A stretch of 39,632 bases of DNA from Roseococcus sp. SDR (GTDB taxonomy: Bacteria > Pseudomonadota > Alphaproteobacteria > Acetobacterales > Acetobacteraceae). Position 1 is the stretch's first letter; every line of letters starts with the position of its first letter. Positions 1 through 39,632 of this stretch are shown one piece after another. The position numbers and the translations under genes were made by a program. The notes below the pieces were generated by a model. It had not been told where the DNA came from and did no database searches. It saw nothing but the letters and a program-made list of their open reading frames with translations. The stretch spans positions 1 to 39,632 of the forward strand of contig NZ_JAHRCU010000030.1 of NCBI RefSeq assembly GCF_019083995.1. Direction: 5' to 3'.

Positions 1-517
1 TGGCGGGCGCGGGGCTCGCCACGGGTGCGGGCGGCGGCGGGACCACCGGCGCCCCGGCGACCGGCGCGGCAGGCACCGGGCTGGGCGCGGGCGGCGGCGG
101 CACAGCGAGCGCCAGCGCGGGTTCCGCCTCGCGCCGCTGGCTCGCGACCGTGAAGACCAGCACGTCACCCGGCGCGGAGGGGGCATCGGCGCGGCGCTGG
201 AAGCCCGAGGGCACGGGCGCGAAGGCCACGGCCTGGGGCAGGCGGCGCTGGGCATCCTCGATGCGCTGGAACTGCACGGGCTCCATCGGCTGCATGTGGC
301 GCAGATGCGCGGCCGCCATCTGGCGCAGGCGGTCCTGGTCATTCAGCCGCGCCCATTCGGCAGAGAGCGTCTGCGTCTGCGCGCGCTGCGCCTCGGTCTC
401 CATGCGGATCGTGCGCAGCTCCTGGTCCAGCTTGCGCACCTGCTCCTTGGTCTGGAACACGTAGAGGCCCGAGCCCAGGAAGGCGGCGAAGGTGACGAGC
501 GTGAGCGGATGGATCAT
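1..517 (-). CDS. ftsL: cell division protein FtsL (C-terminus cut by window edge)
   Basis: FtsL is a small bitopic membrane protein of the divisome that works with FtsB and FtsQ to activate septal peptidoglycan synthesis. The visible 172 codons begin [17 protein letters not shown]: a very short cytoplasmic end and one membrane segment (about residues 4-20). A heptad-like charged stretch follows (about 22-65, [20 protein letters not shown] onward), as expected for the FtsL coiled coil. The remainder is rich in Pro and Ala and runs off the left edge. The start is fixed by an ATGA overlap with the rsmH stop (514-517), repeating the rsmH/mraZ arrangement. Position directly after rsmH is the classic place for ftsL. 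Sequence conservation is naturally low in this family, so the call rests on topology and gene order. The Pro/Ala-rich tail is longer than in enterobacterial FtsL, which is common in alphaproteobacteria. Confidence 0.85.
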
Positions 518-1455
518 GCGGCGTGACTTTCGGGCGAACGCTGCAGGGCACGGAGATGGGCGGAACGGGCACGGGGATTGGCGTTGTTTTCGGCCTCGCC
601 CGGGCGAATCGAGCGCGGCGTCAACAGCGTAAACGGAGCAGGGCCGCGCGGCGCCAGCAGCATCGCGGGGTCATGACGGGAGGCGCCTGGGCTGCGGCCC
701 GCGGCCTTCTGGAAGGCGCGCTTCACCAGGCGGTCTTCCAAAGAATGAAAAGAGACGATGACGAGCCGGCCGCCCGGCGCGAGCAGACGCATGGCCTGCT
801 CCAGCGCGCGCTCGATCTCGCCCAGCTCGTCATTCACGCGGATGCGCAGCGCCTGGAAGCTGCGGGTCGCGCCATGGATGCCCGAGGGGTCGCGCGGGAC
901 GGCGCGGCGGATCACCTCGGCCAGTTGCAGCGTGGTGGTGAAGGGCGCTTCGCCGCGCGCCTTCACGATGGCGCGCGCCACGCGGCGCGAATGCCGCTCC
1001 TCGCCGAACTCCCAGATGAGGTCGGCGAGCTCCGCCTCGGGCAGCGTGTTCACGAGGTCCGCCGCGGTCGGCCCGTTGCGGCCCATGCGCATGTCGAGCG
1101 GGCCGTCGAAGCGGAAGGAGAAACCGCGCTCCGGCGTGTCAAGCTGGAAGGAGGAGACGCCGAGGTCCAGCACCACGCCGTCGAGTTGCGTGACGCCGCG
1201 CGCGGCCAGCAGCGCCAGCATGTCGCCGAAGCGGCCCTCGATCAGGTGCAGCCGGCCCGGATGGGCGGCGGCGAGTGCGGCGCCGCGTGCGATCGCCTCC
1301 GGGTCGCGGTCCAGCGCCCAGACGGTGCAGGGGGCGGCCTCCAGGATGGCGCGGCTATAGCCGCCGCCGCCGAAGGTGCCATCCAGGATGGTCTCGCCGG
1401 CGCGCGGCGCCAGCTGCTCCAGCACTTCGGCGAGGAGCACGGGGATGTGGCTCAT
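514..1455 (-). CDS. rsmH: 16S rRNA (cytosine1402-N4)-methyltransferase RsmH (MraW)
   Basis: RsmH transfers a methyl group from S-adenosylmethionine to N4 of C1402 in the 16S rRNA decoding centre. The 313-residue protein has the family length. It starts [11 protein letters not shown] and shows the glycine-rich SAM site [10 protein letters not shown] at residues 25-34. Further on are the acidic motif [27 protein letters not shown] around residues 100-120, the [12 protein letters not shown] block, and the C-terminal [14 protein letters not shown] signature. An upstream in-frame ATG at 1530 was rejected because it lies inside mraZ. The chosen ATG at 1455 overlaps the mraZ stop in ATGA and gives the conserved N-terminus. 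The gene sits between mraZ and ftsL, all linked by 4-bp overlaps, so translation is probably coupled. Confidence 0.97.
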
Positions 1456-1889
1456 GCCGGGGCCGCCGTGCGCGCTGCGATGGCGCGACGGGCCTCTTCG
1501 ATGCGGCGCTCGGCCGCGGCGGGCTCCCACATCTCGAACCAGTTGAGGCGGCCCAGGAAGGCCACGCCATCGGTCAGGCCGGCATATTCGATGAGGTCGC
1601 GGGGCAGGATGACGCGGCCCTCGGGATCGGGCGTCACTTCCGCCACGTCCACGACGAAGGCGTAGTCCTCGGCATCCTGCTCGGCGGTGAGGGGGTTCAG
1701 CGGGTTGGCGTCGCGGCTCGCGGCATCGAACTGCGCGATGGGCCAGGCTTCGATGTAGCGGTGATCGGGGTTCGTCGAGCGGCGCAGGACCAGGCCATCA
1801 CCGGCGAGGCGGGCGCGGAAGGAGGCCGGCACGCTGCAGCGCCCCTTCTTGTCCAATCCGTTGATGAACTTGCCCCGGAATTGGGTCAT
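1452..1889 (-). CDS. mraZ: division/cell wall cluster transcriptional regulator MraZ
   Basis: MraZ is a DNA-binding protein with two AbrB-like (SpoVT/AbrB) folds. It usually represses its own dcw operon by binding short G-rich direct repeats upstream. The 145-residue protein has the usual length and both repeats: [13 protein letters not shown] at residues 13-25 and [12 protein letters not shown] at 88-99. The ATG at 1889 gives the family N-terminus [13 protein letters not shown]. It is the first gene of the cluster visible here, overlapping rsmH by 4 bp. The upstream non-coding stretch carries several GGG runs that could be MraZ boxes, although their spacing is not a clean 10-bp repeat. Confidence 0.96.
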
Positions 1890-2298
1890 CGTGCCGCTGG
1901 ATGCCCCCCGTTTCTGAGCTGATGTCGCCTGTTTGGGGGGTGCTTTTCAGAGGTCTCGGGCAGCGGCCGACGAGGTCCCCCCCGGAACCCCGTCGGCTCG
2001 CCCGACCAGCCCTTTTCCCGATGCGCTCGCCCCCCCGAGCTTGCGGCATCCGTATTGGGCTGATTTGGGTTTAGATGGTCTCGGATGGGTGATCAAGGGA
2101 TATCAGTGAATCGTCCGGATGTGCCGAATCGATGATTTTCTCTTTTGAAACAAAGATTTCCTGTGATTCTACCTGGAGTTGGCGAAACATCGCGTCATGT
2201 TTGCCGAGGCGGTGTGGCAATCGCGCAACATTGCCGGGCTGAAGCTGTGGGAAGCTTGGGCGGGGCCTTGCGCGCCACTCCGCGCGGAGTCCCGAAAG
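1890..2298 (-). other. non-coding gap between rnpB and mraZ (mraZ leader)
   Basis: About 400 bp without a convincing gene. The half nearer rnpB (about 2045-2170) is distinctly AT-richer than its surroundings and is the likely promoter zone. The half nearer mraZ is very G-rich when read on the minus strand, with runs of 6-7 G and a cluster TCGGGAAAAGGGCTGGTCGGG at 1999-2019 that resembles MraZ boxes, but spacings of 7-8 bp do not match the usual 10-bp repeat. A perfect 14-bp palindrome ACTCCGCGCGGAGT (2277-2290) lies just past the rnpB 3' end but has no U tract. Short open frames here lack coding character. Confidence 0.5.
2068..2096 (-). promoter_or_regulatory. candidate sigma70 promoter for mraZ operon
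   Basis: On the minus strand TTGATC (2096-2091) and TAAACC (2073-2068) are separated by 17 bp inside the only AT-rich patch upstream of mraZ. The -35 match is fair and the -10 match is weak. It would give a leader of about 170 nt containing the G-rich runs. Confidence 0.3.
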
Positions 2299-2710
2299 GC
2301 GATACCGGATGGCCTGTAAGCCGGGTTCTGTCCTGGTCCCGAAGAACCGTGTGCGACCATTCCTCTGGAGCCTGCGTTGCCGCAGGCTTCGCGCGGCCAA
2401 CCCGGAGGACGGGGCGGAAATGCCCCTGCCACCAGCGCCGAAGCGCCGTGGCGGCCCTCCCTATTCGGCCTTGCTCCCGGTGGGGTTTGCCGTGCCGCCG
2501 CCATTGCTGGAAGCGCGGTGGGCTCTTACCCCACCGTTTCACCCTTGCCAGACGGGCCGAAACCGGGCTGGCGGTTTGTTTTCTGTGGCACTTTCCCTGT
2601 GCTTGCGCACGCCGGTCGTTAGCCGGCACCGTATTTCCGTGGAGCCCGGACTTTCCTCCAGAACCGCGATCTCTCGCGGCGCCAGCGGTCGCCCAGCCAT
2701 CCGGTATCGC
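2299..2710 (-). ncRNA. rnpB: RNase P RNA (bacterial type A)
   Basis: This is the catalytic RNA of ribonuclease P, which removes 5' leaders from pre-tRNAs. The ends form a perfect 15-bp P1 helix: GCGATACCGGATGGC at the 5' end (2710-2696) pairs with GCCATCCGGTATCGC at the 3' end (2313-2299). Universally conserved blocks are present in order on the minus strand: GAGGAAAGTCCGGGCTCC near the 5' end, AGGGTGAAACGGTGGGGTAA followed by GAGCCCACCGC in the middle, and ACAGAACCCGGCTTA just before the 3' P1 strand. The length of about 412 nt fits an alphaproteobacterial type-A RNA. Ends are set from the P1 pairing and could be off by a few nucleotides. The RNA lies 30 bp after the amidase gene on the same strand. 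Confidence 0.97.
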
Positions 2711-2714
2711 GGCC

Positions 2715-2744
2715 TTGTTGCGCCCCAAGCCCGTGCCGGGTCAA
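2715..2744 (-). promoter_or_regulatory. candidate rnpB promoter overlapping amidase stop codon
   Basis: On the minus strand TTGACC (2744-2739) has five of six consensus -35 bases and includes the TGA stop of the amidase gene. After 17-18 bp come GCAACA or CAACAA as weak -10 elements. The RNase P RNA 5' end at about 2710 lies 5-6 bp beyond, the right distance for a transcription start. Confidence 0.5.
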
Positions 2745-3421
2745 GCCTCGACGAGCGCCGCGACCGCGTTCAGCCGCGCGAGTGTGCCGGCATCGGCCTC
2801 GCCATTCACCACCTCCGGCCGCCAATGGCGCTGGAAGGCGGTCAGCAGCACGGGCAGGGGCAGGTCCGTGCGGTAGCCGATGCGGCCGAGCAGCGCGAGC
2901 GGATCGCCCGCCGCCGGGCCATCCTGCCCGGGCCAGAGCCCGATGCCATTCGCCGCCAGCCCCTCCCAGTCGAAGAGCTCGCCCGGGTCCTGCTTGCGGT
3001 CGGGCGCCACGTCGCTGTGCCCCACCACATTGCGCGGCGGGATGGGGTGCCGCGCCAGGATCTCGAGGCAGAGATCGGCCACCGCCGCCATCTGCAAGGC
3101 GGGGAAGTCGCGATAGCCCCATTCATGGCCGGGATTCACGATCTCGATGCCGATGGAGGTCGCGTTCAGCGCCGACTGCCCGCGCCAATGCGAGACGCCG
3201 GCATGCCGCGCCTTCAGCCCCTCCGGCACCAGGCGGAAGATGCGCCCATCCTCCTCCACCACGTAATGCGAGGACACGATGGCGGCCGGGTCGCACAGCC
3301 GCGCGATGGCCTCGGCTCCGCTCCGCATGCCCGTGTAGTGCAGCATCAGCACATCCACGATGGCGCCCTCCGGCCGCGGCTCGTGGTTGGGCGAGGGGTG
3401 CTCGATGATGCGAAGGCTCAT
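2741..3421 (-). CDS. N-acetylmuramoyl-L-alanine amidase (AmpD/AmiD type, Amidase_2)
   Basis: A zinc amidase that cuts the bond between N-acetylmuramic acid and L-alanine in peptidoglycan or its 1,6-anhydro fragments. The 226-residue protein has the Amidase_2 zinc site: His28 (MLHYTG), His135 (VVGHSDVAP) and Asp145 (RKQDPG), with Glu93 (SIGIEIVNPG) in the catalytic position. About residues 175-226 resemble a small peptidoglycan-binding helical domain (ALLGRIGYRTD, AFQRHWRP), as in AmiD. No signal peptide is visible from the chosen ATG at 3421, which overlaps the monooxygenase stop in ATGA. An upstream in-frame start at 3505 lies inside that gene and was rejected. Without a signal it should act in the cytoplasm on recycled muropeptides, although the domain layout is more like the outer-membrane AmiD. 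Confidence 0.9.
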   Translation of the reverse strand: MSLRIIEHPSPNHEPRPEGAIVDVLMLHYTGMRSGAEAIARLCDPAAIVSSHYVVEEDGRIFRLVPEGLKARHAGVSHWRGQSALNATSIGIEIVNPGHEWGYRDFPALQMAAVADLCLEILARHPIPPRNVVGHSDVAPDRKQDPGELFDWEGLAANGIGLWPGQDGPAAGDPLALLGRIGYRTDLPLPVLLTAFQRHWRPEVVNGEADAGTLARLNAVAALVEA

Positions 3422-4920
3422 CGGCTGTAGACGAAGGCGGAATCCTTCAGGTCGATCGCCGGGAACTGGTCCTTCTCGCTCCAGTAATCCTGGTTGTGCT
3501 GCCATTCGGGCTTGTCGCCGCGCTTGGGCAGCAGGTGCATGCCGCGCATCAGATAGCCCGGATTGAAGTTCTGCGGGTCGATCCAGGGCAGCAGCGGCAT
3601 GTTGTGGTCCTCGGGGCGCAGCGCCACCTCCACCTGGCGCGCGCCGCGCTCCTGCATCTCGGCCAGCAGGCGGCAGACGAAATCCGCCACGAGATCGGCG
3701 CGCAGCGTCCAGCTCGCGCGGAAATAGCCGAAGACCCAGACGAGGTTGGGCAGCCCCGTGAACATCATGCCGCGATAGGTCACCGTCTCATGGAAATCGA
3801 GCGGCTTGCCATCAATGGTGAATTCGATGTCGCCCAGCACGTTCAGATGGAAGCCCGTCGCCGTGACGATGATGTCCGCCTCCAGCTCCTGCCCGGATTT
3901 CGTCAGCACGCCCTTTTCGGTGAAGCGCGCGATCTCGTCGGTGACGACGCTGGCCTTGCCATCGGCCACCGCCTGGAACAGGTCGCCATCCGGCACATAG
4001 GCCAGGCGCTGGTGCCAGGGGCGGTAGCGCGGCGTGAAGTGCTTGCCCACGTCGTAATCGGGGCCGACGATGCGCTTCACCTCATGCAGCAGCTCGGCCG
4101 CCACCTTGTCCGGCTCGTTGAAGCTGCGCGCGGTGAACTTGGCCTGCTCGAACAGGATCTTCCGGCGCACGATCTCATGCACCCAGGTTTCATCCACCTG
4201 CAGCTCGCGCAGCTGGTCGGCGATGTCGATGCCGTTGCGCCCGATGCGGAACCAGGTGGGCGAGCGCTGCAGCATGGTCACATGCGCGGCCCGGCCCGCC
4301 ATGGCCGGCACCACCGTCGCGGCCGTGGCGCCCGAGCCGATGACCAGCACGCGCTGGCCCGTGTAGTCGAGATCCTCCGGCCAGGTCTGCGGATGGACGA
4401 TGCGGCCCTTGAAGTCGCCCATGCCCGGCCATTCGGGCGTGTAGCCCTCGGCGTGGCGGTAATAGCCCTGGCACATCCAGAGGAAGTTGGTGGTGAAGCG
4501 CTGCCGCTCGCCGGTGGCGGTGTTGGTCGCGGTCAGCGTCCAGAGCTTGGCCGTGCTGTCCCAGGACGCGCTGTGGATCAGGTGGTTGTAGCGGATATGG
4601 GGTGCGAGCCCGTTCTCCTCGATCACCTCGCCCATGTAGCGCAGGATTTCCTCGGCCGCCGCGATCGGCGGGCCGACCCAGGGCTTGAAGCGGTAGCCGA
4701 AGGTGTAGAGGTCGCTGTCCGAGCGGATGCCGGGATACTTATGCGTCCGCCAGGTGCCGCCGAAGCCCGCCTGGCTTTCCAGCACGACGAAGCTTGTGCC
4801 CGGCCGCTGGGTGGTGAGGTGATAGGCGCCCCCCACGCCGGAAATCCCGGCGCCGACGATGAGCACGTCGAAATGCTCGGTGCGGAGGTCGCTCTCGGGC
4901 TGGAGCATCGTGTCGGGCAT
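3418..4920 (-). CDS. flavin-containing monooxygenase, Baeyer-Villiger type (EthA-like)
   Basis: A 500-residue FAD/NADPH monooxygenase. The FAD Rossmann motif GAGISG is at residues 23-28. The Baeyer-Villiger fingerprint F-x-G-x3-H-x3-W-P is complete at 170-181 (FKGRIVHPQTWP), and the NADPH Rossmann motif GSGATA is at 195-200. ATATGFH-type residues (VTATGFHLNVL) near 350 are also typical. Enzymes of this class insert oxygen into ketones or oxidise sulfur or nitrogen groups; the substrate cannot be told from sequence. A second Met at residue 5 is an alternative start. The gene is followed directly by the amidase with a 4-bp overlap, suggesting co-transcription without an obvious functional link. 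The 128 bp upstream before the repeat array hold no gene. Confidence 0.93.
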   Translation of the reverse strand: MPDTMLQPESDLRTEHFDVLIVGAGISGVGGAYHLTTQRPGTSFVVLESQAGFGGTWRTHKYPGIRSDSDLYTFGYRFKPWVGPPIAAAEEILRYMGEVIEENGLAPHIRYNHLIHSASWDSTAKLWTLTATNTATGERQRFTTNFLWMCQGYYRHAEGYTPEWPGMGDFKGRIVHPQTWPEDLDYTGQRVLVIGSGATAATVVPAMAGRAAHVTMLQRSPTWFRIGRNGIDIADQLRELQVDETWVHEIVRRKILFEQAKFTARSFNEPDKVAAELLHEVKRIVGPDYDVGKHFTPRYRPWHQRLAYVPDGDLFQAVADGKASVVTDEIARFTEKGVLTKSGQELEADIIVTATGFHLNVLGDIEFTIDGKPLDFHETVTYRGMMFTGLPNLVWVFGYFRASWTLRADLVADFVCRLLAEMQERGARQVEVALRPEDHNMPLLPWIDPQNFNPGYLMRGMHLLPKRGDKPEWQHNQDYWSEKDQFPAIDLKDSAFVYSR

Positions 4921-5048
4921 GGCGCGCTTTCCAGTTCCGGCTCGTGGCGGCCGTTGGGGTTCCTCAGGGCGGCGAGGCTAGAGCATCCGGGGCGGGCGGG
5001 GGAACAGCGGAAGGCATGAATCCGCCGCAAGGCGGGCTGAAATCTAAA

Positions 5049-5252
5049 GTTTCCGCTCGCGCTTGATCCGGTCCCCACCGCTTCGCTGGCGAAGCGGGCT
5101 TTGACAGGGCCTGGGACCGGCGGGGCCGCCCTTACAGTTTCCGCTCGCGCTTGATCCGGTCCCCACCGCTTCGCTGGCGAAGCGGGCTTTGACAGGGCCT
5201 GGGACCGGCGGGGCCGCCCTTACAGTTTCCGCTCGCGCTTGATCCGGTCCCA
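5049..5252. repeat. 88-bp tandem repeat duplicating the 3' end of the J-domain gene
   Basis: Two identical 88-bp units (5049-5136, 5137-5224) are followed by a third partial copy (5225-5252), which is the genuine end of the neighbouring minus-strand gene. Each unit holds about 28 bp from the last codons and stop of that gene (encoding DRIKRERKL) plus 60 bp of spacer. The spacer contains a hairpin with arms CCGCTTCGC and GCGAAGCGG. The arrangement read on the minus strand is X-Y-X-Y-X, where X is the gene tail and Y the spacer. The two spacers show no mismatch, pointing to recent slippage or unequal recombination. Confidence 0.93.
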
Positions 5253-5984
5253 GGCGCTGTTGATCTCGGCCACCTTGCCCGTGGCGCGGTCGATCAGCTC
5301 CTTGGGCACGCCGCGCGCGGCCAGCGCGTCGGGGTGGTTCTCGCGCATCAGGCGGCGCCAGGTGGCGCGCACCTCCTCGTCGCTCGCGTTCGGCGGCAGG
5401 CCGAGCACGGCATAGGCGTCGATCCCGGGCGGCTGGCTCGCGCCCGCCCCGCCCGGACGCGCCTCGCCATCCCGCGCGCGCTCCCACTCGCGCGCTTCCA
5501 GCTTGAAGCCCAGCTGCACGCGCTGGAGGAAGCGCACCTCGCCGCGGGTCAGCGGGCCATCGGCGCGGGCGATGGTGAAGAGCGCGCCCAGCACATCTTC
5601 CAGCATCGCCCGGTCATGCGCGAAGGCCTCGCCCATGCGGTCGGCGAAGGGTTCGAAATCCTCCGCCGTCTCCCGCGCCTCGTCGAAGAGGGCGGCCACG
5701 TCGCGCATGTTCTCGGGCGGGATGCGGAACATCCGCTTGAAGGCGTCGATCTCGGCCCGCACCACGGGCCCGTCGGATTTGGCGAGCTTGGCCGAGAGCA
5801 CCACCACGGAAATGGCGAAGAGCTGCTCCTTCGAGCCGAGCATGGCTGCCAGGTTCGCGGCATTGGGGCCGAGGCGCGGGCGGCCATCCGCGGCATGCCC
5901 CGCCAGCGCGCCCAAGAGCCCGCCGACCGGCCCGCCGGTCATGAAACCGGTCACCCCGCCAATGATCTTGCCCCAGAAGCCCAA
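5220..5984 (-). CDS. TerB/J-domain co-chaperone-like protein (DjlA family)
   Basis: A 254-residue protein with a glycine-rich hydrophobic N-terminus (residues 1-30, GFWGKIIGGVTGF), a TerB-like helical domain (about 45-165) and a C-terminal J domain (189-254) with the invariant HPD at 217-219. J domains stimulate DnaK ATPase; DjlA-type proteins are membrane-associated co-chaperones. I prefer the TTG at 5984: it gives the GFWGKI start typical of this family and has AGAGGG six bases upstream. An ATG at 6017 would add 11 residues. The last nine codons and the stop are repeated twice downstream (5049-5224), so expansions of the repeat could change the 3' UTR but not the protein. The gene is divergent from the hydantoinase gene, 135 bp away. 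Confidence 0.88.
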   Translation of the reverse strand: MGFWGKIIGGVTGFMTGGPVGGLLGALAGHAADGRPRLGPNAANLAAMLGSKEQLFAISVVVLSAKLAKSDGPVVRAEIDAFKRMFRIPPENMRDVAALFDEARETAEDFEPFADRMGEAFAHDRAMLEDVLGALFTIARADGPLTRGEVRFLQRVQLGFKLEAREWERARDGEARPGGAGASQPPGIDAYAVLGLPPNASDEEVRATWRRLMRENHPDALAARGVPKELIDRATGKVAEINSAWDRIKRERKL

Positions 5985-6119
5985 GCCGATCCCTCTCCAG
6001 CCTGCGCCAGATAGCATGGCGCGCGGAAATTGGCATTGGCATTGCAGGAAAGGGCTTGCAATCCCCTTGCGCACCCCGCCCCACCCCTGCAAACCAGATC
6101 GCGCAACAGGAGAGCATGC

Positions 6120-9727
<3,608 letters not shown>

Positions 9728-9731
<4 letters not shown>

Positions 9732-12535
9732 GGCGGCTTCTCCTCCTCACGCTGGCCGCGGGCCTGGTCCTGCTGGCCGGCGCCTCGGCCTGGGTCCTGC
9801 CGCGCTGGCTCGACTGGGACCGGCACCGCGGCGCGCTGGCCGAGATCGCCTCCGAGCGCCTCGGCCGGCCGGTCGCGCTGGAAGGGCAGGTGGGCCTCGT
9901 CCTGCTGCCCCAGCCCCTGCTGGAGGCGTCCCGCATCGTCATCGGCCAGGCGGCGGACGAGATCCAGATGTCGGCCCGCGCGCTGCGCCTGCGCCTCGAT
10001 CTCTGGGCGCTGCTCATGGGTCGGCTGGAGGTGCGCGAACTCGCCCTTGTCGGCGCCGATATCCGCCTGCCCTGGCCGCCCACCTCGCTCCCCGGCCTGA
10101 CGCCGCCGCCCTGGCTCACGGCCCTGGATGCGCGGCTGGAGGAAAGCCGCATCCAGATCGGCGGCGCCGTGGTCGAGGGCGTGAATGCGCGCCTCACGGC
10201 CGGCGAGATCGGCGAGGCGCTGACCGCCGAGGGCAGCCTCGCCTGGCGGGGCCGGCCCATGCGCTTCCAGGCCGTGCTGGGCCGCGCGGGGGATGCCGGC
10301 GTCGCACCGCTCGACATCACGGCCTCGGCCTCCGGCGCCAATCTCCGCGCGCGCGGCGTGCTGCTGACCGAAGGCGGCTTCGCCGGGCGGCTGGAGGCGT
10401 CCGGCCCTGATCTCTCCGCGCTGATCCCCGCGCCCGCCGGCGCCTTCCGCGCCACCGCCAACCTCGCGGCCGGGGCCGAACTCATCGTCGCCAACCAGCT
10501 GGAACTCACGCTGGGCAGCGATGCCGTGCGCGGCGGCGCCCTGCTGCGCCTGGTGCCCGAGCCGCGCTTCGAGCTGACCATCACCGCCCCCAGCCTCGAC
10601 CTCGAACCCTGGCTGGCCGCGCTGCGCGGCGCCGGCGCCCAGGCCATTCCCCTCTCGCTCGACCTCTCGGCCGAGGCCGCACAATTCGGCCCGCTGCGCA
10701 TGACGGAGCTGCGCGCCACCGCCAATCTCCAGAATGAGCAGCTCACGCTGGGCCGCGTCAGCGCCACCATGCCGGGCGACACCGCGCTGGAGCTTTCGGG
10801 CGGCGGCGGGGCCACGCGGCTGGAGCTCGGCCTGCGCTGGCGCTCGGTGCGGCCGGCGGAATGGCTGGGCGCGGCGGGCCTCACCCCGCGCCTTGCCCCG
10901 CCCGAAGGCCCGGCGCTTGGCAGCCTGCGCCTCTCCTGGGAAGGCGGTGCCTTCTCGGTGACGGAACTCGTGGCCCAGCTCGGCCCCACGCGCATCGGCG
11001 GCGGCTTCGTCTGGCGGCCGGGCGCGCGGCCCAACCTCGCCCTCGGCCTCGAATTCGACACGCTGGACCTGCCGCAATCCCAGTCCGAACTCGCCACCGC
11101 CCTGCGCGACGCCGCGGGCGAGGCCGACCTGCAGCTGCGCCTCTCCTTCGCCCGGCTCAACCTGGGCGGCGAGGTCTGGGAGCGGCTGGCGCTGGATGGC
11201 GCCACGGAGAATGGGCGCATCGTGCTGCGCCGCCTTGCGGGCCGGCATCTCGGGCTGGATGTGGTGCTGGCCGGCACGCTCTCCGGCGCGGGCAATGCCG
11301 CGCGCCTGAGCGAGATGACGCTGGAGGCGGAAGGCCCCGCCGGCCCCCTGCTCGGCCGCCTCGGCGTGGCGCGGCCCGATCTCGCCGCGGCTCCCCTGCG
11401 CCTGCGCCTTTCCGGCGCCGGCCCCCTGGAGGCGCTGGCGCTGCGGCTGGAGGGTGACCTCGCCGAGGCGCGGCTGGAGGCGCAGCTCACGGTGGATGCG
11501 CCGCAGGAGCGCGTGCAGGCGCGGCTGACCGTGCGACATCCCGGCGCGGTGCGCATCCTGAGCCAGGCCCTGGCCATCCCCCCGCCCGACTGGATCGGCG
11601 AGGGCTCCTTTTCGCTCATCGCCAATCTCGGCTGGCGGGTGGCGGACGGACGGGGCGCCTGGAATGCCGAGAGCTTCGAACTCGTGGCCGGCGAACTGCG
11701 CGGCCGCGGGCAGGTGGCGCTCTCCGGCGAGCGCCCCGCGCTGAGCGGCCGCATCGCCCTGGAACGCCTGCCGTTGCCGGATTGGCGCGGCCTCGACCTC
11801 ACCGCCTGGCCGGGCCTCGACCTCGATCTGGCCGTCACGGCCGATCGCGTGGCGCCCCGCGGCCTGCCGCTGCTGGAGGCCGCCAGCGGCCGGCTGCGCG
11901 CCGACGCCCAGGCGCTGCGCCTGGAGGAGGGCCGCGCCAGCCTCGCCGGCGGCAGCGTCACCGCCGCGGCCCGGGCGGAGCGCGCGGGGCCGCGCCTCGC
12001 CTTCGAGGGGGGGATGACGGATATCGTTCTCGCCGCGCCGCTCACCGGCCGCCCGCTCGACATCGCGGCCGGGCGCCTTTCGGGCGAGTTGAAGCTGGAG
12101 GCGGCGGGCGCCACGCCCGATGCCTGGCTGCGCAGCGCCGTGGGGGAGGGCAGCCTCACGCTGCGCGACGGCGTGGTGCAGGGCTTCGACGCACCGGCCG
12201 CCGCAGCGGCGCTCGGCTGGGCCGATCCGGGCACGGCGCTGGCGGCCGCGCTGGAATCGGGCGCCACGCCCATCGAGCGCGGCCATGTCGCCTTCACCCT
12301 GGCGGAGGGCCGCCTGACCCTCACCGAGGCGGCGTTGGGGGCGGAGGCCGGCCTGGCGCTTGGGCTCTCGGGTTCCGTGGATCTCGGGCAGGACCGCCTC
12401 GCGCTCCGCCTCACCCTGCCCGTGCCCGAGGGGGCGCCGCCCGTGGCGCTGGAGGTGACGGGGCCGAGCCTCAACCCGCGCCGCCTGGCCGAGCTTGCGC
12501 CCTGGCGCGCCTGGCGGGCGGCCAACCCGCCCTGA
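9728..12535 (+). CDS. AsmA family protein
   Basis: A 935-residue protein with an N-terminal membrane anchor ([21 protein letters not shown]) followed by [20 protein letters not shown] and RPVALEGQV, the typical AsmA entry. A long repetitive beta-rich periplasmic region follows, with an AsmA C-terminal-like block (about 815-925, [20 protein letters not shown] and nearby). AsmA-like proteins are thought to form bridge-like grooves that move phospholipids to the outer membrane. It starts with GTG at 9728, overlapping the hydantoinase stop by 4 bp (GTGA), so it is translationally coupled to an enzyme gene with no evident functional tie. Internal duplications are not exact. The gap to the next gene is 82 bp. 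Confidence 0.88.
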
Positions 12536-12617
12536 CCTGCGGTGCGGCCCGTGGACGGGCGGCGCGCGCCGGGGCAGGCTCCTGGCCTTGCTTCGTGAAT
12601 CCAGAGAGTGACGCAGA

Positions 12618-14015
12618 ATGACCGAGACCCAGACCCGCGCGGCCGCGCTCGCCCGCGCGGCGCAGATGTTCGACACCGGCGCGCTGAAGGCGAAGCTGAC
12701 CGAATTCGTCGCCATCCCCTCCACCGCGCAGGACCCGGCCTATGAGGCCGCGCTGCACCAGTATCTGGACCAGGCGATCCGCCCCTGGGTCGAGCGGCTC
12801 GGCTTCACCGTCACCATCCATCCCAATCCGCTCCCGGGCTTCGGCCCCATCCTCACCGCCGAGCGCATCGAGGACCCCTCGCGCCCGACCGTCCTGCTCT
12901 ATGGCCATGGCGACACGGTGCGCGGCATGGATGAGCAATGGAGTCCGGGCCTGACCCCCTGGACCGTGACCGAGCGCGATGGCCTCTGGTACGGGCGCGG
13001 CACGGCGGACAACAAGGGCCAGCACATCATCAACCTGATGGCGCTCGAAGCCGTGCTGGAAGCGCGCGGCGGCAAGCTCGGCGGCAATGTGAAACTCGTG
13101 CTCGAAATGGCCGAGGAGCGCGGCAGCAAGGGCCTGCGCGAATTCGTGGCGCAGAACGCGAAGCTGCTGGCGGCCGATGCGCTGATCGCGAGCGACGGCC
13201 CGCGCGTGATGCCGGAGATCCCCACCATCGCGGTGGGCACGCGCGGCACCTTCCATTTCGACCTGGTGGTGAAGCTGCGCGAGGGCGGCGTGCATTCCGG
13301 CCATTGGGGCGGGCTGACGACGGACCCCGCCATCCTGCTCTCCCACGCGCTGGGCTGCATGATGGACCGCAACGGCAAGATCCTGGTGCGTGACTGGCTG
13401 CCGCAGAATGGCGTGCCGGCCGAGGTGCGCGGCGTGCTGGCCGGCTGCGAGGTCGGCGGCGGCGGCGAGGCCGCCACGATTGACGCCGGCTGGGGCGAAC
13501 CGGGCCTGACCGCGGCCGAGAAGATCTATGGCTGGAACAGCCTGATCATCCTGGCGATGACCAGCGGCCAGCCGCATGCGCCGGTGAATGCGGTGGCGCC
13601 CGATGCGCGCGCGCATTGCCAGATCCGCTACACCGTGGACACCGACCCCGCGACCTTCGAAGCGAGCCTGCGCCGCCACCTGGATGCGAACGGCTTCCAG
13701 AATGTCGCGATCGAGAATGCCGGCATCCGCATGCCCGCCTCCCGCACCTCGCCCGACCATCCCTGGGTGCGCTGGGCGCGGGAGAGCATGGAGCGCTCCC
13801 TGGGCAAGCATGTGCAGGTGATCCCGAACTCCTCGGGCGGCCTGCCGGGAGATGTCTTCGTGGATCATCTGGGCGTGCCGCTGGTCTGGGTGCCGCACAG
13901 CTACAATGGCTGCAAGCAGCACGGCCCGGACGAGCACCTGCTGCCCGGCCCCGCCCGCGAGGGCCTGCTGGCCTTCGCCGGCATGTGGTGGGATTTGGGC
14001 GAGAAGGCGAAGTAG
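12618..14015 (+). CDS. M20 family metallopeptidase (dipeptidase/deacylase-like)
   Basis: A 465-residue zinc hydrolase of the M20/ArgE/DapE/carnosinase group. Visible metal and catalytic residues are His97 (LLYGHGDTV), bridging Asp131 (GTADNKG), catalytic Glu166 and ligand Glu167 (EMAEERGS), Asp193 (IASDGP) and a C-terminal His in KQHGPDEH. A dimerisation insert lies in between (HFDLVVKLREGGVHSGHWGG). Members remove amino acids from dipeptides or acyl/carbamoyl groups from amino acids. The length and DNKGQ variant fit the dipeptidase branch. The start ATG at 12618 has GAGAGTGA upstream. Convergent with the mscS-type gene; the gap contains a GC hairpin and a family-1 repeat. Confidence 0.92.
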   Translation: MTETQTRAAALARAAQMFDTGALKAKLTEFVAIPSTAQDPAYEAALHQYLDQAIRPWVERLGFTVTIHPNPLPGFGPILTAERIEDPSRPTVLLYGHGDTVRGMDEQWSPGLTPWTVTERDGLWYGRGTADNKGQHIINLMALEAVLEARGGKLGGNVKLVLEMAEERGSKGLREFVAQNAKLLAADALIASDGPRVMPEIPTIAVGTRGTFHFDLVVKLREGGVHSGHWGGLTTDPAILLSHALGCMMDRNGKILVRDWLPQNGVPAEVRGVLAGCEVGGGGEAATIDAGWGEPGLTAAEKIYGWNSLIILAMTSGQPHAPVNAVAPDARAHCQIRYTVDTDPATFEASLRRHLDANGFQNVAIENAGIRMPASRTSPDHPWVRWARESMERSLGKHVQVIPNSSGGLPGDVFVDHLGVPLVWVPHSYNGCKQHGPDEHLLPGPAREGLLAFAGMWWDLGEKAK

Positions 14016-14020
14016 GGCCG

Positions 14021-14038
14021 GGGGGGCATCCGCCCCCC
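14021..14038. terminator. GC hairpin just after the M20 gene
   Basis: GGGGGGC and GCCCCCC arms enclose ATCC, starting five bases after the M20 stop. There is no U tract, so it may be a transcript-end stabiliser instead of an intrinsic terminator. Confidence 0.35.
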
Positions 14039-14042
14039 TCCC

Positions 14043-14161
14043 AAACCCATCCGGCCGCACCGCGGCCGGCGCCGCCCAACCGGGCGCATGGCCCATCGCG
14101 CGCGCGGCGCGGCGAAGCCAAGGCGGCGGAGCCGCCGCCCGGCGCTTGAGGGTGGAAAAAA
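14043..14161 (-). repeat. family-1 hairpin repeat, copy C (after mscS-type gene)
   Basis: Read on the minus strand, this element starts one base after the channel gene stop: a T run, CCACCCTCAAGCGCCGGGC, stem GGCGGC, loop TCC, stem GCCGCC, then TTGGCTTCGCCGCG. A second hairpin follows with arms CCGGCCGC and GCGGCCGG (14051-14069). Copies at 33924-33979 and 33980-34098 share the flanks and loop but have different, still complementary stems. The 14043-14161 and 33980-34098 copies align over most of their length in opposite orientation. Confidence 0.85.
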
Positions 14162-16402
14162 CTACCCCGCTCGCGCCTCCGGCGCGAGCATCCCCTGACC
14201 CAGCGTCAGGCCGCAGGCCTGGGCGAGATGCACCACGTCCAGCAGGAATTCGTGCTTCGTCTCGCGCTCGGCCGCCGCATTCGCCACCTTCATGTAGGTG
14301 ATCACATCCACGCCAATCCCGCCCTCGGTGATGCCCGAGAGCCCGATATCCGTGCGCTCGGCGACGAAGATCTCATCCTCCCTGATGCGCTGGCGCAGCG
14401 CCTGGATGAAAGCCTCCAGCGCCTCGGGGTTCGCGCCCGCCGTCACCGGCAGCGTCGTCTTCAAGAGGCGCAGGCGGCGCGAGCCCAGGTTGTTGATGGT
14501 GGAATCCGACAGCTTCCCGTTCGGGATCACCATCACGCTGTCCTGCGCCGTGCGCACGCGGGTCGAGCGGATGCCGACATGCTCGACCGCGCCCTCGATC
14601 TCGCCGCTGCTGATCCAGTCGCCGCGCTGGAAGGGGCGGTCCGTCACCAGGATGCCGGCGCCGAAGACGTTGGACAGCGTCTCGCGCGAGGCGAAGGCGA
14701 AGGCGAGGCCGCCGATGCCGAGGCCCGCGATGATCCCGCTCGTCGGGATCGAGAGGAAATGCGCGGCGCTGAGGAAGCCCACGACCACCACCATCAGCCG
14801 CGCCGTCGCCAGCAGCAGGGTGAAGAGGATGTCGTCGGTCGCACTGGCCGAGCGGCTGGAGATGCGGGCCAGGATGATGCCCGCCGCGCCGAAGACCCGC
14901 CAGGCGACGACGCAGGCCGCGATGGTGAGGCAGATGCCGAAGAAGGGCAGGGAGTAGCGGCGGAAATGCTCCGGCATGCCGATCAGGTCGGGGAAGAAGG
15001 CGGCGAGGCTGAGGCCGATCACGATGCCGAGCGACCAGGTGAAGCTCGCGCCGCTCTCCTCGCCGCCCACCATCCAGTCCATGCCGCGCCGTGCGAGCCG
15101 CGCGCCGAAGGTGCCGGCCAGCGCGGCGGCGCCCATCACCAGCAGGCCCATCAGGATCTGCCAGTATTCCGTCTGCCCGACCCGGCCCAGCAGCGCCGGC
15201 GCATGGGCCTTGGCCAGGTCGCGCAGTTCGAAGAAGCGGGCGGGCGGGATCAGGCCGGGCGGCGTGGCGAGCGGCGGCGGCAGGCTTTCCACGGCGTTGA
15301 AGATGCGCGCCGCATCGCGCACGGTCTGCGCGGTGAAGCGCCAGGGCGCATTCGCCTCGGTGCCGATGGGGGCGATGATGATGCTGCCCGCCGGGTGGCT
15401 GAAATGGATGTAGGGCGCGCGGTCCGTGCCGTCATTCGGGATGGATTGCAGCCCGACCAGGCCGATATGGTTCAGCGCGCGGCGCAGGAATTGCGCGGCC
15501 ATGGCGCCCTCGCCCTCCCGCAGCACCTCGGGCACGGAGGAGAGGTCGAGCGCCGAGAGCGCCAGCGCGCGGCCATCGCCCTGCCAGTCGGCCATGCCTT
15601 CCAGGAAGCTGCGCATGGTGTCGCGCGGGTTGCGCATCTGCCGGTAGGCATCGGCCGGCGGGAAGCGCCCGCCGGTCGCCGCCAGGAGGTGCCGGCGCGC
15701 CGCATCCCGCGCGGCGGCATCGGGCATGCGCAGCCGCCACAGCCCGTCCTCGCCGCGGATGAGGGTGAGTGCCAGCCGCACATCGCTGCCCGATTGGACC
15801 AGCGTGACGGGCAGCTCCGTCTCGTCCGTGACCTGCGGGATGGCGCTGATGCGGAAGGTGGTGAGGTCCACCAGCGCGAAAAGCTCCTGCGTCAGGCGCA
15901 GATGCTCCTGCCGGCCCAGACCGGAATCCAGCCCCGAGAAATCCACGGCACCGATCGCGAGCGCCCAGGCGTCGGTCCGGCCGCTGCGCGCCAGGTTGGA
16001 ACTGACGACGAATTGCCGGAAGGCATCGCGCGGGGTGGCCTGGTTCAGGCCCGTGGCGGCCGGCGCGGCCTGGGTGCGCGCACCCGTCCACCACTCGCCC
16101 TCGTCATAGCGGCCGGTGAAGCTGTTGCCGTCGCGGTCCATGACGAAGACGAAGCGGCCGCTCTCCCGCCCCTGGGTCCAGCTGCCCTCCAGCGTGCGCC
16201 CCTCGGCCACCGCCTCGATCCGCCCGCCATAGAGCGGGTAGCTGCCGGTGACCCGGTTGCCCTCCTGTCGGAGGATCAGATGGTCGCCATCGTCACGCCA
16301 GCTCGTGATCCATTCGCCGGTCCAGGGCCCGTTCGCCAGCGCGGCCAAGGGCAGCAGGAGCCAGAGGGCGAGGGCGGCGAGGTGGCGGCGCATGGCGCTC
16401 AC
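14162..16402 (-). CDS. MscS family mechanosensitive channel with large N-terminal domain
   Basis: A 746-residue inner-membrane channel of the small-conductance mechanosensitive family, which vents solutes on osmotic downshock. A signal peptide (about 1-23, LAALALWLLLPLAALA) precedes about 380 residues of predicted periplasmic sequence. Membrane segments follow at about 412-434, 451-472, 482-513 and 524-551. The pore helix and MscS core are GIIAGLGIGGLAFAFASRET and NVFGAGILVTDRPFQRGDWI (about 552-595), followed by the beta/alpha vestibule domain. The start is GTG at 16402 after GCGGAAAGC; the ATG three codons on is an alternative. The N-terminal domain begins with a small beta-rich repeat-like part (GEWITSWRDDGDH, GNSFTGRYDEGEW) and is not recognisable as a named family. 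Confidence 0.92.
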   Translation of the reverse strand: MSAMRRHLAALALWLLLPLAALANGPWTGEWITSWRDDGDHLILRQEGNRVTGSYPLYGGRIEAVAEGRTLEGSWTQGRESGRFVFVMDRDGNSFTGRYDEGEWWTGARTQAAPAATGLNQATPRDAFRQFVVSSNLARSGRTDAWALAIGAVDFSGLDSGLGRQEHLRLTQELFALVDLTTFRISAIPQVTDETELPVTLVQSGSDVRLALTLIRGEDGLWRLRMPDAAARDAARRHLLAATGGRFPPADAYRQMRNPRDTMRSFLEGMADWQGDGRALALSALDLSSVPEVLREGEGAMAAQFLRRALNHIGLVGLQSIPNDGTDRAPYIHFSHPAGSIIIAPIGTEANAPWRFTAQTVRDAARIFNAVESLPPPLATPPGLIPPARFFELRDLAKAHAPALLGRVGQTEYWQILMGLLVMGAAALAGTFGARLARRGMDWMVGGEESGASFTWSLGIVIGLSLAAFFPDLIGMPEHFRRYSLPFFGICLTIAACVVAWRVFGAAGIILARISSRSASATDDILFTLLLATARLMVVVVGFLSAAHFLSIPTSGIIAGLGIGGLAFAFASRETLSNVFGAGILVTDRPFQRGDWISSGEIEGAVEHVGIRSTRVRTAQDSVMVIPNGKLSDSTINNLGSRRLRLLKTTLPVTAGANPEALEAFIQALRQRIREDEIFVAERTDIGLSGITEGGIGVDVITYMKVANAAAERETKHEFLLDVVHLAQACGLTLGQGMLAPEARAG

Positions 16403-16716
16403 GCTTTCCGCATCTCGCAGCGGCGTCGGGGCTCAGGCGCAAGCCCCGCTCCCATCGGCCCCCCCTGTGTCGAGGCGCCCGCCTGCATGGGCGCGAACGG
16501 CGTGCGATGGCCGCGGATGGCGACAAGCTTCATGGCTCTCTCAACTTCTCTCTCCCTCCGAGAGTGCCGCAGAGGCAGGGCGGCGCGATAGGGGGAGCCT
16601 CATCGGGCGATCGAAGCACGCGGGCGGCGACACGCTTCATCACCCACGTCCGGCTGCGACGGCGGGTTTGTCCACCACGGCCGGGCGGGGCTAGGCTTCA
16701 CGCCGGAGGAACACCC
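16403..16716. other. divergent intergenic region mscS-type gene / sulfurtransferase
   Basis: A 314-bp gap between divergent genes that should hold both promoters. No open frame with coding character, no clear consensus promoter pair and no strong inverted repeat was seen. A Shine-Dalgarno GGAGGA (16704-16710 region) precedes the sulfurtransferase ATG by about six bases. Confidence 0.4.
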
Positions 16717-17601
16717 ATGCCGTCAGACGCGCGCTACGCCCATCCCGAAGCCATCGTGGAGACCGCCTGGCTCGCCGAGCATCTGGCCGACCCCAAGCTG
16801 CGCATCTTCGACTGCACGACCTATCTGCTCTACGAGACCGGCACAGGGCGCCCCTATCGCATCGGCAGCGGGCGGCCGGATTACGAGGCGGCGCACATTC
16901 CGGGCTCCGCCTTCCTCGACCTGCAGGGGGAACTGTCCGACACCACCAGCCCCTTCAACTTCACCATGCCCGCACCCGAGGTGCTGGCCGCGCGCTTCGC
17001 GGCCAGGGGCCTGGGCGAAGGGCATCGCGTGGTGCTGTACGCGCGCAAGAACATGCAATGGGCGACGCGTGTGTGGTGGATGCTGCGCGCCATCGGCTTC
17101 GATGACGCGGCGGTGCTCAATGGCGGCTTCGACAAATGGGCCGCGGAGGGCCGCGCGGTCGAGGCGGGCACGCGGAGCTATCCCGCGGCCAGGCTCACGG
17201 CCCGCCCGCGCCCCGGCCTCTTCGTCGGCAAGGATGAGATGAAGGCCGCAATCGGCGATGCCGCGACCTGCACCATCAATGCTCTGGCACCCGATCTGCA
17301 CAGCGGCGAGAACCCGCGCTACGGCCGGCCGGGCCGCATTCCGGGCAGCGTGAACGTGCCGGTGGCCTCCCTGGTGGACCCCGTCAGCATGACCTTCCGC
17401 GCGCCGCATGAAGTCGCCGCGATCTTCGCGGCCGTCGGCGCCGAGCCCGCGAAGCGCAAGCTGCTCTATTGCGGCGGCGGCATCGCGGCCACACTCGATG
17501 CCTTCCTGCTGCACCAGCTCGGCCACACCGACCTCGCGGTCTACGACGCCTCGATGAATGAATGGGCGCGCGACGAGGCGCTGCCGATCGAGACCGGCTG
17601 A
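16717..17601 (+). CDS. sseA: sulfurtransferase (3-mercaptopyruvate/thiosulfate, tandem rhodanese)
   Basis: A 294-residue protein made of two rhodanese domains, the usual size for SseA-type enzymes that move sulfane sulfur from 3-mercaptopyruvate or thiosulfate to an acceptor. The N-terminal domain has YEAAHIPGSAFLDL and no catalytic Cys. The C-terminal domain has GRIPGSVNVP and the active-site loop YCGGGIAAT with Cys252. The loop is nearer the CG(S/G)G form of mercaptopyruvate enzymes than the CRKG form of thiosulfate enzymes, so the first is favoured. The start ATG at 16717 was chosen for its GGAGGA and the domain start. The upstream in-frame ATG at 16507 lies in non-coding sequence. Convergent with the DUF2848 gene 13 bp away; a 7-bp inverted repeat (17603-17627) spans both ends. 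Confidence 0.92.
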   Translation: MPSDARYAHPEAIVETAWLAEHLADPKLRIFDCTTYLLYETGTGRPYRIGSGRPDYEAAHIPGSAFLDLQGELSDTTSPFNFTMPAPEVLAARFAARGLGEGHRVVLYARKNMQWATRVWWMLRAIGFDDAAVLNGGFDKWAAEGRAVEAGTRSYPAARLTARPRPGLFVGKDEMKAAIGDAATCTINALAPDLHSGENPRYGRPGRIPGSVNVPVASLVDPVSMTFRAPHEVAAIFAAVGAEPAKRKLLYCGGGIAATLDAFLLHQLGHTDLAVYDASMNEWARDEALPIETG

Positions 17602-17614
17602 AGCGCAGCAGCCT

Positions 17615-18280
17615 TTAGACGCTGCGCGCCGTGTAGCTGTGGCTGAGGCTGCGGCCCAGCACGGGGTCATGCAGCGTCACGCGGAAATCGGCGGCGGGGC
17701 GGATGCCGCCATGCACCGCCAGCGTGCCGCCGAACATCAGCATCCCGGGCCCCGTCGGCACGCCCAGCGCGCGCGCCTTCTCGATCAGGTCATCGGGGTG
17801 GCGCATCGCGGCGACGCTGCCGCGCTGATAGGTCACCCACTGGCCGGCCTCCAGGATCTCGCTATGGATCTCGAGGCGGTCCCAATGCGGCGCCACCTCC
17901 TCCCAGGCCCAGACGGCGTGGCTGATGGGTTTGGGGCACATCTGCTTCGAGACCATGATCGAATAGGCCTCGACCTTGCGGTCCGTGTGGTCCGAGCCGC
18001 AGCCGATGAAGCGGCCGCCGGCCGTCTCGATCAGCACCCATTCGCCCTCGCCGCTGCTATCCCCACCCAGCACATCCACCAGCGGCGCCTGCGTCAGCGT
18101 CTCCAGCCCCGCGCGATAGTAACAGGGCACGGTGGCGGGCGGCGCGACGCCCAGCGCCGCGAGTTCATCAATGTGCTCCTGCAGCTTGTGCGCGTCGCGC
18201 CCCGTCCATCCGGCGATGACGAGGTCGGTGATCTCCGCATGGACCGGGCCGGCGGGAGAGGTGAAGTGGAGCGTGCGCAT
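17615..18280 (-). CDS. DUF2848 family protein (fumarylacetoacetase-like fold)
   Basis: A 221-residue protein starting MRTLHFTSPAGPVHAEI. DUF2848 proteins are distant relatives of the fumarylacetoacetate hydrolase superfamily and are often found beside catabolic genes. Recognisable parts are AGWTGRDAHKLQEHIDELAA near residue 23, the GCGSDHTDRKVEAYSI block, and a conserved C-terminal GTLAVHGGIRPAADF. No catalytic residues can be assigned with certainty. The ATG at 18280 was chosen because the much longer upstream frame lies antisense to the neighbouring dehydrogenase. The gene is divergent from that dehydrogenase, 67 bp apart, suggesting a shared control region and a role in the same unknown catabolic step. 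Confidence 0.83.
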   Translation of the reverse strand: MRTLHFTSPAGPVHAEITDLVIAGWTGRDAHKLQEHIDELAALGVAPPATVPCYYRAGLETLTQAPLVDVLGGDSSGEGEWVLIETAGGRFIGCGSDHTDRKVEAYSIMVSKQMCPKPISHAVWAWEEVAPHWDRLEIHSEILEAGQWVTYQRGSVAAMRHPDDLIEKARALGVPTGPGMLMFGGTLAVHGGIRPAADFRVTLHDPVLGRSLSHSYTARSV

Positions 18281-18347
18281 GGGGCGTCCTGGACAAGCTT
18301 GGACGCGCATCGGAACATGGGCGCAGAGAAAAGGGGAGGGGGGCCGC

Positions 18348-19202
18348 ATGGAGAATGTGGGCTTCATCGGGCTCGGGATGATGGGCCGGCCAATGGCGAT
18401 GAATCTGGCGGCGAAGCAGGTGCCGCTGACCACGCTGGATGCGGCGGGCGTCACGCTGGAGGGCGTGCCGGCAGCGGCCGATGCCGCGGCATTGGCCGGC
18501 GCATGCCGCCTCATCATCCTGATGGTTCCTGACAGCAAGGCCGTGGCCAGCGTGATGGGCGCGCTGCTCCCGGCATTGCAGAAGGGTTCCCTCGTCATCG
18601 ACATGGGCAGCAGCGAGCCGGGCGAGACGCGGCGCTGGGCGGCGGCGCTGGCCGAAAAGGGCTGCGCCATGCTGGACGCGCCGGTCTCTGGCTCGGTGCC
18701 GAAGGCACGCGCGGGCACGCTCGCCATCATGGTGGGCGGCGCGGACGCCGATTTCACCCGCGCCGAGCCGGTGCTGCGCGCGATGGGCGAGGCGATCATC
18801 CGCACCGGCGCCATCGGCAGCGCGCATGCGATGAAGGCGCTGAACAACTACGTCTATGCGGCCGGCCTGCTGGCGGTGAGCGAGGCGGCGCAGATGGCGG
18901 AAGCCCAGGGGCTCGACCTCGGCATCTTCGCGGCTGTGCTGAACGCGAGTTCGGGCCGCAACATCGCCTCCGAGACCAAGCTCGCGCAGGAGATCACCTC
19001 GCGCCGCTATGCGGGCGGCTTCCAGCTCGGCCTCATGCGCAAGGACCTGGAGACGGCGGGCGGCATTGCCGCCGCGACCGGCGCGGAGGCGCCGCTGCTG
19101 GCGCTGCTGCGCGCCCGCTGGACCGAGGCGCTGGGCGTGCTCGGCCCGCGCGCCGACAACACCGAGATCCATCGCTACATCACCGGGACCACCAAGCCAT
19201 GA
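18348..19202 (+). CDS. NAD(P)-dependent beta-hydroxyacid dehydrogenase (3-hydroxyisobutyrate dehydrogenase family)
   Basis: A 284-residue oxidoreductase. The nucleotide-binding motif GFIGLGMMG is at residues 5-13, the substrate-binding DAPVSGS at 110-116, catalytic Lys163 in HAMKALNN, and the C-terminal KDLETA signature near 245. The family oxidises 3-hydroxyacids or reduces tartronate semialdehyde; this copy is clearly different from the garR product at 20230-21105. The start ATG at 18348 follows a strong purine stretch (AAGGGGAGGGGGG). The Bug receptor gene follows with an ATGA overlap. The pairing of a hydroxyacid dehydrogenase with a carboxylate-binding receptor and DUF2848 suggests uptake and oxidation of an organic acid. 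Confidence 0.93.
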   Translation: MENVGFIGLGMMGRPMAMNLAAKQVPLTTLDAAGVTLEGVPAAADAAALAGACRLIILMVPDSKAVASVMGALLPALQKGSLVIDMGSSEPGETRRWAAALAEKGCAMLDAPVSGSVPKARAGTLAIMVGGADADFTRAEPVLRAMGEAIIRTGAIGSAHAMKALNNYVYAAGLLAVSEAAQMAEAQGLDLGIFAAVLNASSGRNIASETKLAQEITSRRYAGGFQLGLMRKDLETAGGIAAATGAEAPLLALLRARWTEALGVLGPRADNTEIHRYITGTTKP

Positions 19203-20158
19203 CCATCACCCGCCGCGCCGCATTCGCCGCGCCCGCGCTGCTCGCGCCGCTCAGCGTCGCTGCGCAAGCCTGGCCCGAGCGGCAGATCCGCATCGTCGTC
19301 GCCTTCCCCGCCGGCAGCGTGACGGACAGCCTGGTGCGCAACCTGGTCGAACCCCTCTCGCGCGAGCTGGGTCAGACCGTGATCATCGACAACCGGCCGG
19401 GCGGCAATGGCGTGGTCGGCACCATGGCGGTGAAGGGTGCGCCGCCCGATGGCTACACCATGGCGGTGCTGAGCGTGACCAATGGCGCGCTGAACACCTA
19501 CCTCGTGCGCAACCTGGCCTATGATCCGATCCGCGACTTTTCCCAATTGGGCTTCCTGGCGGAGGCGCCGTATCTGCTGGTGGTGCCGAACAGCTCGCCC
19601 GCGCGGAACGTGGCGGAATTGCTGGAATTGGCGCGCCGCCGCCCGGGCGAGCTGACCTTCAGCCACGGCAATGCGAGTGCGCTCATCGGCAGCCAGCTCA
19701 TGAACCGCATGGCGGGCGTGCGCATGCTGGCCGTGCCCTCGCGCGGCGGGCCGGAGGCGCTGACCGAGGTGCTGGCGGGCCGCATCGATTCCACCCTGAC
19801 CGACTTCGCCTCGGGCCTCGCCCAGGTGCGCGAGGGCCGCGTTCGCGCGCTGGGGGTTACGACGCCCGGCGTGTTTCCGCTCGCGCCCGAGATCCCGCCG
19901 ATCTCGGCAACGCTGCCGGGCTATGAGCTGACGGTGTGGTTCGGCCTCGCCGCACCCGCGGGCACGCCCGCGCCGGTGGTGGGGCGCTTCAACGAGGCGC
20001 TGGCGAAGGTGCTGGCGCAGGCCGATGTGCGGGAGCGCCTGGGCCGCCTCGGCTTCGCGCCGCGCGCCATGCAGCCGGAGCAATGGCGCGACTATCTGCA
20101 GACCCAGATCACCAGCCTCACGCGCCTCGCGCGCGAGGTGGGGCTGGAGCCGAGCTAG
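19199..20158 (+). CDS. tripartite tricarboxylate transporter substrate-binding protein (TctC/Bug family)
   Basis: A 319-residue periplasmic receptor. The signal peptide (MTITRRAAFAAPALLAPLSVAAQA) has paired arginines. The mature part has family landmarks: WPERQIRIVVAFPAGSVTDS, GQTVIIDNRPGGNGVVG, KGAPPDGYTM, and the C-terminal FGLAAPAGTPAPVV. Bug proteins bind carboxylates or related small molecules for TctAB permeases or for signalling. No tctA or tctB gene is in the window, so it is an orphan receptor here. It overlaps the upstream dehydrogenase by 4 bp (ATGA at 19199-19202). A strong hairpin begins four bases after the stop. Confidence 0.94.
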   Translation: MTITRRAAFAAPALLAPLSVAAQAWPERQIRIVVAFPAGSVTDSLVRNLVEPLSRELGQTVIIDNRPGGNGVVGTMAVKGAPPDGYTMAVLSVTNGALNTYLVRNLAYDPIRDFSQLGFLAEAPYLLVVPNSSPARNVAELLELARRRPGELTFSHGNASALIGSQLMNRMAGVRMLAVPSRGGPEALTEVLAGRIDSTLTDFASGLAQVREGRVRALGVTTPGVFPLAPEIPPISATLPGYELTVWFGLAAPAGTPAPVVGRFNEALAKVLAQADVRERLGRLGFAPRAMQPEQWRDYLQTQITSLTRLAREVGLEPS

Positions 20159-20161
20159 AGT

Positions 20162-20199
20162 CTGATTGCCTTTGGTTCTTCACCAAAGGCGTGAATCAG
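20162..20199. terminator. hairpin between convergent tctC-type and garR genes (family-2 element)
   Basis: GCCTTTGGT (20168-20176) and ACCAAAGGC (20182-20190) enclose a five-base loop, and CTGATT/AATCAG extend the stem outside. Symmetric enough to serve both convergent genes. The outer arms CTGAT and TGAATCAGCC are shared with the array at 21146-21306. Confidence 0.7.
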
Positions 20200-20229
20200 C
20201 CTCTCGGAACGCTCGGCCCCAGGGCCAAC

Positions 20230-21105
20230 TCAACCGATCTTGTGATCGGCCATCTTCTCCAGCGCCTGGACCATGCCCGAATGGTCCCACTGGCTGCCGC
20301 CCATCGCGGCGCAGGCCGAGAAGAGCTGCTGCGCGGAGGCCGTGTTGGGCAGCGCCACCCCCAGTTCCTTCGCCGATTGCAGCGCCAGATTCAGGTCCTT
20401 CTGGTGCAGCTCGATGCGGAAGCCCGGATTGAAGGTGCGGTTGATCATGCGCTCGGCATGCACCTCGAGGATGCGGCTATTGGCGAAGCCGCCCATCAGC
20501 GCCTGGCGCACCTTGGCCGGATCGGCGCCGGCCTTGCTGGCGAAGACCAGCGCCTCGGACACCGCCTCGATGTTCAGCGCCACGATGATCTGGTTGGCCA
20601 CCTTCGTCACCTGGCCCGCGCCATTCTCGCCCACGCGGGTGATGTTCTTGCCCATCAGCTCAAACAGCGGCAGGGCGCGCGCGAAGGCGGCCTCGGAGGC
20701 GCCGACCATGATGGTGAGCGCGGCGTTCTTCGCGCCGATTTCGCCGCCCGAGACCGGCGCATCGATGTAGTCGCAGCCCAGGGCGTTGACCTTGGCCGCG
20801 AAATCCTTCGTCGCCGTCGGGCTGATCGAGGACATGTCGATGACGAGCTTGCCGGCGGAAAGCCCCGCCGCCACGCCGCCCGCGCCGAACAGCACGCGCT
20901 CCACATCGGGCGTGTCCGGCACCATGAGGATGATGATCTCGGCCGCCTTCGCCACCGCCGTGGCGTCCGCCACGATGGTGAAGGCCGCGCGCGTCTCGGC
21001 CTTCAGCGAGGCGCGCTCGGGCGCGATGATGGTGTGGCCCGCCTTGGCGAGGTTCTGCGCCATGGGCAGGCCCATGATGCCGAGGCCGATGAAACCGATG
21101 TTCAT
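20230..21105 (-). CDS. garR: 2-hydroxy-3-oxopropionate (tartronate semialdehyde) reductase
   Basis: A 291-residue member of the beta-hydroxyacid dehydrogenase family. GFIGLGIMG is at residues 4-12, DAPVSGG at 115-121, catalytic Lys168 in GQVTKVANQ, and the KDLNLAL block near 250. Tartronate semialdehyde reductase converts 2-hydroxy-3-oxopropionate to D-glycerate with NAD(P)H. The position after hydroxypyruvate isomerase on the same strand strongly supports this role over 3-hydroxyisobutyrate oxidation, because the isomerase product is the reductase substrate. A 3-copy hairpin array separates the two genes. Start ATG at 21105 has AAGGA about 11 bases upstream, a rather long spacing. Confidence 0.92.
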   Translation of the reverse strand: MNIGFIGLGIMGLPMAQNLAKAGHTIIAPERASLKAETRAAFTIVADATAVAKAAEIIILMVPDTPDVERVLFGAGGVAAGLSAGKLVIDMSSISPTATKDFAAKVNALGCDYIDAPVSGGEIGAKNAALTIMVGASEAAFARALPLFELMGKNITRVGENGAGQVTKVANQIIVALNIEAVSEALVFASKAGADPAKVRQALMGGFANSRILEVHAERMINRTFNPGFRIELHQKDLNLALQSAKELGVALPNTASAQQLFSACAAMGGSQWDHSGMVQALEKMADHKIG

Positions 21106-21145
21106 GAGGGACGTGTCCTTATGCTCTCAGAAAGTGGGGGGCCGT

Positions 21146-21306
21146 CTGATGACCGGAGCGCCGCATGGCGCGGAGGTCTGAATCAGCCGGCCGGAAAGAT
21201 GCTGATGACCGGAGCGCCGCATGGCGCGGAGGTCTGAATCAGCCGGCCGGAAAGATGCTGATGACCGGAGCGCCGCAGGGCGCGGAGGTCTAAATCAGCC
21301 GGCCGG
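21146..21306. repeat. three tandem 56-bp hairpin units between hyi and garR (family 2)
   Basis: Units start at 21146, 21202 and 21258. The first two are identical; the third differs in the hairpin loop (GCAT to GCAG) and one flanking base, leaving the stem intact. Each unit can fold as CTGAT/ATCAG outer arms, GACC/GGTC, a symmetric GGA/GGA internal loop and GCGCC/GGCGC around a four-base loop, followed by CCGGCCGG. The array starts four bases beyond the hyi stop codon and has no coding potential of its own. Confidence 0.93.
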
Positions 21307-21309
21307 CGG

Positions 21310-22092
21310 CTACGCCGCGCGATACTTCGCGAACCAACCGAGGCCCGCGACCGTCTCGCCCTTCGGGCGATATTCGCAGCCGATCCAGCCACGGAAGCCG
21401 CTGGCGTCGATCGCGTTGAAGACGAAATCCCAGTTCACCTCGCCCGTGCCCGGCTCGTTGCGGCCCGGATTATCGGCGACCTGCATGTGGGCGATATAGG
21501 GCAGCAGTTCGGCCGCGCGGCGGGCCACATCGCCCTCGGTGATCTGGCAGTGGTAGAGGTCGAATTGCAGGCCCACGCGGTCCATGCCGAGCGCATCGAT
21601 GATGCGTGTCGCTTCCTTCGTCGTGTTGAGGAAGAAGCCCGGGATGTCGCGGTGGTTGATCGGCTCGATCACCGGCTTCACGCCGGCCTTGGCGCATTCC
21701 TCCGCCGCGAAGTCCAGATTGGCGGCGTAGCAGGCGAGCAGCGTGTCGCGCGCCGCACCGGCGGGCGTCAGCCCGGCCATGACGTGCAGGCGCGGGCATT
21801 TCAGCGCCGTCGTGTATTCCAGCGCGCGCTTGATGCCGTCCCGGAATTCCGCGCGGCGCTCTGGCAGGCAGGCCATGCCGCGCTCGCCGGCGTTCCAGTC
21901 CCCCGGGGGCGCGTTGAACAGCACCTGGGAGAGGCCGTTGCCCTCCAGGCGCTTGGCGATCTCGGCCGCCGGGAATTCATAGGGGAAGAGGAATTCCACC
22001 GCCTCGAAGCCCGCGGCGCGCGCGGCGGCGAAGCGGTCGAGGAAGGGGAGTTCATTGAACATCATGGAGATGTTCGCAGCAAACTTGGGCAT
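21310..22092 (-). CDS. hyi: hydroxypyruvate isomerase
   Basis: A 260-residue TIM-barrel enzyme that interconverts hydroxypyruvate and tartronate semialdehyde. It has the exact family length. Metal and catalytic residues fit: Glu143 (KPVIEPINHRD), Asp178 and His181 (QFDLYHCQ) and Glu240 (WIGCEYRP). The N-terminus MPKFAANISMMFNELPFLDR is typical of Hyi; the ATG at 22092 was chosen for this, and the longer upstream frame was rejected. It lies between serine-glyoxylate aminotransferase, which makes hydroxypyruvate, and tartronate semialdehyde reductase, which uses its product. The gaps on both sides hold hairpins, so transcript levels of the three genes may be set separately. Confidence 0.95.
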   Translation of the reverse strand: MPKFAANISMMFNELPFLDRFAAARAAGFEAVEFLFPYEFPAAEIAKRLEGNGLSQVLFNAPPGDWNAGERGMACLPERRAEFRDGIKRALEYTTALKCPRLHVMAGLTPAGAARDTLLACYAANLDFAAEECAKAGVKPVIEPINHRDIPGFFLNTTKEATRIIDALGMDRVGLQFDLYHCQITEGDVARRAAELLPYIAHMQVADNPGRNEPGTGEVNWDFVFNAIDASGFRGWIGCEYRPKGETVAGLGWFAKYRAA

Positions 22093-22146
22093 GGACGTTC
22101 CTGAGTGATTGTTGACGAACCACCAGAAGGCTCCGCCCCCCGGCAC

Positions 22147-22171
22147 CCTCGTGAGGCTTGGCCTCACGAGG
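22147..22171. terminator. perfect 11-bp hairpin upstream of hyi
   Basis: CCTCGTGAGGC and GCCTCACGAGG enclose TTG. No U tract on either strand. It sits in the 152-bp gap between sgaA and hyi, so it may be an attenuator or an mRNA processing/stability element. Confidence 0.45.
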
Positions 22172-22208
22172 AAGAACCGCCCGTGCCAAACCGGCGCCCT
22201 GTCGGGGC

Positions 22209-22239
22209 CCCCGCGAAAGCGCGCAGCGATTTCGTGGGG
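22209..22239 (-). terminator. hairpin just after the aminotransferase gene
   Basis: CCCCGCGAAA and TTTCGTGGGG form a 10-bp stem with one G-U pair around an 11-base loop, starting five bases after the sgaA stop. No U tract follows; partial termination or 3'-end protection is plausible. Confidence 0.45.
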
Positions 22240-22244
22240 AGTGA

Positions 22245-23429
22245 TTACGCGTTTCCGCTCAGATAATCCATCGCCGCCCGCACGCCCTCGGGCTTGTGCG
22301 GCACGCCCGCGATGCGCAGCCCCATCTCGATGCCCGACAGCGTGCCCATCAGGTGCAGCTCGCCGATATCGCCCAGATGGCCGATGCGGAAGACGCGGTC
22401 ATTCAACTGGCCGAGGCCGTTGCCGAGCGACATGTTGAACTTCTCCACGATCGCGGCCCGCAGCGCATTGGCGCTATGGCCCTCCGGCAGGCGCACCGCC
22501 GTCAGCACCGAGGAATAGTGGCGCGGCTCGGCGCATTGCACCTCCAGGCCCCAGGCGCGCACGGCCCGGCGCGTCGCTTCCGCCATGCGGTCGTGCCGCG
22601 CGAAGACATTGTCGAGCCCCTCCTCGAAGATCATGTCGAGCGCGGTGTCCAGCGCGTAGAGCATGTTCGTCGCCGGCGTATAGGGGAAATAGCCCGTGGC
22701 GTTGGAGGCGATCATCGGCCCCCAATCCCAGAAGCTGCGCACCAGCTTGGCATTCTTGCTGGCCGCGATCGCCTTGGCCGAGACGGCGTTGAAGGAGAGG
22801 CCGGGCGGCAGCATCAGCCCCTTCTGCGAGCCGGAGACGGTGACGTCCACGCCCCATGCATCATGCTTGAACTCCATGGAGCCCAGGCCGCTGATCGTAT
22901 CCACCAGCAGCAGCGCCGGGTGGCCCGCGGCATCAATGGCGGCGCGCACTTCCGCGATGCGGCTGGTGCAGCCCGTGCTTGTCTCATTGTGGACGACGCA
23001 GACAGCCTTGATCTCGTGCCCCTTGTCGGCGCGGAGATAGGCCTCGATCGCCTCGGGCTCGGCCGCGCGGCGCCAGTCGCCCTTGAGGAATTCCGGGCGG
23101 ATGCCCAGGCGCTCGGCCATCTCGCGCCAGAGGCTGGCGAAGTGGCCCGTTTCGCACATCAGCACGCGGTCATTGGGGCTCAGCGTGTTGACCAGCGCCG
23201 CTTCCCAGGCGCCGGTGCCCGAGGCCGGGAAGATGATGACGTTGCTCTCGGTCTGGAAGATCTTCTTGACCTTGCCCAGCACCTGCTGGCCCATCACGCC
23301 GAAATCCGGGCCGCGATGATCCATCGTCGGGTTGTCCAGCGCGCGCAGCACGCGGTCCGGCACGTTGGAGGGGCCGGGGATCTGCAGGAAATGGCGGCCG
23401 GGGGTGGTGCGGGTCTGGAAATAGGCCAT
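22245..23429 (-). CDS. sgaA: serine-glyoxylate aminotransferase (class V)
   Basis: A 394-residue PLP-dependent transaminase. It begins MAYFQTRTTPGRHFLQIPGP, the standard opening of serine/alanine-glyoxylate aminotransferases. It has the cofactor-binding PASGTGAWEAAL (68-79), the NETSTG motif (148-153), VDTISGLGS (176-184) and the Schiff-base Lys203 in GSQKGLMLPPG. It moves the amino group of serine to glyoxylate, giving hydroxypyruvate and glycine. AGGAGG lies just before the ATG at 23429; upstream in-frame ATGs lie in the promoter region. Followed by hyi and garR, which consume hydroxypyruvate, and divergent from a large 2-hydroxyacid dehydrogenase that could supply glyoxylate. Alanine-glyoxylate activity alone is less likely in this context. 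Confidence 0.93.
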   Translation of the reverse strand: MAYFQTRTTPGRHFLQIPGPSNVPDRVLRALDNPTMDHRGPDFGVMGQQVLGKVKKIFQTESNVIIFPASGTGAWEAALVNTLSPNDRVLMCETGHFASLWREMAERLGIRPEFLKGDWRRAAEPEAIEAYLRADKGHEIKAVCVVHNETSTGCTSRIAEVRAAIDAAGHPALLLVDTISGLGSMEFKHDAWGVDVTVSGSQKGLMLPPGLSFNAVSAKAIAASKNAKLVRSFWDWGPMIASNATGYFPYTPATNMLYALDTALDMIFEEGLDNVFARHDRMAEATRRAVRAWGLEVQCAEPRHYSSVLTAVRLPEGHSANALRAAIVEKFNMSLGNGLGQLNDRVFRIGHLGDIGELHLMGTLSGIEMGLRIAGVPHKPEGVRAAMDYLSGNA

Positions 23430-23449
23430 GGGGTCCTCCTGGGTTGCCC

Positions 23450-23507
23450 CCTCATGCCCTGAACCGGCCCCGCCTGCCAATGAGTTCGGCTTGTGCGGGG
23501 CATGAGG
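23450..23507. promoter_or_regulatory. candidate shared operator in the divergent sgaA / FAD-dehydrogenase promoter region
   Basis: A perfect 10-bp inverted repeat, CCTCATGCCC at 23450-23459 and GGGCATGAGG at 23498-23507, with 38 bp between. It occupies the centre of the 122-bp gap between the two divergent genes. Such an arrangement suits a dimeric or looping regulator. No regulator gene is adjacent. Confidence 0.4.
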
Positions 23508-23551
23508 ATTATCCATCTGGCGCGGCCGCGATCCGGGGCTAAAACGGCGCC

Positions 23552-26446
23552 ATGAACGCCATCGCACCCACCATCGGAGATTCCCGCCTGGCCCGCAGGC
23601 TGCAGCGCGAGACGGAAGGGAGCGTGCTCTTCGCCCCCGCCGATCGCGGCCGCTACGCGACGGATGCCAGCATCTACCAGGTCGAGCCCATCGGGGTTCT
23701 GGTGCCGAAATCCACCGCCGATGTCGAAGCCGCCATGGCGATCTGCCGGGAGGAGGGCGTGCCCGTCCTGCCGCGCGGCGGCGGCACCAGCCAATGCGGG
23801 CAGACGGTGAACCGCGCGCTGGTGCTGGACTGCACCAAGCATCTGCGCCGCGTGCTGAGCATCGAAGGTGATACCGCCCGCGTCGAGCCGGGCATCACCT
23901 TGGGCGCCTTGAACGAGGCGCTGAAAAGCTCGGGAAAATTCTTCCCGGTGGACCCCTCCACATGGCAGCGCTGCACCATCGGTGGCATGGCGGGGAACAA
24001 TTCCTGCGGCAGCAAGTCCATCCGCTACGGGCTGATGGCGGACAATGTGCGCGCGATTGACGCCATCCTCGCCGATGGCTCGCGGCACGTGTTTGGCGAG
24101 AACGCGCCCAACACGGATCTCGTTGCGCGCCTGCACGCGCTGGGCGAGCGCGAGGCGGCCGAGATCGCGGAGAAATTCCCCGCGCAGCTCCGCCGTGTGG
24201 GCGGCTACAACCTCGATGCGCTGACGCCGGATGCACGCGCGACCCTAGGATCGGCCTCGGCCGATCCGTCCGCTGTTTCCCGTGGGAACCTCGCGCGCCT
24301 GCTGGTGGGCAGCGAGGGCACGCTGGCCTTCTCGGCCGCACTCGACCTCAAGCTCTGGCCGATCAAGCCGCGCAAGGTGGTGGGCATCTGCCAATTCCCC
24401 ACCTTCCGCCGCGCCATGGAGGCGTCGAAGCATCTCGTCACGCTCGACCCCGAGGCGGTGGAGCTGGTGGACCGCACGATGATCGACCTCGGCCGCTCCA
24501 TCCCGATCTACCGCGCGACGATTGACCAGATGGTCATCGGCGAGCCCGACAGCCTGCTCATCGTCGAATTCCATGGCGATGACGATGCGAAGCTCATGCG
24601 CCAGCTCGCCGCGCTTGATGAGATGATGGGCGATCTCGGCCTGCCCGGGCAGGTGGTGCATGCGGTGGATGCCGGCTTCCAGGCCGCCATCGCCGAGGTG
24701 CGCGAGGCCGGGCTCAACATCATGATGAGCCAGAAGCAGGACGCGAAGCCCGTCTCCTTCATCGAGGATGCGGCCGTGTCCTTGGAAGACCTCGCCGACT
24801 ACACCGAGCGCCTGACGGCGGTTTTCGACGAGTATGGCGTGAAGGGCACCTGGTATGCCCATGCCAGCGTCGGCTGCCTGCATGTCCGCCCCGTGCTGAA
24901 CATGAAGGAGGGCGGCGATGTGCAAAAGATGCGCGAGATCGCCGAGCGCTGCTTCGAGCTGGTCCGCGAATACAAGGGCAGCCACTCAGGCGAGCATGGC
25001 GATGGCATCGTCCGCTCCGAATTCCATGAGAGCATGTTCGGCCCCCGCATCGTCCGCGCCTTCGAGGCGGTGAAGGACGAGTTCGACCCGAACGCGCTGC
25101 TCAACCCCGGCCGCGTGGTGCGCCCGCCGCGCATGGATGACCGCAGCCTGTTTCGCTATCCGCCAGACTACACGCCGCTTTCCGACGTGACGCCCGTGCT
25201 CGACTGGTCGGCGCATCCGGGGCCGCAGGCCGGCCTGCTCGGCGCGGTCGAGATGTGCAACAACAACGGCACCTGCCGGAAATTCGACGCCAACGTCATG
25301 TGCCCGAGCTATCGCGTGACGCGCGACGAGCAGCACCTCACGCGCGGCCGCGCCAATACGCTGCGCCTGGCACTCACCGGCCAGATCCCGGGCGGTATCG
25401 CGAGCGAGGAGGTGCAGGAGGCGATGTCGCTCTGCGTCTCCTGCAAGGGCTGCAAGCGCGAATGCCCCACGGGGGTGGACATGGCGCGCATGAAGATCGA
25501 GGTGCTGGCCGCGCGCAACGCCAAGCAGGGCGTGCCGCTGAAGGACCGCCTGGTGGCCGCGCTGCCGCGCTACGCGCCCTGGGCGGCGAGCCTGCCCTGG
25601 CTCGCCAATCTGCGGAACCGCGTGCCGCTACTGGCGAAGCTGATGGAGCGCGTGACGGGCATCGCGGCCCAACGCAAGCTGCCCGAATTCGTCTCGCCCC
25701 CCTTCCTCGACAAGGATGGCTGCCGGGCGGAGGGCGAGCGGCGCCAGGTGCTGCTCTTCGCCGATACCTTCAACCGCTATTTCGAGCCCGAGAACCTGCA
25801 CGCCGCCGTGCGCGTGCTGAACGCGGCCGGCTATTCGGCGCAGGTGGCGAGTGCCGGTGGCCGCCCGCTCTGCTGCGGCCGCACCTATCTCGCGGCGGGC
25901 ATGGTGGAGGAGGCGCGGGCCGAGGCGCAGCGCACGCTCGCCGTGCTGTCGCAATCCGACGCGCCGGTGATCGGCCTCGAACCTTCCTGCCTCATGACGC
26001 TGCGCGACGAGTTCCAGGCCCTTCTGCCGGGGCCCGAGACCGAGGCGCTGTCCAAGCGCGCCTTCCTCGCCACGGAGTTCCTGGAGAAGGAGGGCACGCT
26101 GCCCGCGCTGAAGCCGGGTGCCACGACCGCGCATATCCATGGCCATTGCCACCAGAAGGCCTTTGGCGCCTTCCCCGCGGCGGTGAAGGTACTCAGGAAC
26201 GTGCCGGGCATGGAAGTGAAGCCCATCACCTCCTCCTGCTGCGGCATGGCCGGTGCCTTCGGTTATGAGGCGAAGAACCTGGAGACATCGAAGGCCATGG
26301 CCGAACTCTCGTTGCTGCCCGCCGTGCGCGCCGCCGCCCCCACCGACGTGATCGTGGCCGACGGCACCTCCTGCCGCCACCAGATCGCCGATCTCAGCGG
26401 GCGTGAGGCGCTGCACTCCATCCGCGTGCTGGATCGCTCGCTGTGA
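23552..26446 (+). CDS. FAD- and Fe-S-containing 2-hydroxyacid dehydrogenase (GlcD-GlcF fusion type)
   Basis: A 964-residue fusion. An FAD-binding type-4 domain occupies about 40-280 (RGGGTSQCGQ, WQRCTIGGMAGNNSCGSKS). An FAD-oxidase C-terminal domain follows (GSHSGEHGDG motif near 475). A ferredoxin-like pair of cysteine motifs is at 569-584 (CNNNGTC ... C) and 628-638 (CVSCKGCKREC). Two cysteine-rich CCG domains end the protein (FEPENLH, GHCHQKAFG, SSCCGMAGAFG). Such proteins oxidise D-lactate, glycolate or D-2-hydroxyglutarate and pass electrons to the quinone pool. Its divergent position to sgaA-hyi-garR favours glycolate or a related acid, giving glyoxylate, but the substrate is not shown by sequence. 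The DUF924 gene overlaps its stop (GTGA). Confidence 0.92.
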   Translation: MNAIAPTIGDSRLARRLQRETEGSVLFAPADRGRYATDASIYQVEPIGVLVPKSTADVEAAMAICREEGVPVLPRGGGTSQCGQTVNRALVLDCTKHLRRVLSIEGDTARVEPGITLGALNEALKSSGKFFPVDPSTWQRCTIGGMAGNNSCGSKSIRYGLMADNVRAIDAILADGSRHVFGENAPNTDLVARLHALGEREAAEIAEKFPAQLRRVGGYNLDALTPDARATLGSASADPSAVSRGNLARLLVGSEGTLAFSAALDLKLWPIKPRKVVGICQFPTFRRAMEASKHLVTLDPEAVELVDRTMIDLGRSIPIYRATIDQMVIGEPDSLLIVEFHGDDDAKLMRQLAALDEMMGDLGLPGQVVHAVDAGFQAAIAEVREAGLNIMMSQKQDAKPVSFIEDAAVSLEDLADYTERLTAVFDEYGVKGTWYAHASVGCLHVRPVLNMKEGGDVQKMREIAERCFELVREYKGSHSGEHGDGIVRSEFHESMFGPRIVRAFEAVKDEFDPNALLNPGRVVRPPRMDDRSLFRYPPDYTPLSDVTPVLDWSAHPGPQAGLLGAVEMCNNNGTCRKFDANVMCPSYRVTRDEQHLTRGRANTLRLALTGQIPGGIASEEVQEAMSLCVSCKGCKRECPTGVDMARMKIEVLAARNAKQGVPLKDRLVAALPRYAPWAASLPWLANLRNRVPLLAKLMERVTGIAAQRKLPEFVSPPFLDKDGCRAEGERRQVLLFADTFNRYFEPENLHAAVRVLNAAGYSAQVASAGGRPLCCGRTYLAAGMVEEARAEAQRTLAVLSQSDAPVIGLEPSCLMTLRDEFQALLPGPETEALSKRAFLATEFLEKEGTLPALKPGATTAHIHGHCHQKAFGAFPAAVKVLRNVPGMEVKPITSSCCGMAGAFGYEAKNLETSKAMAELSLLPAVRAAAPTDVIVADGTSCRHQIADLSGREALHSIRVLDRSL

Positions 26447-27009
26447 AGGACATCCTCGACTTCTGGTTCGCCGATGGCACGGACCAGTTCCGCCAGGCCT
26501 GGTTCAAGAAGGACGCGGATTTCGACGCCGAGATCGCGCGCCGCTTCGGCCCGCTGGTGGCGCCCGCGCGCGAAGGCCAGCTCGACGCCTGGGCCGACAC
26601 GCCGGAGGGCGCGCTCGCGCTCTTCATCCTGCTCGACCAGTTCCCGCGCAACCTGTTTCGCGGCTCGCCCGAAGCCTTCGCCAGCGACGCGCACGCCCTG
26701 ACGCTGGCGCGCCGCGTCGTGGTGGAACGGCGGCTGGACCTGGCGCTGACGCCGACGCAGCGCGTCTTTCTCTACCTGCCCTTCGAGCATGCGGAATCGC
26801 TCGAGGCGCAGAACCTCTCCGTGGCGCTCTTCGAGGGGCTGCGGGATTCGCCCGCGCATGCGGCACCCGGCGGCACCATCGCCTATGCCTGGGCGCATCG
26901 CGCCGTCATCGCGCGCTTCGGCCGCTTCCCGCATCGCAATGCCGTGCTGGGGCGCGAGAGCACGCCGGCGGAGCTCGCCTATCTGGCGCAGCCCGGCGCC
27001 GGATTCTGA
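26443..27009 (+). CDS. DUF924 family protein
   Basis: A 188-residue alpha-helical protein with the DUF924 hallmarks: the start KDILDFWFADG, then FRQAWFKKDADFD, a central LFILLDQFPRNLFRGSPEAF (about 60-80), FLYLPFEHAES near 108, and RFGRFPHRNAVLGRESTPAE near the C-terminus. Related proteins have a TPR-like fold and unknown function. It starts with GTG overlapping the dehydrogenase stop by 4 bp, so it is coupled to that gene. The conserved HxRFGRFPHRN segment suggests a defined binding site, but no activity can be assigned. Confidence 0.92.
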   Translation: MKDILDFWFADGTDQFRQAWFKKDADFDAEIARRFGPLVAPAREGQLDAWADTPEGALALFILLDQFPRNLFRGSPEAFASDAHALTLARRVVVERRLDLALTPTQRVFLYLPFEHAESLEAQNLSVALFEGLRDSPAHAAPGGTIAYAWAHRAVIARFGRFPHRNAVLGRESTPAELAYLAQPGAGF

Positions 27010-27071
27010 GCCGGTTTGACCGCGCGGCCAGACCGGGTTCAATGCGGCGGCACAACGCCCAGGACACCACC

Positions 27072-27677
27072 ATGAAGCTCGTCGGCCGCACTCTCTCGCC
27101 TTTCGTTCGCCGCGTCGCGGTCACGCTCGCGGTCTATGGCATTCCCTACGAGAGCCTGGCGCTCTCCACCGTGACCGATGGCGCGGCCATCAAGGGCTAT
27201 AACCCGGTGGGGCGCGTCCCTTCGCTGATCCTGGATGATGGCGAGGTGCTGATCGATTCCAGCGCCATCATCGACCACCTGGACGAGCTGGCCGGCCCCG
27301 ATGCCCTCATCCCTCGCGCCGGCGCCGAGCGGCGGCAGGTGATGCGCGTGCTGCAGATCGCCCTTGGTGCCACCGAGAAGGCCGTCGCGGCCTATTATGA
27401 GGGGCAGCGCCGGCCGGAGGGCCTCACCTGGTCAGAAGGGCTGGCCAATCTGGAGGGACAGTTCCTCGGCGGCTTCGCCGCGCTGGAAGCCATGCTGACC
27501 GGCGAGCATCTCTGCCTCGGCCGTCTGACCCAGGCGGATGTGACGGCGCTCTGCGGACATGATTTCGCGGCGCGCGTCATGCCCGACCTCCTCATTGGCC
27601 GATTCCCACGGCTTTCGGCGCTCGCCGCCAGGCTGAACTCCGATCCGCGGATCGGCGGGACCGCCTTCAAGGGCTGA
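27072..27677 (+). CDS. glutathione S-transferase family protein
   Basis: A 201-residue protein with a thioredoxin-like N-terminal domain beginning MKLVGRTLSPFVRRVAVTL, the glutathione-binding GRVPSLILDDGEVLIDSSAI (about 48-67, with the cis-Pro and the ESxAI-like DSSAI), and an all-helical C-terminal domain. The SPFVRR element places the catalytic Ser near residue 9. Bacterial enzymes of this type conjugate or reduce electrophiles with glutathione. ATG at 27072 was chosen because the upstream frame covers the DUF924 gene. An intrinsic-terminator-like hairpin follows at 27683. Confidence 0.93.
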   Translation: MKLVGRTLSPFVRRVAVTLAVYGIPYESLALSTVTDGAAIKGYNPVGRVPSLILDDGEVLIDSSAIIDHLDELAGPDALIPRAGAERRQVMRVLQIALGATEKAVAAYYEGQRRPEGLTWSEGLANLEGQFLGGFAALEAMLTGEHLCLGRLTQADVTALCGHDFAARVMPDLLIGRFPRLSALAARLNSDPRIGGTAFKG

Positions 27678-27682
27678 GGCGC

Positions 27683-27718
27683 TCCGGCGGATTTATGCCG
27701 CCGGATTAACGATTTCTT
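27683..27718 (+). terminator. intrinsic terminator after the GST gene
   Basis: TCCGGCGG (27683-27690) and CCGCCGGA (27698-27705) form an 8-bp stem around ATTTATG, followed by TTAACGATTTCTT. This is the best rho-independent terminator in the window. Confidence 0.75.
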
Positions 27719-27758
27719 AAGCGGAATGACGCAATGGTCACGGGACGGGGCGGTCCCA

Positions 27759-27776
27759 TTGTGCTGCACTGCACAA
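27759..27776. promoter_or_regulatory. inverted repeat upstream of the DUF1194 gene
   Basis: TTGTGC and GCACAA flank TGCACT, within a longer imperfect dyad (CCCA left, TGGG right). Directly downstream TTGAAC (27785-27790) and TAGATA spaced 16 bp could be a promoter for the gene at 27870. The dyad would sit just upstream of the -35, a typical activator position. Confidence 0.35.
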
Positions 27777-27869
27777 ATTGGGTCTTGAACTCTGACCGAA
27801 CCCGCTTAGATACGTTTTCGTAATGGGAAGAACCGCAAGCACGGCTCCACCAGCTTCAAGGGGGCTCGC

Positions 27870-28610
27870 ATGCTTCGTCGTCACTTCATCACCGCCGCCC
27901 TGGCCGCGCCGGTGGTGCTTCGCACCCACGCCGCGCGGGCGACCGAGCCGGTGGATGTGGAACTGGTCCTCGCCGTGGATGTCTCGCGCTCCGTGGACAA
28001 TGAGGAGCAGGAGATGCAGTTCGCCGGCTATGCCGCCGCCTTCCGCGACCGGCGCCTGGTCGAGGCCATGTCGCGCGGGCCGATCGGCTCCATCGCCTGC
28101 ACCCTCTTCACCTGGTCCGACTGGAACATCCAGGAGCACCTCGTGCCCTGGATGAAGCTGGACGGCCCGCAAGCCGCCGAGCGATTCGCCCAGGCGATCG
28201 ACGCCGCCCCCCGCCGGACGCACCTCTACACCTCCATCTCCGGCGCGATGGATTACGCCGCGAAGCTGTTCGGCCAAGGCTTCGAGGGCACGCGCCGCGT
28301 CGTGGACATTTCGGGCGACGGCATCAACAATTCAGGCCGCGAGGTGGGCGCGGCGCGCGAGGATGCGCTGAACCAGGGCATCGTGCTGAACGGCCTCGCC
28401 GTGCTCGACCGCACGCCGCCGCCGCCGGGCCTGGGTGCCATGCAGCCGCTCGACGAATACTACCGCGAGCGGGTGATCGGCGGCCCCGGCGCCTTCCTCA
28501 TGGTGGCGGATGGCTTCGAGAGCTTCGAGCAGGCGGTCCGCCGCAAGATCATCCGCGAGGTGGCGGTGGCGCCGCCGCCGGGTCCGCTCGTCGAACGCGC
28601 GACGGTCTGA
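27870..28610 (+). CDS. DUF1194 domain protein (von Willebrand factor A-like, exported)
   Basis: A 246-residue protein with an N-terminal export signal that carries a twin arginine (MLRRHFITAALAAPVV, cleavage likely after RTHAARA). A vWA-like domain follows; the metal-ion-dependent adhesion motif DVSRS is at residues 37-41 (Asp37, Ser39, Ser41), and VVDISGDGINNSG near 145 supplies the second metal-contact loop. DUF1194 proteins are common in alphaproteobacteria and are probably periplasmic adhesion or scaffold proteins of unknown partner. The 192 bp upstream carry a terminator, an inverted repeat and a candidate promoter, so it is probably its own transcription unit. Its stop abuts the znuB stop with no spacer. 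Confidence 0.9.
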   Translation: MLRRHFITAALAAPVVLRTHAARATEPVDVELVLAVDVSRSVDNEEQEMQFAGYAAAFRDRRLVEAMSRGPIGSIACTLFTWSDWNIQEHLVPWMKLDGPQAAERFAQAIDAAPRRTHLYTSISGAMDYAAKLFGQGFEGTRRVVDISGDGINNSGREVGAAREDALNQGIVLNGLAVLDRTPPPPGLGAMQPLDEYYRERVIGGPGAFLMVADGFESFEQAVRRKIIREVAVAPPPGPLVERATV

Positions 28611-29480
28611 TCAGCCGTCCAGGTGGCGGCGCGGCCGGTGCCGCGCCAACAGCCCATCCACCGGGCCGAACACCAGCGCCATAACCCAGGCCGCCGCCGC
28701 GGCAAGGACGATGGCAGGGCCGCTGGGCAGGTCGAGATGGTAGGAGGCGAGCAAGCCGGTGACCGTCGCTCCCAGCGCGATCGAGACGGCCGCCAGCACC
28801 ATCCCGCCGACCTCCCGCGCCAGGTGGCGCGCGGCGATGGCGGGCAGCATCATCAGCCCCACGGCCATCAGGCTGCCGACCGCCTGCAGCGCGGACACCA
28901 GATTTCCGACGACCAGGGCCAGCAGGCCGAGATGCCAGACGCTGCCGCGCACGCCCACGGCCCGAGCGAAGCTCGGGTCGAAGCATTCGAGGATCAGCGG
29001 GCGCCAGGCGAAGGCAAGGAAGAGAAGGGTGGCCGTCGCCGCCGCTCCCATCAGCAGCAGCGCCGCATCATCCACGCCCAGCACCGAGCCGAAGAGCAGC
29101 TGCGTGAGCTCCACCGCCGAACCGCGCCAGGAAATCAGCGTGACACCCGCGGCGAGCGCCGTGAGGTAAAGCCCGGTCAGCGCCGCATCCTCGCGCCCGC
29201 CGGTCGCCCGCGCCAGCGCACCCGCGCCCAGCGCCACCACCAGCCCCGCGAGCAGCCCGCCCAGTGCGAGGGCCGGCAGCCAGAGCCCCGCCACCACGAA
29301 GCCCAACGCCACGCCCGGCAGGATGCCATGCGCCAGCACATCGCCCGTCAGGCTCATCCGCCGCAGCATGAGGAAGACGCCGAGCGGCGGCGCGGAGAGG
29401 CTCACGGCGAGGCACCCCACCAGGGCACGGCGCAGGAAGCCGAATTCGGCGAAGGGCGCGATCAGCGCCTCATGAAGCAT
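28611..29480 (-). CDS. znuB: zinc ABC transporter permease ZnuB
   Basis: A 289-residue inner-membrane permease of the ABC-3 (metal) family with about eight hydrophobic segments. Family landmarks are FLMLRRMSLTGDVLAHGILP near residue 36 and LVSALQAVGSLMAVGLMMLP near 200. The charged C-terminus is GLLARHRPRRHLDG. Together with ZnuC it imports zinc (or manganese); a Zur-like box upstream favours zinc. It follows znuC by 3 bp. Its stop codon meets the DUF1194 stop at TGATCA (28608-28613), leaving no room for a separate terminator. No solute-binding protein gene (znuA) is nearby. Confidence 0.93.
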   Translation of the reverse strand: MLHEALIAPFAEFGFLRRALVGCLAVSLSAPPLGVFLMLRRMSLTGDVLAHGILPGVALGFVVAGLWLPALALGGLLAGLVVALGAGALARATGGREDAALTGLYLTALAAGVTLISWRGSAVELTQLLFGSVLGVDDAALLLMGAAATATLLFLAFAWRPLILECFDPSFARAVGVRGSVWHLGLLALVVGNLVSALQAVGSLMAVGLMMLPAIAARHLAREVGGMVLAAVSIALGATVTGLLASYHLDLPSGPAIVLAAAAAWVMALVFGPVDGLLARHRPRRHLDG

Positions 29481-29483
29481 CGG

Positions 29484-30218
29484 TCAGGCGGCTTCGCGCT
29501 CGCAAGGCGCGGCGGCCTCGGCCCAGGCTTCCGACATCATGCGCGCGCGCAGCCGGTTCTCGGCCGAGAGCACCGTCTCGGTGGCACCCACCGCCACCGC
29601 CTCACGCGCCAGCAGCAGCGTCTCGGGGAATTCGCGGCGCACGAGGTCGAGGTCATGCAGCACGGCGAGGATGGTCCGCCCTTCGCCATGCCAGCGGCGC
29701 ATCACGCCCAGCAGGTCGGCCGCGGTGCGGGCATCCAGCGCGTTGAAGGGCTCGTCCAGCAGGATCACCGGCGCGTCCTGCAGCAGCAGGCGGGCGAAGA
29801 GCACGCGCTGGAACTGCCCGGCCGAGAGCGAGCCCACCGGCCGCCGCGCGAAGCCATGCAGCCCCACCGCATCCAGCGCGGTCTCGACCCGCTCGGGCTT
29901 CGGCGTCGCGGCGAAGGCGCCGCTCTCGCCCCAGAGGCCGAAGAGCACGGCATCCCGGCAGGTCAGCGGGAAGGCGCGGTCCAGCATGGCCTGTTGCGGC
30001 AGCAGCGCGATCTCACCGGGCGCGAAGCCCGCGACGCGGCCCTCGGCCGGCTTGTGCAGGCCCGCGATGGCGCGCAGCAGGCTCGACTTGCCGGCGCCAT
30101 TTGGCCCGACCACGGCCATCAGCCCGCCCGGCTTGAGCGCGAAGCTCACATGATGCACGGCCGGGTGCCGGCCATGCGTGACGGTAAGGTTCTCGATCGT
30201 GAGGAAAGGGCGCGTCAT
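29484..30218 (-). CDS. znuC: zinc ABC transporter ATP-binding protein ZnuC
   Basis: A 244-residue ABC ATPase. Walker A GPNGAGKS is at 38-45, Q-loop LLPQQAML near 72-79, signature LSAGQ at 131-135, Walker B VILLDEP at 151-157, and H-loop LAVLHDLDLV near 185. Closest in layout to ZnuC/MntB-type metal importers; the adjacent ABC-3 permease and upstream Zur-like palindrome support zinc. The ATG at 30218 overlaps the stop of a 38-codon ORF in ATGA, so translation is probably coupled to that upstream frame. Confidence 0.93.
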   Translation of the reverse strand: MTRPFLTIENLTVTHGRHPAVHHVSFALKPGGLMAVVGPNGAGKSSLLRAIAGLHKPAEGRVAGFAPGEIALLPQQAMLDRAFPLTCRDAVLFGLWGESGAFAATPKPERVETALDAVGLHGFARRPVGSLSAGQFQRVLFARLLLQDAPVILLDEPFNALDARTAADLLGVMRRWHGEGRTILAVLHDLDLVRREFPETLLLAREAVAVGATETVLSAENRLRARMMSEAWAEAAAPCEREAA

Positions 30219-30331
30219 GCCGAAAGCGCCCAGGCGATGGCGAGCCAGAGGCCAACCAGCACCCCCGCTGCCCAGAAGGCGCGCAGCCGGGCCGAAGCCG
30301 CGAGATCGAGGGGGTGGGTCCAGGCAGGCAT
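30215..30331 (-). CDS. 38-residue putative membrane protein, coupled to znuC
   Basis: A small ORF, MPAWTHPLDLAASARLRAF followed by WAAGVLVGLWLAIAWALSA, found by reading the minus strand upstream of znuC. About residues 19-38 form one hydrophobic helix, with a short charged N-terminal part. Its TGA overlaps the znuC ATG (ATGA), as most true gene pairs do here, which supports translation. The frame is open upstream to an ATG inside the Zur-like palindrome (30350-30348), so the true start is uncertain. No Shine-Dalgarno precedes the ATG at 30331, implying a leaderless start or a longer form. It could be an accessory subunit of the importer or simply a leader peptide. I do not recognise a family. 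Confidence 0.5.
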   Translation of the reverse strand: MPAWTHPLDLAASARLRAFWAAGVLVGLWLAIAWALSA

Positions 30332-30332
30332 G

Positions 30333-30349
30333 ATGTTATGCCATAACAT
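30333..30349. promoter_or_regulatory. Zur-like operator of the zinc importer operon
   Basis: ATGTTATGCCATAACAT is a perfect palindrome with 8-bp arms and one central base, in an otherwise GC-rich region. It matches the general form of Zur/Fur-family boxes (TGTTATxxxATAACA). It lies directly upstream of the small ORF and znuC-znuB, so zinc-loaded Zur would repress them. Confidence 0.85.
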
Positions 30350-30441
30350 GCGCGTCACCGCCGCGCCAAGCAAGGATGGCCCGCGCATGGCTGGGTCCTA
30401 GCCACGGGCTTTGCTGATTCCCCTGGGCGCCATCCCCCCCT

Positions 30442-31722
30442 ATGAACACCCGCATGGCCCATTCCGATGACGACCTGCGCCGCGCCCTCGCGCGGCATCG
30501 CGCCTTCGCCACCTTCCTCCTCGTCGTGATGGGCGGCCTCGTCTGGCTCGCCTATACCCTGCCGCCGAGCTTCGGGGCCGATCTGCTGGCCGCCTCCGCC
30601 AAGGCCGGCGTGGTGGGCGGCCTCGCCGACTGGTTCGCGGTGACGGCGTTGTTCCGCCGCCCGCTCGGCCTGCCCATCCCGCACACCGCCATCATTCCCC
30701 GCCAGAAGGAGCGGCTGGGCCAGGGCCTCGGCCGCTTCGTCGCCAATCACGTCTTCACCGAGGCCGAGGTGAAGCGCACCATCGCCCGCCTCGACGTCGC
30801 CGGCATCCTGGCGGGCTTCCTGGCCGATCGTGAGGCCTCCCGCCCTGCGGCCCAGGCGCTCGCCGCCGCCCTGCCGCGCCTGCTGGTGACGCTGGAGGAT
30901 GGCCGCGCGCGGCGCCTCATGTCCCGTCTGCTGCCGCGCGTGGCGGGGGGGCCGGGCGCCGCCCCCGTCGTCGCCCGCGCGCTGCGCAGCCTGATCGCCG
31001 GCGGCCAGCACCAGGCCGTGTTCGACCTGGCACTCGCCCAGCTCAAGACGGTGCTGCTGGCCAAGCAGGAGGAGCTGCGCGAGGCCATCAAGCGCCGCGT
31101 GCGCGAGACCGGCGGCGCCGTCGTTGGCTGGGCCGCCGGCGCCTATGTGGCCGACCGCGTTCTCGCCGTGCTGAACGCCGAGCTCGACAAGCAGGAGCCG
31201 GGCGACAGCGAACTCCGCCAGGCCTTCGAGGCCTGGATCGACGCCGAAATCACCCGCCTCGAGACCGAGCCCGAGCGCGCCGCGGCCCTCGGCGCCGCCA
31301 TCCGCCGCGCCCTCTCCCACCCGACCGTCACCGACTGGCTGGGCGATGCCTGGTCGCGCATCCGCGGCGCGCTGGCGGCGGATGCGGTGAATCCCAATGG
31401 CCGCACCGTCGCTATCCTGGAGGCGGCGCTCGCCAATGCCGGGCAATACCTGGCCGAGGACAACCAGGCCCGCGCCAAGCTGAACGGCGCGGTTGAGCGC
31501 ACGCTGGCCACCCTGTTGCCCTCGGCCCAGCAGCGCCTCTCGGACTTCATCGCAGGCGTGGTGAAAGGCTGGGACACGCAGCAGGTGACCGAGAAGATCG
31601 AGCTGCGCGTGGGGCGAGACCTGCAATTCGTGCGCGTGAACGGCACGCTGGTGGGGGCCCTGGCCGGTGGCGTGCTTTATCTGCTGATCTACTGGCTCAC
31701 CGGGGGAAGGGTCATCCATTGA
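30442..31722 (+). CDS. DUF445 family membrane protein
   Basis: A 426-residue protein with a hydrophobic segment near the N-terminus (FATFLLVVMGGLVWLAYTLPP, about 23-43), and another at the C-terminus (LVGALAGGVLYLLIYWLTGG). Between them is the DUF445 core: AAKAGVVGGLADWFAVTALFRRPL-like sequence around 52-75 followed by PHTAIIPRQKERLGQGLGRF. The long helical, coiled-coil-rich centre is typical of the YjiN/YheB group, whose role is unknown. ATG at 30442; a second ATG four codons on (MAHSDDD) is possible. It overlaps the MaoC-like gene at TTGA (31719-31722). Confidence 0.92.
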   Translation: MNTRMAHSDDDLRRALARHRAFATFLLVVMGGLVWLAYTLPPSFGADLLAASAKAGVVGGLADWFAVTALFRRPLGLPIPHTAIIPRQKERLGQGLGRFVANHVFTEAEVKRTIARLDVAGILAGFLADREASRPAAQALAAALPRLLVTLEDGRARRLMSRLLPRVAGGPGAAPVVARALRSLIAGGQHQAVFDLALAQLKTVLLAKQEELREAIKRRVRETGGAVVGWAAGAYVADRVLAVLNAELDKQEPGDSELRQAFEAWIDAEITRLETEPERAAALGAAIRRALSHPTVTDWLGDAWSRIRGALAADAVNPNGRTVAILEAALANAGQYLAEDNQARAKLNGAVERTLATLLPSAQQRLSDFIAGVVKGWDTQQVTEKIELRVGRDLQFVRVNGTLVGALAGGVLYLLIYWLTGGRVIH

Positions 31723-32165
31723 AGCCGCTGCAATCCTTCGACGAGCTCACCGTCGGCCAGCGTTTCGCCTTCGGGCAGTTCGCGCTCAGCGAGGCCGAGA
31801 TCATCGCCTATGCCGAGAAATTCGACCCGCAGCCCTTCCACACCGACCCCGTCGCCGCGAAATCCGCCCCGCTCTTCGGGGGCCTCGTCGCGAGCGGCCT
31901 GCACACCATGGGCGCGTGTTTTGGCCTGATCCTGGGCAGCGGCCTCTTCCGCGAGGTGAGCCTGGGCGGCAGCGAGATCACGACGAAGTGGCCCGCACCC
32001 CTTCGCCCCGATGAGGCGGTGGCGGTGGAGAGCATCGTGGCGAGCCTCAAGCCCTCGCGCTCACGCCCTGAGCTTGGCGTCGCGGTGTTCCGGCATATCG
32101 GCACGCGGGTTGCGGATGACATCATGGTCATCGAGATGACGGCCACGCATTTCTTCAAGCGCTGA
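31719..32165 (+). CDS. MaoC family (R)-specific enoyl-CoA hydratase-like protein
   Basis: A 148-residue hot-dog-fold protein. The hydratase motif is present: Asp36 and His41 in YAEKFDPQPFHTD, then GGLVASGLHTMG (about 55-66). Single-domain MaoC proteins hydrate trans-2-enoyl-CoA or act as dehydratases in fatty-acid or polyhydroxyalkanoate metabolism. The start is TTG at 31719, overlapping the DUF445 stop (TTGA), with GGGGGAAGG about eight bases upstream; no ATG in the right place exists. Co-transcribed with DUF445, with no evident functional connection. Confidence 0.9.
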   Translation: MKPLQSFDELTVGQRFAFGQFALSEAEIIAYAEKFDPQPFHTDPVAAKSAPLFGGLVASGLHTMGACFGLILGSGLFREVSLGGSEITTKWPAPLRPDEAVAVESIVASLKPSRSRPELGVAVFRHIGTRVADDIMVIEMTATHFFKR

Positions 32166-32362
32166 CAACCGGTTGCGGAATGGTGCCTTGCCGCAATGGC
32201 AGGCATGCGCCCGTTGTTCACGCGGATGCGGCATGCTTTGCTTCAGTCGCACTGGATCATGCGGCGCCCCTCCCGGCGGCATGCGCCGGGCACGATCAAC
32301 ACCGCGCGCAGCAAGCGCCGGGGGCGGACCAACCCGGCCTGCCTGACACAACGGAGAAGAAA

Positions 32363-32920
32363 ATGAAGCGCCGCACCCTCCTTGCCCTTCCCATGGGCCT
32401 CCCGCTGCTCTCGGCCTGCGCCTCGGTCGATGCCGAGCAGACGACCATCCTGCGTGGCGTGATCGAGACGGTGGACCCCGCCTCGCGCGAGGTGCTGGTC
32501 CGTGGCAATGCCGGCGCGCAATCCGGCGCCCTGCTGACCATGATCGCCGGCCGTGGCGTGACCCGCTTCAACCAGCTCCGCGCCGGCGACAATGTCACGG
32601 TCGTGTATTTCCAGGCCCTCGTCGCGCGTGCCGCCCGCCCGCTCTCCAGCGCGCCGCCGGCGAGCGCCACGCTGACCGCCGAGCGCGACGCCGCCCGCCC
32701 CGGCGGCGAGGTGACGCGGGTGCGCAGCGGCCGCGTGACCATCACCGCCGTGGACGCCGCGACCAGCACGGTCAGCTTCACCGGCCCCGGTGGCCTGAAC
32801 CGCACGGTGACGGCGACCAACCCGGAGATCCGGCGCTTCATCAGCCAGCTCCGCGTGGGCGAGCAGGTCGACATGACCTACGAAGAGGCGCTGGCCATCG
32901 AAATCACCCCGATGCGGTGA
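32363..32920 (+). CDS. putative lipoprotein of unknown function
   Basis: A 185-residue exported protein. It begins MKRRTLLALPMGLPLLSAC, where LSAC (16-19) is a good lipobox, so Cys19 should be lipidated. The mature part looks like two similar beta-rich halves: ILRGVIETVDPASREVLVRG with FNQLRAGDNVTVVYFQALV, then RSGRVTITAVDAATSTVSF with ISQLRVGEQVDMTYEEAL. This internal similarity suggests a duplicated OB-like or soluble-binding fold, an inference only. ATG at 32363 follows ACGGAGAAG. The 197-bp gap before it holds only a weak TTGCGG/CCGCAA inverted repeat. The hairpin-free spacing to the next gene is 58 bp. Confidence 0.85.
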   Translation: MKRRTLLALPMGLPLLSACASVDAEQTTILRGVIETVDPASREVLVRGNAGAQSGALLTMIAGRGVTRFNQLRAGDNVTVVYFQALVARAARPLSSAPPASATLTAERDAARPGGEVTRVRSGRVTITAVDAATSTVSFTGPGGLNRTVTATNPEIRRFISQLRVGEQVDMTYEEALAIEITPMR

Positions 32921-32978
32921 TTGCATGCCGAAGGGATGGGGCATTGACGCCCCGTCCCTTCGGACATGAAGTGCAGGG

Positions 32979-33923
32979 ATGCCTCGCATCCTCACGCTCG
33001 CCGGTGCGCAGACCGGCCCCATCCAGCGCGCCGACAGCCGCGCCCATACGCTCGACCGCCTGATCGCGCTGCTGGAAAGCGCCGCGACGCAGGGCGCCCA
33101 GCTCGTCGTCTTCCCGGAACTCCCGCTCACCACCTTCTTCCCGCGCTGGTTCATCGAAAGCACGCAGGAGCTCGACACCTATTTCGAGCGCGCGATGCCC
33201 AACCCGAACTGCCAGCGCCTTTTCGACCGCGCGCGCGAACTGCGGGTCGGCTTCCACCTCGGCTATGCCGAACTCACGCCGGAAGGCCGGCGCTTCAACT
33301 CCGCCATCACGGTGGGGCCGGATGGGCAGATCCTCGGCAAGTATCGCAAGGTGCATCTGCCGGGCTCCGTCGAGCCCCGTCCGGGTGCCCGCTTCCAGCA
33401 GCTCGAGAAGCGCTATTTCGAATATGGCGATCTCGGCTTCCCCGCCTTCCGCGGCCCGACGGAATGGCACCGCGCCATCATGGGCATGCTGATCTGCAAT
33501 GATCGCCGCTGGCCCGAGGGTTGGCGCTGCTACGGGCTGCAGGGCGTCGAGGTCATGGTGATGGGCTACAACTCCGCCGCCTATGACCCCAATGGCGGCG
33601 AGAGCGAAAGCGCCGAACTCCGCACCCAGCACTCCACCATGTCCGTGCAGGCCAATGCCTACATGAACGCGACCTGGGCCGTCGCCGTCGCGAAGGCGGG
33701 CAATGAGGACGGCTCGGGGCTGATCGGCGGCTCCTGCATCGTGAGCCCGAACGGCATCATCGTGGCCCAGGCGAAGACGCTGGGCGACGAGGTGATCCTG
33801 GCCGAGGCGGATCTCGATGATTGCCTGCAGGGCAAGGAGAAGATGTTCAACTTCGCCCAGCACCGGCGGCCCGAGCATTACCGCCGCATCGTGGAGCAGG
33901 TGGGGGTGGAACCCCCGGCTTGA
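32979..33923 (+). CDS. N-carbamoyl-D-amino-acid hydrolase (nitrilase superfamily)
   Basis: A 314-residue carbon-nitrogen hydrolase with the Glu-Lys-Cys triad in the expected places: Glu47 (FPELPLTTFFPRW), Lys124 (KYRKVHLPG) and Cys173 (MLICNDRRWPE). The TTFFPRW and CNDRRWPE contexts and the length are those of D-carbamoylases, which cleave N-carbamoyl-D-amino acids to D-amino acid, ammonia and carbon dioxide, the last step of hydantoin breakdown. The ATG at 32979 gives the family N-terminus. A hydantoin-racemase-like gene and ureidoglycolate lyase lie next on the opposite strand. The stop codon is followed at once by two hairpin repeats. Confidence 0.93.
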   Translation: MPRILTLAGAQTGPIQRADSRAHTLDRLIALLESAATQGAQLVVFPELPLTTFFPRWFIESTQELDTYFERAMPNPNCQRLFDRARELRVGFHLGYAELTPEGRRFNSAITVGPDGQILGKYRKVHLPGSVEPRPGARFQQLEKRYFEYGDLGFPAFRGPTEWHRAIMGMLICNDRRWPEGWRCYGLQGVEVMVMGYNSAAYDPNGGESESAELRTQHSTMSVQANAYMNATWAVAVAKAGNEDGSGLIGGSCIVSPNGIIVAQAKTLGDEVILAEADLDDCLQGKEKMFNFAQHRRPEHYRRIVEQVGVEPPA

Positions 33924-33979
33924 TTTATGCCCTCAGGCGCCGGGCGCGCACTCCGTGCGCTTGGCTTCGCCGCGAAGAG
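33924..33979 (+). repeat. family-1 hairpin repeat, copy A (directly after carbamoylase stop)
   Basis: TTTATGCCCTCAGGCGCCGGGC, split here as a T-rich start and CCCTCAGGCGCCGGGC, is followed by stem GCGCAC (33946-33951), loop TCC and stem GTGCGC (33955-33960), then TTGGCTTCGCCGCG. It begins on the base after the TGA of the carbamoylase gene. Same order and spacing as copies B and C, but a different complementary stem. Confidence 0.85.
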
Positions 33980-34098
33980 TTTTTGCCGCCCTCAAGCGCC
34001 GGGCGCGGCCTCCGGCCGCTGGGCTTCGCCGCGCGACGGGTGCGCTGGGCCCTGAGGTCAGTTGGGCGGCGCCGGCCGCCTTGCGGCCGGATGGGTTT
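33980..34098 (+). repeat. family-1 hairpin repeat, copy B
   Basis: A T run and CCGCCCTCAAGCGCCGGGC, stem GCGGCC (34005-34010), loop TCC, stem GGCCGC (34014-34019), then TGGGCTTCGCCGCG. A second hairpin CCGGCCGC / GCGGCCGG with loop CTT lies at 34072-34090. Over its length it matches the 14043-14161 copy in reverse orientation. Confidence 0.85.
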
Positions 34099-34117
34099 GT
34101 GAGCGCTGCCTCCGGTC

Positions 34118-34140
34118 TGGCGCCCGGCCCTTGGGCGCCA
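34118..34140 (-). terminator. hairpin adjoining the ureidoglycolate lyase stop codon
   Basis: TGGCGCCC (34118-34125) and GGGCGCCA (34133-34140) enclose seven bases, and the stem touches the TAG stop at 34141-34143. There is no U tract. Confidence 0.5.
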
Positions 34141-34617
34141 CTACTCCACCAGCAGCACCGGCTCCGGCAGCGTCGCCCATTCCTCGTCGCGCGCCTTCTC
34201 GCCCGTGCTCCACATGAGGATGGCGAAGCGGCCCGGGCGGTCGAGCACGCGCAGCGGGTGGTGCCAGCTGCCCAGGTGGTAGTTCACCGCCTGGTCGCCG
34301 CGCACGAGAAACGCCTGGAGTCCGGCCATATCCGGCGCGCCGTCGCGGTCGGGCGCCACCATCACCACCCAGCGCGACACATCCATCGGCACGAAGCATT
34401 GCGAGGAGCGGTTGTGCCGCTCCATCTGCGTCGCCAGCAGGGGCAGCGCGACCGGTTCCGCATGGTTGAAGGCAAGGGCGGGCAGCACGGCGCCATCTTG
34501 CGCCACCAGCGTCTCGCCCAGCGCCGGGCGCGCGCCGAGCGCCGGCGGGTCCATCACGTCGCCGAAGGGGCGGAAGGCCTCCGCCGTCAGCGGTTGCAGG
34601 CGCAGCGTGCGGGGCAT
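34141..34617 (-). CDS. allA: ureidoglycolate lyase (AllA family)
   Basis: A 158-residue cupin-like enzyme that splits ureidoglycolate into glyoxylate and urea at the end of allantoin breakdown. Family features are the start RLQPLTAEAFRPFGDVMD, the central MERHNRSSQCFVPMD (about 70-84), VAPDRDGAPDM, and the metal/substrate region VNYHLGSWHHPLRVLD near 110. The size fits AllA. Its ATG shares one base with the stop of the racemase-like gene, so the two form an operon. The product glyoxylate could feed serine-glyoxylate aminotransferase encoded in the same window. Some AllA-like proteins have other substrates, so the exact role is inferred. Confidence 0.88.
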   Translation of the reverse strand: MPRTLRLQPLTAEAFRPFGDVMDPPALGARPALGETLVAQDGAVLPALAFNHAEPVALPLLATQMERHNRSSQCFVPMDVSRWVVMVAPDRDGAPDMAGLQAFLVRGDQAVNYHLGSWHHPLRVLDRPGRFAILMWSTGEKARDEEWATLPEPVLLVE

Positions 34618-35366
34618 CAGCGCGCGCCCTCCGCATAGAGGCGCGTGAGGCCCGGCTCATAGCCCGTCAGCCCGCGCGTGCGGTGCGCCCGGCGCGTGGG
34701 GGCGAGGCCGGCCAGCGCGGCCGCCATCCGCACGCCCGCCGCCGTGCCGTCCACCAGCGGCACTGGCACATCTGCCGCGAGTTCCGGCGCGAGGCCCGCC
34801 AGCGGCCCGCCGGCCAGGATCACCACCTCCGCCCCATCCTGCTCGATGCTGGCGCGGCAGAGATCGAGGATCATGTCCCGCCGCTCCTCCGCCACGCGCC
34901 CCGGATCGCCCGAGAAGGCCGGGCCCATGCGGAAGCCCGCGCAGCGGTTGGCCAGGCCCGCATGCTCCAGGCAATCCACGAACATGGGCTTGAGCGCCGC
35001 CGTGAAGCTCACGATGCCGAAGCGGCGGCCGAGCATGGATGCGGCGTGGAAGGCCGCCTCGCTGATGCCCACCACCGGCACGTCGAACAATTCCCGCGCC
35101 GCCTCCACGCCCGGGTCGCCGAAACAGGCGACGACCGCCGCGTCGAACTCGCCCCGCCGCGCGGCAAGGGCGGCCACTGTCGCCGGTCCCGCCACGGACC
35201 AGTCCGCGCGGGTGACGATGAGCGGCAGGCCGAAGGGCGCGCTGACCGAGGTGACGCTGCAGCCGGCGGGCAGCGCGGCCTCGGCCGCGCGGGCGATGCG
35301 GGCGGTGACGGAATCCGTCGTATTGCTGTTGACCACGAGAATGCGGCAGGTCGCAGGGCTGGGCAT
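34617..35366 (-). CDS. Asp/Glu/hydantoin racemase family protein with a single catalytic cysteine
   Basis: A 249-residue protein with the family start ILVVNSNTTDSVT and first cysteine loop AAVVACFGDPGV (Cys81). Hydantoin, allantoin, aspartate and glutamate racemases use two cysteines. At the second site, where the family usually has LGCAG, this protein has VVILAGGPLAG (182-191) with no Cys. Other cysteines (132, 142, 170) are elsewhere. One-cysteine relatives include arylmalonate decarboxylase, though that keeps the other cysteine. So racemase activity is doubtful and a different isomerase or decarboxylase is possible. Operon with allA, divergent from the chemoreceptor gene 60 bp away, and near a D-carbamoylase, which would fit hydantoin or ureide metabolism. 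Confidence 0.85.
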   Translation of the reverse strand: MPSPATCRILVVNSNTTDSVTARIARAAEAALPAGCSVTSVSAPFGLPLIVTRADWSVAGPATVAALAARRGEFDAAVVACFGDPGVEAARELFDVPVVGISEAAFHAASMLGRRFGIVSFTAALKPMFVDCLEHAGLANRCAGFRMGPAFSGDPGRVAEERRDMILDLCRASIEQDGAEVVILAGGPLAGLAPELAADVPVPLVDGTAAGVRMAAALAGLAPTRRAHRTRGLTGYEPGLTRLYAEGAR

Positions 35367-35426
35367 GGGGCGGGTCCTGATGGAGTGGTGGCCGAGGGGC
35401 TTTGAATCCGCTTATTCTATCAAGCG

Positions 35427-37052
35427 ATGGCTCCCGACACCCAGGCCCCCGGCATGACCCCCCCCGTGAGCGATCCGCCCGCGCAACCGGCGCGCGCGCG
35501 GGTGAAGCTGATCGGCCGCATCGGCACGCGCGCGGCCATGATCCTGGCACTGATGTTCTCGGTGCTCGCCTTCCTCGCCGTGAACTCGCTCTTCATGCTG
35601 ACGCGCCAGGGCGCCATCATCGAGCAGATGGGCGTGCGCGACCGCGCGGCGATCGAGGCGGTGGACGATTTCTCCAACGACGTGGCCGATTTCGCCCAGG
35701 CCTTCGCCGCGGTCCTGGCTGGCGTGCTGCCGCCCACCGTGACCGCGCCGCGCATGGTGCGCAACGCCGCCGGCATCACCGAGAGCTTCGGCCTTCTCTT
35801 CGGCCTGGTGGGTGAGCGGGTGGACAGCGTGGTGGCCGCCGCCGCGCAGGACATGGCCGCCCGCCTGCCCGATCTGGGCGAGCGTGTGCGCGACGCCTTC
35901 GCCCGCCGCGCGCGGGACCAGTATGCGCCCCTCCAGGAGGAGTGGCTGGACATGGTGGTGGCCTTCAACAACCTCGCCAGCCGGGCGCGCGCCATCACCA
36001 AGGCCGATGCCGATGCGAACCTCGCCCGCGCCCGGGCGCTGCAGGAGGAAGGGCGGAAATACACCTATATCGCGGCCGGCATCGGCCTGCTCGGCCTCGG
36101 CTTCGTCTGGTTCGTGCTGGTGCTGCTGACGGCGCGCCCGCTCTCGCGCCTTGCCGTTTCGATGCAGCATCTCGCGCGCGGCGATGCCGAGGTCGAGATC
36201 CCGGGCGCCGGCCGCTCCGACCAGGTGGGCGAAATGGCGCGCGCGGTCGAGGTGTTCAAGACGAACCTCGCCAACTCGAACCGCCTGATGGAGCAGGCGC
36301 TGGAAGGGGCGCGCCGCACCGCCGTCGTCACCAACCAGGCGAGCCAGGCGATCGGCCAGGTGAGCGAGGGCGCGATGACCCAGCTCGCCGAGCTCCGGCA
36401 GGTCTCGGACGCGCTCTCCCACACCGCCGATGCGGTGGCCGATGTCGGCCGCAGCACGCAGGAGGCGCGTGACACCGCAAGCCGCGCGCAGAGCCTGCTG
36501 GGCGAGAGCCTGGAGAAGGTCCGTCAGCTGATCGAGACGGTGGATGCGGTCGGCGACGACACGGAGCGTGTCACGCGCATCGCCGGCACCATCGCGAAGA
36601 TCGCGACCCAGACGAACATCCTCGCCATCAATGCCGCGATCGAGGCCGCGCGCGCGGGCGAGCACGGCCGCGGCCTCGCCGTCGTGGCCGAGGAGGTGCG
36701 GGCGCTGGCCGCCAATACCGAGGCGCTGGCGCAGGAGATCGCCGATGTCGTGCTCGCCGCCGGCCGCCGCACGCGCGAGGGGGCGGGCACCGCCGCCGCC
36801 GTGGGCGTCGCCATGGACGGGTTCGAGCAGCTGACGGGCGAGAGTGCGCGCCTCGCCGCCGCCATCGCGGTCGCGATGGAGGAACAACAGACCACGGTCG
36901 CCTCGCTGGACGAGCGGGTCGCGACGCTGACCCGCATCGGCCAGTCCAATGCCACCGCCGCCGAGGAAATCACCGTGACCATGATCGATCTCTCTCGCCT
37001 CGCGGCGGAATCGCGCCGCGCGGTGGAAAGCATGGCGGTGCGCTCGGAATGA
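35427..37052 (+). CDS. methyl-accepting chemotaxis protein
   Basis: A 541-residue transmembrane receptor. Membrane segments lie at about 34-58 ([18 protein letters not shown]) and 212-233 ([20 protein letters not shown]), with a roughly 150-residue helical periplasmic sensor between. A HAMP domain follows (about 235-290, [17 protein letters not shown]), then a signalling domain whose hairpin tip is [20 protein letters not shown] and [15 protein letters not shown]. No C-terminal CheR-tether pentapeptide is seen. It overlaps the REC-SpoIIE gene in ATGA and lies opposite a CheA gene, so it is likely the input of a dedicated pathway. The first ATG lacks a clear Shine-Dalgarno; Met10 is an alternative start. 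Confidence 0.94.
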
Positions 37053-38215
37053 GTGAGGCGATCCTCGTGGTGCCCCAGATTCTTGTTGTGGATGACAGCA
37101 GCTTCAACCGGCTGCTGCTGAAGCGCCGCCTGAATGAGCTCGGCTATCCCGAGCCCGCCATGGCGACCAATGGCGTGGAGGCGCTGGCCGCCATCGCCGC
37201 CGGCCAGTTCGACGTGGTGCTGCTCGATCTCGAAATGCCCGAGCTGGACGGCATCGGCGTGCTGGAGCGGCTGCATGGCCAGGGCAATGCGCCGCCGGTC
37301 ATCGTGATTTCGGCGCAGACCGAGATGTCGGGCGTGATCCGCTGCATCGAGCTGGGCGCCGAGGACTACCTGCCCAAATCCTTCGATCCGCCGCTGCTCC
37401 GCGCCCGGCTGCAGGCGGTGCTGGAGAAGAAGCGCCTGCGGGATCTCGCCGCCGAGCGGCTGCACGCGCTGGAGGCCGAGCTGGAATCCGCCCGCCGCGC
37501 GCAGCTTTCGCTGGTGCCCGGCGATTTCGCCGCGATCTCACGCGGGCGCATCACCGTGGCCGCCCATATGGAGCCGGCGCGCGAGGTGGGTGGCGACCTC
37601 TACGACATGCAGTGGATCGGGCCACGGCACCTGATGTTCGTGGTGGCCGATGTGGCGGGGAAGGGGGCTTCGGCCGGCCTCACCATGGCGCGCAGCCTGG
37701 GGCTCATCCGCGCCGGCGTGCAGATGGCCGCCGCGCGCGGCGAGGTGCCGGACCCGGCCGATCTCCTCTCGCTCGCCAATGGCGATCTCGCCGCGAACAA
37801 TCCGGAGATGACCTTCGTCACCGCCGCACTCGCCATCCTCGACGCCGAGACGGGCGAAGGGCGCCTCTGCGTCGCCGGGCATGAGCCGCCGCTCCGGCTT
37901 TCGGCCTCCGGCGTCACGGTGATGGACGGCTTCAGGATCCAGCCCGCGCTCGGCATCATGGAGGACCTGCCCTATGCCAGCACGGCCTTCACCCTCGCCG
38001 CGGGCGAGGCGATGCTGCTGCTGAGCGACGGCGTGACCGAGGCGCATGACCCGGAGGACGCGCTCTTCGGCAAGGAGCGCGTGCTGGCCGCCTTGGGCCG
38101 CGAGGCCGAGCCCGGGGCTGCCATCGCCGCCTTGCTGAAGGAGGTGGCCGGCTTCGTGCGCGGTGCGCCTCCGGCGGACGACGTGACGGTGCTGGCCGTC
38201 CGCTACGCCGGCTGA
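37049..38215 (+). CDS. response regulator with SpoIIE (PP2C-type) phosphatase output
   Basis: A 388-residue two-domain regulator. The receiver domain (1 to about 125) has the acidic pair Asp15-Asp16, phosphoacceptor Asp60 ([13 protein letters not shown]), Ser88 and Lys110 (YLPKSFDPP). A coiled linker (about 125-165) leads to a SpoIIE-type serine phosphatase domain with metal-site motifs [39 protein letters not shown] and [11 protein letters not shown]. Such proteins usually dephosphorylate STAS anti-anti-sigma factors; none is present in this window. ATGA overlap with the chemoreceptor gene suggests one operon. The 3' end overlaps the convergent cheA by 13 bp. Confidence 0.95.
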
Positions 38216-39632
38216 GCGGCCGGGAGCGAGCCTTCGAGGCTGTCCGGCTCCAGCAGCAGCACCGGCTCGCCATTCCCCAGCACGCCCACGCCCCCCACGC
38301 CCGGCGTGCCGGCCAGCGCCGGATGCAGCGGCTTCAGCAGCAGGTCCGTCCGGCGGCCCACGCGCTCCACCGCGAGTGCGAGCGGCCCCACGGGGCGGCG
38401 CACCAGCACGATGGCACTGCTCTCGGCGGGCGGCAGGTGCAGCACCGCCTCCAGCGTCGTGATCGCCTGGCCGGGCGAGACCTGCTCCGGCCGGATCACG
38501 GATTCCACGCGGCCGGCCGGCAGCGCATAGGGCTGGCCGCCGGCCTCCACCAGCAGCACGGGCTGCATCGCGGCCGTCAGCGGCAGGTCGAGCACGAAGC
38601 GCGTGCCCTGGCCCGGGCGACTTTCCACCCGGACCGAGCCGCCGGCGCGCCGCGCCGCATCCTGCACCACGTCGAGGCCCACGCCGCGGCCCGAGGTCTC
38701 GCTGATCGCCTCGCGCGTCGAGAAGCCGGGCAGGAAGAGCAGGGCGTGGATCTCCTCCTGCGTCAGCCGTGCCGCGGCCTCGGGCGTGATGAGGCCACGC
38801 GCCAGCGCGCGGGACAGCACGGCCGCCTCGTCAATGCCGCGCCCATCATCGGAGAAGCTGAGCACCAGCCGCCCGGGCAGGCGCTCGGCCACCAGCAGCA
38901 GCCGCGCGGTGGCGGGCTTGCCCAGCGCCAGGCGCTCCTCCTTGGGCTCTATGCCGTGATCCACCGCGTTGCGCACCAGGTGCAGCAGCGGGTCGGCCAG
39001 CAGGTCGGAGAGGGAGCGGTCCATCTGGACCTCCTCGCCCACCACCTCCAGCGCCACCTGCTTATTCTGCGCCTCGGCGGTGGCGCGCAGCACACGGGGC
39101 AGGCGCATGGCGAGGGTCGCGAAGGGTGTCACGCGCAGTTCCAGCACCGCCTCGTCCAGCTGGCCGAGCGCGATGGACAGCCGCCCCTGGGCGCGTTCGG
39201 CCGCGCCGGTGGCGGCGCGCAGCCGCTCCATCGCGTTGGCGAGGCGCGCGGCGGTGGCCGGCGGCAGCGCGGCCTGGATCGCGGCCAGTTCCTCGAAGGC
39301 CGCGCGGGCCTGGGGCGCGGCGATGGCCTCGCCCAGCGAGAGCGCCGCGGCGCGCAGCTCCGCCTCCAGCGCGATCACCGCGTCGATGCGGTCCTGCCGG
39401 ACGCGCATGGTGGGGGCGGGGGGCGGCGCGTCGGCGGCCGCAAGGTCGGTCAGCGCGCCGCCATCGGGGTCGGCCTCGGCGCGCAGCGCGGCCAGTTCCT
39501 CGGGCGGCAGGTCGCTCGCCAGGAAGATGTCGAGCGCCTCGGGCGGGCCGGCGCTGCCCAGCACCTCGCCCACGCGCGCCAGGAAGGGCTCGGCGATGGC
39601 CTCGGCGGTGGGCAGCGGGCCGAGGCGTAGCC
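38203..39632 (-). CDS. cheA: chemotaxis histidine kinase CheA (N-terminus cut by window edge)
   Basis: The visible 476 codons cover the C-terminal part of a CheA-type kinase. A helical dimerisation region (about RLSIALGQLDEAVLELRVTP) leads into the ATPase domain with N box LLHLVRNAVDHGIE, G1 DDGRGID, F box GFSTR and G2 GRGVGLDVV. A CheW-like domain ends the protein (LLVEAGGQPYALPAGRVESV onward). The phosphotransfer His domain should lie beyond the right edge. The frame is open to the edge, so the apparent GTG start at 39573 is not the true start. It overlaps the 3' end of the REC-SpoIIE gene by 13 bp. It probably phosphorylates that regulator under control of the chemoreceptor. Confidence 0.94.
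   Translation of the reverse strand, partial: LRLGPLPTAEAIAEPFLARVGEVLGSAGPPEALDIFLASDLPPEELAALRAEADPDGGALTDLAAADAPPPAPTMRVRQDRIDAVIALEAELRAAALSLGEAIAAPQARAAFEELAAIQAALPPATAARLANAMERLRAATGAAERAQGRLSIALGQLDEAVLELRVTPFATLAMRLPRVLRATAEAQNKQVALEVVGEEVQMDRSLSDLLADPLLHLVRNAVDHGIEPKEERLALGKPATARLLLVAERLPGRLVLSFSDDGRGIDEAAVLSRALARGLITPEAAARLTQEEIHALLFLPGFSTREAISETSGRGVGLDVVQDAARRAGGSVRVESRPGQGTRFVLDLPLTAAMQPVLLVEAGGQPYALPAGRVESVIRPEQVSPGQAITTLEAVLHLPPAESSAIVLVRRPVGPLALAVERVGRRTDLLLKPLHPALAGTPGVGGVGVLGNGEPVLLLEPDSLEGSLPAAQPA

Follow-up and report, generated by a model that had tools for sequence, protein, structure and literature searches.

A dispersed family of palindromic mosaic elements, probably REP-like, at gene edges in Roseococcus and other Alphaproteobacteria

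RIME, BIME and ERIC are mosaic palindromic repeats. The repeat described here is like them in description, with several palindromes per element, a location between genes and modules that occur alone or combined. CGTC REPs, as characterized in passages of Di Nocera 2013 (PMC3733652), are found mostly in the Alphaproteobacteria, although the Acetobacteraceae are reported to lack them, and no transposase is dedicated to them. They have a CGTC tag, a stem of 8–9 bp with A-T in the first pairs, a loop of 4–5 nt and mostly a CCA tail. The Roseococcus repeat is likewise alphaproteobacterial, and no dedicated transposase was found for it, but it has a different tag, a G-C stem usually of 6 bp, a loop usually of 3 nt and a host within the Acetobacteraceae. 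The repeat family is probably REP-like: mosaic palindromic elements, dispersed through extragenic DNA, that spread as DNA hairpins and whose stem is required only to pair. Rather than one regulatory RNA, it seems to be a branch of the palindromic-repeat class that has not been described before. No description of the motif was found in the open PMC literature, subscription papers being outside this scope.

The window, a whole stretch of 39,632 nucleotides from Roseococcus sp. SDR, contains three copies, A, B and C. Their positions, their flanks and the stems GCGCAC/GTGCGC, GCGGCC/GGCCGC and GGCGGC/GCCGCC were reported in a first-pass annotation made from the sequence alone, and are as claimed when the sequence is read directly. 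Copies A and B share a site (approximately 33924–34140) between convergent carbon-nitrogen hydrolase and ureidoglycolate lyase family genes, and copy C is at a second site (approximately 14016–14161) between convergent mechanosensitive channel and M20 peptidase genes. Gene calling agrees with the annotation that both sites are between convergent genes and that A and C are directly behind co-oriented stop codons, the neighbouring genes ending at 33923 (+) and 14162 (-).

Copy A (33928–33973, +; match to covariance model R1, E=7.0e-12) is truncated behind the first module and has the P1 module only. It is preceded by a T-rich 5' flank, TTTA (33924–33927, +), directly behind the stop of the carbon-nitrogen hydrolase gene (32979–33923), and its P1 stem pairs GCGCAC (33946–33951) with GTGCGC (33955–33960) around a loop at 33952–33954. 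Copies B and C are full length, with two further helices; each measures approximately 105 nt, not counting the T-rich flank on its 5' side. In copy B, all on the forward strand, the run TTTTT (33980–33984) stands in front of the P1 module (33987–34032; R1 match, E=3.9e-11; in alignment A1), which has P1a at 33998–34000/34022–34024 and a P1 stem of GCGGCC (34005–34010) and GGCCGC (34014–34019) with the loop TCC (34011–34013). From RNAalifold on 41 full copies, P2 (34027–34071) is a possible pairing of CGCCGC (34027–34032) with GCGGCG (34066–34071) around a variable segment, and the element ends in the P3 hairpin CCGGCCGC-CTT-GCGGCCGG (34072–34090). Copy C (14043–14161, -; R1 match, E=1.0e-11) is behind the stop of the mechanosensitive-channel gene (14162–16402, -), and its P1 module, with stem GGCGGC/GCCGCC, was read directly at 14109–14154 (-). 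Copy B folds no more stably than expected from dinucleotide shuffles (z of -0.48 as RNA and -1.09 as DNA); the case rests on covariation, rather than on folding stability.

At both the A and C sites the T-rich start of the element follows a hairpin in the last codons of the upstream gene. Adjoining copy C this is the hairpin TGCTCGCGCC-GGA-GGCGCGAGCG (14168–14190, -) at the gene 3' end, followed by a T run (14161–14156), which makes a terminator-like structure directly before the element. The T run of copy B similarly resembles an intrinsic terminator when taken with the hairpin at 33965–33977 of copy A, and in the region 33800–34250 two terminator-like structures were found, against a mean of 0.4 in shuffles. 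The first-pass statement that the repeats lack a U tract is correct behind the full copies B and C, but a T-rich stretch opens both sites and the truncated copy A with the T run of B is terminator-like. The reading of the element as a terminator was rejected for B and C, which have no U tract right behind the GC stem; the end of copy A is the exception, and the relation to terminators is kept as an association. Elsewhere in the window there is a bacterial RNase P class A RNA (2301–2704, -), the only Rfam 15 match in the window at the gathering threshold. The repeat was unmatched there, as it was in eight fetched loci searched at E≤1, where only tmRNA models were found.

The family extends far beyond these three copies. 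Model R1, built from 51 copies (alignment A1), identifies at least 140 copies in the 5.0 Mb genome of Roseococcus sp. SDR at E≤0.01, all on fetched sequence stretches; this is a lower bound, since only 150 candidates were scored. The contig ends C2, C22, C28, C34 and C39 of the assembly (G000) are within a few hundred bases of repeat copies; contigs thus seem to be interrupted at the repeat, and the genome may hold more copies than were counted. The core sequence is GCCCTCARRC-GCC-GGGC-[stem]-TCC-[stem]-TT-GGC-TTCG. A pattern of the fixed flanks and TCC with free stems has 25 sites in the genome, compared to none for the reversed control pattern. Together with the model matches and with the 124 out of 150 genomes of the same family that have no R3 match under stricter filters, this rules out chance matches in low-complexity GC-rich sequence. 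The TCC loop had been described as constant. It is present in A, B and C and is the usual form, but ATCC, GTCC, CTCC, TTC and TGC are also found across the family in a scan based on the flanks only.

The constant part of the element is a module in which the P1 hairpin and P1a are surrounded by CCTCA, GGGC and TTGGC, all nearly invariant, and the hairpins behind it are exchangeable. Subtypes read by eye have a common P1 and different sequence behind it. Their P2 takes the forms CGCCGC/GCGGCG far apart, CGCGC/GCGCG, GGAACGC-TGAA-GCGTTCC, GGATGC-TGAA-GCATCC or GCCGC-ATAA-GCGGC, followed by at least one P3 hairpin. In the 41 full copies, for which RNAalifold draws P1, P1a, P2 and P3, two-sided changes are present in P1 and P3 (three P3 pairs) and absent from P2, with P1a invariant in this set. 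P3 also differs between orthologous ilvB sites, and other complementary pairs were seen by eye at the P2 position in the subtypes. A variant with further hairpins replacing the GGG internal loop is found at accC and other sites (L227, L220, L245, L158 and L151). Tandem arrays with near-identical copies occur in the genome; one array of four copies (L124:2120-2805) begins approximately 30 nt behind an alphaproteobacterial tmRNA gene. A pseudoknot of GCCC (2–5) with GGGC (15–18) was considered and rejected, there being no two-sided pair change and the outer pair being broken in 21 of 66 rows.

The copies are positioned at the edges of genes, as called with a home-made codon-usage caller and not a standard tool. 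Overlap with called genes never exceeds 20 nt for any of the 140 copies. The 109 one-strand clusters are in convergent (38), tandem forward (37), tandem backward (25) and divergent (2) arrangements, with seven at the end of a contig or stretch. Among gaps of at least 60 nt, those with and without an element number 37 and 9 when convergent, 61 and 80 when tandem, and 2 and 57 when divergent (chi-square, p ~1e-14), counted in loci that were chosen for carrying elements and that include a few overlapping ones, with the result that certain gaps were entered twice. No more than 10 nt separate the 5' end of the element from the neighbouring gene in 23/37 tandem forward, 23/38 convergent and 16/25 tandem backward clusters, and relative position, analysed with the full-type tail length, departs from uniform in all three arrangements. 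In the reverse tandem group, a direct test of 5' against 3' distance did not reach significance (p=0.15). The placement after stop codons noted for A and C is supported genome-wide, most copies beginning no more than 10 nt behind a stop codon. TAG stops are over-represented next to copies (20/47 versus 103/512). T is present at each of positions -7 to -3 in 48–81% of 70 forward copies, and the flank of reverse copies is alike T-rich.

Reverse copies approach genes from the other side. Thirty clusters have a 5' neighbour that faces the opposite way, and in 19 of them no more than 12 nt lie between the end of the element and the called start codon of that gene, and the GAGG of the reverse element is 5–11 nt from the start codon in 18 of these and 2 nt from it in one. 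The start-side end reads GAGGAAA in one reverse copy and GAGGAGA in another. This suggests a role for GAGG like that of a Shine-Dalgarno sequence, though not a uniform one. It is put forward as a suggestion only, since the element abuts the ATG of accC in some congeners; in some reverse copies another purine-rich stretch precedes the start.

Compensatory change in the stem was the principal claim of the first-pass annotation, and it is upheld. In alignment A1 95.8% of the P1 stem cells are paired, compared to 68.9% in shuffles, and the covariation score is 0.557 against 0.153, with 0 of 500 shuffles as high and the signal destroyed by sliding the partner; the pairs with two-sided change and the further pair types do not exceed the shuffles. 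Alignment A4 was fitted to the structure of the model and hence leans towards that structure. The unbiased figure is that of the free-stem pattern, in which 24 of the 25 sites have perfectly complementary arms, of seven different arm sequences, when examined by eye. The scan based on the flanks, with no demand for pairing, of all fetched loci found 239 sites, a few of which may be shared between groups since named and congener loci can derive from the same genomes. Perfect stems number 214, with 28 perfect arm sequences, a proportion that is biased upwards because many loci, the genome's own included, were fetched via a model that rewards pairing. Its pairs are Watson-Crick in 1394 of 1441 cases, G-U in 4 and other in 43, and its P1a is GCC/GGC in 220 sites, GGC/GCC in 18 and mismatched in one.

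Orthologous sites show the same. Upstream of accC, genomes G003 and G010 are 93.6% identical over 264 nt and have an unusual TGC loop in common, yet the stem is GCGCGC/GCGCGC in one and GCCGGC/GCCGGC in the other, with two pairs changed on both sides. Across eight orthologous sites, 26 out of 75 site-genome pairs are filled with an intact core, of which eight are Roseococcus sp. SDR itself through the choice of sites. Two or more copies are available at 7 sites, at 6 of which the stems are not the same, yet every one of the 26 filled copies pairs, in a comparison that accepted only stems at least 66% paired and in which 'absent' includes degenerate and variant copies. The number of events is smaller than the number of sites, since related genomes have old copies in common. 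A recurrent stem, GCTCGC-TCC-GCTCGC, has no pairing in its middle and is found in three named loci and two viral-contig loci; this counts against strict pairing.

These results fit best with a REP-like element constrained as DNA. Copies would spread as DNA hairpins, with an enzyme recognizing the constant unpaired bases. The stem would then only have to pair as DNA and its letters could drift in complementary steps, pairing being restored by selection for recognition or by template switching from arm to arm. Copies would survive at the edges of genes, where the element's own ends may replace lost context, with a TGA stop in forward copies and the Shine-Dalgarno-like GAGG in reverse copies. As a secondary effect, the hairpins may influence where the mRNAs of convergent genes end. 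G-U steps should be tolerated in a helix that is selected as RNA. Constraint at the DNA level, or arm-to-arm correction, is tentatively preferred because G-U pairs are rare, the orientation bias is weak and the folding energy of copy B is not above that of shuffles; the G-U argument is itself weakened because C-to-T steps are rare anyway in a GC-rich genome. Selection on an RNA or cruciform structure had been proposed from the three copies. The compensatory stem change behind that proposal stands, but selection on one specific RNA is made less likely by the G-U share of the non-Watson-Crick pairs (4/47) and by the orientation in tandem gaps (37 forward versus 25 reverse, p=0.16).

The foremost alternative, a functional 3'-UTR RNA hairpin whose constant bases are read by a protein or nuclease that sets mRNA 3' ends or stability, would explain the compensation as selection on RNA pairing. 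It accommodates the P1 covariation, the matched P1a swaps and the two-sided P3 changes, as well as docking within 10 nt of stop codons. REPs of Escherichia coli no more than 15 nt from a stop codon are said, in passages of PMC12306157 and PMC5082802, to stall ribosomes, which is counted in its favour. It is nevertheless unlikely: G-U intermediates are few, copy B does not fold above shuffles, and 25 of the 62 tandem-gap clusters face the other way and would give a different RNA with the loop GGA.

Less likely still is neutral upkeep of the palindrome, in which template switching at the fork or conversion between copies homogenizes the arms with no selection on the stem, and the flanks are constant as the copies are young or converted. 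The discrete, perfectly paired stem types with few intermediates, the tandem arrays and the G003 and G010 pair, where the stem differs and the flanks hardly do, speak for such a process. The flanks are, however, conserved between different families of the class, for which conversion within one genome is insufficient, and the P1a arms stay matched at approximately 22 nt apart with a single mismatch in 239. Group IIC introns insert downstream of intrinsic terminators, and a similar insertion, in which the element is a passenger and the T run is a U tract belonging to the terminator of the gene upstream, is very improbable. In its favour, a hairpin of at least 8 bp precedes the T-rich flank in 10/76 forward copies, copy C included, against 13/375 control gene ends examined in a similar, not identical, stretch (p=0.002). 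Against it, the hairpin is missing from the other 66, and 12/31 reverse or other copies also have a T-rich flank.

A RAYT partner, as had been suggested, was not found: PF01797 has no match in the Roseococcus sp. SDR genome (5/14 control genomes were positive), and among congeners this Y1/RAYT transposase family is present in one and was not found in 19 of 20, where several assemblies are incomplete, some being 57–89% complete. No autonomous parent was evident between copies up to 3.5 kb apart, where 15 genes were listed and, of 11 scanned, ten have host-type Pfam matches and one has no match; genes between neighbouring copies include the ATP synthase epsilon subunit, an ABC transporter ATPase and prephenate dehydrogenase. 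Ten IMG/VR contigs (L263–L272) carry the core and may be mislabelled chromosome pieces. One of these, L270, has an inverted pair of copies 3.4 kb apart; four of the ORFs inside it were scanned and have no Pfam match, and an unrecognized enzyme may be encoded there.

Orthologous sites differ in the presence or absence of the element, and this patchy presence and the tandem arrays suggest that it disperses. Neither a target duplication nor a clean empty site was seen among the congeners compared, which are too distant, and no terminal inverted repeats or target-site duplications were noticed by eye around the Roseococcus sp. SDR copies. The CoA-transferase site is filled in 1 of 10 genomes, with unrelated sequence adjoining the element. 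In IS200/605 elements there is guide/cleavage pairing; a like pairing of a TTGA flank with TCAA in the element was rejected, the flank being too variable.

A more specific version of the preferred reading takes the repeat as a selfish alphaproteobacterial DNA hairpin adapted to gene boundaries in both directions and thereby harmless on insertion. Its 5' end would bring a T-rich stretch, and often TGA, behind a gene, and inserted backwards it would bring GAGG to 5–11 nt from a start, so that some copies, as between accB and accC, might now serve as the ribosome binding site of the host gene. The mover would belong to a type of enzyme that has so far not been associated with repeats like these, reading the constant single-stranded bases and checking only that the stem pairs. 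In this detail the proposal is speculative and we give it a low probability.

The core is also present in other Alphaproteobacteria, patchily. The exact pattern was found in 39 stretches of named genomes, in Roseococcus, Rubritepida, Sabulicella, Falsiroseomonas, Pseudoroseomonas, Roseomonas and Acetobacteraceae MAGs. R1 matches 35 of 120 relatives including Roseococcus sp. SDR, among them all 20 congeners searched. R3 matches are found in 26/150 genomes and 16/91 genera of the family, in 36/387 genomes and 25/264 genera of the class, and in 14/397 genomes of a draw from the phylum, all 14 of which are Alphaproteobacteria, the share of other classes in the draw not being shown. One genome of another family (G113) has 117 matches. 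In a further genome of another family (G114) the core is inside a larger element (L166, L180 and L188, around 1501), which at one locus read by eye is bounded by CTTATACCAA...TTGGTATAAG, has additional hairpins on both its 5' and its 3' side and is MITE-like. Among plasmids only Azospirillum matched the first query, in 16 places in six records, the best place of each being without an annotated feature. By the distributed gene table, which is incomplete, 5/6 of these copies follow a co-directional gene, 4/6 are between convergent genes and none is between divergent genes. In front of the Azospirillum copies (L273–L278, around 2501) stands a long hairpin such as GAGCGTAAAGCCTGAC...GTCAGGCTTTACGCTC, and their P1a is GGC/GCC in 6/6. 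With a second plasmid query, derived from another family, a single Methylobacterium record was matched, and there only by sequence beyond the P1 part of the query. This spread through the class had been missed in the first-pass annotation, as had the reverse copies at start codons, the T-rich 5' flank, the covariation of P1a and the fact that the helices behind P1 are exchangeable.

Where palindromic repeats lack a RAYT, the mode of spread and whether the structure is kept up at the DNA or the RNA level are at issue. This family is abundant, its stem is complementary but hypervariable, its orthologous sites are filled in some genomes and empty in others, and it docks at both stop and start codons, so that both questions become testable in laboratory strains of Roseococcus or Azospirillum.

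Intrinsic terminators are, like the repeat, GC-rich hairpins between convergent genes, but the T run of the repeat is 5' of the element and not behind the stem. Br-REP1 of Bradyrhizobium, from passages of PMC5082802, is of the same mosaic type, including the location in convergent 3' UTRs, and its printed consensus differs from the Roseococcus repeat. The Roseococcus repeat is extragenic, palindromic and multi-copy and has a common motif, and these are the general features of REPs in passages of PMC12306157, in agreement with the REP-like nature first suggested for it. The length given there for E. coli is 14–40 nt; the full element is approximately 105 nt and its P1 module alone is 46 nt. RepRanger identified 1,369 REPs in Lichenicola cladoniae (PMC12306157), and an overlap with the Roseococcus family is possible, the passages of that paper giving no motif for them. 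The GTAG/RAYT REPs are also extragenic palindromes of high copy number located mostly downstream of genes. They have GTAG at the foot of the stem, where the Roseococcus repeat has GCCCTCARRCG (alignments A1 and A2 and the copies read), and they differ from the Roseococcus repeat in its length of approximately 105 nt with several helices and in its presence in a genome where no Y1/RAYT gene was found.
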